A stretch of 64,000 nucleotides of DNA from Flavobacteriaceae bacterium (GTDB lineage Bacteria > Bacteroidota > Bacteroidia > Flavobacteriales > Flavobacteriaceae): positions 3,900 to 67,899 of the forward strand of contig PALG01000005.1 of assembly GCA_002707025.1 (NCBI GenBank). Reading direction: 5' to 3'. A model generated the notes under the pieces. The model worked only from the letters and a program-made list of their open reading frames with translations, was not told where the DNA came from and made no database searches. Below are positions 1-64,000 of this stretch, one piece after another. Positions within the stretch are counted from its first letter, which is position 1, and each line of letters opens with the position of its first letter. The position numbers and the translations under genes were made by a program.

Positions 1-1
1 A

Positions 2-652
2 GATTACCAAATTGTACCACAAAGCAGAATGGTTTATAATACCGAACTAAAGAGCGTTTATATGTTTGTTCCTGGTGTGATGACGGTTATTTTGATGTTA
101 GTTTCTGCAATGATGACATCCATTTCTATAACTAGGGAAAAAGAACAGGGTACTATGGAAATATTATTGGTCTCGCCTTTAAAACCCTTTCAGGTCATTA
201 TTGGCAAAGTGTTTCCATACATATTCCTATCGGTTATCAATGCCATTGTTATTGTGTTGTTGAGCATTTTCGTCTTTAATGTGCCCGTAAATGGCAGTTT
301 GTTCCTTTTAGGAATTGAAAGTGTGCTGTTTATTATCTCATCATTGGCGTTGGGGATTTTAATTTCAACCATATCGGCAACACAGCAAACCGCTATGATG
401 ATTTCCTTAATGGGCTTGATGTTGCCCACCATATTGCTTTCAGGATTTATTTTTCCTATAAGTAGTATGCCCTTACCGCTTCAGGTTATCAGTAACATTA
501 TACCTGCAAAATGGTTTATCATTATTGTAAAAGGGATTATGCTAAAGGGCATTGGGATTGGTTTCATTTTTAAAGAAACGGCCATTCTTGTTTTGATGAC
601 GTTATTGTTTATAGGTATAAGCGTGAAAAAATATAAAATCAGATTGGAGTAA
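2..652 (+). CDS. ABC-2 type transporter permease, C-terminal part (5' end outside window)
   Basis: The frame is already open at base 2 and the first Met in it (base 29) sits inside a conserved ABC-2 stretch (MVYNTELKSVYMFVPGVMTV), so the true start lies before the window. What remains is the membrane half of an exporter permease: about six hydrophobic segments, with the cytoplasmic motif ITREKEQGTMEILLVSPLKP after the first one, typical of the YhhJ/YbhS-like ABC-2 family. It would form the transmembrane channel with an ATPase presumably encoded upstream and with the second permease that starts 1 base after its stop. Substrate cannot be read from sequence; drug or small-molecule export is usual for this family. 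The family assignment is firm, the substrate is unknown. Confidence 0.85.
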   Translation, partial: DYQIVPQSRMVYNTELKSVYMFVPGVMTVILMLVSAMMTSISITREKEQGTMEILLVSPLKPFQVIIGKVFPYIFLSVINAIVIVLLSIFVFNVPVNGSLFLLGIESVLFIISSLALGILISTISATQQTAMMISLMGLMLPTILLSGFIFPISSMPLPLQVISNIIPAKWFIIIVKGIMLKGIGIGFIFKETAILVLMTLLFIGISVKKYKIRLE

Positions 653-653
653 G

Positions 654-1775
654 ATGAGCATAATATTTTACATCATACGAAAAGAGTTTAAGCAAATCTT
701 TAGAAATAAAGGAATGCTACCCATCATATTTATTTTGCCTGTACTGCAATTGATTATTTTATCCAATGCAGCGACCTACGAGATAAAAAACATACAATTT
801 GGATATGTTGATGCTGATAACAGTAGCATATCAAGAAGGTTGATAGAGCAGTTTCAAGCTTCGACATATTTCAATGTTTCAGAAAGATTTTCTTCAGAAA
901 AGGAAGCTTCACAAGCAATGCAGGAAGGTACAATAGATGCCTACTTGAATATACCAGTGCATTTTGAAAGGGATTTACAAAAAGACAAAACAAATGCAAT
1001 AGGTGTGTTTGTTGATGCCATAGATGGTTCAGCAGCGGGAGTAATCAATGTTTACATCTCTCAAATCATACAGAGTTATAACAAGAATATTGCGATGGAT
1101 TTGATACAGATTTCAGATTCTGTACAGAAACCAAATAGTATAGATAGTATTCCTTTATTCTGGTACAATCAGACCTTGAACTATAAAACATTCATGGTGC
1201 CTGGTATTTTGGTTTTGCTTGTTACAATGATTACCCTGTTTTTATCTGGAATGAACATTGTTAGGGAAAAAGAAATAGGCACCTTGGAACAAATCAATGT
1301 AACGCCTATAAAAAAGTATCAATTTATAATAGGCAAACTATTCCCATTTTGGGTGCTAGGCATGGGGCTTTTGACCATAGGTTTAATTCTAGCTAAAGTT
1401 ATTTTTAATGTACCTATGATAGGAAGCTTGGGACTGCTCTATGCCTATACCTCGGTTTATATTTTGGTAATTTTAGGAATGGGACTTTTCATTTCAAACT
1501 TTACCGATACACAACAACAAGCTATGTTTATTTCGTGGTTTTTTGTCGTGATATTCATATTGATGAGTGGCTTGTTTACACCTATTGAAAGTATGCCAAA
1601 ATGGGCACAGATACTTACGGAATTTAATCCTGTGAAGTATTTTGTGGAAATCATACGAATGGTAATGCTCAAAGGCTCTGGTTTTACCGATATTCTTCCG
1701 TTAGCCATAAAAACATTGGCCTATGCCATTGTAATGAATAGTTTGGCAGTTTGGAGTTATAAAAAAACCACCTAA
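654..1775 (+). CDS. ABC-2 type transporter permease
   Basis: This 373-residue inner-membrane protein is the partner of the preceding permease and begins 1 base after its stop, so the two are co-translated. It has the full ABC-2 architecture: an N-terminal membrane anchor (about residues 20-40), a large periplasmic domain (about 45-175), then a block of hydrophobic segments to the C-terminus containing the cytoplasmic motif IVREKEIGTLEQINVTPIKK, which parallels the motif in the first gene. A heteromeric exporter of the YbhFSR/YhiI-YhhJ kind is the best model, with the ATPase and membrane-fusion protein expected upstream, outside the window. The cargo is not predictable. Confidence 0.87.
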   Translation: MSIIFYIIRKEFKQIFRNKGMLPIIFILPVLQLIILSNAATYEIKNIQFGYVDADNSSISRRLIEQFQASTYFNVSERFSSEKEASQAMQEGTIDAYLNIPVHFERDLQKDKTNAIGVFVDAIDGSAAGVINVYISQIIQSYNKNIAMDLIQISDSVQKPNSIDSIPLFWYNQTLNYKTFMVPGILVLLVTMITLFLSGMNIVREKEIGTLEQINVTPIKKYQFIIGKLFPFWVLGMGLLTIGLILAKVIFNVPMIGSLGLLYAYTSVYILVILGMGLFISNFTDTQQQAMFISWFFVVIFILMSGLFTPIESMPKWAQILTEFNPVKYFVEIIRMVMLKGSGFTDILPLAIKTLAYAIVMNSLAVWSYKKTT

Positions 1776-1870
1776 ATATGAATTGGAGAACAGGTACAGA
1801 AATAACAAATTTTTTAATAATATGAATTAATCTGGCACGTAAAAAACAATTTAAATTAATACAAAAAATA

Positions 1871-1892
1871 GAGGCTATCAAATGATAGCCTC
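1871..1892 (-). terminator. Rho-independent terminator after ssb
   Basis: A 10-base perfect inverted repeat (GAGGCTATCA / TGATAGCCTC) begins just past the end of ssb. Read on the minus strand it is followed by a T-rich run (TATTTTTTG), so it terminates the ssb transcript. On the plus strand no T-tract follows, so it is not clearly a terminator for the ABC operon. Confidence 0.75.
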
Positions 1893-1900
1893 TTAAAACA

Positions 1901-2233
1901 CTATTTTCCAAGCATTAGTAACTCGTTTACAACAACTTCGGTTACATAATGTTTCTTACCGTCATTATCATCCCAAGAGCGATTTGTTAATTTGCCCTCG
2001 ATAGCAATTTCTTTTCCTTTGGTAATGTAATTTTCAACAACTTTCACAAGACCATTTTTTACTACTACTGGATGCCAGTAGGTACGCTCTATCTTGTTTC
2101 CTTGTTTGTCTTTATAGCTATCATCTATTGCCAGATTAAATCTTGCAATTTTACCACCATCTTCAAAAGTGATAATTTCTGGATCTTGTCCTAATCTACC
2201 TATAAGTTGTACTTTATTTCTAAGTGAGTTCAT
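1901..2233 (-). CDS. ssb: Single-stranded DNA-binding protein (short form)
   Basis: A 110-residue OB-fold SSB. The core begins NSLRNKVQLIGRLGQDPEI and continues through the strand pattern KIARFNLAIDD and the WHPVVV segment, ending KKHYVTEVVVNELLMLGK. The acidic C-terminal tail of housekeeping SSBs, which recruits repair proteins, is missing, so this looks like an accessory or element-borne SSB. I chose ATG at 2233 over the upstream TTG (2242) because the neighbouring broken copy starts the same way (M-N-T-L-R-N-K) and both ATGs follow the same AAAATT context. The start overlaps the end of the HTH gene by 14 bases, suggesting coupled translation. A terminator follows directly. Confidence 0.88.
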   Translation of the reverse strand: MNSLRNKVQLIGRLGQDPEIITFEDGGKIARFNLAIDDSYKDKQGNKIERTYWHPVVVKNGLVKVVENYITKGKEIAIEGKLTNRSWDDNDGKKHYVTEVVVNELLMLGK

Positions 2234-2504
2234 AATTTTCAATTTTTAAAGGATTATGAATTCGTGGGTCATAGCCCATAAATTCGATTATTTTTTGAAT
2301 GTTTTTTGGAGTGGGTTTGGTTTTGCCATACTCCCATTTGTATATAGTTGATTCGTAAACATCGAGTTCTAAAGACAATTCAAAAGCAGAATAGCAATGT
2401 GCCATTCGGTACTGCCTTATATAGTCTCCAAAAGAGGATGGGTTTACGGGATAGCCCTTAGGCAGCGGCTTTTGGGCGGTTAATTCGATGTCGCAAATGG
2501 TCAA
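2220..2504 (-). CDS. Helix-turn-helix (XRE-like) DNA-binding protein
   Basis: A 94-residue reading frame with an XRE-type helix-turn-helix at about residues 30-75: the segment SAFELSLELDVYESTIYKW is a classical turn plus recognition helix, followed by IQKIIEFMGYDP, a motif seen in small Bacteroidota and proteobacterial HTH proteins. The preceding KPLPKGYP segment is also typical of that group. No ATG precedes the domain: the only start in frame is a TTG at 2504, inside the broken ssb copy, and a stop lies ten codons further upstream. The gene may therefore be a remnant whose own start was lost, or may be translated by coupling from the ssb fragment. Its end overlaps the ssb start. It is probably a regulator of this small patch. 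Confidence 0.6.
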   Translation of the reverse strand: MTICDIELTAQKPLPKGYPVNPSSFGDYIRQYRMAHCYSAFELSLELDVYESTIYKWEYGKTKPTPKNIQKIIEFMGYDPRIHNPLKIENYELT

Positions 2505-2673
2505 CGACGTGGCGCCATTGGGTATCGGTCACCTTTTCCCCTTGCGCATTTTTATAATTTTCATTCGTAGCAATTGAGAATTTAGCTAATTTCTTACCAG
2601 ATTCGAGCGTAATGATTTCAGGATCATTCCCAAGGTTTCCAATCAACTGTACTTTGTTTCTAAGCGTGTTCAT
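2458..2673 (-). pseudogene. Truncated duplicate of ssb (5' fragment)
   Basis: The first 57 or so codons (MNTLRNKVQLIGNLGNDPEI to TDTQWRHVV) are a clear SSB N-terminus, closely matching the intact ssb at 1901-2233. After the conserved W-H-x-V-V position (near base 2505) the similarity stops abruptly and 14 unrelated codons follow (DHLRHRINRPKAAA) that are the HTH gene read in another frame. The remaining half of the OB fold is absent. The simplest reading is a recombination or deletion junction that fused the 5' part of an ssb copy to an HTH gene. The product could not fold as an SSB. Confidence 0.75.
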
Positions 2674-2733
2674 AATTTTAAATTTAATAGTTAAACAGTT
2701 TACACTATCGATACTTCATTGAGTTCGACAAGG

Positions 2734-2741
2734 CAAACTTA
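2734..2741 (-). promoter_or_regulatory. Possible -7 box for the ssb patch
   Basis: On the minus strand this reads TAAGTTTG, a full match to the Bacteroidota -7 consensus TAnnTTTG, about 60 bases before the ATG of the broken ssb copy. No convincing TTG -33 element lies at the usual 17-23 base spacing, so support is limited. Confidence 0.3.
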
Positions 2742-2882
2742 GTACAGCGCTCAAATACTATTCGGTAGTTACCTATTTACTTTCGTTTACAATTATTTAC
2801 ATTCACTTTTAATATTGAGTAGCAATAACTTATTAAATTCTTTTTTCAATAGTTTGAGTGGTAAAAGTTATTGAAACAAAAA

Positions 2883-2902
2883 ACCCTACTTTTCAGTAGG
2901 GT
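2883..2902 (-). terminator. Terminator of the T9SS/PorP/OmpA operon
   Basis: An 8-base perfect stem (ACCCTACT / AGTAGGGT) with a 4-base loop lies about 30 bases after the OmpA stop. Read on the minus strand it is followed by TTTTTTG, a standard intrinsic terminator. Confidence 0.8.
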
Positions 2903-2930
2903 CTTGATTATTTGGTTAGTTATGAAACTT

Positions 2931-4817
2931 TTAACGCTCTACGATAATAAATTCGGATCTTCTGTTTTTCTGATGATCTGCGTCGCTACAGTTATCACCA
3001 CAAGGTACAGCTGGGTTTTCCTCCCCGAATCCTTCCCCGCTAATCCTAGAGGCATCAATTCCTTTAGAAATAACATACTGTACGGTAGATTGCGCACGTC
3101 TTTCAGAAAGTTCTTTATTGTATTGATCATTTCCTCTATTGTCGGTATAACTATTCACCTTAATCTTCATATTAGGGTATTTTTGCATGATATCAACCAG
3201 CTTATCCAATTCGAATGCAGCTTGTGGCTTAATATTATGCTTATCATAATCGAAAAGAATCGGATCTAGCTCAACCTTGTCATCCACAATAATGGCTTCT
3301 ATAGGTCGCAGTTTGATAGTTTTGGAAACTTTTCCTTTTCCTTGCGCCGCTACTTCTACAGAATTAGGCTCATACCCTCTCATAACGGCTTGTACAATAT
3401 GGTCTTGATCGCAAGCGCCTTCAATACTTCCGTTTCCGTCTTCTGCAGTCGTTCTTGAAGTAAGCATGTTTTCTTCCCCATCGTATAAGTCTAATCGAGC
3501 GCCGAAGATAGGCTCTCCAGTATATTCATTTACTACCATGATGTCCATATCTACTTTACAAGGTGGCTCAACTGGAGTAATCATATAAATATCGTCACTT
3601 CCCTTTCCACCTTTTCGGTTGGAACTCATATATCCAACTTTAGTGTTTGGATTATAGATGAAAGCGAAGTCATCATCCTCTGTATTGGCCCCTTTTCCTA
3701 AGTTTACCGGATCTTTGAATCCATTGCCACTGGCTTCCGCATAAAATCCGTCCAATCCCCCGAGTCCCATATGTCCATCACTAGAAAAATATAGGGCTCC
3801 GTTAGCGTCGATGTAAGGGAATACTTCTTTTCCTTCGGTATTGATATTACTTCCTAACGCTTTAGGAGTTCCAAAGTTTCCTTCCGCATCCACACTTACC
3901 CTATAAATATCTGATCCTCCTTGCCCACCGGGCATATCACTTACAAAATATAAAGTTTTACCATCGGGGCTTAGAGCTGGATGCCCTGTAGAGTATTCAC
4001 TACTATTGAAAGGCACTGCATAGGTCCCTTTCCAACCGCCATTCACCCATTCGGAATAATACAAATTGATTTGATTGATGCCTTCCTCACTCTTTTCGTA
4101 TTTTCCGTTCAAATAGTCGTTACGATCAAAATACATGCGTTTTCCATCGGGGGAAAAGGTCATATTCCCTTCATGAAATTTGGTATTTACATCGCCTTCC
4201 AAAAGGGTTGCGTTTTTAACCGTATTCCCAACATGCTCTGCTTTATAAATATCCAAAAAAGGCTCTTCGTTCCAGTGGTATTTTTTACGGGAGGTATTTC
4301 TTGCGGAAGAAAAGTAGAAATCCTTTTCTTTGGTTATTCCCCCAAATTCTGAATATTCGGTATTGATATCTTCCAGGTTTTTAGCTTCAAAAGTGGCATA
4401 CCCTTCAACGATTTGGGGAACATAATTAGGGTTCTTCATAAATTCCTGTGCTCTCGAATCGCTGGGTTCCATTTCAGCAAACTTTTTCATCCAAGTGTTG
4501 TAATCACTATACTTGCCATTCGCTTTAAGGACTTGTGCATAATTGTAAACCGTTTCTGGTTTTACACTACGGCCTTTTACCACACGTTTATAGTAAGATT
4601 CTGCTTTTTTGGTATCGTTGATATAATAATAGGAGTTTCCTAATTGTTCAAAAACGTAGCGGTCCCCTTTCCCTTTTTTAATCAATTTTTGATAGGCTTC
4701 GGCTGCATCGGTATACGCAAGCCTATTATAGAGTTCATCTGCTTTTTTGGTGTCTTTATTTTGAGCAGTGACAAATGTTACTGCACATATAAGAAGAAGT
4801 GTAAAAATATTTTTCAT
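2931..4817 (-). CDS. TPR/PD40/OmpA-domain outer-membrane-associated protein
   Basis: A 628-residue exported protein. Signal peptide MKNIFTLLLICAVTFVTAQ; TPR-like helices at about 25-125; WD40-like PD40 propeller repeats at about 150-410 (FSPDGKRMYF, LSPDGKTLYFVSD, YFSSDGHMGLGGLDGF); a carboxypeptidase-regulatory-like domain at about 425-505; and a C-terminal OmpA domain at about 515-628, with YTDNRGNDQYNKELSERRA and HQKNRRSE as peptidoglycan-binding signatures. This domain order is that of the PorE-like proteins and of the OmpA proteins found beside PorP/SprF in gliding and T9SS loci. It is the last gene of the operon, 25 bases after porP/sprF. The inferred role is to tie the surface machinery to the cell wall. 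Confidence 0.88.
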   Translation of the reverse strand: MKNIFTLLLICAVTFVTAQNKDTKKADELYNRLAYTDAAEAYQKLIKKGKGDRYVFEQLGNSYYYINDTKKAESYYKRVVKGRSVKPETVYNYAQVLKANGKYSDYNTWMKKFAEMEPSDSRAQEFMKNPNYVPQIVEGYATFEAKNLEDINTEYSEFGGITKEKDFYFSSARNTSRKKYHWNEEPFLDIYKAEHVGNTVKNATLLEGDVNTKFHEGNMTFSPDGKRMYFDRNDYLNGKYEKSEEGINQINLYYSEWVNGGWKGTYAVPFNSSEYSTGHPALSPDGKTLYFVSDMPGGQGGSDIYRVSVDAEGNFGTPKALGSNINTEGKEVFPYIDANGALYFSSDGHMGLGGLDGFYAEASGNGFKDPVNLGKGANTEDDDFAFIYNPNTKVGYMSSNRKGGKGSDDIYMITPVEPPCKVDMDIMVVNEYTGEPIFGARLDLYDGEENMLTSRTTAEDGNGSIEGACDQDHIVQAVMRGYEPNSVEVAAQGKGKVSKTIKLRPIEAIIVDDKVELDPILFDYDKHNIKPQAAFELDKLVDIMQKYPNMKIKVNSYTDNRGNDQYNKELSERRAQSTVQYVISKGIDASRISGEGFGEENPAVPCGDNCSDADHQKNRRSEFIIVER

Positions 4818-4842
4818 GTTACTGAACTTATAAAGTTAACTA

Positions 4843-5757
4843 TTAGAAGTATCTAGGTGAACGAAGTGATTTTTGCTTGAAAATAAGGTCGAAAGTTAAA
4901 ATAACTTCGTGCGATGCATTGGTCACCACATCCAATTCACTTACAACGTGATCGTAAGCGTATCCTATTCTTAGGAAATCGGTCGCCTGAAACCCAACCA
5001 TCCCTGCAAAAGAATCTTCCAAACGGTAAGAAGCTCCTATTTCAAACTTTTCGTAGAATAGTGCGTTTAAGTTGACATCGAAGGAAAGTGGTGCATCAAA
5101 AGCAGATTTCACCATGGTAGAAGGTTTTAATTTGAAGTTTTCATTAACCTGAAATACATATCCTGCTGTTGCAAAATAGTGCATGGTTTCACTTCCATAT
5201 TTCAATCCATTTTCATCTAAATGTACCGACGTTAAGAAGTTAGGTACCGAAAGACCAATATAAAAATTGTCACCATAGAAAAAAGCACCCGCTCCTACGT
5301 TAGGATACGTATTATTAATATCGGTAGAGAAAAAAGGGTCATTAATATCCTGAGTCGTTAAATCGGTTAATCCCACATCATGAAAGGTGGCTCCCGCTTT
5401 TATACCTAATGCCAAATACAAGCTTTCACTCATTTGAAGGGTATAGGAGAAATCTGCATACACATTGGTTTCTTTCACTGGACCTAACTCATCTTTAATT
5501 GCTGAAAGCCCCAAACCTACTTTATCTGATATTGGAGAGTGTCCCGAAAAAGTAATGGTTTCTGGAGCGCCCTCTAGTCCAGACCACTGCTTACGGTACA
5601 AAGCCGTTAAAGACAGTGCTTCTTTAGAGCCTGCATATGCTGGGTTTACGACATTCATATTGTACATGTATTGTGTGTACTGAGGATCTTGCTGAGCCGT
5701 TACAATACTGGTACCTAGTATACAAATTAAAATTACTAATAGTGACAGCTTTTTCAT
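4843..5757 (-). CDS. PorP/SprF family type IX secretion membrane protein
   Basis: A 304-residue protein with a signal peptide (to about residue 21) followed by the family hallmark QDPQYTQYMYNMNVVNPAYA, then alternating amphipathic strands of an outer-membrane barrel ending in an aromatic residue (RSPRYF). The PorP/SprF family averages about 300-330 residues, so it is complete. In Flavobacterium johnsoniae SprF is needed for secretion of the adhesin SprB, and SprF-like proteins encoded beside type B sorting-domain proteins act as partners for those substrates. Here it lies directly downstream of two such substrates (30-base gap) and upstream of the OmpA protein, so it is probably their dedicated partner. 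Confidence 0.9.
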   Translation of the reverse strand: MKKLSLLVILICILGTSIVTAQQDPQYTQYMYNMNVVNPAYAGSKEALSLTALYRKQWSGLEGAPETITFSGHSPISDKVGLGLSAIKDELGPVKETNVYADFSYTLQMSESLYLALGIKAGATFHDVGLTDLTTQDINDPFFSTDINNTYPNVGAGAFFYGDNFYIGLSVPNFLTSVHLDENGLKYGSETMHYFATAGYVFQVNENFKLKPSTMVKSAFDAPLSFDVNLNALFYEKFEIGASYRLEDSFAGMVGFQATDFLRIGYAYDHVVSELDVVTNASHEVILTFDLIFKQKSLRSPRYF

Positions 5758-5787
5758 TATTATGGTTGTTTATTATTCTCGTTAGTT

Positions 5788-8109
5788 TTATTCTTCGGTG
5801 TTAATATATATCCAGCCTGTTTTTAGTTCTCCGTATACAGGATCTGGGTTTTCAAACTTTAATACATAGAAATAGGTTCCGGTCCCTAAGGCGTTCCCGT
5901 CGCTATCGATTCCACAGAAATCATTGATATAGTCTTCATTTTGAAAAACGCTCAATCCATATCTATTGAATATTTCCAAGGATAGTACTCCACTACGATC
6001 TACTAAAAACTGAAGATCTAAGCAATCGTTAAGACCATCACCATTAGGGGAAAGCCCTTCTGAAATGGTACAATTATCAATATCATAAGGCAAAATAGTT
6101 ACTTCTGCCGTCCCAGAACATTCTCCCAAGAGGATTTCTACGGTATAGGTAAGAGAGCCTATTTCATTTTCAGGAATGGTGATTTCCAAGGTTGCTTCGG
6201 AAGCACCTGTAATAAGTTCTCCATTTAAATACCATTGATACGTAACATCTGTTTCATCGGTAACGGCCGTTAGAATTTGTGTCTCGTTAGGACAAGTTCT
6301 AAAATCGTCTCCCAATGTTACCACCAAGTCTTCCCTTGGAGAAACCAAAATAGTATCTTCAGAAATACAATTTCCAGCGGTAACCACTACACGATACAGT
6401 CCTGTTTGAGTAATGGTAAGGGTAGCTTGGGTGGCTCCTTCAATTTCATTCCCATCCAAAAACCATTGGTAGTTTGCTTCGGAAGGATTGTAATTGGCAG
6501 GCGATGCATCCAATATTACGGCCTCAGTAAAGCACGTTTCAAAATCGTCTCCTAAATCTATTACAGGGCTTTCAGAAAAAAGAATTGTAACTGTTTCCGA
6601 TTTTTCACATCCTTGGGAAGTAACTGTCACCGTATAATCGCCTGAAGTGGTAACTGTAATAGATTGCGTAGTTTGCCCTGTACTCCACAAGAAACTGGCA
6701 TCAGAAGGATTGATTCCGTCTAGTGCTGCAGTTATCGTATAAGAAGCTTCGTCACAAACTATTTGATCTCCGCCAAGATCGATGGTAAATGCCAAAATAC
6801 TTACGGTAATAGCATCGGTGGACACACAGCCATTACCTGTAACTTCAGCAGTATAAAGCCCTGCTTCCGTAACTTCAAGGGTTGGGTTGGTTTCGCCCAC
6901 AATCTCTACACCATCTTGGAACCATTTATAGCTAATATCGGTCAATTCGGAAGGATTGGTCACTGTAGCATCCAAAATTGTTGGAGAATTGTCACATCCT
7001 AGGATATCTTCTCCCAAATCGAATGCAGGAAGCGAGAAAAATTCGACCAAGACCTCGTCATTTGCTGTACACCCACCAGAGGCTAGGGAAACTTCAACCC
7101 TATAAAGCCCTGTTTCGGAAACATCTAAAGTAGGATTCGTCTCTCCTGGGATTTCCACTCCATCCCTAAACCACATATAGGTAGCATCTGGAAGGGTTCC
7201 TGCATCTAACGTAATTACCTCACCCGTACAAAGGGCATCTCCAGAACCTAATAAAATATCCCCTCCTAAATCTACCGCACCAATATTGAAGCTATTGGCT
7301 TCCAAAAAAACGGCCATATCGAAAGCTGTGTCGCTTTCATCGGCCACTACTAGTTTTATGGTATAGTCATTCCCACTAACCACCGTCGCTGTTGCGGTAA
7401 GCTGAATGGTTTGTCCATTAAAATCGATAGGAGCTTCAGCAGCAGGGATGGTATTCACGTTTGGGTTGGCAACTGGCTCAAAATTATATTGATCGAAAAA
7501 CTCTTCATTTACAGCATTGCATTGCCCTATTACTTCAGGGCGAATATTGGTTACTTCAATAGGAGTCGTCGTTCCAGGTAGTACCGCCAAGTTTTGGGAG
7601 ATTCCCGTACTTTGGTCTGTTAGGATAAAAGCAAAGGCATCGGAAAAGGTACATTCAAAATTTTCGTTGTATTCTTCCGAAGCCATGATAAAATCAAAGC
7701 TGATTTCGGTCACAAAAGGAGTAAAATCAAACTGAATCCACGAAGCATTGTTGGTACTTGTTGCTGTGGTGTTTGCTTCTAAGTCGGCATCTCCAGGCCA
7801 ACCAAACCCTCCGTCACTATGGACTGTTAAGTTAGGTCCTGGGGCATTTTGCACATTTCCAGAACTCAAAATCACTCCCGATGAGAAAGGGAAATCGGAG
7901 CCGTTTGCGTCAAAAAAAGCAATTCCATTTACATCTCCAAAATCGGTTCCAGTAGAAGAAGAAAAGTTGGAAACTTCCGCACAATCTGAATTGATCAACA
8001 CATCCTCTACAAGCTCTTGTACCGTGAGGGTTTCATCGATCGAAATTTGAGCAAAACCCGCAAAAGTGCTTAGAAAGAAAAATGTAAGTAGTATTTTCTT
8101 TAGTGGCAT
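5788..8109 (-). CDS. T9SS type B surface protein with choice-of-anchor L and Ig-like repeats
   Basis: A 773-residue secreted protein. Signal peptide ending GFAQ (about residue 21); a choice-of-anchor L domain at about 40-280, with motif DFIMASEEYNE; then about five Ig/PKD-like repeats of 80-90 residues, each beginning DLG(G/D)D and carrying a Cys pair and the phrase YxWxxxG (for example YMWFRDGVEIPGETNPTLDV). The C-terminus (about 680-773) is a type B sorting domain, with SEGLSPNGDGLND, IFNRYG and GTGTYFYVLKF. It should be exported by the T9SS and exposed on or released from the cell surface as an adhesin-like or matrix protein. It shares its last Ig repeat and sorting domain with the gene 18 bases upstream. 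Confidence 0.87.
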   Translation of the reverse strand: MPLKKILLTFFFLSTFAGFAQISIDETLTVQELVEDVLINSDCAEVSNFSSSTGTDFGDVNGIAFFDANGSDFPFSSGVILSSGNVQNAPGPNLTVHSDGGFGWPGDADLEANTTATSTNNASWIQFDFTPFVTEISFDFIMASEEYNENFECTFSDAFAFILTDQSTGISQNLAVLPGTTTPIEVTNIRPEVIGQCNAVNEEFFDQYNFEPVANPNVNTIPAAEAPIDFNGQTIQLTATATVVSGNDYTIKLVVADESDTAFDMAVFLEANSFNIGAVDLGGDILLGSGDALCTGEVITLDAGTLPDATYMWFRDGVEIPGETNPTLDVSETGLYRVEVSLASGGCTANDEVLVEFFSLPAFDLGEDILGCDNSPTILDATVTNPSELTDISYKWFQDGVEIVGETNPTLEVTEAGLYTAEVTGNGCVSTDAITVSILAFTIDLGGDQIVCDEASYTITAALDGINPSDASFLWSTGQTTQSITVTTSGDYTVTVTSQGCEKSETVTILFSESPVIDLGDDFETCFTEAVILDASPANYNPSEANYQWFLDGNEIEGATQATLTITQTGLYRVVVTAGNCISEDTILVSPREDLVVTLGDDFRTCPNETQILTAVTDETDVTYQWYLNGELITGASEATLEITIPENEIGSLTYTVEILLGECSGTAEVTILPYDIDNCTISEGLSPNGDGLNDCLDLQFLVDRSGVLSLEIFNRYGLSVFQNEDYINDFCGIDSDGNALGTGTYFYVLKFENPDPVYGELKTGWIYINTEE

Positions 8110-8127
8110 CTTGGTTGTTTTATGATA

Positions 8128-11100
8128 TTAGTTTTCTGCTTTATTAATATAAATCCATCCTGTTTTTACCTCACCATAAATGGCGTCAGGAGTATTAAAT
8201 TTCAACACATAAAAATACGTTCCCGTAGGAAGCTCATTCCCGTCTTGGTCAATTCCGCAGAATTCATTTATATAATCTGAATTCTGGTAAACACTCATCC
8301 CATAACGATTGAACATTTCCAAAGAAAAGCCATCGGTACGATCGGATAGGAATTCTAAATCCAAACAATCGTTAAGGCCATCGCCGTTAGGGGACAGTCC
8401 TTCAGAAATAGTACAATTATCTACATCGTATAATTGAACTGTTATATCTGCTGAAGACACACAAGATCCTGCCGCTACTTCAACAGTATAAATTTGTCCC
8501 CCAACCGTATTGGAAGGAATGGAAAACTCGAGTGTACTATTGGTTTCCCCTGTAAGGATTTCACCATTTAAATACCATTGGTAAGTAACATCACTTTGAT
8601 CACTACTAGCCGTGAGCACATTGGTCTCATCTGGACAAGTTTTGAAATCATCACCAATAGTTACTATAGGATTCTCATTAATCTCAATGTTTATTGAATC
8701 GGTAACGACACACGAGCCTACCGTAATTTCTAGATCATAGGTTCCAGAGGCGTCCACCACTATGGTTTCACTGGTTTCACCTGTGCTCCATAGGTAGGAG
8801 ATTCCATCGGTGTTTCCAGTAATTTCAGGAATAATTTCGAAACTCTCTCCTTCACAAAGCACAACATCTTGTCCTAAATCGAGCACCGGAGGTTCGGTAA
8901 CGGTAATTGTAGTCGATAAGGTTTCCTCATTACAAGGTGGGAAAGTAACCGTTACAGTGTAAGTCCCCGCTGAAGTAGGAGTAAACACTGCATCGGTGGA
9001 CACAATGGCTCCATCTCCATCGACCCATTCATAGGTGACAATGGTTAAATCGACATCTGGGTTTTGTGGAGTAGCGTTTAATTCTGGAAAATCCTCACCT
9101 TGACATATTTCAAAACTTTCAGAAAGGTCGATTTGAAGGTCTACCGTTTCACCCACCAACAAATCAAATTCTACAGTGCTATAACACGTAGGCTCTGAAG
9201 CTTTTTCAACCCGAACATAAATGGTTTCCGGATTTTCTGTGTTTTCGTAAGCAGAAGGCGTATCAATGGCTCCAATATTGGCTTCGGCATTTAACTGACT
9301 TAAATGGAAGGTTATATTAAACTGTGCAGGGTCTTGACCATCCAAAATAGTAGGAATCTGACTTTCTAAATCGAAGGTTGCTGATCCTGTCCCCCCAGAT
9401 TGATCACAACTAAACATATCGTCTGGAGTGACAATTTGAGGCTGGCTATTTTGCAAGGACAAGGTAATATCATCGATCGCAAGATCGTTACCACAGCCAC
9501 CTATGGAGTTGTTGATCAATACCAACTGAATGTCTGAGTTTGCCCCTGTGTTGAAATTGATCAAATACTCTTGCCAGTTAGGGTCTGGACCATTAGGAAT
9601 ATCCCCTGTATTGGTTTCTTCTATTAGGTTTCCAGAAGTATCTTCAATTCTGAAAATAACGTTGGAAGGAATACTTGTTCCTCCACAAATATTGGTATCG
9701 GTATCATACACCGTTGTAATCCAGGCGCTGAAGAAATAGTCCCCATCTGGATTCAAAGTGATGGTTCTTCTATAGAATTCCCCTGGGTTAAAATCGGCAT
9801 TCACAAAAAGCATTCTACCGTCTACATCCCCTTCCGTATGGTCTTCCATGCCTACATGCCAACCGGTATTTAAGCCTGTAGAGGTATTGCTAATGGTGTA
9901 TTCGCCATCTTCTATCTGACTTAAATCGTTACAGATATACGTTGTAGAAGCTCCATTTAAATCACAGACCCGTCCAGTACCTGTACCAAAGTTCTCTTCA
10001 AAATCAACACTTTCACAAACGGGCTCAATGTTACAATCTGGGCTGGTAAGGAACGTGATCTCAACACTTTCCGTTACTGTACAACCAGCTACGGTTACGT
10101 CTACTGAATACGTTCCTGTTGCAGAAACCGTGATGGTTTGTGTCGTTTCCGAAGTATTCCATAAAAAGGTAGCATCTGCAGGGTCTGCGCCATCTAATGC
10201 TGCAGTGATATCATAAGAAGGGGTATCACAAAAAACTTGATCACCTCCCAAATCCACACTAAAGCTTCCTGGCGCTGGAGTCACTTCTACCTCATCTTCC
10301 AAAACCACTACATCCCCATTACAGTTACTGTAAGTGACCCTAGCTGTATAAACCGAAACTTCGGTAGGACAAACCTCAATTGTAGGATCGGTCCCTATGA
10401 CGGTCCCCGAAGCATCCAACCATTCAAAAACGTAGGTTGGCGCTCCATCTGGAGTAAAACGCCAAGCTTCATTAGTGGCTGTCCAAGGAGAGTCTGAAGT
10501 ATTTCTTCCGGGTGGTACATACGCAATGTCTCCATCATTATTTTGAATACCAATAACAGCATTTCCACTATTCCATGAAGGGCAAGAGGGTTTATCCTGA
10601 ATGTAAATTTCAATTACGTTGGAAAACTCATAAAAAACTACCATCTGGGTAGCCAATAAGTTATTACATGCCCCAGAAAACATGGGCACTTCAAAATAAG
10701 AAACCACCAAAACCCGATTAGGGAAGGTGCCCAAAACCTCATAGGCAATCTCTTCCGTGGTAGAAACAGAAGGATCAATATCATGTCCAGGAGTAAAAAC
10801 GTTAGCTTCTGCTAACGTAGGGTTGGTATTGTTTGGTAAATTTTCTGTAAAAGACCATCCATTGGTCGTGTCTCCCGGGTCTACATCAAAACGTATCACC
10901 CCATTGGAACCTACCTGAAATTCTGTTTCCACATTTCCAAAAAAACAAAAGTCATAAGGAAGGTTATCTACCGGAGACCAAGCATCGTCAATATTTGGAT
11001 TCAAAGAATTGGCCAAACCATCAAATGGAAAGGGAGGGTTATAGGGAATACCTTCGACCGTGTATGTTTCACTGATGGTCTCAAAAGTTTCCAAGAAATT

Positions 11101-11280
11101 CGCGGTAAGGTCTGTACATCCAGAACCATTAGAGCAATCAATGGTAACGTCAGGTCCTGCATCCACAAAAAGAGAACCAGGCCCTTGCGCAAAAGAAGTC
11201 ATGGATCCTAGAAAAAAAACAGCAATAACAAAGAGATTTTTCAACTCAAAGGAGCGAAAAAAAGATAGATATATCTTCAT
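8128..11280 (-). CDS. Large T9SS type B surface protein with Ig-like repeats
   Basis: A 1050-residue exported protein; signal peptide to about residue 31 (SFAQ). The N-terminal about 250 residues form a globular domain with FQVGSNGVIRFD and an IGIQNNDGDIAYVPPGRNTS segment, resembling nidogen-like or T9SS-associated surface domains. Ig/PKD-like repeats follow, interrupted at about 410-600 by a jelly-roll-like segment (EFYRRTITLNPDGDYFFSAW), then more Ig repeats. The end (about 955-1050) is a type B sorting domain nearly the same as in the next gene. It is the first gene of the four-gene minus-strand operon. Function inferred: surface adhesin or matrix component. Ligand unknown. Confidence 0.86.
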   Translation of the reverse strand: MKIYLSFFRSFELKNLFVIAVFFLGSMTSFAQGPGSLFVDAGPDVTIDCSNGSGCTDLTANFLETFETISETYTVEGIPYNPPFPFDGLANSLNPNIDDAWSPVDNLPYDFCFFGNVETEFQVGSNGVIRFDVDPGDTTNGWSFTENLPNNTNPTLAEANVFTPGHDIDPSVSTTEEIAYEVLGTFPNRVLVVSYFEVPMFSGACNNLLATQMVVFYEFSNVIEIYIQDKPSCPSWNSGNAVIGIQNNDGDIAYVPPGRNTSDSPWTATNEAWRFTPDGAPTYVFEWLDASGTVIGTDPTIEVCPTEVSVYTARVTYSNCNGDVVVLEDEVEVTPAPGSFSVDLGGDQVFCDTPSYDITAALDGADPADATFLWNTSETTQTITVSATGTYSVDVTVAGCTVTESVEITFLTSPDCNIEPVCESVDFEENFGTGTGRVCDLNGASTTYICNDLSQIEDGEYTISNTSTGLNTGWHVGMEDHTEGDVDGRMLFVNADFNPGEFYRRTITLNPDGDYFFSAWITTVYDTDTNICGGTSIPSNVIFRIEDTSGNLIEETNTGDIPNGPDPNWQEYLINFNTGANSDIQLVLINNSIGGCGNDLAIDDITLSLQNSQPQIVTPDDMFSCDQSGGTGSATFDLESQIPTILDGQDPAQFNITFHLSQLNAEANIGAIDTPSAYENTENPETIYVRVEKASEPTCYSTVEFDLLVGETVDLQIDLSESFEICQGEDFPELNATPQNPDVDLTIVTYEWVDGDGAIVSTDAVFTPTSAGTYTVTVTFPPCNEETLSTTITVTEPPVLDLGQDVVLCEGESFEIIPEITGNTDGISYLWSTGETSETIVVDASGTYDLEITVGSCVVTDSINIEINENPIVTIGDDFKTCPDETNVLTASSDQSDVTYQWYLNGEILTGETNSTLEFSIPSNTVGGQIYTVEVAAGSCVSSADITVQLYDVDNCTISEGLSPNGDGLNDCLDLEFLSDRTDGFSLEMFNRYGMSVYQNSDYINEFCGIDQDGNELPTGTYFYVLKFNTPDAIYGEVKTGWIYINKAEN

Positions 11281-11402
11281 TTTAAAAGATGATTGGTGGT
11301 TATTTTGCGACTAAAGTAAAGAAAAAACTGAAATAAGTAATGGCAATATTAAATTTTAGTTAAGTTGAAATAAATTTCCGATTAATTACACCTACCCAAA
11401 GT

Positions 11403-12365
11403 TTATTTCCCAATTGAAAAAATAGCATATACCGGAAAGTGATCGCTAAAACCCCCACGGTATTTTGTCCCTACATAGGTTCGAAACGGAAAGCCTTTAT
11501 ACCCTCCTTTGTATTCTTGAATATTCTTCGGTTTATAAATGCGTGCTGTTTTAAACTGGAACTTATTATCATGTCCCTTGAGAAAATTATGAGATACGAT
11601 GATCTGATCAAACAAATGCCAAGCATACCGGTGTCCCAAACTCCCGCTTTCGCGGGTTAACAGTAATTCCATAGGATTGTAAAAATTATCTGAAGTTAGG
11701 GTCTTTACACTTTTACTGTGTGGGTCATCATTGAAATCTCCCATGATCAAGATTCTTGCCTCCGGTTCCCCTTTTAGGATTTCCTGAACAATCTCCAAGT
11801 TTTTTTGAGCCGCTTTTACCCTTTTATACGAAGTCTCCTCGGTACCCTGCCTTCTTGATGGCCAATGGTTTACCAAAACGTGCAGTGGCATTCCTCCTAG
11901 TATTCCATATACATGAAGAATATCACGAGTAAAATCCCGCTCACCAAGTTCATTTTCAACATATAAGGAATGAGCCTCTTTATTCTTGACGCTGAAATAA
12001 TCCTTTCTATATAAAAGCGCCGTGTCAATTCCCCTTTCATCTGGAGAATCAAAATGCACGTAACCGTATTGTTTTTCCTTTAGGTGTTTTGAGTGTGCCA
12101 ATTGCTCCAAAACATTACTGTTTTCAACTTCTGCTACGCCCAAAATAACAGGAGGATGTCCAATTTCCTTATAGCCCAATTTGGAGATAACTTTTCCTAA
12201 TTTCCGTAGCTTTTTCTGAAGTCGCTTATCATTCCATTTTTTGGAAGCTTCTGCTGTAAAGTCATCGTCTAAGGTTTTTGGGTCGTCTACCGTATCAAAT
12301 AGATTTTCAAGGTTGTAGAACCCTACTGTAAAATAATTATGGGTATTTGAAGCCTCCTGAAACAT
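11403..12365 (-). CDS. Endonuclease/exonuclease/phosphatase family hydrolase (no signal peptide)
   Basis: A 320-residue EEP-superfamily (DNase I-like) protein. Visible motifs: FYNLENLFD at the N-terminus; GVAEVENSNVL with the metal-binding Glu; HFDSPDERGIDTALLY; VNHWPSRR with a catalytic-type His; MGDFNDDPHS; and the C-terminal SDHFPVYAIF with the Asp-His pair. All key EEP residues are present. Unlike its paralog at 61507-62556 it has no export signal, so it should act in the cytoplasm. Substrate is not determined: phosphodiester or phosphomonoester. It is a single gene divergent from hflX with about 73 bases between them. Confidence 0.85.
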   Translation of the reverse strand: MFQEASNTHNYFTVGFYNLENLFDTVDDPKTLDDDFTAEASKKWNDKRLQKKLRKLGKVISKLGYKEIGHPPVILGVAEVENSNVLEQLAHSKHLKEKQYGYVHFDSPDERGIDTALLYRKDYFSVKNKEAHSLYVENELGERDFTRDILHVYGILGGMPLHVLVNHWPSRRQGTEETSYKRVKAAQKNLEIVQEILKGEPEARILIMGDFNDDPHSKSVKTLTSDNFYNPMELLLTRESGSLGHRYAWHLFDQIIVSHNFLKGHDNKFQFKTARIYKPKNIQEYKGGYKGFPFRTYVGTKYRGGFSDHFPVYAIFSIGK

Positions 12366-12412
12366 CGAATGGTTTTAAGTGCAAATTACAAAAACAGCTG
12401 CAAACAGTTTTG

Positions 12413-12420
12413 TACCTTTG
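12413..12420 (+). promoter_or_regulatory. hflX promoter -7 box
   Basis: TACCTTTG is a full match to TAnnTTTG and lies 18 bases before the hflX ATG. A start 4-5 bases after it would give a leader of about 14 bases. The -33 element is not obvious. Confidence 0.5.
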
Positions 12421-12438
12421 TGTTTCTAATAAAAATCT

Positions 12439-13647
12439 ATGCTAGAACCGAAAGAACACGAATATGAAAAAGTAGTATTAATTGGGCTCATCACCAAAAT
12501 TCAGGATGAAGAAAAGTCCAAAGAGTACCTAGACGAATTGGAGTTCCTTGCTTATACCGCTGGAGGGGAAGTCTTAAAACGATTTACCCAAAAAATGGAA
12601 GTCCCGAACCCTAAGACATTTATTGGTACGGGAAAGATGGAAGAAGTAAGGGACTATGTAAAGGAACATGAAGTGGGCACGGCTATTTTTGATGATGAAC
12701 TTTCTCCTGCCCAACAAAAAAATATTGAGAAACTGCTGAAGTGTAAGATTATCGATCGAACCAATCTTATTCTCGATATTTTTGCCCAACGGGCACAAAC
12801 CAGTTATGCAAGAACCCAAGTAGAGCTCGCCCAGTACGAATACCTACTTCCAAGACTAGCAGGAATGTGGACGCACCTTGAAAGACAGCGAGGGGGTATT
12901 GGAATGCGGGGTCCTGGTGAAACCGAGATTGAAACCGACCGCCGAATTGTTAGGGACCGTATTGCCCTTTTAAAAAAGAAGCTGGAAAAAATCGACAAAC
13001 AAATGGAGGTGCAACGCGGCAACCGGGGAAGCTTGGTTCGTGTAGCCTTGGTAGGATATACCAATGTGGGAAAATCTACCCTTATGAATGTCTTAAGCAA
13101 GAGTGAAGTATTTGCCGAAAACAAGCTTTTTGCGACTTTAGATACGACCGTACGAAAAGTCGTGATTGGCAATCTACCTTTTTTATTAAGTGATACGGTA
13201 GGGTTTATTAGAAAACTTCCCACCCAATTGGTCGAATCCTTTAAAAGTACCTTGGATGAAGTTCGGGAAGCCGATTTATTATTGCACGTAGTGGATATTT
13301 CGCATGGTTCCTTTGAAGACCATATTGCTTCGGTGAATAAAATTTTGGATGAAATAGATAGCAAAGACAAACCTACTTTAATGGTTTTTAATAAAATTGA
13401 TGCGTATCAACCCGAAATAATTGAGGAAGATGATTTAGTTTCAGAAAAAACCACCGCCCATTACTCACTTGCTGAATGGAAGAAAACCTACATGGCGCGA
13501 ACCGATGGCGATGCTATTTTTGTTTCCGCCTTGAACAAAGAAAACTGGGAGGAATTCCGAAGGATTGTCTATGAAAAAGTGCGGGATATACACATTACCA
13601 GATTTCCCTACAATAATTTCCTCTATCCGGAATATACAGAAGAATAA
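12439..13647 (+). CDS. hflX: GTPase HflX
   Basis: A 402-residue HflX GTPase, which binds 50S ribosomal subunits and splits or rescues stalled ribosomes, mainly under heat or antibiotic stress. The N-terminal HflX-specific domain covers residues 1-190, with the conserved TFIGTGKMEEV, IFDDELSPAQQKN and RGGIGMRGPGETEIETDRR. The G domain follows: G1 GYTNVGKST at about 205, DTVGFI (G3) at about 252, and FNKID (G4) at about 315. Length and motif order fit the family. It is monocistronic, with its own promoter box and a strong terminator shared with the convergent DUF3078 gene. Confidence 0.96.
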   Translation: MLEPKEHEYEKVVLIGLITKIQDEEKSKEYLDELEFLAYTAGGEVLKRFTQKMEVPNPKTFIGTGKMEEVRDYVKEHEVGTAIFDDELSPAQQKNIEKLLKCKIIDRTNLILDIFAQRAQTSYARTQVELAQYEYLLPRLAGMWTHLERQRGGIGMRGPGETEIETDRRIVRDRIALLKKKLEKIDKQMEVQRGNRGSLVRVALVGYTNVGKSTLMNVLSKSEVFAENKLFATLDTTVRKVVIGNLPFLLSDTVGFIRKLPTQLVESFKSTLDEVREADLLLHVVDISHGSFEDHIASVNKILDEIDSKDKPTLMVFNKIDAYQPEIIEEDDLVSEKTTAHYSLAEWKKTYMARTDGDAIFVSALNKENWEEFRRIVYEKVRDIHITRFPYNNFLYPEYTEE

Positions 13648-13650
13648 AAA

Positions 13651-13673
13651 AAGCCTGTGAATGTCACAGGCTT
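13651..13673. terminator. Bidirectional terminator between hflX and the DUF3078 gene
   Basis: A perfect 10-base stem (AAGCCTGTGA / TCACAGGCTT) with a 3-base loop, an A-run on the left and a T-run on the right, so it can stop transcripts from both convergent genes. Confidence 0.85.
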
Positions 13674-13698
13674 TTCCAAAATGATTGTAGTTTTTTTA

Positions 13699-14622
13699 TT
13701 AGAAACCATAGGTTAGCCCTACCCCCAATGCTTCACGAATTTGGAATGCCTGAACGGCATTATCATCGTAAATAGCTTGGAAAGCGACATTGGCAGTAAT
13801 CCACTTATTCACGGTCATAACTACATTAGCCGTATAGTCTATATCTACGTTTTGCGGATCTTCAAGGTAGTTGCTGTAAAGATTCAAAATGTTTTCAAAA
13901 GAAATGTTTTCCATGATTTTGAACTTGGCATAAGCATTTAAAGAGGCTCCAAACTCAAAACGCATGGTTTCATTTGCCTCTACCCCAAAATACCCCCCTG
14001 CTTCGTTAAAAGCATCAATAGAGGCTTGATCGCTTCCTATATCGGTAAAATCTCCATTTACGAAAATAAACTTTGCTGTTGCAGGTGAGATATTCACAAA
14101 TAAGTTGTCGCTCTTTTTCCAAAGGGCTCCAGGACCTGTTTGTAAGTAAGCTGGTGAAAAAGCCTTGGTAGTCTCGGTTCTGGTTTCATTTCCATTGGCA
14201 TCTTCCCCGAACACGTACCCAGAGGTCATTTGTGTTTTAAAATTCAGGAAATAAGAATAATACCAATTGCTTTCATTGATTTGCTTTCCTAAGATAGAAT
14301 TGATCTCAAATCGGTCACTTGTTTTACGGGTGAATTCTTGGTCTCTGGTTTTACTAATACCGTAGTCCACCAACAATCGGTTGTCCCAAGCCCAATCACC
14401 ACTTTTGTAATTGGCTGTATAGGAAAGGTTCAAATTTGCAGCATAGTTTGAAGTACCTCCACCTGTCCATTCGGCATTAAAGGCTGCTTGGCTGAATAAC
14501 AAGGAAATATTCCCTTCCTTACTCCATCCGTCTTTATTTTCTTCTTCCGAAGAGGCATCTTCTTGCGCTTGCATCATAAAGGCACTTGAAAAAAGTGCTA
14601 GAAAAAATAGTATTTTTTTCAT
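13699..14622 (-). CDS. DUF3078 family outer-membrane protein
   Basis: A 307-residue protein with signal peptide MKKILFFLALFSSAFMMQAQ, then an acidic linker and the DUF3078 domain, which starts GWSKEGNISLLFSQAAFN with the GGTSNYAANL segment. Alternating strands continue to an aromatic C-terminus (GVGLTYGF), consistent with an outer-membrane barrel. I start at the ATG at 14622; an in-frame upstream codon at 14646 would put eight polar residues before the signal peptide. It lies downstream of the suf genes on the same strand but has its own -7 box. Family function is unknown. Confidence 0.85.
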   Translation of the reverse strand: MKKILFFLALFSSAFMMQAQEDASSEEENKDGWSKEGNISLLFSQAAFNAEWTGGGTSNYAANLNLSYTANYKSGDWAWDNRLLVDYGISKTRDQEFTRKTSDRFEINSILGKQINESNWYYSYFLNFKTQMTSGYVFGEDANGNETRTETTKAFSPAYLQTGPGALWKKSDNLFVNISPATAKFIFVNGDFTDIGSDQASIDAFNEAGGYFGVEANETMRFEFGASLNAYAKFKIMENISFENILNLYSNYLEDPQNVDIDYTANVVMTVNKWITANVAFQAIYDDNAVQAFQIREALGVGLTYGF

Positions 14623-14645
14623 CGGTTTTATTTTAGAATTTGGCA

Positions 14646-14653
14646 CAAAAGTA
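14646..14653 (-). promoter_or_regulatory. -7 box for the DUF3078 gene
   Basis: On the minus strand this reads TACTTTTG, a full TAnnTTTG match 23 bases before the chosen ATG. No TTG lies at normal -33 spacing. It suggests transcription apart from the suf operon. Confidence 0.4.
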
Positions 14654-14731
14654 CTGTGCTTTTTTTTTCAGGGAAAGAAAATTTTAACAAAAAATAGCGT
14701 GGGTCGAAATTCCAAAAAAACTGAAATTCAG

Positions 14732-15238
14732 TTATTTGTTTTTAAAAAGGGGGACTGCCGAACATGCTTCACCATACATCACACTTTTGGCTACCTTGCG
14801 AAGCTTTTGGGTAAGGAGGATAAAGGCGTTTTCGGGAATGGGTTTGTGTGCACAACCTTTTATGATCACGGGTTTATTTTCTAGATGGGATAGATCCATA
14901 TTTTGGATGATTTCCGTAAACAGCAAGGTTTCCAAATCGTTCAATGTCCCTACGGCTACTTTTTTTGTTACTTCTGAAAGTCTGGAAGCAACCAACATAT
15001 AAGCCCATGCAGGTACAATGGCTTCCGAACTGCAATAGATGGCCACATAGCAATCTTGATATTGGGAAACTTCTAAATCTTTTACAGCAGCTCGAAAATC
15101 CTTTTCCTTTAAAATCAATCCTTCAAATAACCATTGTGAAATATCTAAGGAAATTCGTTTCCCTTGAGGATAAAAAGCTTCTAGATCGAATGTTACTAAA
15201 GCACTATTGGCCACCCTATTTATAATTTCTCCTTCCAT
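14732..15238 (-). CDS. DUF2480 family protein
   Basis: A 168-residue soluble protein of the Bacteroidota-specific DUF2480 family: it opens EIINRVANSALVTFDLEAFYP, contains YCSSEAIVPAWAYML in the middle, and has VIIKGCAHKPIPENAF near the end. The two Cys-containing motifs could bind metal or a cofactor, but no function is established. Its ATG overlaps the stop of the DUF59 gene (TAATG), so it is translationally coupled to the Fe-S operon. By position it may help Fe-S assembly or insertion. That is inference from location only. Confidence 0.85.
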   Translation of the reverse strand: MEGEIINRVANSALVTFDLEAFYPQGKRISLDISQWLFEGLILKEKDFRAAVKDLEVSQYQDCYVAIYCSSEAIVPAWAYMLVASRLSEVTKKVAVGTLNDLETLLFTEIIQNMDLSHLENKPVIIKGCAHKPIPENAFILLTQKLRKVAKSVMYGEACSAVPLFKNK

Positions 15239-15564
15239 TATAACATCCCCAGTTCCAGTTTGGCTTCTTCACTCATTAAATCCTGGCTCCAAGGCGGATC
15301 GAAAGTGATTTCTACTTCCGCGTCCTTCACCATTTTTATACTTTTTACCTTTTCTTCAACTTCCAAAGGAAGGGTTTCTGCCACAGGACAGTTGGGAGTG
15401 GTAAGCGTCATCAAAATTTTCACTTCTTGGTCTTCATTTACAAGAACATCATAAATAAGACCCAATTCGTAGATATCAACAGGTATTTCTGGATCAAAAA
15501 TAGTTTTTAGAACCTTCACTATTTTTTCCCCCAACTCGGTCGTATCTATTTCGGTTGTACTCAT
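15238..15564 (-). CDS. DUF59/MIP18 family Fe-S assembly protein (SufT-like)
   Basis: A 108-residue protein of the MIP18/DUF59 (SufT/PaaD-like) family. It shows the DPEIPVDIYELGLIYDV core (about 24-40) and the TTPNCPVAETLP loop with the family Cys (about residue 75), ending in FDPPWSQDLMS. Members help mature Fe-S proteins, and in Bacteroidota they usually sit in the suf operon, as here between sufE and the DUF2480 gene. Spacing to sufE is 6 bases and it overlaps the next gene by 1 base. It is full length for the family. Confidence 0.9.
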   Translation of the reverse strand: MSTTEIDTTELGEKIVKVLKTIFDPEIPVDIYELGLIYDVLVNEDQEVKILMTLTTPNCPVAETLPLEVEEKVKSIKMVKDAEVEITFDPPWSQDLMSEEAKLELGML

Positions 15565-15570
15565 ATTCTT

Positions 15571-15996
15571 TTAGTTATCTATTTGCGCTTGAAACGCCAC
15601 TGCATATAATTTCATTTGTTTGATCATAGAGACCAATCCGTTGGCCCTTGTGGGCGAAAGGTGTTCCTTTAACCCGATCTCATCAATAAACTGGGTGTTG
15701 GCCTCGACAATATGTTCTGGTGCCTGATGTGAAAACACCCGTATTAATACCGCAATAATCCCTTTGGTAATAATGGCATCGCTATCGGCTGTATACACCA
15801 CCTTTCCTTCTTTTAATTCGGCATGGAGCCATACTTTACTTTGGCAGCCTTTAATCAGTTTATCCTCCGTTTTTAAATTTTCTTCAATAATAGGTAGGGA
15901 CTTTCCCATTTCAATGAGATGTTCATACTTATCCATCCAATCATCGAAAAGGGAAAACTCCTCAATTATTTCTTCTTGTATTTGTGAGATACTCAT
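15571..15996 (-). CDS. sufE: Cysteine desulfuration protein SufE
   Basis: A 141-residue SufE, which accepts sulfur from SufS on a conserved Cys and passes it to the SufBCD scaffold. The acceptor Cys is Cys51 in the motif LIKGCQSKVW. The family segments LPIIEENLKTEDKLIKG and SPTRANGL are also present. It lies 3 bases after the META lipoprotein gene and 6 bases before the DUF59 gene. Confidence 0.95.
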   Translation of the reverse strand: MSISQIQEEIIEEFSLFDDWMDKYEHLIEMGKSLPIIEENLKTEDKLIKGCQSKVWLHAELKEGKVVYTADSDAIITKGIIAVLIRVFSHQAPEHIVEANTQFIDEIGLKEHLSPTRANGLVSMIKQMKLYAVAFQAQIDN

Positions 15997-15999
15997 GAA

Positions 16000-16434
16000 T
16001 TAATTTTCCGAATTCTTCTCTTTTTGAGCTGTTAACAATACCGCCCGATCATTCTTGGAATAAAGTGTTAACACTCCATCTTGTATTTGATAGGAGCCCG
16101 TATTTCTTAAGGCTTGTAAAAAAGCATTTTCTACATCCATAATGGGTTGGTCACAAGCTTTTTCGGTAGAGGCAATATCCATAAAAGATAGGGCATAAAG
16201 ATCCAAGGTGTATTTACCAAAAAAACTATTGCAGCCCGTATTACCGTTTATCGCTTTGTCTAAAGCTGTAAAAGTAATGTAAGGATTGTTATTTTGCACC
16301 GTTTCCCCTCCCACAGTTACCACGTTATAGGTTCCTGAAAGCTGAACGTTTCCAGCGGCATCAATTACTTTTTTTGTTTCGTCACAACTTATAAAGAGTA
16401 CGGTTGTTAGTAAAATTAAGATGAACTTTTTCAT
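16000..16434 (-). CDS. META (HslJ-like) domain lipoprotein
   Basis: A 144-residue lipoprotein with a signal ending LLTTVLFISC (lipobox Cys17) and a META/HslJ-like domain: GTYNVVTVGG, NPYITF, the typical NGNTGCNSFFGKY, and a second Cys in EKACDQPIMDVENAF. META proteins are envelope proteins of uncertain role, linked to heat or novobiocin resistance in E. coli. It is transcribed between sufS and sufE. Placement in the middle of a cytosolic Fe-S pathway is unexplained; it may merely share the transcript. Confidence 0.88.
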   Translation of the reverse strand: MKKFILILLTTVLFISCDETKKVIDAAGNVQLSGTYNVVTVGGETVQNNNPYITFTALDKAINGNTGCNSFFGKYTLDLYALSFMDIASTEKACDQPIMDVENAFLQALRNTGSYQIQDGVLTLYSKNDRAVLLTAQKEKNSEN

Positions 16435-16497
16435 TTGTTGCTGTTTTAATTATTCCGAAGATACTACAAAACTTAGAGAGAAGCTTTTAAAAATGTG

Positions 16498-17715
16498 TTA
16501 ACTAAGCATCGATTTTGCCTTTTTAACCGCTTCTACCAATTTATCGATCTCTTCTTTGGTGTTATAGAATGAAAAAGAGGCACGAACCGTGCCAGGGATT
16601 TTGTAAAACTGCATCACAGGCTGTGCACAATGATGCCCAGTCCTTACAGCAATGCCCAGTTTGTCAACAATAGTTCCTATATCGTAAGGGTGAATATCTT
16701 TGATGTTGAAAGAAACCACCGAAGTCTTTTTCTTGGAGGTTCCGTAAATTTTCAATCCTTCTATTTTCAGCAATTCTTGGGTAGCATAGTGCAACAATTC
16801 TTTTTCATAGGCTTCAATTTCATCAAAACCTATGCTATTTAAATAATCTACCGCTGCTCCAAAGGCGATGCCTCCACAAATATTAGGGGTTCCTGCTTCA
16901 AATTTATGGGGCAATTCGGCATAGGTGGTTTTTTCAAAAGTCACTTCCTTAATCATTTCCCCTCCTCCTTGGTAAGGAGGAAGCTTCTCTAGCCACTGTT
17001 TTTTCCCATAAAGAATTCCTACTCCGGTAGGACCACACATTTTATGCGCTGAAGTGACGTAAAAATCGACGTCCAATTCAGCCAAGTTAGGTTTTTCATG
17101 AGCGCAGGATTGGGCTCCATCGACTAATACCGCCGCTCCCTTTGCATGGGCTTTGTCAATTATTTCAGCAATGGGATTGATAGTCCCCAAAGCATTAGAG
17201 ACATGGTTAATAAAAACCAATTGGGTCTTTTCTGAAAGTAACGCTTCAAAAGCATCCATTACCAACTCGCCTGCCTCGTTCATAGGAATTACTTTTAAAA
17301 TAGCCCCCGTTTTTTCACACAACATCTGCCAAGGCACAATATTGGAATGATGTTCTAAGGCCGAAACCAATACTTCATCCCCTTTTTTTAAAAAATTTGC
17401 AAAACCATGAGCCACCAAGTTGATACCATGGGTAGTCCCAGAAGTAAAAATCACTTCTTCTGGATGAAGGATTTGAAAATGCTTTTGAATTTTTCTTCTA
17501 GCGGCTTCATAAGCATCTGTAGCTTCCTGAGATAACGTATGTACTCCACGGTGGATATTCGCGTTGTAATGCGAATAATAATCGACCATACAGTCGATCA
17601 CTGCTTGAGGCTTTTGGGAAGTTGCTGCATTGTCAAAATATACCAAAGGATACCCATTGACTTTTCGTTGAAGTATGGGAAAGTCTTGGCGTATTTTTTC
17701 TACATTAAATGTCAC
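16498..17715 (-). CDS. sufS: Cysteine desulfurase SufS
   Basis: A 405-residue type II (SufS) PLP-dependent desulfurase that takes sulfur from cysteine for Fe-S assembly. The PLP lysine is Lys225 in YVTSAHKMCGPTGVG and the persulfide Cys is Cys363 in VRTGHHCAQPVM; the GTTHGINLVA, EHHSNIVPWQ and VDGAQS motifs are all present. The length matches the family. It starts 12 bases after the sufD stop. Its acceptor SufE is two genes downstream. Confidence 0.96.
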   Translation of the reverse strand: MTFNVEKIRQDFPILQRKVNGYPLVYFDNAATSQKPQAVIDCMVDYYSHYNANIHRGVHTLSQEATDAYEAARRKIQKHFQILHPEEVIFTSGTTHGINLVAHGFANFLKKGDEVLVSALEHHSNIVPWQMLCEKTGAILKVIPMNEAGELVMDAFEALLSEKTQLVFINHVSNALGTINPIAEIIDKAHAKGAAVLVDGAQSCAHEKPNLAELDVDFYVTSAHKMCGPTGVGILYGKKQWLEKLPPYQGGGEMIKEVTFEKTTYAELPHKFEAGTPNICGGIAFGAAVDYLNSIGFDEIEAYEKELLHYATQELLKIEGLKIYGTSKKKTSVVSFNIKDIHPYDIGTIVDKLGIAVRTGHHCAQPVMQFYKIPGTVRASFSFYNTKEEIDKLVEAVKKAKSMLS

Positions 17716-17727
17716 CGCAATTCTTTT

Positions 17728-19041
17728 TTAAAGATCGAATCCTAAGCTTACCCCTATTTTCTTGGCGATCAGCAAATTGATTCGTTTTTTCAATTCAGGG
17801 ATTTTTACACTTTCCAACACATTATTGGCAAAAGCATACATCAATAAAGCACGTGCTTCTTTTTTGCCAATTCCGCGGGAACGCAGATAAAACATCGCAT
17901 CCTCATCTAGCTGCCCAATGGTACAACCATGCGAACATTTTACATCGTCTGCAAAGATTTCCAATTGCGGCTTGGCATTAATAGTAGCCTTATCGCTAAT
18001 TAAGATATTATTATTCTGCTGAAAGGCATCCAGTTTTTGGGCATCTTTCTCTACGTACACTTTTCCGTTGAAAACACCGGTAGAGCGATCATCAAAAATA
18101 CCTTTGTAATCCTGATGACTCTCACAGTTGGGAGCAATGTGGTGTACTAACGTATTGTGGTCCACATGCTGTTTGTCTTCCAAAATAGTAATCCCTTTCA
18201 GTATCGAATCACAATGTTCTCCGTACTGATAATAATTTAGGTTGTTGCGTATTAACTTTCCACCAAATGAAAAAGTATGCACACTGCACACACTATCCCG
18301 TTCTTGTTTGATGTAAGTACTATCAATTAAAGAAGCGGATGGCAGGTCGTTCTGAATTTTATAATAATCGATATAGGCCCTTTTTTCAGCAAATATTTCG
18401 GTTACTGAATTTGTTAGCACCGGATTTCCTGAAAGACTTTGATGTCTTTCAATGATTTGAATGTGAGCGTTTTCACCCACCACTACCAAATTACGTGGCT
18501 GAAGCATTAAAGCCGCTTCAGAACCCGTATAGAAATTTACAATCTCTACAGGTTTTTCTACTTCTTTGTGGTTTGGAATATAGATATAAGCCCCTTCTTT
18601 GGCAAAAGCCGTATTGAGGGAAGTCAAACTTTCCTCTTTAGCAACTTTATTGAAATAGGTTTCAATAACGGGCTTGTATTTATCTTTGCTCAACGCTGCA
18701 GAAAGTAGACAGATATCCATTCCTTCATGCGTGGTGGAGGACAAAAAAGAACTATATACGCCATCGACAAATACAATTTTGTACGTATCGACTTCGTGAA
18801 GAAAATACTTTTTAACGTCCTTAAATTCAATGGATGATTCCTGCTTCGGGAAAATACTGTAATCCTCCTTCAACAGAGAATTTAAAGAGGTATATTTCCA
18901 AGCTTCTTCTTTTTTGGAAGGAAATCCTTTGGTTTCAAAATTTTTAATGGCATGGTTTCGAAGTTCGTGAATAGGAGAATCTTCCTGCAAATAATCTTCG
19001 AAGGCCAAATATGATGATATCAGTTTGTCTTTTAAGCTCAT
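17728..19041 (-). CDS. sufD: Fe-S cluster assembly protein SufD
   Basis: A 437-residue SufD subunit of the SufBC2D scaffold. The N-terminal part has FPSKKEEAWKYTSL. The C-terminal beta-helix carries the conserved HIAPNCESHQDYKGIF, FNGKVYV and CSHGCTIGQLDEDAMFYL segments. SufD pairs with SufB to form the cluster-building interface and docks SufC. It begins 2 bases after sufC ends, in the standard Bacteroidota order sufC-sufD-sufS. Confidence 0.96.
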   Translation of the reverse strand: MSLKDKLISSYLAFEDYLQEDSPIHELRNHAIKNFETKGFPSKKEEAWKYTSLNSLLKEDYSIFPKQESSIEFKDVKKYFLHEVDTYKIVFVDGVYSSFLSSTTHEGMDICLLSAALSKDKYKPVIETYFNKVAKEESLTSLNTAFAKEGAYIYIPNHKEVEKPVEIVNFYTGSEAALMLQPRNLVVVGENAHIQIIERHQSLSGNPVLTNSVTEIFAEKRAYIDYYKIQNDLPSASLIDSTYIKQERDSVCSVHTFSFGGKLIRNNLNYYQYGEHCDSILKGITILEDKQHVDHNTLVHHIAPNCESHQDYKGIFDDRSTGVFNGKVYVEKDAQKLDAFQQNNNILISDKATINAKPQLEIFADDVKCSHGCTIGQLDEDAMFYLRSRGIGKKEARALLMYAFANNVLESVKIPELKKRINLLIAKKIGVSLGFDL

Positions 19042-19043
19042 AG

Positions 19044-19796
19044 TTAAGCTTTTACTTCTTCTTTAATCCAATCGTATCCTTTTTCTTCTAACTCGTAAGC
19101 CAATTCCTTGGTGCCAGACTTTACGATTTTACCGTCTAACAATACATGTACAAAATCGGGAACAATATAATCCAACAGTCGCTGATAGTGGGTAATCACA
19201 ATGACAGCATTTTCTGGACTTCTTAGCTTATTCACTCCATTGGCTACAATTTTCAGGGCATCGATATCTAGCCCGGAATCGGTTTCATCCAAAATAGCCA
19301 ACTTGGGTTCCATCATGGCCATTTGAAAGATTTCATTTCGTTTCTTTTCCCCTCCAGAAAACCCTTCATTTAAAGAGCGGGAAAGAAACTTTCGATCGAT
19401 ATCCAACAAATCGGCCTTTTCTTTTATTTTTTTCAGCATTTCACCCGCGGGCATGTCTTCCATGCCCTGAGCCTTTCGGGTTTCATTGATAGCCGTTTTG
19501 ATAAAATTCGTGACCGTGACCCCCGGGATTTCCACAGGGTATTGAAAAGAAAGAAAAATGCCTTTATGCGCTCTTTCTTCGGGATCCAACTCGTTGATAT
19601 CTTCCCCATCCAACAACACATCCCCTTGGGTTACGTCGAAATCTTCATTACCGGCTATGACGGATGCGAAGGTACTTTTCCCAGAACCATTAGGACCCAT
19701 GATTGCATGAACCTCCCCCGGTTTTACATGAAGGTCAATTCCTTTTAAAATATCTTTATCTTCTACACTGGCGTGTAAATTCTTAATCTGTAGCAT
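19044..19796 (-). CDS. sufC: Fe-S cluster assembly ATPase SufC
   Basis: A 250-residue ABC-type ATPase of the Suf scaffold. Walker A is GPNGSGKST (residues 34-42), the Q-loop is in LSFQYPVEIPGVTV, the SufC-specific signature is LNEGFSGGEKKRNEI, and Walker B is LAILDETDSGLD. It drives conformational change of SufB-SufD during cluster assembly in the cytosol. It sits 2 bases after the small lipoprotein gene and 2 bases before sufD. Confidence 0.97.
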   Translation of the reverse strand: MLQIKNLHASVEDKDILKGIDLHVKPGEVHAIMGPNGSGKSTFASVIAGNEDFDVTQGDVLLDGEDINELDPEERAHKGIFLSFQYPVEIPGVTVTNFIKTAINETRKAQGMEDMPAGEMLKKIKEKADLLDIDRKFLSRSLNEGFSGGEKKRNEIFQMAMMEPKLAILDETDSGLDIDALKIVANGVNKLRSPENAVIVITHYQRLLDYIVPDFVHVLLDGKIVKSGTKELAYELEEKGYDWIKEEVKA

Positions 19797-19798
19797 AC

Positions 19799-20224
19799 TT
19801 AACTTTTCGATTCTTCAATTTTTATATCGGCTTCTGCAGGAGCACTTCCTACAGAAACAATTTCTTTTATGGTAATGATTTGTTCCCAAACTTCCTTCCC
19901 TTCATCCAGTGCGGGGTTTCTTTGTACCTCACCAATTACTACTACAGGAACCATATCATACTCTTCTTTTTTTATACTGGAAATTCTTTCACCCAGCTCT
20001 TTGGCCATATCGTCTAGGGTAACTGCATAAATAAATTGATTGCCTTTTAAAACCGCCCCATCTTCAGAATAAAAATATTCCCCAGTGTAAGAAGTATACT
20101 TGGAGTCCATCAGTTTCTGACTGTTTTCCTCGCTTTGACTTGAGGCTTCTTTACTTTCAGAATTCTTACAAGAAAATGTTGCAAGGGCTACAAACAACAT
20201 TGCAAAAAACATACTTTTTTTCAT
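19799..20224 (-). CDS. Small lipoprotein inside the suf operon
   Basis: A 141-residue predicted lipoprotein: signal MKKSMFFAMLFVALATFSC, lipobox Cys19, then a Ser/Glu-rich linker (to about residue 40) and a compact domain (about 45-135) with TGEYFYSEDGAVLKGNQFIY and MVPVVVIGEVQRNP. I do not recognise the family. It is packed between sufB (16-base gap) and sufC (2-base gap), so it must be co-expressed with them. A cytosolic Suf role is unlikely given the export signal. It may be an envelope protein tied to iron or oxidative stress by co-regulation only. Confidence 0.72.
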   Translation of the reverse strand: MKKSMFFAMLFVALATFSCKNSESKEASSQSEENSQKLMDSKYTSYTGEYFYSEDGAVLKGNQFIYAVTLDDMAKELGERISSIKKEEYDMVPVVVIGEVQRNPALDEGKEVWEQIITIKEIVSVGSAPAEADIKIEESKS

Positions 20225-20240
20225 GATGCATTATATTTAG

Positions 20241-21688
20241 TTATCCTACTGATCCTTCTAAACTAATTTCCAATAGTTTTTGGGCTTCTACAGCAAATTC
20301 CATAGGAAGTTTATTTAAAACTTCCTTACTGAAACCATTAACAATTAAGGCAATCGCTTTTTCAGTATCAATACCCCTTTGATTGCAATAAAAAATTTGG
20401 TCTTCCCCAATTTTACTCGTAGTAGCCTCATGCTCTATTTGGGCCGATTTATTACTGGCCTCAATATATGGGAAGGTATGGGCCCCACAATTATTTCCCA
20501 TCAACAAGGAATCACACTGCGAAAAGTTTCTCGCATTTTCGGCACGTGGATTGATTTTTACCAAGCCCCGGTAACTATTTTGAGATTTTCCTGCGGAAAT
20601 TCCTTTTGATATGATCGTGCTTCGCGTATTTTTCCCTAAGTGAACCATTTTGGTTCCGGTATCTGCCTGTTGGTAGTTATTGGTCACAGCAATGGAATAA
20701 AATTCACCAATGGAATTATCCCCTTTTAGAATACAGCTGGGATATTTCCAAGTTACAGCACTCCCTGTTTCTACTTGTGTCCAGGATATTTTTGCGTTTT
20801 TCTCACACAGCCCTCTTTGGTGACAAAGTTATACACGCCCCCTTTCCCGTCCTTTCCACCGGGGAACCAATTTTGAACGGTAGAATACTTAATTTCAGCA
20901 TTGTCCAAGGCGATAAGTTCGACCACCGCTGCATGCAATTGGTTTTCATCCCGCATGGGTGCTGTACAGCCTTCTAGATAACTTACATAACTGCTATCTT
21001 CTGCAATCACCAAAGTACGCTCAAACTGTCCTGTTCCTGCCTGATTAATTCTGAAATAGGTGGAAAGTTCCATGGGGCATCGCACGCCTTTGGGAATGTA
21101 ACAAAACGAACCATCACTAAAAACAGCGCTGTTTAAGGCCGCATAAAAGTTATCTGTTTTGGGAACCACAGAACCTATGTATTTTTTTACGAGTTCTGGA
21201 TGCTTTTTGATGGCTTCGGAAATGGAACAGAATATAATTCCTTTTTCGGCTAAGGTTTCTTTAAAAGTAGTGGCCACGGAAACCGAATCCATCACGATAT
21301 CCACAGCAACACCCGCCAATTTTTTCTGCTCGTCGAGCGAAATACCCAATTTATTGAACGTTTCCAGCAATTCGGGATCTACCTCATCCAAGCTTTCGTA
21401 TTTCGGCTTTTTTGAAGGAGCCGAATAATAAGAAATATTCTGAAAGTTAGGCTTCTCATAGGTTACATTGGCCCATTCAGGCTCTTCCATTTCTTGCCAA
21501 ACCCTGAAGGCTTCCAATCGCCATTCGGTCATCCATTCGGGTTCCTCTTTCTTTTTCGATATGGCCCTTACAATATCTTCGTTTAGACCTACCGGAAAGG
21601 TTTCCGATTCAATATCGGTATAAAACCCATACTCGTATTCTTTGGTCTCGAGTTCTTTTTTTAAATCGTCTTCAGTAAACTTTCCCAT
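20241..21688 (-). pseudogene. sufB: sufB, interrupted by a one-base frameshift
   Basis: The N-terminal part (20771-21688) begins [22 protein letters not shown] and runs as normal SufB to FVTKEG. The frame then goes off and ends at 20771. The next frame continues in register with [17 protein letters not shown] and on to the native C-terminus at 20241 ([10 protein letters not shown]). Adding one A on the minus strand at the AAA run (plus-strand T-run 20816-20818) restores [16 protein letters not shown] and gives about 482 residues, the usual SufB length. No other defect is visible. SufB is the scaffold core and no second Suf or Isc scaffold lies in the window. A sequencing error in the homopolymer is therefore the likeliest cause; a real mutation or programmed frameshift is possible. 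Confidence 0.9.
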
Positions 21689-21704
21689 TTCTTTTCAGCA
21701 ATTT

Positions 21705-22034
21705 TTAAAGTGAAAAACTTTCTCCGCAACCACAAGTTCTATTCGCATTGGGATTATTAAAAACAAATCCTTTTCCATTCAATCCGCCGCTATACTCTAG
21801 GGTGGTTCCTACCAAGTAGAGGAAACTCTTTTTATCAATGACAATTCGCACGAGATTATCTTCAAAAAGCTTATCCTCCGGAGCTTGCTCTTTGTCAAAT
21901 TTCAATTCATAAGAAAGCCCAGAACAGCCCCCGCTTTTCACCCCTACACGAACGTAATCGCTATCTGGGTTAAAGCCTTCTTCGCTCATTAACTGAACGA
22001 TTTTGGTTTTGGCGGTATCACTAACTTTAATCAT
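21705..22034 (-). CDS. sufA: Fe-S assembly A-type carrier (SufA/IscA family)
   Basis: A 109-residue HesB/IscA/SufA-family carrier with the three invariant cysteines: Cys37 in SGGCSGLSYEL and Cys101/Cys103 in NRTCGCGESFSL. These accept a nascent cluster and deliver it to apo-proteins. It is the first gene of the suf operon and ends 16 bases before sufB. I use sufA from the context; erpA/iscA-type naming cannot be excluded by sequence alone. Confidence 0.93.
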   Translation of the reverse strand: MIKVSDTAKTKIVQLMSEEGFNPDSDYVRVGVKSGGCSGLSYELKFDKEQAPEDKLFEDNLVRIVIDKKSFLYLVGTTLEYSGGLNGKGFVFNNPNANRTCGCGESFSL

Positions 22035-22061
22035 CTAAATAGATTTGTTCTAAATTATCTA

Positions 22062-22069
22062 CAAATATA
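22062..22069 (-). promoter_or_regulatory. suf operon promoter -7 box
   Basis: On the minus strand this reads TATATTTG (TAnnTTTG) 27 bases before the sufA ATG. The nearest upstream TTG is 25 bases away, slightly beyond the usual range, and lies within the inverted repeat 22078-22100. Confidence 0.5.
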
Positions 22070-22077
22070 CTGTAATT

Positions 22078-22100
22078 CCTTTGCTTATCCATAGCAAAGG
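22078..22100. promoter_or_regulatory. Inverted repeat just upstream of the suf -7 box
   Basis: CCTTTGCT and AGCAAAGG form a perfect 8-base inverted repeat around a 7-base spacer. It covers the expected -33 region of the suf promoter, where an operator would sit. It could instead be a weak hairpin after the di-heme enzyme gene, but no T-run follows on the minus strand. Confidence 0.45.
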
Positions 22101-22154
22101 AAAAATTAAACCTAATAGTGCAATAGATTTAAGTAATAATTAACAAAGAAGGGG

Positions 22155-23222
22155 TTAGGGCCTGAAATCTGGGTTGTTTATAAAGCTTGGATCTGAAAGG
22201 GAAAGTAAAAATGCTTTTAGAGCTGCTTTTTCTTCTTCCGAAAGTTGGACACCTCCTTCGCCTACTTTTTTCATAAGGGGATCTATAGTTTCCGAATACA
22301 CCAAACCTTCACTGTAATGATCAATTACTTCATCAAGGGTTTCGAAGCGACCATCATGCATATAGGGAGCTGTAAAGGCTAAGTTTCGTAAGGAAGGTGT
22401 TTTAAATTTTCCATCATCCCTGGGATCCCCAGTAACGGCACCTAACCCCTTATCTGTAAAGAATTCGTCCAGGCCATTATTGTGGAAAATATTATCGGTC
22501 CACAAAGGATTTAAAGGGTTTCCGTGGCAATGGAAACAATCGCCACGGCTTTCGTCTAAAAAAATGTCCAATCCGTTGGCCTCTGCTTCTGTAAGTGCCA
22601 CTTCGCCCCTTAAGTAGCGATCGAACTTTGAGTTGGAAGAAATTAGGGTTCTTACAAATTGTGCAATGGATTTGGAAACCATGGTAGAATCTATGGTTTT
22701 GGTTCCGAAGGCACTTTCAAACAAAGGAGGGTACACATTGGTATTTTGAAGTGATGCGACCGCATTGGGCCAAGTATTGTTCATCTCAATAGGATTGGTA
22801 ATAGGTTCGAAGGCCTGTTCTTCCAAAGAACCAGCCCTTCCATCCCAAAAGAATTTTTCACCATAATTCCATGCTGCATTATAAATAGGCATGGAATTTC
22901 GGAAACCTTCCTCTCCATTAATTCCGATACTGAAACGTCTAGGATCGGTAAAGGCATTTTGCGGTCGGTGACAGGTAGCGCAAGACTGCGTGTTATCTGC
23001 GGAAAGAATGGGGTCAAAAAAAAGTTTTTTCCCTAAGGCAATTCCTTCTTCAGAAAGGGGGTTGTCTTCCGGAATAACTGGTGGAAGGATATTTTCCTCG
23101 AAAAGGGGCGGTATTTCCAAAGAAACCGGTGTTGCTAGATATTCCTCCTCTGCTGCATCCTCCTTATTACAAGCAACAACCAGTATTGATAGAACTAATA
23201 TGACTACGACTTTTCTTTTCAT
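22155..23222 (-). CDS. Di-heme cytochrome c peroxidase / MauG family lipoprotein (MbnH-like)
   Basis: A 355-residue exported lipoprotein (lipobox VVACN, Cys18) with two c-type heme sites: CATCH (81-85) and CFHCH (229-233). The CcpA/MauG signature segments follow the family order, including FFDPILSADNTQSC, WNYGEKFFWDGRA, NPIEM and TAPYMHDGRFETL (Tyr287-Met288). Family members reduce hydrogen peroxide or oxidise tryptophan or tyrosine side chains of a partner protein. Its start overlaps the end of the MbnP-like gene (ATGA), so the two are coupled, as in known mbnP-mbnH pairs. That supports a partner-modifying role over plain peroxide scavenging, but peroxidase remains possible. Confidence 0.9.
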   Translation of the reverse strand: MKRKVVVILVLSILVVACNKEDAAEEEYLATPVSLEIPPLFEENILPPVIPEDNPLSEEGIALGKKLFFDPILSADNTQSCATCHRPQNAFTDPRRFSIGINGEEGFRNSMPIYNAAWNYGEKFFWDGRAGSLEEQAFEPITNPIEMNNTWPNAVASLQNTNVYPPLFESAFGTKTIDSTMVSKSIAQFVRTLISSNSKFDRYLRGEVALTEAEANGLDIFLDESRGDCFHCHGNPLNPLWTDNIFHNNGLDEFFTDKGLGAVTGDPRDDGKFKTPSLRNLAFTAPYMHDGRFETLDEVIDHYSEGLVYSETIDPLMKKVGEGGVQLSEEEKAALKAFLLSLSDPSFINNPDFRP

Positions 23223-24025
23223 GGTACTGTAGTAGCGCCTAGACCAAATACTCCATTTTTTCCATTTTGATACATCAAGATCTGGGCTTCATAGTTAGGC
23301 ATTAAAACGGTATAATATTGAGTTAAGTCCCATGTATTAGGGTTTTTGAACCATTCGGCTACGTTCATATCAATTTCAATGCCGGTCTCAGCAGTAATGT
23401 TGATTTCTCCCAAGTTCACTTCAAAAGAGGTATCCTCCAATAATTCTAAAGTATCCGGACCCGGAGGCAAGGTTGTATGCTTATTTGCTCGAATAGTATG
23501 GTATTGAAAATTTACTTCATCGGTCGTTCCTGCAGCAAGGTATTTTCCTTCCATTCTCATGTAGTGATACCCTCCCCCAAGCATGTCGGGAACATTCCAG
23601 CCTCCGTCGGCCGAATTTAGGTCGGGGTAATTTCCGGAATTATCTTCATCATCAAAACCAAACGTAAAAGAAACGGTATAGGCCCCTTCGGGAAGCAACA
23701 CATTTGGTGTAAACGACAAATTTTGGCCTTCCCTAACATTTACGAGGTTGTAATCTTCTGCACTGTACACAGTACCATCTTGAGCGGTAAAGGTAATATC
23801 GGATATTAGGTACACCAGTTTCGAAAGTGTAAGGGTCTCTCCATGGGCATTTACATAGGAAGTTTGATCAAAATCGGAATTTTGAATTTGACTTCCGTCC
23901 CAATAGTGAGAAAAAGTAAAAACTACGTTAACTTCCTGCGGAGTTGTTCCAGCATCATCATCGCTATTACACCCTGTAAGCATTGCCAGTCCAAGGCAAA
24001 GCATCAAAACCTTAAAAAACTTCAT
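23219..24025 (-). CDS. MbnP-like copper-binding lipoprotein
   Basis: A 268-residue lipoprotein (lipobox MLTGC, Cys19) of the MbnP-like family. Visible family traits: VVFTFSHYWDG near the start, LSKLVYLISDI, the Gly-rich GGWNVPDMLGGGYHYMRMEG at about 145-165, and a His-containing strand FQYHTIRANKH. In the methanotroph pair, MbnP binds copper and contains a kynurenine made from tryptophan by the di-heme enzyme MbnH. Here the downstream gene is a di-heme enzyme overlapping by 4 bases. Copper binding and tryptophan modification are inferred; candidate Trp residues include those in HYWDG and GGWNV. Confidence 0.8.
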   Translation of the reverse strand: MKFFKVLMLCLGLAMLTGCNSDDDAGTTPQEVNVVFTFSHYWDGSQIQNSDFDQTSYVNAHGETLTLSKLVYLISDITFTAQDGTVYSAEDYNLVNVREGQNLSFTPNVLLPEGAYTVSFTFGFDDEDNSGNYPDLNSADGGWNVPDMLGGGYHYMRMEGKYLAAGTTDEVNFQYHTIRANKHTTLPPGPDTLELLEDTSFEVNLGEINITAETGIEIDMNVAEWFKNPNTWDLTQYYTVLMPNYEAQILMYQNGKNGVFGLGATTVP

Positions 24026-24043
24026 ACATTCTATTTTAAAAAT

Positions 24044-25402
24044 TTATTTGATATTCACTATTAAAAAGTCTTTTAGACCTTTATTGACGGGAATATCGCC
24101 GTCGTCACTTTCGGTATTACCCACTAAAATAATGGTATTATCCAACGCCTCTATGGCATCTTCCCCAAAATCAAGGTTACTTCCTCCAACGGATTTTTCA
24201 AAAATAAGGTTCTTGTTTGCGTCCATAATCCCTATCCAAGCATCATTTTCCCCATTATTAAAAGAAATGTCTTGATCATTACTTCGGGTAGAACCCGACA
24301 ACAAATAATTGTTATTTGAGATAGGATAAATTCCTTTTCCTGTGTCAAATTGAGAACCTCCAAAGCTTTTTTCTGAAAGTAGCATTCCCCCTGCAGACAT
24401 TTCCACTACCCAAATATCGGCGTTCCCATAATTGTTGGATACATCCATATCATCGCTTCGGGTATCACCAATGAGAAAATAATTTCCTGTTTCGGTAGGA
24501 GCGACTCCATATCCTACATCCACTCCTGTCCCGCCAAAAGATTTGGTCCAAACCTTGTCTCCGTTGGCTGCAACCTTCACAGCCCAGAAATCGTAACTTC
24601 CTTTACTATCGGTAATATCAAAATCTTCACTCTCGGAAGAACCCATCAATAAGAAATCCCCATCGGGCATTTCCAATGCTTTATAGCTTCGGTCGTTATT
24701 GGACCCCCCAAAGTAACGTTTCCAAACAAAGGCACCCGAGGCGTCCATTTTAATGCACCAGTATTCCCCAACCCCATGTAATGTTTCAGCTCCCGATCGA
24801 TCTTCATTACCTTCGCCTCCACTGGCTGAAACGTCGAAATATCCTGTGACAAAATATCCGCCATCTGAGGTTTCAAATGCATCAAAAGATTGATCACTTC
24901 CCCCATAGCCAAAATTTTGACACCATTCTTCCTCTCCTTCAGCATTTAACTTCAGCAACCAATAATCGTGAAAACCGCTATTACTATTGGAACCACAATT
25001 ATTTCCCCGACTATATCCCGTAACCAGATATCCTCCCTCTGATGTATTGGCAATATGGGTTGCTATTTCATCTTCTTCGGTACCATAGGTTTTATCCCAT
25101 AAAACCGTTCCGGTCCCACTTATTTTAACAATCCAATAATCGGCATCGGTAGTGGTTTTACCAGTTACATCCCCATCATTGCTATAGGTAGTTCCTGCTA
25201 CGATATAATTTCCATCTTGGGTGGCGACAATTGAATTGGCTTGATCGACCCCGCTTCCGCCTAGGGATTTCACCCAAACAATTTCACCTACATATTCAAT
25301 AGGGGTGGGTTCCGTTTCCATTACTTCACCTTCATCCTTATTACAGGCCATGAAGAGTAATGATAACAGTAGAATAGCTATGGTATTTCTTTGTAGAATC
25401 AC
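24044..25402 (-). CDS. Beta-propeller-like repeat lipoprotein
   Basis: A 452-residue lipoprotein (lipobox LLFMACN, Cys20) made of about seven imperfect repeats of 50-60 residues. A typical unit reads WVKSLGGSGVDQANSI followed by GNYIVAGTT and DYWIVKI, so each unit has a K-x-(F/Y/L)-GG-S segment, an IL(V/S)G(S/N)T strand and a D-x-W-(I/L)-(V/I)-K strand. This resembles SBBP-type propeller repeats. No catalytic residues are evident. It is the second gene of the operon ending in the MbnP/di-heme pair (18-base gap to the MbnP gene) and is probably an extracytoplasmic binding or scaffold protein. Confidence 0.75.
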   Translation of the reverse strand: MILQRNTIAILLLSLLFMACNKDEGEVMETEPTPIEYVGEIVWVKSLGGSGVDQANSIVATQDGNYIVAGTTYSNDGDVTGKTTTDADYWIVKISGTGTVLWDKTYGTEEDEIATHIANTSEGGYLVTGYSRGNNCGSNSNSGFHDYWLLKLNAEGEEEWCQNFGYGGSDQSFDAFETSDGGYFVTGYFDVSASGGEGNEDRSGAETLHGVGEYWCIKMDASGAFVWKRYFGGSNNDRSYKALEMPDGDFLLMGSSESEDFDITDSKGSYDFWAVKVAANGDKVWTKSFGGTGVDVGYGVAPTETGNYFLIGDTRSDDMDVSNNYGNADIWVVEMSAGGMLLSEKSFGGSQFDTGKGIYPISNNNYLLSGSTRSNDQDISFNNGENDAWIGIMDANKNLIFEKSVGGSNLDFGEDAIEALDNTIILVGNTESDDGDIPVNKGLKDFLIVNIK

Positions 25403-25409
25403 GTTTGCG

Positions 25410-26819
25410 TTATTTTATAATCTTTTGTATCATCGTTTCATTCACCCTAACGAGATAGATTCCATTGGTTAATTTGGAAGTATCTATGGTTACTTCGGAA
25501 TTTTGAAAATTCGATTCTGAAAAAACTTTTTTTCCAAGGACATCAAAAATTGTGACACTCGTAATCATTTCATCAGATAAGTTGATGGTTAATTGGTCCT
25601 TTACCGGATTTGGGAAAAGTTTTAACAAGGCCGTATCCCTTAAACCTGATGTATTTAAGCTAGGATCTTTCACCAAAGTAAATCCGTTGGTGCCCGAAAT
25701 CACAATATTTCCACTAGCGAAGTAAGGATACACATTCCAACTTCCATTAAAAGCGACGTCATCATCGCTTGGATAGGTATCGAAATAGCCAATTTCAGTT
25801 AAGTTCTGATTCTCAATATCACTAATATCAATTGCCCTGAAACCTGCATTGTAATTTGCTAAATAAAAGGTGTTGCCCTTTACATAACCATTGTGATCTA
25901 TTGCAGGGGTAGGGCCAAAGTAATCAAATTCAAAAAAAGGATTGTCCAAGTCTTCTACATTGAAAACTATAGTTCGAGTATTAAATCCGCCTCCAAAAAG
26001 TTCATCTTGCTCATCCCCCAACAAAACATATTTCCGGTCTTCGGTGACCCAATTTTGATGCGTATATTCCACCGTGGGATACGTTACGGTAGCAATGTTC
26101 TGCGGATTGGATTTATTGGTAACATCCAGAATAACAAAGCGGTCTTCGTTGCTTCCGTAGTACACCTCCCTACCCGTATAATCTGAATCGGGCCCATTAT
26201 ATACAATTACTTGAGCGTCGTGCGTGTATCCATCTACAGCATAGCCTCCTGCCGAAACAGGATTCAAGGGGTCTTGAATATTTACAAAATGTGGCCCTCC
26301 GTTAAAAGTATTGGTCCCTACTGCATAGGCAAAACCCGTTTCTTCGTTAATCACAATATTGTGTGCATTCCCAAATTGATCGTAATGCGCATCTTCCGTA
26401 AAGGTTACTGGAGGGTTGCTTACATTTCGAAGGCGTGTTAAATCGAATACCTGCATTCCATGTCCCCCAGCTTCGCTCACAATAAATGCGTGGTCTTCAT
26501 AAACTTTAATGTCTCGCCAAATACTTGGAGAGGTGTGTGTAGGCAGTTTCCCAAGATAGACAGCATTTACTGGATCTGAAATATCAATAAAAGCCGTTCC
26601 GTTATCAAGACCTACAAGTGCATACTCCTTGCCATCCATTGGGTCGGTCCATCCCCAGGAATCATTCCCTTCTGAAGCCCCTAAATCGCCTAAGGAAAAA
26701 TGTGATTGTAAATCATATCCATTACAGGGATAAATTCCTGCAAATCCACCCTCGCAAGGCGTTTGTGAAAAAGTTATGGCTGTAACTGCCATAAAGGCAA
26801 AGTATAAATAGTTCTTCAT
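25410..26819 (-). CDS. Choice-of-anchor B protein with T9SS type A sorting domain
   Basis: A 469-residue secreted protein. Signal peptide ending AITFSQ (about residue 19); a choice-of-anchor B region made of LVIVD-like propeller repeats (about 25-380; FIDISDPVNAVYLGKL, MQVFDLTRLRNVSNPP, AIDISDIEN); and a C-terminal type A sorting domain of about 75 residues (LFPNPVKDQLTINLS, IFDVLGKKVF, TNGIYLVRV). It should be moved across the outer membrane by the T9SS and anchored on the surface. It is the first gene of the four-gene operon with the repeat lipoprotein, MbnP-like and di-heme proteins. Confidence 0.87.
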   Translation of the reverse strand: MKNYLYFAFMAVTAITFSQTPCEGGFAGIYPCNGYDLQSHFSLGDLGASEGNDSWGWTDPMDGKEYALVGLDNGTAFIDISDPVNAVYLGKLPTHTSPSIWRDIKVYEDHAFIVSEAGGHGMQVFDLTRLRNVSNPPVTFTEDAHYDQFGNAHNIVINEETGFAYAVGTNTFNGGPHFVNIQDPLNPVSAGGYAVDGYTHDAQVIVYNGPDSDYTGREVYYGSNEDRFVILDVTNKSNPQNIATVTYPTVEYTHQNWVTEDRKYVLLGDEQDELFGGGFNTRTIVFNVEDLDNPFFEFDYFGPTPAIDHNGYVKGNTFYLANYNAGFRAIDISDIENQNLTEIGYFDTYPSDDDVAFNGSWNVYPYFASGNIVISGTNGFTLVKDPSLNTSGLRDTALLKLFPNPVKDQLTINLSDEMITSVTIFDVLGKKVFSESNFQNSEVTIDTSKLTNGIYLVRVNETMIQKIIK

Positions 26820-27095
26820 GCGTATTATATTTATTATTTTTTTGTTATGATTCAGGTCATAAAATAAACGCCTTTGGCTGGACTTACCAAGTCATTTTAC
26901 AATTTTAGAAATGTGGTTGATGAGTTGTGCAATAGAATTTCATTTCAAAACTAGGCAATTATTGGAAACTTTATTGTTAAAACAAAGGTTTTATTCCTGA
27001 AATTTAAGTATCTAGACCCTATGCGCTCAGTTTCCACAGAGGAAATTTAATGGAAAGTAAAAGAATATGTAATTTTACCGAAGAACAACTATCAC

Positions 27096-28151
27096 ATGCT
27101 TGAAGATAAAAACCCACAAAGAACCGCTATTACTGAACTTGGCGAGTTTGGTTTAATCGATCATCTCACCCAGAATATTAAGCTATACCACAAAACCTCC
27201 ATAAAAGGCATTGGGGACGATGCAGCGATAATTTCCGGAACTTCAGAAAATCAAAAAGTCATTACCACCGACTTATTGGTAGAGGGCGTTCACTTCGATT
27301 TGTCTTACATGCCCCTAAAACATTTAGGATATAAAGCGGTGATTGTAAATTTGAGCGATGTGTATGCCATGAATGCAACAGCAACTCAGATAACGGTTTC
27401 CATTGCAGTTTCCAACAGGTTTCCCGTAGAGGCCCTGGAAGAGCTCTACGAAGGGATAAAAACAGCCTGTAATATATACCAAGTAGACCTGGTAGGGGGA
27501 GACACTACCTCTTCCACTTCAGGATTGGTGATTAGCATTACGGCCCTTGGAGAAGCTCGTAGTGAAGAAATAGTGCAAAGAAATGGAGCGAAAGAAAATG
27601 ATTTGTTAGTGATGACCGGAGATATTGGGGCGGCATATCTAGGGCTTCAGGTGCTGGAAAGGGAAAAACAGGTTTTCAAGGCCAATCCAAATGCCCAGCC
27701 CGATTTAGAACCTTACAGTTATTTAGTAGAACGCCAGCTAAAGCCCGAAGCACGAAAGGACATTATTGCCTTGCTAAAAGAACTTAAGGTAATTCCCACC
27801 GCTATGATTGATATTAGCGACGGGCTTTCTTCAGAAATTCTTCACTTAACAAAACAATCAAATGTTGGATGCCATATCTATGAAGATAAAATTCCTTTGG
27901 ACCCCCAAGTGATTGCCACTTGCGAAGAATTTAATATGGATAGCACTACCATTGCCCTAAGTGGTGGAGAGGATTATGAATTATTGTTTACCGTGGCGAT
28001 GGAAGATTTCCCGAAAATTAAAGGAAACCCCAACTTATCGGTCATTGGACATATCACTAAAGAAAGTGAAGGAGTACATTTAATTACTCGGGCAAACACT
28101 AAAATTCCAATTATTGCCAAAGGATGGAATTCCTTTAAGGATTCCGAATAA
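27096..28151 (+). CDS. thiL: Thiamine-monophosphate kinase
   Basis: A 351-residue ThiL, which phosphorylates thiamine monophosphate with ATP to give the coenzyme thiamine diphosphate in the cytosol. Family motifs: IKGIGDDAAII near residue 40, TTDLLVEGVHFDL, NLSDVYAMNA, LVGGDTTSS, and SDGLSSEILH near residue 230, plus SGGEDYELLFT toward the C-terminus. These Asp-rich loops bind the Mg-phosphates. It is a lone gene, divergent from the choice-of-anchor-B operon and directly abutting the convergent zinc-ribbon gene with no visible terminator. Confidence 0.96.
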   Translation: MLEDKNPQRTAITELGEFGLIDHLTQNIKLYHKTSIKGIGDDAAIISGTSENQKVITTDLLVEGVHFDLSYMPLKHLGYKAVIVNLSDVYAMNATATQITVSIAVSNRFPVEALEELYEGIKTACNIYQVDLVGGDTTSSTSGLVISITALGEARSEEIVQRNGAKENDLLVMTGDIGAAYLGLQVLEREKQVFKANPNAQPDLEPYSYLVERQLKPEARKDIIALLKELKVIPTAMIDISDGLSSEILHLTKQSNVGCHIYEDKIPLDPQVIATCEEFNMDSTTIALSGGEDYELLFTVAMEDFPKIKGNPNLSVIGHITKESEGVHLITRANTKIPIIAKGWNSFKDSE

Positions 28152-28358
28152 CTATGCGACAATTTTTTCCTGAAAGGTTTTCTTAAAACGCATATTGTTT
28201 TCTTCCCAATACCTAGAAAGTTTTACCATGCGTCCGTAACCATCTACCGTGAACTTTTGATTACAGCAACGGCAGCGATATTCCTTTATAAGAGACTTTT
28301 GAGGATGCAAATTTATAAAGCGATGCCCAAATAATTTACACAGTATTCGTTTTTTCAT
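28152..28358 (-). CDS. Small zinc-ribbon protein (DUF1660-like)
   Basis: A 68-residue protein with the pattern C-x3-FGH (Cys7, His12) followed by YRCRCC (Cys29, Cys31, Cys32), which would bind one zinc ion. This is the CxxxFGH...CxxC ribbon seen in DUF1660-like proteins of phages and Bacteroidota. The tail is basic. It overlaps the preceding zinc-ribbon gene by 4 bases (ATGA), so the two are a coupled pair. Function unknown. Confidence 0.65.
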   Translation of the reverse strand: MKKRILCKLFGHRFINLHPQKSLIKEYRCRCCNQKFTVDGYGRMVKLSRYWEENNMRFKKTFQEKIVA

Positions 28359-28609
28359 GAGGCAATACTCCTTTTATGTTTTTTGTTATGAAAAGAAGCT
28401 AATGAAGAATTTACCTCTTTAATTTTATGAGTAAGCAACTCCAGACTTCCCGAAAAATTATCGGTCATTTCCTTTCCGCAATGCCTACATCGATATTCGT
28501 TAATGTGATTAGTGACTTTACGGGTAATAACATAATTATGTCCAAATGTACTGCAAACGATTCCAGATAAAGAAAAAGTACGAGGGTTAGAGAGTGATTC
28601 CATATCCAT
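28355..28609 (-). CDS. Small zinc-ribbon protein (DUF1660-like)
   Basis: An 84-residue protein with the same ribbon as its downstream partner: Cys19-x3-FGH, then EYRCRHCGKE (Cys40, Cys43), followed by a helical, basic C-terminal tail (HNKKHKRS). The pair most likely arose by duplication. It is convergent to thiL through its partner and transcribed in the same direction as the alpha/beta hydrolase gene upstream (54-base gap). No function can be assigned; DNA- or RNA-binding is plausible for such a ribbon. Confidence 0.65.
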   Translation of the reverse strand: MDMESLSNPRTFSLSGIVCSTFGHNYVITRKVTNHINEYRCRHCGKEMTDNFSGSLELLTHKIKEVNSSLASFHNKKHKRSIAS

Positions 28610-28663
28610 CTTTATTTGGTTCGGGATAAATATAGAAATTAATTTTAAAAAATCGATTAAAAG

Positions 28664-29440
28664 CTAAAAAATATCGTTAAAATGCAATATTTTAACAATT
28701 TCGATAGGATTTTCCAGCCAACTCATATGACTTCCTTGCAAAATAATTAATTCTGAAGAGGTACGCTTTGCCACCGTTTCTGAAACTTTTAAAGGCACGA
28801 TAGGATCTTGTGCTCCGCATACAAAAAGTTTTATCCCACTAAAACGGGCAAGTACTTGAGTCCGGTCTTTACGATCGCGCATCCCTTTTGCGAGAGCAAT
28901 GATTCCTCCTGACGGGAATTGCTTTGCGGTTTTCTTTAAATGATTGATTTCTGAAGAGAATTTACTTCGGCTGTCTTCAGAAAAAAGATTGGAAATCCCC
29001 ATACTCACAAAAACTTCTTTGTCTCTCTGAATAATTTCCACGGCTCGGTTTCTGTTTTCTTTCCGTTCTTCACTATCACTTTCGGTAGTGGAATTTAACA
29101 GCACTATTTTCGAAACCTTTTCTGGGTAAGCTTCTAAAAAGGCCAATGCTACATATCCTCCCATGGAATGACCCAAAAAAGAAACTTCGGAAATCCCTAA
29201 GTACTTTAAGAGTTCGTTGACTACCGCTGCCAATAGCTCCATTCCTTGTATTTCAGCTAACACCTCACTCTTGCCATGACCCGGAAAATCCAAAACAAGT
29301 ACCCGGTTCCGTTTTGTCCATTCCGGAAGGAACTCCTTCCACATGTAAGAGCTTTCTAAAAAACCGTGTAACAATACTATACAAGGGCCCGTTCCATGGC
29401 TTTCGTAAAAGATCCTTTTTTCTTGATAGGTAAAATACAT
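28664..29440 (-). CDS. Alpha/beta hydrolase
   Basis: A 258-residue alpha/beta-hydrolase fold protein. Oxyanion motif VLLHGFLESSYMW near residue 25; nucleophile elbow FLGHSMGGYVAL with Ser about residue 92; acid in CGAQDPIVPL about residue 210; and catalytic His in LQGSHMSWLENP about residue 237. The triad is complete. It resembles the BioH/MhpC-like esterases, but the substrate cannot be stated. No signal peptide is present, so it is cytosolic. Confidence 0.9.
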   Translation of the reverse strand: MYFTYQEKRIFYESHGTGPCIVLLHGFLESSYMWKEFLPEWTKRNRVLVLDFPGHGKSEVLAEIQGMELLAAVVNELLKYLGISEVSFLGHSMGGYVALAFLEAYPEKVSKIVLLNSTTESDSEERKENRNRAVEIIQRDKEVFVSMGISNLFSEDSRSKFSSEINHLKKTAKQFPSGGIIALAKGMRDRKDRTQVLARFSGIKLFVCGAQDPIVPLKVSETVAKRTSSELIILQGSHMSWLENPIEIVKILHFNDIF

Positions 29441-29769
29441 CCTGCAAATATCCTATATTTCGAAGAGGTTCTTTCCAAAAATCGAGACAATTCAGTAAGA
29501 AAAAAACCAAGATTGATGTTTTAACGCCCTTTTTCCCTTTTCTGAAGAAAATCGAAAACGATACCGAAAAAAATACCTCGAATTTTCATCTTGTTTTTGG
29601 AGGGCATTTTTTGAAAAATAACCATTTTAAGGCTTTGTTTTTTTTGAATTTCACAATAATTACCCCTTCTTATTACCACAACCTTAATTACTTGATTTTT
29701 TTAGAGTTATAAGTTTGAAATACCCTTTTTGAGCCCTATGTTTGAAGCAGATTTACAAACTTTAAAATT
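29441..29769. other. 329-base intergenic region between divergent genes
   Basis: AT-rich spacer between the hydrolase (minus) and the CBM48-like gene (plus). The last 55 bases hold a strong plus-strand promoter. I see no ORF with coding character, no hairpin with a T-tract and no tRNA in the rest; a promoter for the hydrolase was not recognised. Confidence 0.5.
29715..29744 (+). promoter_or_regulatory. Promoter of the CBM48-like gene
   Basis: TTG at 29715-29717, a 19-base spacer, and TATGTTTG at 29737-29744 match both the -33 and -7 elements of Bacteroidota promoters. The predicted leader is about 20 bases. Confidence 0.7.
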
Positions 29770-30066
29770 ATGGCAATTACAAAACAATATTTAAAGACAA
29801 AACCCGTATGCAAAGTAACGTTTACCGTTCCTGCTGAAACGGCAAAAGAAGTAACCGTAGTAGGGTCTTTTAATGAATGGAATGCAGAAGAAACCCCTTT
29901 GAAAAAGTTAAAAAACGGAACTTTTAAAGGAACTGTCGACTTGGAAAAGGACCAATCTTACGAATTCCGATATGTGGTGGATGGCACCTATACAAACGAC
30001 GACCAAGCTGATGCTTATGCATGGAACGATTATGCTTGGGCCGAAAATGGCGTATTAAATCTGTAG
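29770..30066 (+). CDS. Isoamylase early-set / AMPK-type CBM48 domain protein
   Basis: A 98-residue stand-alone glycogen-binding-like domain. CKVTFTVPAETAKEVTVVGSFNEWN is the start of the family; the motif VGSFNEWN, then GTFKGTVDLEKD, FRYVVDG and a C-terminal AWNDYAWAENG complete the Ig-like fold found in isoamylases and the AMPK beta subunit. There is no catalytic domain. It may bind alpha-glucans or act as a regulator. It is a single gene with its own promoter and a strong terminator, so it may be highly expressed. Confidence 0.85.
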   Translation: MAITKQYLKTKPVCKVTFTVPAETAKEVTVVGSFNEWNAEETPLKKLKNGTFKGTVDLEKDQSYEFRYVVDGTYTNDDQADAYAWNDYAWAENGVLNL

Positions 30067-30092
30067 TTATATTTTTGTTTACTGAATGAAAA

Positions 30093-30110
30093 AGCCCGCA
30101 GTTGCGGGCT
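30093..30110. terminator. Bidirectional terminator
   Basis: An 8-base perfect GC-rich stem (AGCCCGCA / TGCGGGCT) with a 2-base spacer, an A-run on the left and a T6 on the right. It serves the CBM48-like gene and the convergent aminopeptidase gene, whose stop lies 6 bases to the right. Confidence 0.85.
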
Positions 30111-30115
30111 TTTTT

Positions 30116-31408
30116 CTATGAATTCATTAAATCCTCAATCTCCTCTGCCTCTAGCGGAATGTTCCGCATAAGATTGAATGGCTCACCTTGCTCCTGAATC
30201 ACCTCATCATCTTCCAATCGAATCCCAAAACCTTCTTCCGGAATATAAATCCCAGGTTCTACGGTAAATACCATATTCGCCTTCATCGGCTCCCATAATA
30301 TTCCGTAGTCGTGAGTGTCCAATCCAATATGGTGACTGGTACCGTGCATAAAATACTTTTTATACGCAGGCCAATCTGGGTTTTCATTTTGCACATCGGC
30401 TTTGTCCAGCAAGCCTAATTGCAATAACTCGGAAGTCATTAATTTCCCTACTTCTACATGGTATTCTTTCCACATCGTTCCAGGAACCAACATCTTAGTC
30501 GCTTCCTTTTTTACATTCAGGACGGCATTATAAACTTCTTTTTGACGGGCTGTAAATGTACCGCTCACCGGTATGGTACGTGTCATATCACTACTATAGT
30601 TGGCATATTCGGCGCCCACATCCATCAAAATGAGGTCGCCTGCCTTACATTGTTGATTGTTCTCTATATAATGTAAAACGTTGGCATTATTACCGCTCGC
30701 CACAATGGGGGTATAGGCAAAACCCTTGGATCGGTTTCTTAGGAACTCATGCATGTATTCGGCTTCAATCTCGTATTCCCACACTCCAGGTTTTACAAAA
30801 TCGAGCACCCTCCGGAAGCCTTTTTCAGTAATCTCACATGCCTTTTGCATGAGGTCGATTTCAATTTCATCCTTTACCGAACGCAATCGTTGTAAAATAG
30901 GATTACTCTTGGCCCAGTTATGTGCTGGATATTTTGCCTTGGTTTTCTTGATAAAGCGATCTTCGCGTGTTTCGGTCTCTACGTTGGCTCTATAATGCTC
31001 ATTGGTGTTGAAATACACAATTTCCGATTGCGCCATCAACTCTGCAAATACCCTATCGAATTCGGAAAGCCAGTAAACCGTTTTAATGCCACTTACTTCC
31101 AAGGCTTTTTCCTTGGTCAGTTTTTCGCCTTCCCAAACGGCAATATGATCGTTGGTCTCCCGAACAAACAGAATCTCCCGGTGTTTTTCTTCAGGAGCTT
31201 CTGGAAAAAGCACCAGCATACTTTCTTCTTGGTCAACCCCGCTTAGGTAAAAAATATCCCGATGTTGGTTAAAAGGAAGGGTGCTGTCGGCACTTACTGG
31301 ATAAATATCATTACTGTTAAAAACCGCGACACTTTTAGGCTTCATTTGCGCCATGAAATTTTTACGGTTTTTGATAAAAAGGTTTCGATTAATAGGGTGG
31401 TATTTCAT
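30116..31408 (-). CDS. Xaa-Pro aminopeptidase (M24B, aminopeptidase P family)
   Basis: A 430-residue M24B metallopeptidase that removes an N-terminal residue preceding proline. The N-terminal creatinase-like domain (1-170) shows FYLSGVDQEESMLVLFPE. The catalytic pita-bread domain has the metal ligands: Asp pair in LMDVGAEYANYSSDMTRT, His in FMHGTSHHIGLDTHD, Glu in FTVEPGIYIPE and Glu in GFGIRLEDDEV. It lacks a signal peptide, so it is cytosolic. It resembles E. coli PepP in length and order. Confidence 0.94.
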   Translation of the reverse strand: MKYHPINRNLFIKNRKNFMAQMKPKSVAVFNSNDIYPVSADSTLPFNQHRDIFYLSGVDQEESMLVLFPEAPEEKHREILFVRETNDHIAVWEGEKLTKEKALEVSGIKTVYWLSEFDRVFAELMAQSEIVYFNTNEHYRANVETETREDRFIKKTKAKYPAHNWAKSNPILQRLRSVKDEIEIDLMQKACEITEKGFRRVLDFVKPGVWEYEIEAEYMHEFLRNRSKGFAYTPIVASGNNANVLHYIENNQQCKAGDLILMDVGAEYANYSSDMTRTIPVSGTFTARQKEVYNAVLNVKKEATKMLVPGTMWKEYHVEVGKLMTSELLQLGLLDKADVQNENPDWPAYKKYFMHGTSHHIGLDTHDYGILWEPMKANMVFTVEPGIYIPEEGFGIRLEDDEVIQEQGEPFNLMRNIPLEAEEIEDLMNS

Positions 31409-31430
31409 TTTCTTGTATTCTGAATTTCCT

Positions 31431-31438
31431 CAAAATTA
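31431..31438 (-). promoter_or_regulatory. -7 box of the aminopeptidase gene
   Basis: Minus-strand TAATTTTG (TAnnTTTG) lies 22 bases before the ATG. No TTG at -33 spacing is visible. Confidence 0.35.
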
Positions 31439-31528
31439 CGGAAATTGATAGGTTCTAGTAAACTTCCCCAAAATAATTTACCTTATTTTAGTAATTCGAT
31501 TTGTTTCAATCTTCATAAACCACCCAAA

Positions 31529-34369
31529 ATGAAAAAAACATTTTTCTTGTTCTCGCTGTTTCTTAGTACAGCCCTTTTGGCTCAAGTACCAAGTACTTCA
31601 GCAGTTACTGTTACCAAGGCTTTGGAAGAGAAAGCTGCCTTCACTAATAAATCCCTAGTAAAAAACCTGCCTTTCAAAAACATTGGGCCCACGGTAATGA
31701 GCGGCCGTGTGGTAGATCTGGTCGTTAATCCAGAGAATCCTACCGAATTCTATGTAGGCTATGCTAGCGGCGGGGTATGGCATACCGTCAATAACGGAAC
31801 GAGTTTTGAACCCATTCTCGACACAAGCCCTACACAAAATGTAGGAACCTTGGCGGTAGATTGGAAAAGTGGCACTATTTGGGTAGGTACGGGCGAAGTG
31901 AATGCTTCTCGGTCTTCCTATGCCGGAATTGGCCTGCTGAAAAGTTCCGATAAGGGAAAAACATGGCAGTCCATGGGACTGGAAGACTCCCATCATATTA
32001 GTAAAATTCTGATCAATCCAGCTAATGCAGACGAAATTGTGGTGGGCGTGATAGGACATCTCTATTCTGAAAATCAAGAAAGAGGCGTTTTTAAATCGTT
32101 TGATGGTGGTAAAACCTGGAACAAAACCCTTTTTATCAATGCTGAAACGGGCATCATCGAAATGGAGGTAGATCCTAACAATTTTAACATCATGTATGCT
32201 TCTGCTTGGGACAAAGACCGAAAAGCCTGGAATTTTGAAGGCAATGGAAGTGGAAGTGGTATTTACAAAAGTACCGATGCGGGAAACAGCTGGACCAAAG
32301 TTTCTACCGAAGCAAGCGGTTTCCCTGTTGGTGAAGGCGTGGGAAGAATTGGCTTGGCAATTGTGAACGAAAATGTAGTCTATGCGATTCACGATAGTCA
32401 ATTCCGAAGGGAAGATACAGGAAGCAACAACAAAACGGAAGGGCTTTCCAAAGAGGATTTCAAAACCATGACCCGGGATGCTTTTTTAAATTTGGACAAT
32501 AAAACCTTAGAAGGTTTCCTTCGGAATAATGGTTTTCAGGAAAAATATAGCGCAGAAACGGTAAAGCAACTCATTGAGGAGGGAGAGGCAAAGCCCATGG
32601 ATTTGGCCCTTTATTTGGAAGATGCAAACACACAGCTTTTCGATACTCCGGTTATTGGCGCCGAGGTCTACAAAAGTACCAATGGTGGAAAAACATGGAA
32701 AAAAACCCATGAAGGGTATTTGGACGGAATCTATTATTCGTATGGGTATTACTTCGGAAAAATCCACGTAGCTCCCAACAATCCAGATGCGATATACACT
32801 TATGGAGTGCCCATTTTAAAATCCAAGGATGGCGGAAAAACCTTTACTTCTATGGATGCCGATAATGTACATGCCGATCACCATGCATTGTGGATCAATC
32901 CCAAAATGCCAGGCCACTTAATCAATGGAAATGATGGCGGGGTGAACATTAGCTATGACGATGGAGCACATTGGATAAAATGCAATACTCCAGCCGTAGG
33001 GCAGTTTTACGCCATTAATGTAGACAATGCCAAGCCTTACAATGTATATGGAGGGCTTCAGGACAACGGGGTTTGGGTAGGCCCACATACCACCGAAGAA
33101 AATACCGAATGGCTTCAGGAAGGGCAATATCCTTACAAAAGAATCATGGGCGGTGACGGCATGCAAATTCAGATTGATAATCGCAATAATCAAATTGTAT
33201 ACACAGGATTTCAGTTTGGAAATTACTTCAGAATAGATCGTGCTTCTGGAAAAAACAGCTACATACAACCCAAACACGAACTTGGGGAAAGTCCGTACCG
33301 ATTCAACTGGCAAACACCTATTTTATTAAGTGAACACAATCAGGACATTCTTTATTTAGGTGGGAATAAGCTCATGCGAAGCTTGAATCAAGGCGATGAT
33401 TGGGAAGCCATTTCCCCCGATCTTACCCAAGGTGGCAAACCTGGAAATGTAGCCTACGGAACCCTTACGACTATGAGTGAATCTACATTTCAATTTGGAT
33501 TAATTTATACGGGAAGCGACGATGGACTTATTTACGTTACTCAGAATTCTGGGGCCGACTGGACCAATATCTCTCAAGATCTTCCCAAGGATTTATGGGT
33601 AAGCAGGGTGATCGCCTCGCAGCACAAAAAATCCAGGGTTTACGCCACATTGAATGGTTACCGATGGGACAATTTCGCACCTTATATTTATAGGAGTGAC
33701 GATTTTGGAGCGACTTGGGAAAGCATCAGTGGAAATATCCCTGCATCACCCGTAAACGTGATCAAAGAAGATCCACTTAATGAAAACATCCTTTATGTAG
33801 GAACCGATAATGGGGCGTACGTTTCCTTTAACCAGGGGAACAGCTGGGAGCCTTTCTCCCATAAACTTCCTAACGTTGCGGTTCATGATATCGTAGTGCA
33901 ACCTGAAGCAAAGCATTTGGTTTTAGGGACTCATGGAAGGTCCATTTATATCGCAGATATTTCATTACTGCAACAACTTTCAGCCTCAAATAGCGACCAA
34001 TTGGTGTTGAACGAAATCACAGCAGTGAATCATTCTAGAAGGTGGGGACAAAGTTTCAGCCCTTGGAATGAAGCTTACGAACCCAGTGTTGAGATTCAAT
34101 TTTATGCACCCCAATCTGGTGAAGCAACACTTTCCGTAAACTCTGAAGACGGTGAGGAATTAATGCAATGGAGTGTGACTGTCGAAAAAGGAATAAATGT
34201 AGAATCCTACCATTTAACCGTTTCAGAAAGAGGAGTAAAAAATCTTAAGAAGTCAGATAAAAAAGTGTCCCCTTCCGCCAATGGAAAAAATTATTTACCC
34301 AAAGGCGATTATCGTCTAAAGGTTTCCCTCGGAGGAAAGACTGCGTCTGGAAAAATAACCCTTAAATAG
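31529..34369 (+). CDS. VPS10/sortilin-like BNR beta-propeller protein
   Basis: A 946-residue secreted protein; signal peptide MKKTFFLFSLFLSTALLAQ. I use the ATG at 31529; the open frame extends 28 codons further up without signal-like character. It is built of many sortilin/BNR blades, with Asp-box-like motifs such as SSDKGKTWQSM, SFDGGKTWNKT, STDAGNSWTKV, SKDGGKTFTSM and SFNQGNSWEPF. No trypsin- or sialidase-like catalytic set is evident, although automatic pipelines often call it glycosyl hydrolase. The C-terminal about 120 residues look like a small beta domain. Probable extracytoplasmic binding protein or hydrolase; substrate unknown. Confidence 0.83.
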   Translation: MKKTFFLFSLFLSTALLAQVPSTSAVTVTKALEEKAAFTNKSLVKNLPFKNIGPTVMSGRVVDLVVNPENPTEFYVGYASGGVWHTVNNGTSFEPILDTSPTQNVGTLAVDWKSGTIWVGTGEVNASRSSYAGIGLLKSSDKGKTWQSMGLEDSHHISKILINPANADEIVVGVIGHLYSENQERGVFKSFDGGKTWNKTLFINAETGIIEMEVDPNNFNIMYASAWDKDRKAWNFEGNGSGSGIYKSTDAGNSWTKVSTEASGFPVGEGVGRIGLAIVNENVVYAIHDSQFRREDTGSNNKTEGLSKEDFKTMTRDAFLNLDNKTLEGFLRNNGFQEKYSAETVKQLIEEGEAKPMDLALYLEDANTQLFDTPVIGAEVYKSTNGGKTWKKTHEGYLDGIYYSYGYYFGKIHVAPNNPDAIYTYGVPILKSKDGGKTFTSMDADNVHADHHALWINPKMPGHLINGNDGGVNISYDDGAHWIKCNTPAVGQFYAINVDNAKPYNVYGGLQDNGVWVGPHTTEENTEWLQEGQYPYKRIMGGDGMQIQIDNRNNQIVYTGFQFGNYFRIDRASGKNSYIQPKHELGESPYRFNWQTPILLSEHNQDILYLGGNKLMRSLNQGDDWEAISPDLTQGGKPGNVAYGTLTTMSESTFQFGLIYTGSDDGLIYVTQNSGADWTNISQDLPKDLWVSRVIASQHKKSRVYATLNGYRWDNFAPYIYRSDDFGATWESISGNIPASPVNVIKEDPLNENILYVGTDNGAYVSFNQGNSWEPFSHKLPNVAVHDIVVQPEAKHLVLGTHGRSIYIADISLLQQLSASNSDQLVLNEITAVNHSRRWGQSFSPWNEAYEPSVEIQFYAPQSGEATLSVNSEDGEELMQWSVTVEKGINVESYHLTVSERGVKNLKKSDKKVSPSANGKNYLPKGDYRLKVSLGGKTASGKITLK

Positions 34370-34420
34370 GTTTTCTTGTTTAAAATAGTTCTAAATTCTT
34401 ATTAAAAGAAATACCAAAGT

Positions 34421-34451
34421 TTGGGAATCATTCTTTTGAGCCGTATTTTTG
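34421..34451 (+). promoter_or_regulatory. sdhCAB promoter
   Basis: TTG at 34421-34423, a 20-base spacer and TATTTTTG at 34444-34451 match the Bacteroidota -33/-7 pattern. A leader of about 24 bases would precede the sdhC ATG. Confidence 0.7.
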
Positions 34452-34479
34452 TGAGTCTAAATTTTTGAAAAGAGAACCT

Positions 34480-35145
34480 ATGGGATTACTTTCCTCTTCT
34501 ATTGCCAGAAAATTTGCCATGGCACTTTCTGGTTTGTTTTTAGTCCTTTTTCTAGCACAACATTTTACCATAAATCTAACTTCGGTGATAGCACCAGACA
34601 CTTTCAATACTTGGTCTCATTTTATGGGAACCAACGGATTGGTTCAAGGGGTTTTGCAACCGGTCTTGATTTTTGGGGTTGTGTTTCACTTTATCATGGG
34701 GTTTGTTTTGGAAATTCAAAACCGAAATGCCCGAGCTATAAAGTATGCTAGTTATAAAGGAAATACCAATTCTAGTTGGGCCTCCAGAAACATGATTATT
34801 TCGGGATTGGTTGTTTTGGGCTTTTTAGGATTGCACTTTTATGATTTCTGGATTCCTGAAATTGTCCACAAATACATTGAATCCCACCCGGAAGACCCTA
34901 CCCGCTATTACGCCGAAACGGTTCATAAATTTGAAAGTCCGCTACGTACAGGATTGTATGTTTTGGCCTTTATTCTGTTGGCAGTTCACTTGTGGCATGG
35001 ATTTGCATCTTCTTTCCAAAGTGTAGGGTTTAACAATAAATATTCGAAAGGTCTTCAAGTATTTACCAAAGCATTTGCTATATTAATACCATTAGGCTTC
35101 ATTTTTATTGCCTTATACCATCATTTTAATCAATTACCCCACTAA
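34480..35145 (+). CDS. sdhC: Succinate dehydrogenase cytochrome b subunit
   Basis: A 221-residue membrane anchor of succinate dehydrogenase, of the single-polypeptide, five-helix type found in Bacteroidota and Bacillus. It opens [20 protein letters not shown]. Histidines in helices ([29 protein letters not shown]) are candidate heme b ligands. I choose ATG at 34480 over an in-frame TTG at 34465. It carries electrons from the Fe-S subunit to quinone. It lies 11 bases upstream of sdhA. Confidence 0.93.
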
Positions 35146-35156
35146 AAGCTACCGAT

Positions 35157-37160
35157 ATGTCATTAGAATCTAAATTACCCAGTGGAGCACCCTTAGCCGA
35201 TAAGTGGACCAAACATAAAAACGATATCAATCTGGTAAATCCCGCCAACAAACGTAATATCGACGTGATTGTGGTAGGTACTGGATTGGCAGGTGGAAGC
35301 GCTGCCGCCACGCTTGCCGAATTAGGATATAACGTAAAAACATTCTGCTATCAAGATTCCCCAAGAAGAGCCCACTCCATTGCGGCGCAAGGGGGTATCA
35401 ATGCAGCAAAAAACTACCAAGGGGATGGGGATTCCATCTACCGCCTTTTCTATGATACCATTAAAGGAGGGGATTACCGCTCCCGTGAAGAAAATGTGTA
35501 TCGCTTGTCTGAAGTGTCTGCAAATATTATCGACCAATGTGTGGCACAAGGGGTTCCTTTCGCGCGTGAGTACGGCGGACTCCTAGACAACCGTTCTTTT
35601 GGAGGGGTATTGGTTTCCCGAACGTTCTACGCCAAAGGCCAAACCGGGCAACAATTATTGTTAGGGGCTTATTCGGCCATGAACCGACAAATCAATCGGG
35701 GTAAAATTAAATCCTACAATCGTCATGAAATGCTGGATTTGGTGATTGTGGATGGTAAAGCCCGTGGAATTATTGCTCGCGACTTAGTCACTGGAAAATT
35801 AGAAAGACATTCTGCCCATGCGGTAGTTGTGGCTTCTGGAGGTTACGGAAATGTATTTTTCCTTTCTACCAACGCCATGGGAAGTAATGTTACTGCTTCC
35901 TGGAAAATCCATAAAAGAGGGGCCTATTTTGCCAACCCTTGTTATACGCAAATCCACCCAACCTGTATTCCTGTATCGGGAGATCATCAGTCCAAATTAA
36001 CTTTGATGTCTGAATCCCTTCGGAATGATGGTAGAATCTGGGTGCCTAAAAAAATAGAAGATGCCCAAGCCATTCGGGAAGGCAAATTGAAACCTACCGA
36101 ACTGAAAGAAGAAGACCGTGATTATTATTTAGAGCGTCGCTATCCTTCCTTCGGAAACTTGGTGCCACGGGATGTCGCTTCGAGAGCCGCGAAAGAACGT
36201 TGCGATGCTGGTTTTGGTGTAAACAAAACAGGAGAAGCTGTCTATTTGGATTTCTCTTCTGCCATCATGCGCTACGGAGAAGAACAAGCAGCGATTCAAC
36301 ATATTGAAAATCCTTCCGAAGCACAAGTGCGTGAATTAGGAGAAAAAGTTATTGAAAACAAATACGGAAACCTCTTCCAGATGTACGAAAAAATCGTAGA
36401 TCAAAATCCGTATAAAACCCCTATGATGATTTACCCTGCGGTACATTATACCATGGGAGGAATTTGGGTAGATTATAACTTAATGACCACCATTCCAGGT
36501 TGTTATGCTGCGGGAGAGGCAAACTTTAGTGACCACGGCGCCAACCGACTAGGAGCTAGTGCCTTGATGCAAGGATTGGCCGATGGATACTTCGTATTGC
36601 CCTACACCATTGGGGACTATCTTTCCAAAGATATTAGAACGGGAGCCATTTCTACCGATCTTCCGGAGTTTGAAGCCGTTGAAAAAGAGGTGCGTGACCG
36701 TTTAGCAAAATTGGTAAATAACAACGGTACCAAGAGTGTGGACCATTTCCACAAACGCCTCGGAAAAATTATGTGGAACAAATGCGGAATGTCCCGTAAT
36801 GCCAAAGAATTACAAGAAGCTATTTCAGAAATCAAGCAACTGCGTGAAGAATTCTGGAACGAGGTAAAAGTACCTGGTGGCATGGACGAAATGAATCCTG
36901 AACTGGAAAAAGCAGGTCGTGTGGCCGATTTTCTGGAGCTAGGAGAACTATTCGCTAAAGATGCTTTACATAGAAATGAATCCTGCGGAGGACACTTCCG
37001 TGAGGAATACCAAACTGAAGAAGGGGAAGCCCTTCGAGATGACGAGAACTTTATGTACGTAGCCGCTTGGGAATACAAAGGAGAACCCAGTGACGCAGTG
37101 TTACACAAAGAAAATCTGGAATACGAAAATATTGAAGTAAAAACACGTTCATACAAATAA
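35157..37160 (+). CDS. sdhA: Succinate dehydrogenase flavoprotein subunit
   Basis: A 667-residue SdhA/FrdA, oxidising succinate to fumarate in the TCA cycle. The dinucleotide fold is [20 protein letters not shown] near residue 40. FAD attachment and substrate motifs follow: [40 protein letters not shown] and [20 protein letters not shown], with [14 protein letters not shown]. Length and order match the Bacteroidota type (about 665-670 residues). It is followed after 1 base by sdhB. Direction of catalysis (dehydrogenase or fumarate reductase) is not settled by sequence; aerobic use is likely. Confidence 0.96.
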
Positions 37161-37161
37161 T

Positions 37162-37908
37162 ATGAAACTTACCTTAAAAATCTGGAGACAAGCCAATGCA
37201 CAAGCCAAAGGATCGCTCACAACCTATCCTATCGATGGGGTGGAAGGCGATATGTCCTTTTTGGAAATGTTGGATGTATTGAACGAACAATTAATAGAAA
37301 AAGGAGAAGAGCCCGTAGTATTCGATCACGATTGCCGTGAAGGAATTTGTGGCTCCTGTTCGCTTCAAATTAATGGAGAGCCCCATGGCCCCGACCGTTT
37401 GGTGACGACCTGCCAGTTGCACATGCGAAAGTTTAACGATGGCGATACGATTGTTATTGAACCCTTCCGTGCCAAGGCATTCCCTGTGATTAAAGACTTG
37501 ATGGTCGACCGAAGTTCTTTCGACCGCATTCAGCAAGCAGGAGGATATATTTCAGTAAATACCTCTGGTAATACCATCGATGCCAATGCTATCCCTGTAG
37601 AAAAAGAAGCCGCCGATGACTCCTTCAATGCAGCAACCTGTATTGGTTGTGGAGCGTGTGTGGCAGCTTGTAAAAATGCGAGCGCAATGCTCTTCACTTC
37701 CGCTAAAGTGAGTCAGTTTGCTTTATTGCCTCAAGGTCGCGTAGAAGCCACCCGCAGGGTACTGAATATGGTGGAGCAAATGGATAAGGAAGGCTTCGGA
37801 AATTGTACCAATACCGGAGCATGTGAAATTGAGTGCCCAAAAGGGATTTCCTTAGAGAACATTGCCCGAATGAACCGTGAATACTTAGCGGCTAGTTTTA
37901 AAGGTTAA
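37162..37908 (+). CDS. sdhB: Succinate dehydrogenase iron-sulfur subunit
   Basis: A 248-residue Fe-S subunit. The N-terminal ferredoxin-like domain binds a [2Fe-2S] cluster: CREGICGSC plus the later Cys in VTTCQLH. The C-terminal domain has [13 protein letters not shown] and [15 protein letters not shown] for the [4Fe-4S] and [3Fe-4S] clusters. All cluster ligands are present. It relays electrons from FAD to the quinone site in SdhC. The gene closes the operon; a terminator follows 22 bases later. Confidence 0.96.
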
Positions 37909-37930
37909 ATTACTTAACTACATAAATATG

Positions 37931-37955
37931 AAATCCCGGGCCTTTCTCGGGATTT
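37931..37955 (+). terminator. Terminator of sdhCAB
   Basis: An 8-base stem (AAATCCCG / CGGGATTT) encloses a 9-base loop and is followed by a T-run. Confidence 0.8.
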
Positions 37956-37988
37956 TTTATTGAACTAAATTCTTCCTATTTTGTTTAG

Positions 37989-38454
37989 GTGTATCAAGAA
38001 CCCAAAATAAAAGTCCCTAGATTTAACGAAGAGAGCGGATTCTACACCACGAAAAAACGCTCTAAAATAATGAGCAAAATCCGTGGTAAGAATTCCAAGC
38101 CCGAAGTAATGCTTCGGAAAGCACTTTGGAAAGAGAATGTTCGGTTTCGAATCAATACCAAACAACTTCCCGGGAAACCCGATATTTCCATCAAAAAATA
38201 CCAATTGGCCATCTTTGTAGATGGGGAATTTTGGCATGGGTATCAATGGCCCGAAAAGAAGCAACAGCTAAAAAGCAATAAAGACTTCTGGATTCCTAAA
38301 ATTGAACGCAACATGCAAAGGGACCGTGAAGTAAATCACCAACTTCAGGAAATGGATTTTACGGTGTTTCGGTTTTGGACCCATGAAATTAAAAACAACC
38401 TTCAGAGTTGCGTAAACGATATCCTTTCTTATATTGAGACTTTTCCGAACCACT

Positions 38455-38462
<8 letters not shown>
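37989..38462 (+). CDS. Vsr-type (very short patch repair) DNA mismatch endonuclease homolog
   Basis: A 157-residue Vsr-family nuclease with a GTG start. The family core is visible: MSKIRGKNSKPEVMLRKALW (with the Glu), FRINTKQLPGKPDISIKKYQLAIFVDGEFWHGY (catalytic-type Asp in KPDI, FWH) and KIERNMQRDREVNHQLQEM. In E. coli Vsr the corresponding segment is GCFWHHHHC, with Cys and His as zinc ligands; here the Cys positions are Glu and Trp, so the zinc site seems lost. No dcm methylase neighbours it. It overlaps the aminotransferase start by 8 bases. Function is probably DNA repair or nicking, but target specificity is open. Confidence 0.85.
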
Positions 38463-41969
<3,507 letters not shown>

Positions 41970-41993
41970 TACATAAGCCTTTGTAAAACCAAA

Positions 41994-42021
41994 GCGGAAT
42001 AGTAACTTTACTGTTCCGCTT
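41994..42021 (+). terminator. Terminator of katG
   Basis: A 12-base stem with one wobble (AGCGGAATAGTA / TACTGTTCCGCT), a 4-base loop and T4 after it. It separates katG from the ankyrin gene 17 bases on, so read-through or a second promoter would be needed for co-expression. Confidence 0.75.
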
Positions 42022-42038
42022 TTTATTAATTACAACCT

Positions 42039-42512
42039 ATGAGCACACCACTTTTTAATGCCATCCGGAATGGAGAAACCGAAAAAGTAACATCCTTACT
42101 TAAGGAAAACCCAGAATGGGTTTCCGAAAAGGATGCCAGGGGCTCCACCCCACTTCTATTAGCCACCTATTATGGTTTTGAAGAGATGACACAGGTAATT
42201 TTACAGTATTCACAAAACGTAGACCTGCAGGATGCTTCTGGAAACACCGCTTTAATGGGGGTTTGTTTTAAAGGATATGAAAATATTGCACAACTTCTCA
42301 TTCAAAATGGAGCGCAGGTAAATGCTAAAAACTATAATGGAGCGACCCCATTAATTTATGCGGCCATGTTCAATCAATTAAACATTTTAAAGCTTTTATT
42401 GGAGCACGGTGCCGATGCAAGCACTAAAGACGATAGCGGTAATACGGCATTAGATCATGCTAAAATGCGGAAATCACAAGAAGTAATAGATACGTTAGAA
42501 TCTCATGCATAA
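42039..42512 (+). CDS. Ankyrin-repeat protein
   Basis: A 157-residue protein made of about four ankyrin repeats with the usual pattern GxTPLLLATYYGFEEM, GNTALMGVCFKGYENI, GATPLIYAAMFNQLNI and GNTALDHAKMRKSQEV. There is no signal peptide. Ankyrin genes next to catalase genes are known elsewhere (for example ankB of Pseudomonas and the Campylobacter katA locus), where the ankyrin protein supports catalase activity. A similar role for katG here is inference from position. Its stop overlaps the omega-amidase start by 8 bases. Confidence 0.88.
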   Translation: MSTPLFNAIRNGETEKVTSLLKENPEWVSEKDARGSTPLLLATYYGFEEMTQVILQYSQNVDLQDASGNTALMGVCFKGYENIAQLLIQNGAQVNAKNYNGATPLIYAAMFNQLNILKLLLEHGADASTKDDSGNTALDHAKMRKSQEVIDTLESHA

Positions 42513-43284
42513 CTTAAAGGTCACCTTTATTCAATCCAATCTGCATTGGGAAAATCCTGAGGCCAATCGCGCCATGTTTGCTTCCAAAATTGATTCCCTT
42601 TCAGAAAAAACAGATCTTATCATCCTTCCTGAAATGTTTACAACTGGATTCTCCATGAATGCAGAAACCTTAGCCGAACCTTTTAATGGCCCTACTTTAC
42701 AATGGATGCAGGAACAATCCCAAAAAACAGGTGCGGCCATCACTGGGAGTGTCATTATCAAAGAAGCTGGAAATTTTTACAATCGGTTGCTTTGGGTAGA
42801 AGGAAACAGTGTGCTTCACCTGTACGATAAAAAACATACGTTCACCTTGGCAGGCGAAGGCAAAGTATATACCGCTGGAACCCAAAAACTCATCATTGCG
42901 TATAAAGGCTGGAAAATCTGCCCTATGGTATGCTATGACCTACGCTTCCCCGTTTGGGCACGCAATACGGAAGGCTACGACCTCTTACTGTATGTTGCTA
43001 ACTGGCCCAAAAAACGAACTGCCGCTTGGGATGCCCTATTAAAAGCACGGGCCATTGAAAACATGGCCTATTGCATGGGTGTGAACCGGGTAGGATTGGA
43101 TGGAAACGATCATGCCTATGCTGGGCACAGTGCCATCTATGATGTGTTGGGCACTCAAATTTCTAGCAAAAACAATGATGAAGTGGAATTCATGGAAACA
43201 GTGACCCTTTCAAAAGAACATATCGAAGAAACCCGAAACCAGCTTCAATTTTTGAATGATCGGGATCACTTTACTCTAGAATAA
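42505..43284 (+). CDS. Omega-amidase YafV-type (nitrilase family)
   Basis: A 259-residue nitrilase-superfamily amidase. The catalytic Glu-Lys-Cys triad is visible: Glu43 in LPEMFTTGFS, Lys109 in YDKKHTF, and Cys143 in PMVCYDLRFPVW. YafV/Nit2-type omega-amidases hydrolyse alpha-ketoglutaramate and related amides left by glutamine transaminases. The methionine aminotransferase at 38455 would be the natural partner, in methionine salvage from keto-methylthiobutyrate. It ends with a 14-base overlap with the convergent Ig-like gene. Confidence 0.9.
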   Translation: MHNLKVTFIQSNLHWENPEANRAMFASKIDSLSEKTDLIILPEMFTTGFSMNAETLAEPFNGPTLQWMQEQSQKTGAAITGSVIIKEAGNFYNRLLWVEGNSVLHLYDKKHTFTLAGEGKVYTAGTQKLIIAYKGWKICPMVCYDLRFPVWARNTEGYDLLLYVANWPKKRTAAWDALLKARAIENMAYCMGVNRVGLDGNDHAYAGHSAIYDVLGTQISSKNNDEVEFMETVTLSKEHIEETRNQLQFLNDRDHFTLE

Positions 43285-44890
43285 AATTTTCATTGAGGCT
43301 CCAGTTAGAACGCACCTCAATTTGTGAAGGATAATACACCACTTTTTCAGGTTGGGTTTTTAACAGGAAATTCCCTGTATCCCATTGCTTATTCCCATTG
43401 GCATCGTAAATAATTCTTAGGTAATATTTGTTAGGCACCAAATAGGTGAATGAAACAGCCTTATTTTCCTCTAAATATTCAGAAGTTACTACTTGAAATT
43501 TTTCGTTTAACAATTCTACGATTACGGGAAAGCTTTCAATTCCCGAAAGGGTAAAGTCAATCGTCCCATAATCGGATGCCGGCTTGGTTCGCAGGGTATA
43601 CTCAAGGGTATCGGTTGTATTCTCAAAGAAATCGGTAAACGCTTCTGGAAGCGCCTTGATTTGATAGGTATTTTCATCCTTTTTATCAAATAACAGCAGT
43701 GCTTCATTATTTTTTTCATCCAGAACCAATTGCTTTTCCAAGAACAAGGAATCCTGATCCATAATGGTCAGCTTTTCAACATCGGCCTTCACTAAAGGGG
43801 TATTAGACTGAAATCGAACGGTATCCTTTGGCGTGAGAGTACCGCCCCCTTTTAAGCTCACTTGCAGTGAATCGGCATATAGATCCCTTAAACGAACTTC
43901 CAATGTATCTATCAAACCAATGTTTTTAGCTAGAAATGTTAGGGTATCGGTTACTTCCATATCAAAAGCCGGTTTGAACCAGTAATTTAAGGAGTCCTTT
44001 TTGGGATCGCGCAAAGTCTTGGAAACATATCCTTCGGGTAACTCGAACATAGGTTCAATAGTTAAAGAGTCGATTTCGCCCTCAAACCCAAATGCAATTT
44101 TATGTTTACTTACATGACTTGGCCTAGTTAATCGATAATTGGGAGTTTCCTCGAATAATGTAAGTTGAAACGAAGCTGCACTATCTACCGGCACCGTAAT
44201 AAATTCTTGTATAAAGCCAATTTTATCTTTCTTAGGTTCAAATATGTAGTTATTGCTTTCTTCCTGAAGGGCAATCATGACATAGTTTCCTTCCTTCAAA
44301 TTGGTGAGCTCAAAGCTGGGATCATTGTCTTTGGTTGTTGTGATGTAATAGGGTTTTTCCTGAAATACAATCGAATCATTAAATTCTTCCGAAGCTTCAT
44401 ACAGCATCACCGTGGCCTTCCCTTCTAACTGAGGCTTCAAGGCATCGCTAACTTTTCCTTCCACTTTTAAACTATCGATATAATCCCCTGTGGAAAATAC
44501 ATATTTAAAATAGTCGAATTCATTTTCCTCGTTATTATCTACAATGCTCTTTCCGAAGTTAAACACATACGTGGTATTATCCCGAAGCGTATCCAGTATT
44601 TTAATTTTCAACACCTTTGCAGAAGTAATTGGAGTGATTACGGGTTGGTATTTTAAAGGTGGGGATACCACTAGGTTTTGCTGAAGATCTTTTAGTTTTA
44701 TGAATTCATCAAAATAAATACGAATCTCGTCTCCAGTAAAATTGGAAGAATAATTCTCTGGATTGCTTTTTACAATAATAGGTGGAATTGAATCCTTGGG
44801 ACCTCCTGAAGGATTTCCTTTTTTGGCACATTGGGAGAAGAACACCAAACTTGCCAAAACCACTATAACGTGTAGCCAGATTTTTTTCAT
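43271..44890 (-). CDS. Ig-like domain lipoprotein
   Basis: A 539-residue lipoprotein. The signal MKKIWLHVIVVLASLVFFSQC gives lipobox Cys21; the ATG at 44890 is chosen because 31 upstream codons (start 44983) have no signal character. After a Gly/Pro-rich linker (KKGNPSGGPKDSIPPII) there is a bacterial Ig-like domain (about 40-140; IRIYFDEFIKLKDLQQNL, a Big_5-type start), then a long beta-rich region (about 150-500) and an end with YDANGNKQWDTGNF. The family is conserved in Flavobacteriaceae. It begins inside or just past comF and may be transcribed from its own -7 box. Function unknown. Confidence 0.85.
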   Translation of the reverse strand: MKKIWLHVIVVLASLVFFSQCAKKGNPSGGPKDSIPPIIVKSNPENYSSNFTGDEIRIYFDEFIKLKDLQQNLVVSPPLKYQPVITPITSAKVLKIKILDTLRDNTTYVFNFGKSIVDNNEENEFDYFKYVFSTGDYIDSLKVEGKVSDALKPQLEGKATVMLYEASEEFNDSIVFQEKPYYITTTKDNDPSFELTNLKEGNYVMIALQEESNNYIFEPKKDKIGFIQEFITVPVDSAASFQLTLFEETPNYRLTRPSHVSKHKIAFGFEGEIDSLTIEPMFELPEGYVSKTLRDPKKDSLNYWFKPAFDMEVTDTLTFLAKNIGLIDTLEVRLRDLYADSLQVSLKGGGTLTPKDTVRFQSNTPLVKADVEKLTIMDQDSLFLEKQLVLDEKNNEALLLFDKKDENTYQIKALPEAFTDFFENTTDTLEYTLRTKPASDYGTIDFTLSGIESFPVIVELLNEKFQVVTSEYLEENKAVSFTYLVPNKYYLRIIYDANGNKQWDTGNFLLKTQPEKVVYYPSQIEVRSNWSLNENFILE

Positions 44891-44897
44891 GCTGTCG

Positions 44898-44924
44898 CAA
44901 AAATAAGTAAACTTTGTTAGGCAA
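44898..44924 (-). promoter_or_regulatory. Possible promoter of the Ig-like lipoprotein gene
   Basis: Minus-strand TTG (44924-44922), 16-base spacer and TATTTTTG (44905-44898) fit the -33/-7 pattern. They overlap the 3' end of comF and would give a leader of only a few bases. Confidence 0.35.
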
Positions 44925-45579
44925 TAGCTATGGTCGCCACACTTAGTTTTGCATGAGTCTCTTTTAACAGGACTGCAGCACATCTTTCCAAGGTCGCACC
45001 GGTAGTCACAATATCATCTACCAGTAATAAATGTTTCTGAAAAATGGCTTCTGGCTTTGCCAATGTAAATATTCCCTCCGCATCAAATCTACTCGCCCGT
45101 TTTTTAAATACCTGGGAATCGGTTTGGGAAACTTTCAGTAAAATATCTTCCCGAAAGGGTACGGAGAGGCTTTTGGCTATCTCTCTTCCAAAACCGCTTA
45201 CTTGATTGTAGCCGCGCTTTTTAAGCCTTTGTTTATGCAACGGAACCGGAACAACCATTTCTATTTGCCGAAAAGCCTCCAACTGGGAAAGTTCGGCGCC
45301 TAGCCATTTTCCAAAGAAAACAGCAATCCCTTCTTGACCCCTGTATTTAAGGTTGTGCATGATTTGCTGCGTGATTCCCTGCTTCTGAAATTGAATAAGC
45401 GCCGTAGCATTTTCAATAGGAAATCGTCCATAAAAAATATTTTTCATAGTTTCGTCCTGAAATCTATGGAAGCATGCCAAAGGTAATTTGTGCCTGCAAG
45501 TAGCACAAAGGATGGTTTCGTTTTTTAAGAGTTTAGCCCCGCAGCCATTGCAATATTTAGGAAAAAAAAGATTTAACAT
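44917..45579 (-). CDS. ComF family protein (phosphoribosyltransferase-like)
   Basis: A 220-residue ComF family protein. The N-terminal zinc finger uses Cys10, Cys13, Cys25 and Cys28; the phosphoribosyltransferase domain follows, with the PRPP motif LLLVDDIVTTGATLE near residue 185 and KRGYNQVSGFGREIA. ComF is needed for DNA uptake in competent bacteria, but no other competence gene lies nearby and many Bacteroidota carry it as a lone gene. It is followed by the Ig-like lipoprotein gene. It is full length (about 220-240 residues). Confidence 0.92.
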   Translation of the reverse strand: MLNLFFPKYCNGCGAKLLKNETILCATCRHKLPLACFHRFQDETMKNIFYGRFPIENATALIQFQKQGITQQIMHNLKYRGQEGIAVFFGKWLGAELSQLEAFRQIEMVVPVPLHKQRLKKRGYNQVSGFGREIAKSLSVPFREDILLKVSQTDSQVFKKRASRFDAEGIFTLAKPEAIFQKHLLLVDDIVTTGATLERCAAVLLKETHAKLSVATIAIA

Positions 45580-45610
45580 TTTTTAATTTTTTTTACCATT
45601 TTGTAAACAA

Positions 45611-45638
45611 TTGAAAAATAAGCCTTTTGCTACATTTG
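45611..45638 (+). promoter_or_regulatory. Promoter of the coiled-coil protein gene
   Basis: TTG at 45611-45613, a 17-base spacer and TACATTTG at 45631-45638. The leader would be about 23 bases. Confidence 0.65.
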
Positions 45639-45665
45639 TCCACATAACTTAACATCTTTTGTATT

Positions 45666-46547
45666 ATGGAAAAAGAGAAGAACAGTACTAAATTTAAAGT
45701 ACTTATTGGCGTTTTAACGGCATTATTAATTGCCCTTGGCGTGTATACTGTCTCCCTTTATAACGACAGTAAAAATACAGTAGCCAATTTGGAAACGCAA
45801 AAAACAGAGATTGAAACAGAACTACAAGACCTCATCGCCAATTACGATGAAGTCATTAAAGACAACGAACTAAAGGATAAAGATTTACTTGCAGCAAGGG
45901 AACGTATTGAAGTATTACTGGACTCTGTAAAACAATCGGAAGCCAATGTTGCACTTATCAAACGTTATAAAATTGAAATTGGCCGATTGAAAGACGAAAG
46001 AAAGTTGCTTTTTGCTCGGGCAGATAGTTTAATTCAAGCCAATCAAATGCTTGCTGTGGAAATTGATAGTGCTAAAACCATCCTAGACGAAACAATAAAA
46101 GTAGTTGATTCTGTAAGTCAAGAAAACTTAGCCATGGCAGAAACCCTTAAAAAAGGTTCTGTAGTTAAGGCCGTTGATTTGAAAGGGGAAGCGGTAATTA
46201 TTCGTAACAGCGGTAAAATTGTAGATACCCGAAGAGCAAGTCGTGCCGATAAGGTTAGAGCTTGTTTTACCTTAACGCCAAATATTGTGGCTGAAAAAGG
46301 AGACCGACTATTATTCGTGCAAGTAATTAACCCACAAAATAATTTGTTGGGCGATAAGAAAACCATCGAGTTTGAAACTGGGACCCTTAATTATAGCGCT
46401 ACTACTAAAGTATATTACGAACAAGATGAATTGGATGTATGTGTACTGGTAGATGCTTTAGAAGACGATTTGGTAGAAGGAACCTATACGATTAATGTAT
46501 TTGATGGCCCTAACCAAGTTGCCACGACCACCATGCAACTGAAATAA
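45666..46547 (+). CDS. Membrane-anchored coiled-coil protein
   Basis: A 293-residue protein with a short cytosolic tail, one membrane helix at about 12-32 (VLIGVLTALLIALGVYTV), then a long coiled coil at about 35-165 rich in E/K/L/D heptads, and a C-terminal beta domain of about 120 residues (RRASRADKVRACFTLTPNIV; VYYEQDELDVCVLVD with two Cys). It lacks known catalytic motifs. It is monocistronic, with its own promoter and terminator. It probably belongs to a conserved Flavobacteriaceae family facing the periplasm. Role unknown; an envelope scaffold is one option. Confidence 0.75.
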   Translation: MEKEKNSTKFKVLIGVLTALLIALGVYTVSLYNDSKNTVANLETQKTEIETELQDLIANYDEVIKDNELKDKDLLAARERIEVLLDSVKQSEANVALIKRYKIEIGRLKDERKLLFARADSLIQANQMLAVEIDSAKTILDETIKVVDSVSQENLAMAETLKKGSVVKAVDLKGEAVIIRNSGKIVDTRRASRADKVRACFTLTPNIVAEKGDRLLFVQVINPQNNLLGDKKTIEFETGTLNYSATTKVYYEQDELDVCVLVDALEDDLVEGTYTINVFDGPNQVATTTMQLK

Positions 46548-46571
46548 TTGTAAGCACCAAATAAATTTAGG

Positions 46572-46599
46572 AAACCGCTACGATAACACGTAGCGGTTT
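46572..46599 (+). terminator. Terminator of the coiled-coil protein gene
   Basis: An 11-base perfect stem (AAACCGCTACG / CGTAGCGGTTT) with a 6-base loop followed by T-rich sequence. It ends 14 bases before the glyS ATG. Confidence 0.85.
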
Positions 46600-46613
46600 T
46601 TTATTTTTGCGAT

Positions 46614-48146
46614 ATGGCAAACGAAGATTTATTCAAAAAAGTAATATCGCACGCAAAGGAGTATGGATACATTTTTGCGTCGAGTGAAATCTATGATGGC
46701 TTAAGTGCCGTGTACGATTACGCTCAAAATGGTGTCGAACTCAAAAAAAATATCCGCGAATATTGGTGGAGAAGCATGGTGTATATGCACCAAAATATTG
46801 TAGGTATCGACGCAGCTATACTTATGCATCCTACCACTTGGAAAGCTTCGGGTCACGTAGATGCTTTTAACGATCCTTTAATCGACAATAAGGATTCCAA
46901 AAAAAGATACCGTGCCGACGTACTCATTGAAGATCATGCCGAAAAGCTAGAGCAAAAAGCCCAAAAGGAAATTACCAAAGCAAAAAAACGGTTTGGGGAA
47001 GCTTTTGACGAGGAACAATTTGTAAGCACCAACGAACGGGTATTACGTTACCGAAAGGAAAAGCAGGATATTCTAGATAGGATGGGGAAATCTTTGGAAA
47101 AGGAGGATTTGGCCGCTGTAAAAGCATTGATCGAAGAATTGGAAATTGCCGATCCTATTACAGGTTCCAAAAATTGGACCGATGTTCGCCAGTTTAACCT
47201 CATGTTTGGGACCAAGCTAGGGGCTTCCGCAGAAAGTGCTACCGATTTATACCTTCGCCCAGAAACGGCACAAGGTATCTTTGTAAACTTCTTAAACGTC
47301 CAAAAAACGGGGAGAATGAAAATTCCCTTCGGAATTGCCCAAACGGGAAAAGCGTTCCGGAATGAAATAGTGGCGCGTCAGTTTATTTTCCGAATGCGCG
47401 AGTTTGAACAAATGGAAATGCAATTTTTTGTACGTCCAGGAGACGAAATAAAGTGGTATGAATACTGGAAAGAAACCCGCCTTAAATGGCACCTATCTTT
47501 AGGCATGGGAAAAGAAAACTACCGCTTTCATGACCATGAAAAACTTGCTCATTATGCCAATGCAGCTGCCGATATCGAATTTAATTTCCCTTTCGGATTT
47601 AAGGAATTGGAAGGAATCCACTCTAGAACCGATTACGATTTGAGTCAGCATGAGAAATTCTCCAATAAAAAGCTTCAGTATTTCGATCACGAACTTAACG
47701 AAAGTTATGTTCCGTATGTAGTCGAAACTTCTATTGGGCTGGATCGTATGTTTTTAGCCGTATTGAGTCATTCCCTTCAAGAAGAAACCTTAGAGGACGG
47801 CAGTGAACGAACCGTTTTAAAATTGCCGTTTATTTTAGCGCCTGTGAAAGCCGCTGTACTACCACTTCTGAAGAAGGATGGTTTACCCGAAATCGCCCAA
47901 AAGATCGTAGACGATTTGCAATGGGATTACAATGTGATTTACGATGAAAAAGATGCCGTGGGAAGAAGATACCGAAGGCAGGATGCCGCAGGAACTCCCT
48001 ACTGCATCACCGTAGACCACCAAACCAAAGAAGATGGCACCGTAACCATCCGAAATCGGGACACCATGGAGCAAGAAAGGGTTGCCATTGAAAGTCTTTC
48101 AGAAAAAATAAAAGACACCATTTCGTTTAAAAAATGGTTGTCTTAA
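46614..48146 (+). CDS. glyS: Glycine--tRNA ligase (class II, homodimeric)
   Basis: A 510-residue glycyl-tRNA synthetase of the single-chain dimeric type. Class II motifs: FVNFLNVQKTGRMKIPFGIA with RPETAQGIF before it (motif 1/2 region), FRMREFEQMEMQFFVRP (motif 2), and ETSIGLDRMFLAVL (motif 3). The C-terminal anticodon-binding domain begins near residue 400 (LPFILAPVKAAVLPL). It charges tRNA-Gly for protein synthesis. It follows a terminator, so it must have its own promoter; TATTTTTG at 46602-46609 lies 4 bases before the ATG. Confidence 0.96.
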   Translation: MANEDLFKKVISHAKEYGYIFASSEIYDGLSAVYDYAQNGVELKKNIREYWWRSMVYMHQNIVGIDAAILMHPTTWKASGHVDAFNDPLIDNKDSKKRYRADVLIEDHAEKLEQKAQKEITKAKKRFGEAFDEEQFVSTNERVLRYRKEKQDILDRMGKSLEKEDLAAVKALIEELEIADPITGSKNWTDVRQFNLMFGTKLGASAESATDLYLRPETAQGIFVNFLNVQKTGRMKIPFGIAQTGKAFRNEIVARQFIFRMREFEQMEMQFFVRPGDEIKWYEYWKETRLKWHLSLGMGKENYRFHDHEKLAHYANAAADIEFNFPFGFKELEGIHSRTDYDLSQHEKFSNKKLQYFDHELNESYVPYVVETSIGLDRMFLAVLSHSLQEETLEDGSERTVLKLPFILAPVKAAVLPLLKKDGLPEIAQKIVDDLQWDYNVIYDEKDAVGRRYRRQDAAGTPYCITVDHQTKEDGTVTIRNRDTMEQERVAIESLSEKIKDTISFKKWLS

Positions 48147-48151
48147 AAAGT

Positions 48152-48176
48152 AAAAGAGCGGTTATTCCGCTCTTTT
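48152..48176. terminator. Bidirectional terminator after glyS
   Basis: A 10-base perfect stem (AAAAGAGCGG / CCGCTCTTTT) with a 5-base loop, A-rich on the left and T-rich on the right. The stem reaches into the last codons of the convergent lipoprotein gene. Confidence 0.85.
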
Positions 48177-48512
48177 TTGTATTTCGTTAAGACTAATGGG
48201 TGATGCATTCTCGCAACGGTTCATCATACGAAGTCCCGTAAACTTAAACCAAATCTTCTGCCCGTCTTTTTGAAAATCCGCTTCTAAGTTGGTTGGATCC
48301 AAAAAATACTTTCCGTCTGCTCCATTCACTTCAATTTTATAAGGGCAATCGCCTTCTTTTTCAGAAGTTACAATGGTTCCCGCCAAATAGCCTTCGGCAA
48401 GCATGGTCTTGGATTCGTTCATGGCAGCCGTCTCTTTATTGGTTTCTGAATTGTTCTTGTAGCTTGAGCAACTCATAATTAACATAACAAGGAGTAAAGA
48501 AATACTTTTCAT
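48162..48512 (-). CDS. Small lipoprotein
   Basis: A 116-residue predicted lipoprotein: signal MKSISLLLVMLIMSC with lipobox Cys15, an Asn/Glu/Ser-rich linker to about residue 35, then a small beta-rich domain (about 40-116) with EGDCPYKIEVNG and LRMMNRCENASPISL that contain a Cys pair. No family was recognised. It is a single gene convergent with glyS. Confidence 0.75.
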   Translation of the reverse strand: MKSISLLLVMLIMSCSSYKNNSETNKETAAMNESKTMLAEGYLAGTIVTSEKEGDCPYKIEVNGADGKYFLDPTNLEADFQKDGQKIWFKFTGLRMMNRCENASPISLNEIQKRAE

Positions 48513-48708
48513 AGAGTTTGTTTTTTTTGAAATGTTAAATTACAATAAATGTACCAAGAAATTTATTTTTTCTTCAAAAACCACTAACTATTAGCAAAAT
48601 AGTAGCTTAAATCTTAAAAATAATATAAAATAGTAATGGGATTTTCAGCAAAACATAGTAATTTTATAAACTTATTTATAAAAATTATAACCAAAAACTA
48701 AACTTAAA

Positions 48709-50901
48709 ATGAAACTTAACTATTACTTAGTGGCTTTATTATTCCTATTTTCCTTAGGAATGTCAGCACAAGAAAGTGTAGGTCCAACTAGTACCGGGAT
48801 GCTTCAAGGACCCACTTATGTTCCTAGCTTGGCAGAGCAAATGCGAAACGGTAGCTTTGTACCTGCAGAAGATAACTCAAACGACAAAGGACACCCTAAG
48901 AGAAGACTTGGAAATAGAGTCGTTCCCGGAAAAGGAACTCCAGAAACCTTTGTAGACCCAAAGGTTGCCCTACAAGAAAATACCGAGTTAAGAAGAAATA
49001 GAGCACCGCTATTAACTTTTGAAACTACTACCAGTGCAGCTACTCCTTCCGATCCTACAGGAGCGGTAGGGCCAAACCACTATGTAGCGGCTTGGAATAC
49101 TTCTTTTAGAATTTTTGATAAAAGTGGAAACCCTTTAACTAACGCAGCATCATTAGCAACACTTTTCCCTGGCAATGCCATTGGAGACCCTATTGTATTT
49201 TATGATGCCGCAGCCGACCGATTTGTCATTACCGAGTTTGATTCTTCTCCTAACGGATTTAACGTGGCTGTTTGTCAAGGACCAGATCCTGTAAACGACG
49301 GATGGTATATTTATACCACTGGATTTGGAACAGGATCCTTCCCAGATTATACCAAGTTTTCGGTATGGGCAGACACCTATATGGTAACCGCCAATATTGG
49401 TAGTTCCAACCGTGTTTTTGCCATTGAAAGAAATGAAATGCTTAACGGAGATCCTTCTCAGTTTGTAGCACTTCCCCTTCCAGGTTTGGTAACCTCAGGA
49501 TTTTACAGCCCTCAGGCGTTCCATACAACAGGTGCTTCTTTAGCGCCAGATGGAACTCCTGCTCCCATTGTGTACTTACAGGATGATGCATGGGCCGGTG
49601 TTTCTGATGACCATTTAAAAATATGGAATGCCACCATAGACTGGGTTACTCCAAGTAACTCTTCTATGTCCTCAGCTCAAATTATTGATGCGAGTGATAA
49701 CCTTACCGACTTCATTTCTGTATTCGATGGAGGGAGCTTTAGCAATTTAGATCAACCAGGTGGTCCCGATATCGATGCCATGCAGGCCACTATTATGAAC
49801 CAAGCACAATACCGTCGTTTTGGAACACATAACTCTGTGGTATTTAACTTTGTCGTGGATGTTGTTCCTGCTGCAGGACAAGGGGCTAATGAAAAAGCAG
49901 GTATTCGTTGGTATGAGCTTCGTCAAACTGCAGATGGACAGCCTTGGACTATTTTTCAGGAAGGTACCTATACCTCACCTACCGGAAACAAGGATGCCTT
50001 TGCAGGTAGTATGGCAATGAATGCCAATGGTGACATCGGAATGGGATATACTACCGTTAGTGACACCGAAATGATTGCCATTCAATATACAGGACGTTTG
50101 GCTGGAGATCCATTAGATGTGATGACTATTGCTGAAGATTTAATTGGTCAAAGTGTTGCTAACAATACCAACCTTCGTTATGCAGACTATACCCATTTAA
50201 CAGTAGATCCATCAGATAATACTTTTTGGCATGTGTCTGAGTATTTCAACCCTAACAGACGTGATATCGTAGGACATTTCCAACTTACCCCTCCAGGACC
50301 AGATGATATTGGAGTTACTGCCATTACTGCTCCTGTGGATGGAGGCACGTATACTTCAAATGAAGATATTACGGTAACTATCTCCAACTTCGGAAGCAAT
50401 GACATTACCAATCCAGATGTTCAATATACCATTGATGCAGGTGCGCCTGTAATTGAAGCGTATAGCGGAACCATTACTGCCGGTACTTCAGAAACATTCA
50501 CATTTGCTACTCAAGCCGATCTTTCCTCAAATGGAACTTTTGAAATTGAAGCAAAAACCAATTTAACTGGAGATACCAACACTAATAACGATGCTACCAT
50601 GATTACCGTAACCGGTACTTTAGGGGTTAATGATGTTCCTGTGAGCGATGCAAAATTGATTGTAACCACCTTACCGAACAATCAGTTTGACATTTCTATG
50701 AAAACAGGTTTCGACCAAATCATGTCTATTTCTGTGTACAACAGCCTTGGACAAGTAGTTGCGTTTAACAATCTTCAAAAAGACGGAGATGGCTACAACT
50801 ATCATTTAGATATGTCGTATGCAGCCGCTGGAGTATACCTTGTTAAAATGGGTGATGAAAGAACGGGTACTTTCCAAACTTCAAAAATTATCGTAAAATA
50901 A
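48709..50901 (+). CDS. Large secreted protein with CARDB and T9SS type A sorting domain
   Basis: A 730-residue exported protein. Signal peptide ending GMSAQ (about residue 21); a variable spacer to about 100; a propeller-like or surface domain at about 105-515 (ATPSDPTGAVGPNHYVAAWN; VFYDAAADRFVITEF); a CARDB domain at about 530-645 (DIGVTAITAPVDGGTYTSNE and ITVTISNFGSNDITNPDV); and a type A sorting domain to the end (ISVYNSLGQVVAF and YAAAGVYLVKMGD). It should pass the outer membrane by the T9SS and stay at the surface. Ligand or substrate unknown. It is monocistronic. Confidence 0.83.
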   Translation: MKLNYYLVALLFLFSLGMSAQESVGPTSTGMLQGPTYVPSLAEQMRNGSFVPAEDNSNDKGHPKRRLGNRVVPGKGTPETFVDPKVALQENTELRRNRAPLLTFETTTSAATPSDPTGAVGPNHYVAAWNTSFRIFDKSGNPLTNAASLATLFPGNAIGDPIVFYDAAADRFVITEFDSSPNGFNVAVCQGPDPVNDGWYIYTTGFGTGSFPDYTKFSVWADTYMVTANIGSSNRVFAIERNEMLNGDPSQFVALPLPGLVTSGFYSPQAFHTTGASLAPDGTPAPIVYLQDDAWAGVSDDHLKIWNATIDWVTPSNSSMSSAQIIDASDNLTDFISVFDGGSFSNLDQPGGPDIDAMQATIMNQAQYRRFGTHNSVVFNFVVDVVPAAGQGANEKAGIRWYELRQTADGQPWTIFQEGTYTSPTGNKDAFAGSMAMNANGDIGMGYTTVSDTEMIAIQYTGRLAGDPLDVMTIAEDLIGQSVANNTNLRYADYTHLTVDPSDNTFWHVSEYFNPNRRDIVGHFQLTPPGPDDIGVTAITAPVDGGTYTSNEDITVTISNFGSNDITNPDVQYTIDAGAPVIEAYSGTITAGTSETFTFATQADLSSNGTFEIEAKTNLTGDTNTNNDATMITVTGTLGVNDVPVSDAKLIVTTLPNNQFDISMKTGFDQIMSISVYNSLGQVVAFNNLQKDGDGYNYHLDMSYAAAGVYLVKMGDERTGTFQTSKIIVK

Positions 50902-50922
50902 TTTCTGAAAAATAAATAGTTT

Positions 50923-50950
50923 AAAAAGGAGCGGTAATACGCTCCTTTTT
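50923..50950. terminator. Bidirectional terminator
   Basis: An 11-base perfect stem (AAAAAGGAGCG / CGCTCCTTTTT) with a 6-base loop, between the T9SS type A gene and the convergent 1138-residue gene. Confidence 0.85.
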
Positions 50951-50954
50951 TTAT

Positions 50955-53900
50955 TTAGAAAAATGCCCGCAGTTGAACCGTTCCCGTATGGATGGTATTG
51001 GTATTTTTACTTTTCCTTCCGAAGTACGATAAATTAAGATCCAGAAACTTCGTAATTCTTTTTTGAAGCAAGACATTCCAAGTAAAATTACTGCCCGGTT
51101 GCAGGCCTTCCAACATGGTATAAGCCACTGGCGAAAAAGCGCTGCCTTCAAAAGCATTGTCTATGTAATTGAACTCGCCCGAAAGGGATATTTTTTCCAC
51201 ATTATTATAGGCAAATGAAGTCCCTATTTTTTGCTGTGTTAATCGCTCCATATCACCCAATTTGTTTTCTTCATCCAAATACCCATAAAACACATCAAAA
51301 CGTGTTTGTTTGTTCAGTAAATAGGAAATTTTAGGATTGATTTCATAATTATTAAGACGGAAATTACGATTGGCAAAATTTTCAGAAAAACTTCCATTTC
51401 TTCCTAGGGTGGTCTTAATATTCGCTAGCCAAACCTCCCAAAATTGATGGGTGAAATTCAATTGATGGCTTTCCAAGGTGTTTTCCTGAAGACCAAGGGT
51501 CAACAAATTACTTCCTTCGGTAAGCAAGTACGTATAACTTGTAGTATAGCGCTGTTTTCCACGATTAAAAAACAAGACATTCTTAAAATTCAAATTAAGG
51601 CCCAGCTCCTTATCTCCTCCTTCTTCAAAAGGATTGATTGTGGTAAACCCTTCTCCCCTTCGTATTTTCCGATCAATAATAAAAGACGATTGATTATAGA
51701 ATCGCGACAACACCTTTTTCACCCCAGAAGCATTGCTCCAAGATTGGGGATTCAACGTTAGGATTTGACTAAACTTATTATTCCTGATTTTTACAAAAAT
51801 TTGATTGGGCAATAAAACCCTCACATACTCGGCTTGATCCTGAAACTGCGCTACCTCAAATTCTTCCAATTCCTGCACTCCATTATTATTATAATCGATC
51901 CAGGTATAGACCCCTTGGCCTTGATCTACTTTCACGAACGTATATTCCTGCTGTGGCAACACCCCACTATTGGTTTCAAAAACCGTATTAAGTCTCACTT
52001 TATTATTCCATAATACTTGACTAAATAATAAGCGAGTATTAAGGTTTTGTTCGTCGGGCAAAGAATCATTGACATAATTTAACTCCCTATAATTGGTAAA
52101 AATAGAAAGCTGGGTTTTATCGGTATTGATGAGTTTTGACTTTAAAAAAATATCGTTGGAAGTATTCACCTCCTGCAATCGGTTATTTCGCACACTATCA
52201 TTTACGCGGTAACGATAGCCTACCTCGGCAAAAACCTGTGTACTATCCCCAATACCTGTATAAATTTCATACTGCTGAAATCCTTGACTTAAGGGCGTAA
52301 GACTATCATTTGCCGTAATACGAACTTCGTTATCTTCAGCAAAAAACTTTCCTCCTACCCAAGCTTTTTCAAAAGAATAAGCCAAATTGTTATAGGTTCT
52401 GGTGAATTCGGTTTTTTGAAGATCACTTTCGCTATTTAAGTAACTTGTTTGTGTGGCAAAGCGTAATTTCCCGAAACTCCATTGTGAAGTTAATACGTGC
52501 CGGTTTCCAGAGAAATTTTCACTGTAGTCCAATTGTTGAAATTCATATTTTACAGTACCGTTCTTTGGATGGGCCAAATTGACTCCCGCGGTGGTATAAC
52601 TTTGATTTCCCATAGGCATTTCCAAATTCCAATCCCTATTAAACTCAATATTATACAACCGTTCCACGGTGCTAAAATCTTCATGCAAAAAATCGAAGCT
52701 GCCAAAGGCACTTACTTTTAAGGAGTCCCTCGTTTCAAAAAGAAGCTGCTGCCCATAAAAATGGGCTCCAAATCCCTCATTATCTCCATCATTTAGTTCA
52801 GAAAAAAGGTTTAAATCATTCACACTTCCGGATACTTCAAAATCCACTTGCGTTTTTTCGGAAGGAGCGTAGCGGCCATTCACCCCTGCAATCTGTAGCT
52901 TTTCGGGCGCATTTAAACGAATTACTGGATCGTAGTTTCCTTGGGGAATTCCATTGATGGGAGGCACGTATTCAAAAATGCGTGAAATGGCATTTTCGGT
53001 GCTAATAATATAGTTTCCTTGATTTGTTCCTACCAGCGTAAACCGAACATTATACAATTCATCTTCAGGGTTATTGGAATACACAAAAATTTCAACCCCA
53101 TCCACTACTTCCCGGGTATAAAGGATTTTATTTTCTGAATAGCTGTCCAATACAGCAGAAGGCGCCACCATAGCATCTTGATCATCCCCTGCAGCCGCTA
53201 AAATCGCTACTTGTTCTTCACTTAAGTTTTGCTGCAAGGGTTGGTTCTTGGCATCACTTTCTGAATAGACATACGCTCCAATACTTAATGTCTCACTTTC
53301 GTAATTTCCACCTCCATATCCTATGAAACGGGTATAGCTTCGCTCGGTAAATTGATACTCTACCGTAATACGCATATTAGCTGTAATGGGATAAGTTGGG
53401 TTAAATCGGATCTCTCCTGCATTATAATCTATGACGTAATCGGCATTTTCACCCCGTTCCAGAAGCAATCCGTTTACGTACACCCGTTCGCTACCAGAAA
53501 CAATCAAAATATACAATTCGCCGTTAGGGCCTGTTAGCTTGTAAGGCCCTTGGTTGCCCTCCTCTGCCGTAAACTGACTCCGTTGAAACACACCCCGAAC
53601 CAAACCAGCCGAAACAAAGGCAGAAGATTGAGAACCGTCCTCATGTTTTAAGCGACCTGCCAATGAAATTCCTTGTATTTTTTTTGTAAACCTTCCGAAA
53701 TAACTCTGTGAATTCTGCAAATCGATATCCCCTGCACGAATGTTCCAATTATCACTAAACAATTCAATAAAAATTTGATCAAACTCATCCAAACTTTGGG
53801 AATATCCCCCTTCTTGGGTGGGAATATTAGCATCTTGCAAGGAGGCCCTTATGGAAACTTTATCGCTTAGTTTCCCTGTAATTTGAAGATCCAGTTCACT

Positions 53901-54371
53901 ATTAACCACTGCATTTTGATTGTTCCCTAAAGTAATGCCACGGGTAATACTACCTTGGGTGTTTAACCCTTCAAAAGGGGAAGTGGTTTGAGTGATGTTG
54001 GATTCACTCAAGGTATACAGCCGTTCCATGTTATCGGTGCTTTCCACAATAATTTTTGAATCCAATTGGTAGTATTCCTGCGTTAAAAACAAGGGGTACC
54101 GAAGGTATTGCACTTCAATGGTATCCAGTTTTTGAAGCATTAATTCGGAAAGTAGCAGTGTGCCTTTTGGAAAATCCACTTTATATTGAGTGGTATCTAC
54201 AGGAAATCCTTTTGAATCCAATACCTTGAAACGACTCGGATTAATACTCAAGGAATCGATGATAAGGGTATCCCTTACCGCCATCCTTTTGGAACGGTAG
54301 TTGGATTGGGTATCCTGGCCAAATGCCGAAAAGCAAAATAATAAAGAGAGTACGTAAAGATACCTATTCAT
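50955..54371 (-). CDS. Predicted 1138-residue outer-membrane protein
   Basis: Signal peptide MNRYLYVLSLLFCFSAFGQ. After an N-terminal linker and a plug-like domain (about 40-330) the chain shows many aromatic, alternating amphipathic strands to an aromatic C-terminus (VQLRAFF), as in outer-membrane barrels. The segment at about 825 is an EF-hand-like loop (DYNNNGVQELEE). The early part has NTQGSITRGITLGNNQNAVVN and DLQNSQSYFGRF, which recall large Bacteroidota surface-machinery proteins, but I cannot name the family. It is a single gene; xthA is divergent. A structural or transport role is guessed from architecture alone. Confidence 0.72.
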   Translation of the reverse strand: MNRYLYVLSLLFCFSAFGQDTQSNYRSKRMAVRDTLIIDSLSINPSRFKVLDSKGFPVDTTQYKVDFPKGTLLLSELMLQKLDTIEVQYLRYPLFLTQEYYQLDSKIIVESTDNMERLYTLSESNITQTTSPFEGLNTQGSITRGITLGNNQNAVVNSELDLQITGKLSDKVSIRASLQDANIPTQEGGYSQSLDEFDQIFIELFSDNWNIRAGDIDLQNSQSYFGRFTKKIQGISLAGRLKHEDGSQSSAFVSAGLVRGVFQRSQFTAEEGNQGPYKLTGPNGELYILIVSGSERVYVNGLLLERGENADYVIDYNAGEIRFNPTYPITANMRITVEYQFTERSYTRFIGYGGGNYESETLSIGAYVYSESDAKNQPLQQNLSEEQVAILAAAGDDQDAMVAPSAVLDSYSENKILYTREVVDGVEIFVYSNNPEDELYNVRFTLVGTNQGNYIISTENAISRIFEYVPPINGIPQGNYDPVIRLNAPEKLQIAGVNGRYAPSEKTQVDFEVSGSVNDLNLFSELNDGDNEGFGAHFYGQQLLFETRDSLKVSAFGSFDFLHEDFSTVERLYNIEFNRDWNLEMPMGNQSYTTAGVNLAHPKNGTVKYEFQQLDYSENFSGNRHVLTSQWSFGKLRFATQTSYLNSESDLQKTEFTRTYNNLAYSFEKAWVGGKFFAEDNEVRITANDSLTPLSQGFQQYEIYTGIGDSTQVFAEVGYRYRVNDSVRNNRLQEVNTSNDIFLKSKLINTDKTQLSIFTNYRELNYVNDSLPDEQNLNTRLLFSQVLWNNKVRLNTVFETNSGVLPQQEYTFVKVDQGQGVYTWIDYNNNGVQELEEFEVAQFQDQAEYVRVLLPNQIFVKIRNNKFSQILTLNPQSWSNASGVKKVLSRFYNQSSFIIDRKIRRGEGFTTINPFEEGGDKELGLNLNFKNVLFFNRGKQRYTTSYTYLLTEGSNLLTLGLQENTLESHQLNFTHQFWEVWLANIKTTLGRNGSFSENFANRNFRLNNYEINPKISYLLNKQTRFDVFYGYLDEENKLGDMERLTQQKIGTSFAYNNVEKISLSGEFNYIDNAFEGSAFSPVAYTMLEGLQPGSNFTWNVLLQKRITKFLDLNLSYFGRKSKNTNTIHTGTVQLRAFF

Positions 54372-54533
54372 ACCATGTTAAAGTAACAAATTCCTTGACA
54401 CCAAACGGTTTCTACTTAAAACTGTTTCCTTTTGTTTTTATTTTGTTGATTGTTTTGTGAATACCTTTCCAAAAATAGTGTCATTTACTATACGGGGTTC
54501 TTTAATTTAGTGGTTTCAGGAAAATAATATATT

Positions 54534-55298
54534 GTGAAGATTATCTCATATAACGTAAACGGAATTCGCGCCGCCATGCGAAAGGGGTTTTTAGAATGGT
54601 TACAGCAAGCCGACCCCGACGTCATTTGTATTCAAGAAACCAAAGCCATGCAAGACCAAGTAGAAGTAATGGCTATTGAAATGGCTGGCTATCCTTATCA
54701 CTATTGGTTTAGTGCTGAAAAGAAAGGCTATAGTGGTGTTGCTATTTTCAGTAAAACAAAACCCAAACATGTGGCCTATGGTACAGGTATCGATTATATG
54801 GATAGGGAAGGGAGAAACCTTAGGGTAGATTTTGATGAAGTATCCATCATGAGTCTTTACCTTCCCAGTGGGACCAATATACAAAGGCTAGAGCATAAGC
54901 TTACCTATATGGCCGATTTTCAAAAATACATTGATGACTTAAAAAAAGAAGTCCCTAATTTGGTGATTTGTGGGGATTACAATATTTGTCATCAAGCAAT
55001 TGATATTCACGACCCTATTCGAAATGCCAATGTTTCCGGGTTTTTACCTATAGAACGGGAGTGGCTCGATAATTTTATGAACAGCGGATTTATTGATAGC
55101 TTTCGATATTTCAATAAAGAACCTCATCACTACACATGGTGGAGCTATCGCGCCAATGCCAGAAATAATAATAAAGGGTGGCGTATAGACTACAATTTGG
55201 TCGCACAACCCTTACAAGATAAATTAAAAAGAGCCGTTATATTACCTGAGGCCGAACATAGTGATCATTGTCCTCATTTAGTTGAATTTGAATTTTAA
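54534..55298 (+). CDS. xthA: Exodeoxyribonuclease III (AP endonuclease)
   Basis: A 254-residue ExoIII/APE1-type repair enzyme. It has a GTG start at 54534 because the protein starts KIISYNVNGIRAA, the family N-terminus. Catalytic residues are in ICIQETKA (Glu about 34), ICGDYNICH (Asp/Asn about 145), GWRIDYNL and EHSDHCPHLVEF (Asp-His). It cuts DNA at abasic sites. The OmpA-family gene 21 bases downstream is probably co-transcribed. Confidence 0.93.
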   Translation: MKIISYNVNGIRAAMRKGFLEWLQQADPDVICIQETKAMQDQVEVMAIEMAGYPYHYWFSAEKKGYSGVAIFSKTKPKHVAYGTGIDYMDREGRNLRVDFDEVSIMSLYLPSGTNIQRLEHKLTYMADFQKYIDDLKKEVPNLVICGDYNICHQAIDIHDPIRNANVSGFLPIEREWLDNFMNSGFIDSFRYFNKEPHHYTWWSYRANARNNNKGWRIDYNLVAQPLQDKLKRAVILPEAEHSDHCPHLVEFEF

Positions 55299-55319
55299 AC
55301 TACCCCAAATACTTTCAAT

Positions 55320-56273
55320 ATGTTAAAAAGAGTACTTACTGTCTCCACTGTATGCTTTATGCTTACATCGTGCGTTTCTTCAAAGATCTATGAAGATTTA
55401 AAAACTAAATACGACGATTTAAAAGCTGAAAATGAATTGCTCATGGCACAGCTAGATGGTCAAGGGAACTCCGACCCCTCTTATGGTCTAGAAAATTTAA
55501 AAAAGGATCTCGAACAACTGAAAGCCGAAAAAACAGCTCTAGCCATGGAGTTATCGGCCGTAAAGAGTAATTACGATCGCTTAAAGGAATCGTATGAAGC
55601 CTTAGAAGCAAACAGTTCTTCTGCTTTGCAAGAGAATCTCAAAAGAAACAGGGAATTGCTGAAAGAACTGGAAGCGAAAGAGAAAGCTCTTGCTGAAGAA
55701 GCCAATCGTTTAACTATCCTTCAGAAAAAATTACAAGATCGCTCGCAAAGAGTGGAAGAACTAGAAGCCATCATTGCTGCCAAGGATGCGCAAATGAAAG
55801 CATTGAAGGATGCTATTTCTGCAGCATTAACCAATTTTGAAGGAAATGGTCTCACGGTAGAGCAAAGAGACGGAAAAGTATATGTTTCAATGGAAAACAA
55901 ACTGCTTTTTGAGAGTGGAAGTTGGGCTGTAAATAGCCGAGGTAGGGAGGCAGTGGTTGCTTTAGGAAACGTACTGGCCCAAAACAAAGAAATAGCGGTA
56001 TTAATTGAAGGACACACAGATAATGTTCCTTATTCGGGAAATGGAAATATTGAAAGTAACTGGGACCTTTCCACCAAACGAGCTACGGCTATTGTGACTA
56101 TCTTAACCCAAAACCCCAATATCCCTAAGGATAATCTTACCGCTGCAGGACGGGGAGAATTTGCCCCTATTGCTCCCAATACCACTGCAGAAGGAAAAGC
56201 TAAAAATAGAAGGATAGAAGTAATCCTCACTCCAAAACTGGATGAAATTTCCAAACTGCTTAATGACATTTAA
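55320..56273 (+). CDS. OmpA family lipoprotein with coiled coil
   Basis: A 317-residue lipoprotein: signal ending CFMLTSC (lipobox Cys17), then a long coiled coil at about 25-165, and a C-terminal OmpA/MotB peptidoglycan-binding domain at about 190-317 (LLFESGSWAVNSRG, IEGHTDNVPYSGNGNIESNWDLS, GRGEFAPIAPNTTAEGKAKNRRIEV). All peptidoglycan-contact residues are present. It should hook the envelope to the cell wall. A terminator follows. Confidence 0.9.
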   Translation: MLKRVLTVSTVCFMLTSCVSSKIYEDLKTKYDDLKAENELLMAQLDGQGNSDPSYGLENLKKDLEQLKAEKTALAMELSAVKSNYDRLKESYEALEANSSSALQENLKRNRELLKELEAKEKALAEEANRLTILQKKLQDRSQRVEELEAIIAAKDAQMKALKDAISAALTNFEGNGLTVEQRDGKVYVSMENKLLFESGSWAVNSRGREAVVALGNVLAQNKEIAVLIEGHTDNVPYSGNGNIESNWDLSTKRATAIVTILTQNPNIPKDNLTAAGRGEFAPIAPNTTAEGKAKNRRIEVILTPKLDEISKLLNDI

Positions 56274-56290
56274 GCAATATCCTCATAAAA

Positions 56291-56315
56291 AAAGGGAGCT
56301 TAAAAAGCTCCCTTT
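56291..56315. terminator. Bidirectional terminator
   Basis: A perfect 11-base stem (AAAGGGAGCTT / AAGCTCCCTTT) with a 3-base loop, between the OmpA lipoprotein gene and the convergent DUF5689 gene. Confidence 0.88.
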
Positions 56316-56336
56316 TTTATCTATACAATTACAGGA

Positions 56337-58490
56337 TTAGTTTCCAGTAATTTCAATATTGTCTATGTGATAACGTGTAGTCGCACTTGGATCACTTCCT
56401 CTATATACGAAAGCCAAATACATAGTCCCTTCAATACAGGAAATATTCACTGGATCTACCGTAACAAAAGTACCAAATCCGCCTGCTGGACCCGTTGGAA
56501 TATCCACATCCAACGCTTGCCAATCTGCCGTAGTAACATCCCCTGTAAAATTGGTAGAGAACACCACACCTAAGATTTCCCCATTATCGTAACTGGTTTG
56601 AATATCCATTGTCAATTCTTCTTCAGTAGTATTATCCATGTCAATACCAGGAGTTACCAACCATGTTTCTATGTCAGCTTCCCCGCTATTGAATCCAGAG
56701 ATCTGAGCGTAGTTAGTTCCATCAAAATTTCCAATGACCCATAGGGTAGACCCTCCGTTTACATTCACATTGGTCCAACCCGCAGTTACGTAGTCCTCAA
56801 TCGCGTTGAATTGCTCAAAATCTTCACTCCAGAAAATACTTCCACCACCACTAGGACCATCACAACCAAACACGATAGGGTCGCATCGAGGGCCCGAGAA
56901 AGAGAAGTCTTCCGTATCTCTAACCACTAAAATGTTTTCTTCTCCAAAGAAATCCTTGGTATAGACTGCCGTTACGGTTCCGCTGGCTTCAGGAAGTAGT
57001 TGTGATTTGAACAACGCGAAAGTACTCGTGAATAAACGGATATCTCCTGTTTCATCACAGCTTTCCAAGTTTCTTTCACCATCAAACTCATCTGCAGGCT
57101 CTCCTGCAAAGGTTAACCCTAACTGACTTTGCACAAATTGCATATTGGACAATTGTACCAAGGTATTGATGTCTCCTTCCGAAAGTTCATTTGCAGAGGC
57201 CATTAATGGAATCAGTTCTGCGATTTCCTCTCCTGGGACCACGTGCAAGTCGATTACCCCTTCAGGAAGTTGTACAATTTCGGAAACATTTGGATATCCA
57301 ATGGTCAAACTACCCGAATCGATATCGGCAGCCAAACCGTTTAATTTAATGTATACTTTTCTTCCTACTGGAAGGTCTTGGTATATGTCGCCTCTATTTA
57401 AAATAACCCGTAAGCCTAATCGAGGGTTGTTGGGGCCAATTTCGGTAGTTAAAGGAGTATTTTGGATAATGATTTCCTCGAAGAAGTTTCCTTTTTCATC
57501 GGAAGAAATAACATATCCTTCAATTACCAATTCGTCTTCATCTTCAGAAAACTCTACATATCCTCCTTCTTGATTGTAACGGCTATATACCGCATCAAAT
57601 GTGGTGGTAGCTTCCAACCCTGGATTCAGTAAAGAGGGCTCACAACGATTCCCGCTGAAATCCAAATCGCTCAAATCCCTAACCGCAAGAGAGTACACTT
57701 CTCCAAAGAAATCCTTTTGGAATACTGCCGTTAAAGAACCTGCGCCTTGTGGAAGACTTACTCCTTTAAAATCGGCAAATGTACTGGTTTGAAACAAAAT
57801 AGACCCGCCATCGTCGCTACAAGACTCGATGGTACGATCTCCATCAAATTGATCACCTACTTGATTCGCAAAACCTAATCCTAACTCACTTTCGGTAAAC
57901 TGTGCGTTTGGAAGTTGAATTAAGGTATTAAGATCGCGATTGCTCAATTGGCTCAAGGTTTTTACCGTAGGAACAATTGTTGCGGTTTCATTACTTCTAA
58001 CAATATATTCTTCTTCCAAAGGACCGCTAATCTTTTCGATGTCCTCTCCATTACCTCCAAAACCTAGGGTAAGTACGCCACTATTTAAGCCAACGGTTAA
58101 GCCATCCAACTTTACAAATACTTTGCGTCCTACTTCGTAGCGCGTATACAACGGATTTACATCAATCAATACTTTCACGCCACGGGTTGGGTTTTCGGCA
58201 TTATTTTGAATAATGATTTCTTCAAAGAAATTCCCCGCTTCATCACTGGAAATTACAAATCCAGAGATATACTGGTTGGTTTCTTCAAAAAACAACGTAT
58301 TAGCCTGATTGGTAGCCACCTCTTGTGCCCATAGGTCATACAAATCATCGATATCGATGATGGTTCCGTCTATATTGACTTCCCCAGTTTCTGTATTAGG
58401 AATGTCAAAATCATCACTCTTTACACAAGAAACAGCAACCATAGCTGTTAAAAGTAGAGCGAACAGGTTTTTAATTTTGAAAATTTTCAT
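56337..58490 (-). CDS. Surface lipoprotein with tandem DUF5689 domains
   Basis: A 717-residue lipoprotein (signal ending VAVSC, lipobox Cys22). Two DUF5689 units of about 250 residues lie in tandem, at about 40-285 and 300-540. Both have EGYVISSDEKGNFFEE/SGFVISSDEAGNFFEE, an IIIQN segment, GRKV(Y/F)(I/V)KL(N/D)GL, an LxQLxNxQFxxSxLGLxFA motif, ESC plus FxSTFAxFK, and AV(F/Y)xKDFFGE. The C-terminal about 170 residues form a choice-of-anchor J/cleaved-adhesin-like domain (FWSEDFEQFNAI, WLVTPGIDM, YHIDNIEITG). It lies 28 bases downstream of the TonB receptor and is probably its surface-bound partner, like SusD-type proteins, though it is not SusD-like in sequence. Confidence 0.87.
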   Translation of the reverse strand: MKIFKIKNLFALLLTAMVAVSCVKSDDFDIPNTETGEVNIDGTIIDIDDLYDLWAQEVATNQANTLFFEETNQYISGFVISSDEAGNFFEEIIIQNNAENPTRGVKVLIDVNPLYTRYEVGRKVFVKLDGLTVGLNSGVLTLGFGGNGEDIEKISGPLEEEYIVRSNETATIVPTVKTLSQLSNRDLNTLIQLPNAQFTESELGLGFANQVGDQFDGDRTIESCSDDGGSILFQTSTFADFKGVSLPQGAGSLTAVFQKDFFGEVYSLAVRDLSDLDFSGNRCEPSLLNPGLEATTTFDAVYSRYNQEGGYVEFSEDEDELVIEGYVISSDEKGNFFEEIIIQNTPLTTEIGPNNPRLGLRVILNRGDIYQDLPVGRKVYIKLNGLAADIDSGSLTIGYPNVSEIVQLPEGVIDLHVVPGEEIAELIPLMASANELSEGDINTLVQLSNMQFVQSQLGLTFAGEPADEFDGERNLESCDETGDIRLFTSTFALFKSQLLPEASGTVTAVYTKDFFGEENILVVRDTEDFSFSGPRCDPIVFGCDGPSGGGSIFWSEDFEQFNAIEDYVTAGWTNVNVNGGSTLWVIGNFDGTNYAQISGFNSGEADIETWLVTPGIDMDNTTEEELTMDIQTSYDNGEILGVVFSTNFTGDVTTADWQALDVDIPTGPAGGFGTFVTVDPVNISCIEGTMYLAFVYRGSDPSATTRYHIDNIEITGN

Positions 58491-58518
58491 TGTATTTAGT
58501 ATTTACTTTTTTATTGAA

Positions 58519-61377
58519 TTAAAATCTTACGTAAAGGTTTAGGTAATAAGTTGTTCCGTAGCCAAAGAAATAGCGGTTTCCAAAGATTCGGCCATTCTCA
58601 AGGTTTTGATCTTCCCTTAAGTCGCGGAAGTTACTTTTCCTTCCTTGTTCAAATCCTCCGGTTCTATAATCTTGGTCCAATACATTATTAATTGTAGCGA
58701 AGAACCCAACATAGTAATCTTTGATCTTCCATGATTTACCTCCTATAATATTCACAAGGAAATAATCTCCTAATTCTTCCTGTTGTAAAAGTGTACGTGC
58801 CTCTTCTTCATTATAGTCATTAAACACCTGACCATCATAATCCAATGCAAAATTATCGGAACGTGTCAAGTAGTTTACATCGACGTAGGCATTCGAAAAA
58901 TAGTTGGTGGTAACACCTACCCACCAAAACTCTGGATCTCTATACTCAAACCCAATTTGGTAAGCTCTTTCTGGACCCCCTGCAACATGATAGTCTTCCA
59001 GTTTTGTAGTACCATCACCAAAGGTTAAAGGACCTTCAAAGTCATCACTGGTGATATAAATATTTGGATTGTTTACAAATACATTTTGACCTATAGAAGC
59101 AGCTCCCTTCAGTTTTAAAGTAGGGGTCACTTGCGCCTCAATCCCTAATTCGGCACCCATGCTTCGGGTTTCAATACCAGTGGTTACCTCCTGAATAAAA
59201 GCATCTTGTTCCAACCCTTGTCCTGAAAGATTTTCCGTAAAGTAAAATCCTATTTCGGTTTGATCCTTAATATTGTTATAATACCCCGTTAAACGAGCTT
59301 TAACGATAGGGGATCGGTAAATATAACTAACATCCAGGTTTTGTATTTTTTCATCTTCCAAGCCTATTACTACATCATTATTTTGACGTGCATTACTGAA
59401 ACTATTCTGTAAGGTAGGAGCTTTAGTAAAGTACCCAGCATTTACATCAATTAAGTGACGCCCGGTCACTTTATAAGTAGCTCCCCCTTTTGCACCGTAA
59501 TTGGTGAAATTCAATTGTTCACTTTCCCCAAAGGAACGATCGCCTCTAAAGTAGCCGTTTTCAAATAAACCATTTCTTTGGTAATTGGTTTGAGAAACCG
59601 TCCCTGCTAAATAGAAATCTACCTTAGCGTATTTAAACTGCGCTTGGGCAAAACCAGAAATGGTATTGGCGGTAAGCTCATAATTGTACTTGTAACGATC
59701 GCCTTCGGTCACGATTCGGTTAGGGTTATTCACATCACTTTGTGCCAAGTCCTCCAAACCAATAACGTTTCCTCCAGAATTAAGGTCTTCCGCAAAAAAG
59801 TCGACATCTAAGTACCCTGTACCTCCCAAAAGATCGTTTACTTCGGCATAGTTCTCACTTTTCAAGCTTCGGAAACTTATATTTCCGTTTACTGTTATAT
59901 TTTCATTTATGGCAGAAGAAATAATGGTGTTGGCATTTATCTGGGTGTCTTCATTTACATCTTCCTGAATTACATACACACTGTTCTTCCCTTGGTTGGT
60001 CGCATTTTGGTTTGCTAAGTAAATGGCATCCCAATCTACTTGCCCATCGTTAATGAATTCTTGTTCCAACAAATAGGCATTTTGATAATCGTAAGCCGTG
60101 GGGTTTTCGAAACGCAACGCATAACTTGGAAGGTTTTGATAGTAGTTTGCCAAAGGGTTTCTGGCACCTCCTACATAACTTGGGGCTCCATCTGAAGAGA
60201 GTACCAAGTTGGTTCCTCCATTATCAATTCTCGTATTTCCTGTTTTTCCAAATTGATACCCAATATTGGTATTCAACTTCGTTTTTTCGCTAATATCCCA
60301 GTAATGGTTCAACATGATTACCGGTTCTTTGATAGATCGGTAACGGCTGTTTCTAATATCATCTCCTTGATAGCCCCAGTTAGGGTTGTATTCCCTTCCC
60401 TTTAAATCCTTCATCTCTTGGGTAATGGCAGTAGAACGGCCACGAGTATTAGGAGTGTAAAAAGCAGATAGGTTTAAACTGTGGGAGTCGTTCAATTTCT
60501 TTTCTACGTAAGCAAAAAAGGAATTGGCATCGTACGAAGTTCCATCGATATACCCTTCTTCCCCAAATCTTCGGGAAGCCAATACCGAATACGCCCAACC
60601 ATTTTGATTAAGACCACTATTATAAGACCCCATAAGCCTTCCAGTGTAGCTTCTATTGGCCGTTGCATAGGAAACCCGACCTCCTTCACGGTATTGGGAG
60701 GCTCTCATGATAATGTTGGTTGTTCCAGCCAAGTCCCCGAAAGTATATTCGTTGGCTTTGGTACCCATGGTAAATACCCTATTTCGCTGAGCATCGTTTA
60801 ATCCACCCCAATTACTCCATTGAGGGCGCCCGTTAAACTGCTTGTTCATTTCGATTCCATTGATAAGGACTTTTCCATTCTCATTGTCCAAACCACGGGG
60901 TCTAAAAAATGTTGCGCTAAAATCGAAAGAAGCCGCGTTTAGGAACACATCGTTTGAAGCTTGTAAAAGCCCAGAAATGTTGAATGCCGTTCCTTCGTCT
61001 TGGTTCAGTTCGTTTTCGGAAAGACTAATAATCCCTATTTGTGCTTCTACTTCCGATAAATCCAATTGAAGTAGAATAGGGTCTAGGTTAATGGTTTTTC
61101 CAGCTTCAATAGTAATGGGAATACGTTGCAACACATAATCTGTTTGATCAACAATTAGTACTTGCTCTCCCAATGGCAGCTCGTTGGATGTAATAGAAAA
61201 AACTCCCATTCCATCGGTTTCAGCAGAAAACACACTGCCTAGAATACGAACCTCTACCGCAGGTACTGGTTCACTGGAGTTGGCATCTACCACCCTCCCT
61301 TTTACTTCAGCATCTTGGGCTATTGCACTTAAAGCAACCAAAACCCCAAAGAAAAAGGTTAAAAAGAATTGTTTCAT
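58519..61377 (-). CDS. TonB-dependent receptor
   Basis: A 952-residue outer-membrane receptor. Signal peptide ending LSAIAQ (about residue 20); an N-terminal carboxypeptidase-regulatory-like domain (about 22-100; GRVVDANSSEPVPAVEVRI); a plug (about 120-240; FFRPRGLDNENGKVLINGIEMN, GTKANEYTFGDLAGTTNIIMRAS); then a 22-strand-type barrel ending NLYVRF with aromatic Phe. It drives TonB-powered uptake of a large or scarce substrate. Its own -7 box precedes it; the DUF5689 lipoprotein gene follows and a secreted EEP hydrolase gene is divergent. Substrate unknown; nucleic acid or phosphate is a hypothesis from context. Confidence 0.93.
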   Translation of the reverse strand: MKQFFLTFFFGVLVALSAIAQDAEVKGRVVDANSSEPVPAVEVRILGSVFSAETDGMGVFSITSNELPLGEQVLIVDQTDYVLQRIPITIEAGKTINLDPILLQLDLSEVEAQIGIISLSENELNQDEGTAFNISGLLQASNDVFLNAASFDFSATFFRPRGLDNENGKVLINGIEMNKQFNGRPQWSNWGGLNDAQRNRVFTMGTKANEYTFGDLAGTTNIIMRASQYREGGRVSYATANRSYTGRLMGSYNSGLNQNGWAYSVLASRRFGEEGYIDGTSYDANSFFAYVEKKLNDSHSLNLSAFYTPNTRGRSTAITQEMKDLKGREYNPNWGYQGDDIRNSRYRSIKEPVIMLNHYWDISEKTKLNTNIGYQFGKTGNTRIDNGGTNLVLSSDGAPSYVGGARNPLANYYQNLPSYALRFENPTAYDYQNAYLLEQEFINDGQVDWDAIYLANQNATNQGKNSVYVIQEDVNEDTQINANTIISSAINENITVNGNISFRSLKSENYAEVNDLLGGTGYLDVDFFAEDLNSGGNVIGLEDLAQSDVNNPNRIVTEGDRYKYNYELTANTISGFAQAQFKYAKVDFYLAGTVSQTNYQRNGLFENGYFRGDRSFGESEQLNFTNYGAKGGATYKVTGRHLIDVNAGYFTKAPTLQNSFSNARQNNDVVIGLEDEKIQNLDVSYIYRSPIVKARLTGYYNNIKDQTEIGFYFTENLSGQGLEQDAFIQEVTTGIETRSMGAELGIEAQVTPTLKLKGAASIGQNVFVNNPNIYITSDDFEGPLTFGDGTTKLEDYHVAGGPERAYQIGFEYRDPEFWWVGVTTNYFSNAYVDVNYLTRSDNFALDYDGQVFNDYNEEEARTLLQQEELGDYFLVNIIGGKSWKIKDYYVGFFATINNVLDQDYRTGGFEQGRKSNFRDLREDQNLENGRIFGNRYFFGYGTTYYLNLYVRF

Positions 61378-61424
61378 TCTGGTAAATTGTTTGTTTAGTT
61401 TAATAAATCGTTATAATTGGGCTG

Positions 61425-61432
61425 CAAAAGTA
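61425..61432 (-). promoter_or_regulatory. -7 box of the TonB receptor operon
   Basis: Minus-strand TACTTTTG (TAnnTTTG) lies 48 bases before the receptor ATG. A TTG at -33 spacing is not clear. A plus-strand TATTTTTG at 61453-61460 may serve the divergent hydrolase gene. Confidence 0.45.
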
Positions 61433-61506
61433 CATCTTTTATGCGAATTATTTATTTTTGGCCCATCCTTTGAAAGGATTTTACGCAAACTTAATATTTA
61501 CAATAA

Positions 61507-62556
61507 ATGAAGCTAACAAACTGCTTATTCGCCTTTCTACTTTTAGTTGCCGTTTCAAGCCATGCCCAAGAGAAAAAAACCTATAAAGTGAATACGGTGG
61601 CTTTCTACAATTTGGAAAACCTTTTCGATTTTGAAGATGACCCTATTACTTTCGATGATGATAGGACCCCTGATGGAAAAGACCATTGGACTCAAGAAAT
61701 CTATGAAGCCAAGTTGAAAAACATGGCCCAGGTTATTTCTGAGGTAGGTGCCGATGTTACGGGAACCGCTCCTGCAGTAATTGGGGTTTGTGAAATTGAA
61801 AACCGTAGAGTCTTAGAAGATCTTATCAACCAAGAAACCCTTTTGGACAAGGATTATGGGATTGTACATTTCGATTCTCCAGATCGAAGAGGAATTGACG
61901 TAGCGCTGTTATACCAAAAGAAAGTTTTTACTCCCACCCACTACAGCAAACATGAGCTCAAGATCTACGACGATAATGATGCTACCAAACGAATTTATAC
62001 TAGGGATCAATTATTGGTAAGTGGGATGCTAGATGGTGAAAAGATGCACTTTATTGTCAACCACTGGCCTTCCAGAAGTGGAGGGGAAGCCCGAAGCCGT
62101 TTTAAAAGAATAAAAGCTGCCAAACTTAACAAACAAATTATCGACTCCTTATTAAGCGATGATCCTTACGCTAAAATTATTACCATGGGAGACCTCAACG
62201 ATGACCCTAATAGCGCTAGTTTAACAGAGGTCTTACAACCCAAGTCAGAGAGGGAAAATGTAGCGTTAAGGGAACTATACAATCCTATGGACGAAATGTT
62301 CAGAAAAGGATTGGGCACCTTGGCTTGGCGGGATGGATGGAATCTTTTTGACCAAATGATTGTCTCTGCCGAACTCACTAAAAAAGACTATTCCAGTTAT
62401 CGGCTTTACAAAGCAGGTATTTACAATAAATCCTATCTCGCCAATCCTAGGGGAAGGTACAAAGGGTATCCCTACCGAAGTTATGCCGATGGCGGATTTA
62501 CGGGGGGATACAGCGATCACTTTCCGGTATATTTATATCTCATTAAAGAACAATAA
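61507..62556 (+). CDS. Secreted endonuclease/exonuclease/phosphatase family hydrolase
   Basis: A 349-residue EEP-superfamily hydrolase with a signal peptide (MKLTNCLFAFLLLVAVSSHAQ). Catalytic and metal motifs: FYNLENLFDFEDDP, GVCEIENRRVLEDL, FDSPDRRGIDVALLY, IVNHWPSRSGGEAR, ITMGDLNDDPNSAS and SDHFPVYLYLI, the same set as the signal-less paralog at 11403-12365. It should work in the periplasm or outside the cell on phosphodiesters or phosphate esters. Divergently placed next to the receptor/DUF5689 operon. A nuclease or phosphatase role is expected; the exact substrate is not. Confidence 0.88.
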   Translation: MKLTNCLFAFLLLVAVSSHAQEKKTYKVNTVAFYNLENLFDFEDDPITFDDDRTPDGKDHWTQEIYEAKLKNMAQVISEVGADVTGTAPAVIGVCEIENRRVLEDLINQETLLDKDYGIVHFDSPDRRGIDVALLYQKKVFTPTHYSKHELKIYDDNDATKRIYTRDQLLVSGMLDGEKMHFIVNHWPSRSGGEARSRFKRIKAAKLNKQIIDSLLSDDPYAKIITMGDLNDDPNSASLTEVLQPKSERENVALRELYNPMDEMFRKGLGTLAWRDGWNLFDQMIVSAELTKKDYSSYRLYKAGIYNKSYLANPRGRYKGYPYRSYADGGFTGGYSDHFPVYLYLIKEQ

Positions 62557-62570
62557 CCTTACCTCCATAA

Positions 62571-62599
62571 AAAAAGCGCTGCAACTTGCAGCGCTTTTT
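62571..62599. terminator. Bidirectional terminator
   Basis: A strong perfect stem of at least 12 bases (AAAAAGCGCTGC / GCAGCGCTTTTT), A-rich on the left and T-rich on the right, between the secreted hydrolase gene and the convergent membrane-protein gene. Confidence 0.88.
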
Positions 62600-62603
62600 T
62601 TAT

Positions 62604-63047
62604 TTAAGCAAACCATTGTTGCCAAGGAATTCGACTAAGCATAAAAATCAATGCCAAGGTATAGAAAATGGACAAGGTTTTAAACTTAGGTTTCGAAGTT
62701 AATTTCTTTTTGTGCTTGGAATAACCTATGGTAATTAAAACCACCGCAAGTAGCATTACGGTAATGTGTTCTACGGCATATAATCGCAATACGGAATCCT
62801 TCATCACCGTACCCATTCCATTATTCATGATGGATTTCAACCCTAAAGGTGAAATAAAATACAACACGAGCCCTATCAATAACTGAATGTGTGTAACAAT
62901 TAAGGCAAAAAGGGATAGACGAAAGTCCTTGGGTTGGTATTCCTTATTCCCAAAAAGCCCAGCCAAAGCATTGATGGTGGCAATAAGCACTACAAAAAGC
63001 ACCAAATAAGCCCAATAAGAGTGTATAAACTGAACGGTCGAGTACAT
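62604..63047 (-). CDS. Four-helix membrane protein (cytochrome b-like, DUF)
   Basis: A 147-residue integral membrane protein with four hydrophobic helices at about 10-30, 45-65, 90-110 and 125-143. Conserved-looking His residues occur in IHSYWAYLV, VTHIQLLIG and VEHITVMLL, a spacing that could hold heme. Bacteroidota homologs are annotated hypothetical or cytochrome B. It is a single gene. No function can be set. Confidence 0.7.
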   Translation of the reverse strand: MYSTVQFIHSYWAYLVLFVVLIATINALAGLFGNKEYQPKDFRLSLFALIVTHIQLLIGLVLYFISPLGLKSIMNNGMGTVMKDSVLRLYAVEHITVMLLAVVLITIGYSKHKKKLTSKPKFKTLSIFYTLALIFMLSRIPWQQWFA

Positions 63048-63093
63048 AGGATTGGTTTTTTAATTCTTTCAAAGGTAGGAATATTTCATAAAA

Positions 63094-63120
63094 AAAGAGG
63101 CTGGCAACGCCAACCTCTTT
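63094..63120 (-). terminator. Terminator of the partial TonB receptor gene
   Basis: A stem of AAAGAGG / CCTCTTT outside and TGGC / GCCA inside, separated by single-base mismatches. On the minus strand a T-run follows, so it ends the receptor transcript. Confidence 0.7.
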
Positions 63121-63141
63121 CAGAAATAGTTATTCTTTTAT

Positions 63142-64000
63142 TTAGAAAGTATATCGAAGGGAGGCATTAAAGGTTCTTCCGTTTTCAGTATAAAAACCAA
63201 AAGCATCCGAGTTTTGAATTCCGATATAATCGAACACATTGAATACGTTTCCTCTAAATGTAAGATCGTTCGACCCTAAGCTAAACTTATAAGTAAGCCC
63301 TAAGTCGGTAATAGAATAAGGCTTCAATCTAGCTGGAGTATACCCATCGATAGAGGTGCCAGCATCAGTAAACTCATAGTGTCTTGCTCTGTAATTGATG
63401 GATCCATCTAAACTTAGACCTTGTACAATTTTAGCTTTCGCTCCAAGACCTGTAGTAAATTGAGGTGCGGTAGAAACTTTCACACCTTGACGATCTACAC
63501 CATCTTCTTCAGAAACCACTTCTTGTGTATCTAAATTGTAAATGGAAACACTCGATTTTCCTTTAAATACCCAGCTACCTCCAGAAACGTAACCATTAAG
63601 GGTTAACCAGTTACCGGTTCTCCATCTAAAATCCAATTCGGCACCAGAATGGTACTGGCGAATGCCTCGTTGCAATACAGAAACCTCAACGCCTTCTTCG
63701 CCATTAACTTCAATTTCATCGGTATAAGATTCGGTTCTATTGGACCAATCGGTTACATAGGCATTGAAGTTAGCACTAAAGTTTTGTACCTTAAAGTGGT
63801 AACCTGCTTCAAAAGAGCGAATAATTTCGTTATCTACTTCAGGAGTGATCAAATCGGCATTGGAATTATTGAAGGAGAAAATGTTATCCAAGTAAGGTTG
63901 TCTCGAATAGTATCCGGCATTCACAAATATTTTGTGTGTACCATCAATATTGTATCCTAACCCTCCCTTTAAATTATATCCTTCACGGCTTACTTTTTCT
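63142..64000 (-). CDS. TonB-dependent receptor, C-terminal part (5' end outside window)
   Basis: The frame runs from the window edge to 63142 without a stop; the first GTG in it (63924) is internal because typical barrel sequence precedes it (GYNLKGGLGYNIDGTHKIFV). About 285 residues of barrel are visible: NAGYYSRQPYLDNIFSF, FEAGYHFKVQNFSANFNAYV, ELDFRWRTGNWLTLNGYVSG, and the signature C-terminus NVFDYIGIQNSD...LRYTF, which ends in aromatic Phe. The plug and N-terminal domain lie outside. Family firm; substrate unknown. Confidence 0.87.
   Translation of the reverse strand, partial: EKVSREGYNLKGGLGYNIDGTHKIFVNAGYYSRQPYLDNIFSFNNSNADLITPEVDNEIIRSFEAGYHFKVQNFSANFNAYVTDWSNRTESYTDEIEVNGEEGVEVSVLQRGIRQYHSGAELDFRWRTGNWLTLNGYVSGGSWVFKGKSSVSIYNLDTQEVVSEEDGVDRQGVKVSTAPQFTTGLGAKAKIVQGLSLDGSINYRARHYEFTDAGTSIDGYTPARLKPYSITDLGLTYKFSLGSNDLTFRGNVFNVFDYIGIQNSDAFGFYTENGRTFNASLRYTF

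Follow-up and report, generated by a model that had tools for sequence, protein, structure and literature searches.

How cells divide type B adhesins into fixed and moving ones, when all share one translocon, is an open question, and a four-gene run in the window (the whole 64,000-nt stretch of a Flavobacteriaceae contig analysed here) bears on it: two type B substrates of the type IX secretion system (T9SS) stand before one PorP/SprF shuttle and one PorE-like protein. Do both cargos use this shuttle, and does it hold them in place or hand them to the gliding machinery? The reading that we favour, and consider probable, is that the cassette displays two type B cargos in a static way, on one dedicated shuttle that is anchored to the wall.

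The four-gene run and its surroundings

Four open reading frames of 1050, 773, 304 and 628 aa follow one another on the minus strand from 11280 down to 2931, separated by 18, 30 and 25 nt, in the run that the original prediction had described. Two type B substrates, both recognised by reading frame and CHU_C match, come first, B1 (8128..11280) being distal to the shuttle and B2 (5788..8109) adjoining it; the shuttle (4843..5757) and the PorE-like protein (2931..4817) follow. The single terminator predicted for the end of the cassette can be located: a hairpin and then a T-rich stretch lie at 2905-2880 (feature 2880..2905, minus strand), about 26 nt past the stop codon of the PorE-like gene. 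The same hairpin reads as terminator-like on the plus strand too.

An endonuclease-like gene (11403..12365, minus strand; its ExeM/NucH match is weak and under the cut-off), a syntenic neighbour outside the cassette proper, precedes B1 on this strand at a distance of 122 nt, so that the cassette transcript need not begin just before B1; HflX (12439..13647, plus strand) is a syntenic flank, likewise outside. The flavobacterial promoter motif, TANNTTTG, has zero matches in 11280-11403, and its 67 occurrences in the whole window, with 77 expected, are no more than chance; sigma-70-like sites (38 found, 42 expected) are not in excess. To describe the cassette as self-contained, as had been done, is too strong, given this close upstream neighbour and because export requires a T9SS core encoded elsewhere. 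SprA and GldJ (964 bits) are both matched in the host genome, but the assembled SprA gene shifts frame near C26:29278-29353, where either the assembly is at fault or the gene is truly broken. The genome has four PorP/SprF genes, three of them in type B / SprF / PorE-like triplets (the window, C11 and C12) and the fourth, at C28, beside no type B gene as far as its flanks were read; 17 CHU_C matches are listed for the genome, 11 flagged over the cut-off.

The shuttle had been called a PorP/SprF-like membrane protein, and both family profiles score well over their cut-offs (PorP_SprF, PF11751, 302.3 bits against 22.3; TIGR03519, 293.6 against 90.55). A search by sequence for solved relatives of the shuttle found none. 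Its structure model, built from 26 sequences, is a barrel of moderate confidence (pLDDT 67.7) whose best PDB match is 8gl6_F, from a T9SS substrate complex (E 9.6e-9, TM 0.62), a chain that we take to be PorV; OmpG, OmpU and FadL entries come lower, and the modelled fold is consistent with a FadL-type, PorV-like barrel. The last gene had been read as an OmpA/TPR/PD40 protein: PD40 (69.9 bits) and OmpA (67.2 bits) are over their cut-offs, with the TPR matches below theirs. It carries TPR-like, PD40 propeller, CarboxypepD_reg-like and OmpA peptidoglycan-binding-type domains, the OmpA domain at residues 521-607 (2997..3257, minus strand). We call it PorE-like, and not the same equivalog, because the PorE-type NCBIfam models are under their cut-offs (NF052230, T9SS_PorE, 350 against 600; a second model 450 against 620); no lipobox was seen in it by eye.

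Relatives of the shuttle were examined with their flanks in the best 80 of 573 confirmed stretches, a choice that skews the set to close kin. Among these 80 loci a PorE-like gene lies downstream of the shuttle in 78, HflX is present in 59 and the endonuclease-like gene stands upstream in 39; two are without an upstream type B gene and ten are ended by the contig end. The 68 informative loci comprise 59 with a single substrate and nine with two; an extra type B gene follows PorE in seven loci of the 80, and the triplet is doubled in three. The locus is old and syntenic, and the window cassette is the rarer, two-cargo form of an otherwise ordinary, known operon type.

Heads and sorting ends of the two cargos

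That two type B sorting-domain proteins are encoded here, as predicted, is supported by CHU_C (PF13585, the type B sorting domain; 81.5 and 75.1 bits in the two, cut-off 27), whereas the NCBIfam type B model TIGR04131 remains below its cut-off of 35 (32.5 bits in B1 and 27.7 in B2; 26.5 to 46.7 in ten relatives); the type B name used here is for this reason based on the Pfam domain and the setting of the genes. Both N-termini are hydrophobic on inspection by eye. B1 has a conserved head (residues 30-300), a second conserved block at about 415-620, Ig/PKD-like repeats and the C-terminal sorting domain (CTD). Naming its head by fold was tried and given up, the model being too poor to search (pLDDT 56.6), and the head is left unnamed. 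The head of B2 is a choice-of-anchor L domain (NF038133, residues 35-274, 7288..8007, minus strand), matched at 143.6 bits (cut-off 27) in B2 only; a search of the open-licence literature on this domain gave no paper. The N-terminal domains are different, as had been claimed: compared directly, the two heads gave no match to each other.

The sorting ends are alike, but not near-identical as first described. The last 100 residues of B1 (CHU_C, 8131..8430, minus strand) and of B2 (5791..6090, minus strand) share 78% amino acid identity, and the last 105 share 75% at the amino acid and 70% at the DNA level, with 9/24 fourfold sites identical. Another five CTDs from this genome (L005, L006, L012, L014 and L015; weaker CHU_C matches were left out) are 23-45% identical to those of B1 and B2, which makes one common shuttle for the pair likely. 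A published yardstick, from one organism, points the same way. In F. johnsoniae, cognate pairing of shuttle and cargo is reported, one shuttle serves three substrates, and a shuttle served a non-cognate CTD 68% identical to that of its own cargo, whereas shuttles of cargos with CTDs 43% and 26% identical gave no service (PMC12618676). By this measure B1 and B2 would share the window's shuttle, which we think likely, and no cross-over with C11 or C12 would be expected.

Heads and sorting ends have had separate histories. The anchor-L head of B2 is 77% identical to the same-position heads of loci L028 and L031 and 69% to that of L063; the B1 head is 77-85% identical to its closest relatives among the matches listed, namely the heads of L025-L027, L029, L033 and L038 and the upstream-position head of L031. 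The heads are old, position-bound orthologues, B1-type upstream and choice-of-anchor L beside the shuttle. In a tree of 49 CTDs (loci up to L064), by contrast, those of window B1 and B2 are mutually nearest (support 91/92, unstarred), as are both CTDs of L063, and the L028 pair shares a fork (89/80). The proximal CTDs in six of ten two-substrate loci form a separate old clade (96/92), so homogenised ends are not the rule. AU tests, on groups that the heads defined though with the CTD tree already known, reject a single clade of the four anchor-L CTDs (p 8e-49), the head-following groupings of the window with L031 (7e-4) and with L063 (1e-4), and the set of CTDs under B1-type heads (3e-6); the grouping of the window with L028 is not rejected (p 0.21). 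The suggestion of exchangeable heads on one export route therefore stands in outline and is reversed in detail: it is the sorting ends, not the heads, that have altered and come to resemble each other inside the locus. A recent conversion event between the CTDs was considered and is unsupported, because the fourfold sites look saturated; the homogenisation may be old or may be the product of shared selection.

Cargo and carrier have co-evolved. Across 51 of 81 loci, those having CTD, PorE and HflX, mean identities are 81% for HflX, 71% for SprF, 57% for PorE, 56% for the CTD and 24% for the head. Given HflX, the partial correlation of distances is 0.50 for SprF with CTD, 0.75 for SprF with PorE and 0.36 for SprF with head, each with 0/999 permutations as high; the last value indicates that part of the SprF-CTD correlation is common history. 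A comparison of cassettes across Flavobacteriaceae, as the original prediction had suggested, was also made: with 104 shuttle/CTD pairs from 19 genomes, 1872 comparisons were possible, and in 1359 of them the partner with the best SprF had the best CTD as well. In 200 within-genome shuffles of the pairing the mean was 468 and the maximum 573. The 56 PorE cassettes by themselves gave agreement in 608/898 (336 when shuffled). The predicted pairing of SprF-like proteins with type B substrates, on one export route, is well supported by these comparisons together with the published biochemistry of relatives.

Tails of the PorP/SprF shuttles

The last strand of the shuttle model ends at residue 290 and a low-confidence tail follows, with a C-terminal SPRYF motif at residues 300-304 (4846..4860, minus strand). 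This tail, FKQKSLRSPRYF, has no cysteine, and the track-coupling CXC is absent from it. In SprF the tail CXC is reported to be disulfide-bonded to the GldK track and needed for track coupling (PMC12635249); a wall-bound complex of PorE, PorP and a type B protein is described from P. gingivalis (PMC9143113), and a CTD from a PorE operon of F. johnsoniae is reported to be displayed static (PMC12618676).

For a survey of shuttle tails we took every TIGR03519 place in another 18 genomes, each from a different genus of the family. The survey used 131 of 134 places, omitting three under 30 bits, and added the host's own C11, C12 and C28; two fragment duplicates, L170 (250 aa) and L151 (236 aa), were dropped, as was L264, where the place scored 86.7 bits and no shuttle ORF was found. 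The total is 133 shuttle genes, with the window's own shuttle excluded. PorE lies directly downstream of 56, and all 56 end in PR[FY][FY], with P and R invariant. Such an end occurs without PorE downstream in ten of the 66 PRFF shuttles, four of which (L134, L155, L159 and L187) are at the site where the host's C12 cassette has PorE. CXC within the last 22 residues marks 30 shuttles, none of them with PorE; the last 40 residues hold at least two cysteines in all 30, and none in any of the 66 PRFF shuttles. Presence of CXC was also considered as a marker of GldJ and is uninformative, GldJ being matched in 19/19 genomes surveyed. None of the other 37 shuttles is followed by PorE, and four of them are preceded by a PorE-like gene. 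A C-terminal extension is present in 22 of the 37, and the ends of the extensions look alike: Pfam SPOR is the best match in eight of the ten extension ends scanned, over the cut-off in four, and is over the cut-off in one of five extended shuttles scanned whole. The remaining 15 include barrels nearly without a tail.

With kinship ignored, the association of PRFF ends with PorE is very strong (Fisher p 1.5e-27). On the shuttle tree, however, the PRFF distribution amounts to four changes, and only four PRFF-PorE contrasts are independent; a mean of 3.6 of these agree with expectation (median p of the sign test, 0.125). The tail rule is largely clade-bound, PRFF being nearly one clade; three shuttles inside it that have lost the motif (L152, L188, which bears CXC, and L262) are all without PorE. 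Outside the family we took 46 loci, recognising a shuttle ORF in 36, some of them from the same family. Two of the six PorE-adjacent shuttles found there end in PR[FY]F (L269 and L297) and four do not (L285, L287, L303 and L313), five of the six coming from one genome; many of the shuttles from other families have different ends, CP[RK]F among them. A phylum-wide tail rule is rejected, since most PorE-adjacent shuttles outside the family are without the PR[FY]F end. Searches of the open-licence literature turned up neither a title nor an abstract that deals with such a tail, with shuttles ending in SPOR or with CTDs that evolve in concert.

As the window shuttle ends in SPRYF it is predicted to be static, and the tail together with the PorE-like partner probably marks it as wall-anchored and not of the gliding track.

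Proposed fixed display, rival readings and known systems

In the mechanism that we propose, B1 and B2 would leave by the known pathway, first Sec and next the SprA translocon. One PorP/SprF shuttle would recognise both sorting ends, remove the proteins from the translocon and remain bound to them as their outer-membrane anchor, steps published for relatives. The periplasmic SPRYF tail of the shuttle would, we infer, dock onto the PorE-like protein, whose OmpA domain would hold peptidoglycan and so tie the carrier to the cell wall (wall binding by PorE is published for relatives); B1 and B2 would both be static adhesins. Sharing of one carrier is our proposed reason why the two ends are held alike and the heads keep separate histories. 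More generally, and tentatively, since we give it somewhat less than an even chance, PR[FY]F may dock PorE and the wall, a SPOR-like domain may hold the wall and CXC may hook the GldK track, the cargos of one shuttle sharing one evolving CTD "lock". If the tail is such an address, one secretion route sends adhesins either to a fixed wall or to the gliding machine; if the "lock" is shared, sorting ends evolve in concert beneath unrelated heads.

Adjoining genes with similar ends could also be recent duplicates, their CTDs merely those of young paralogues; this is unlikely, as the B1 and B2 heads, which do not match, each have same-position orthologues elsewhere, and the fourfold sites of the CTDs are read as saturated. 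Another possibility is that B2 alone uses the adjoining shuttle and that B1 travels by a different one, such as that at C28, which among the genome's four PorP/SprF genes is the one that lacks an adjoining type B gene over the stretch examined; an orphan shuttle of F. johnsoniae is reported to serve orphan substrates (PMC12618676). We regard such a division as quite improbable: the two CTDs are each other's nearest and, at 78%, lie above the 68% at which crosstalk occurred, and orthologues of the B1 head in single-substrate loci stand immediately before the same shuttle.

Outer-membrane barrels in general end in an aromatic residue, and PR[FY]F, being nearly confined to one clade and found without PorE downstream in ten PRFF shuttles, could be a signal for assembly into the outer membrane, or a neutral mark of the clade, rather than the peptide that docks onto PorE. 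To this we give an appreciable, minor chance: the CXC-tailed and SPOR-like shuttles of the family manage without the motif, it sits about ten residues past the last strand of the model, PR is invariant wherever PorE is linked, and the three shuttles inside the clade that have lost it are without PorE as well. That the cassette makes track-propelled gliding adhesins of the SprB/SprF type would fit the match to the track protein GldJ in the host genome but is very improbable, for the tail has no cysteine where SprF has its track-coupling CXC (PMC12635249), and PorE neighbours are reported to accompany static display (PMC12618676).

Fixed display of two cargos on one wall-anchored shuttle thus remains our preferred reading. 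The results of sequence comparison most worth following up are the tail classes and SPOR-like shuttles, which are a new lead, and the concerted sorting ends. The shuttle tail offers a simple sequence rule, open to test, for fixed as against moving display, and the two-cargo cassette is a natural system for locating the CTD residues that give carrier specificity, which the swapping of five published motifs did not settle.

The four-gene set is of an operon type already known from Flavobacterium johnsoniae, in which type B substrate, shuttle and PorE are encoded together. Likened by description, the Fjoh_3952/Fjoh_3951/Fjoh_3950 operon has genes of these three kinds in an identical order and static display of its CTD, but one substrate in the published account where the window cassette has two (PMC12618676). 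The PG1035-PorP-PorE set of Porphyromonas gingivalis likewise combines a type B protein, a barrel and a periplasmic TPR/propeller/OmpA protein; it is described with a single substrate and its PorE is called a lipoprotein (PMC9143113), unlike the window protein with no lipobox visible by eye. The case of Fjoh_1677, a shuttle with three orphan substrates, resembles the window cassette in that several substrates with similar CTDs are served by one shuttle, but that shuttle is not beside its substrates, whose CTDs are >44% identical (PMC12618676), whereas here all stand in one operon-like run and the CTDs are 78% identical. SprB/SprF is again a type B substrate with a dedicated PorP/SprF carrier; as described, SprF has a tail CXC bonded to GldK and no PorE neighbour (PMC12635249), whereas the window shuttle has SPRYF and a PorE-like protein beside it.

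PorP/SprF proteins with a C-terminal extension

Among the 133 PorP/SprF (shuttle) genes surveyed, 22 encode proteins lengthened at the C-terminus by about 200-690 aa (loci L215, L221, L228, L230, L231, L236, L237, L240, L243, L248-L250, L252, L254-L261 and L263), and in the shuttle tree these form one side of a branch. The extension ends look SPOR-like in sequence, SPOR being the best Pfam match in 8 of the 10 scanned (above cut-off in four); the proteins look like shuttles carrying their own putative wall-binding domain. A type B gene lies upstream of 14 of the 22.

Assembly-related observations

Two contig ends of the own genome, C9:85-339 and C23:179352-179606 (L013, L014), give equal type B sorting domain scores; they are probably a single giant type B gene, with an open frame of more than 2200 aa, severed by assembly. 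A contig labelled Candidatus Rokubacteria (L045) carries a Flavobacteriaceae-type cassette, with 74% shuttle identity, and is probably misbinned. The T9SS translocon gene sprA (L294, own genome C26:25500-35500) is assembled as two reading frames, split near C26:29278-29353, reflecting either an assembly error or a genuine break in secretion in this strain.

Shuttle tails and their partners

At the site of the C12-type cassette, beside genes that by eye resemble those for isopentenyl-diphosphate isomerase, 6-pyruvoyl-tetrahydropterin synthase and mannose-6-phosphate isomerase, the PD40/OmpA partner PorE is present in the own genome (L006) and missing from L134, L155, L159 and L187, which have apparently lost it and retained the PRFF tail.

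The shuttle tails of the own genome, G014 and G025 include no CXC tail; GldJ matches were found in all genomes, these three included. The shuttles tied to this absence are L007 (own genome, C28), L253, L247 and L201; L007 clusters with CXC shuttles, yet lacks the motif.

Many shuttles from outside the family (L272, L273, L299, L304, L307-L309, L312) end in CP[RK]F, possibly the ancestral shuttle tail, which looks as if a CXC end had been mixed with a PR[FY]F one.
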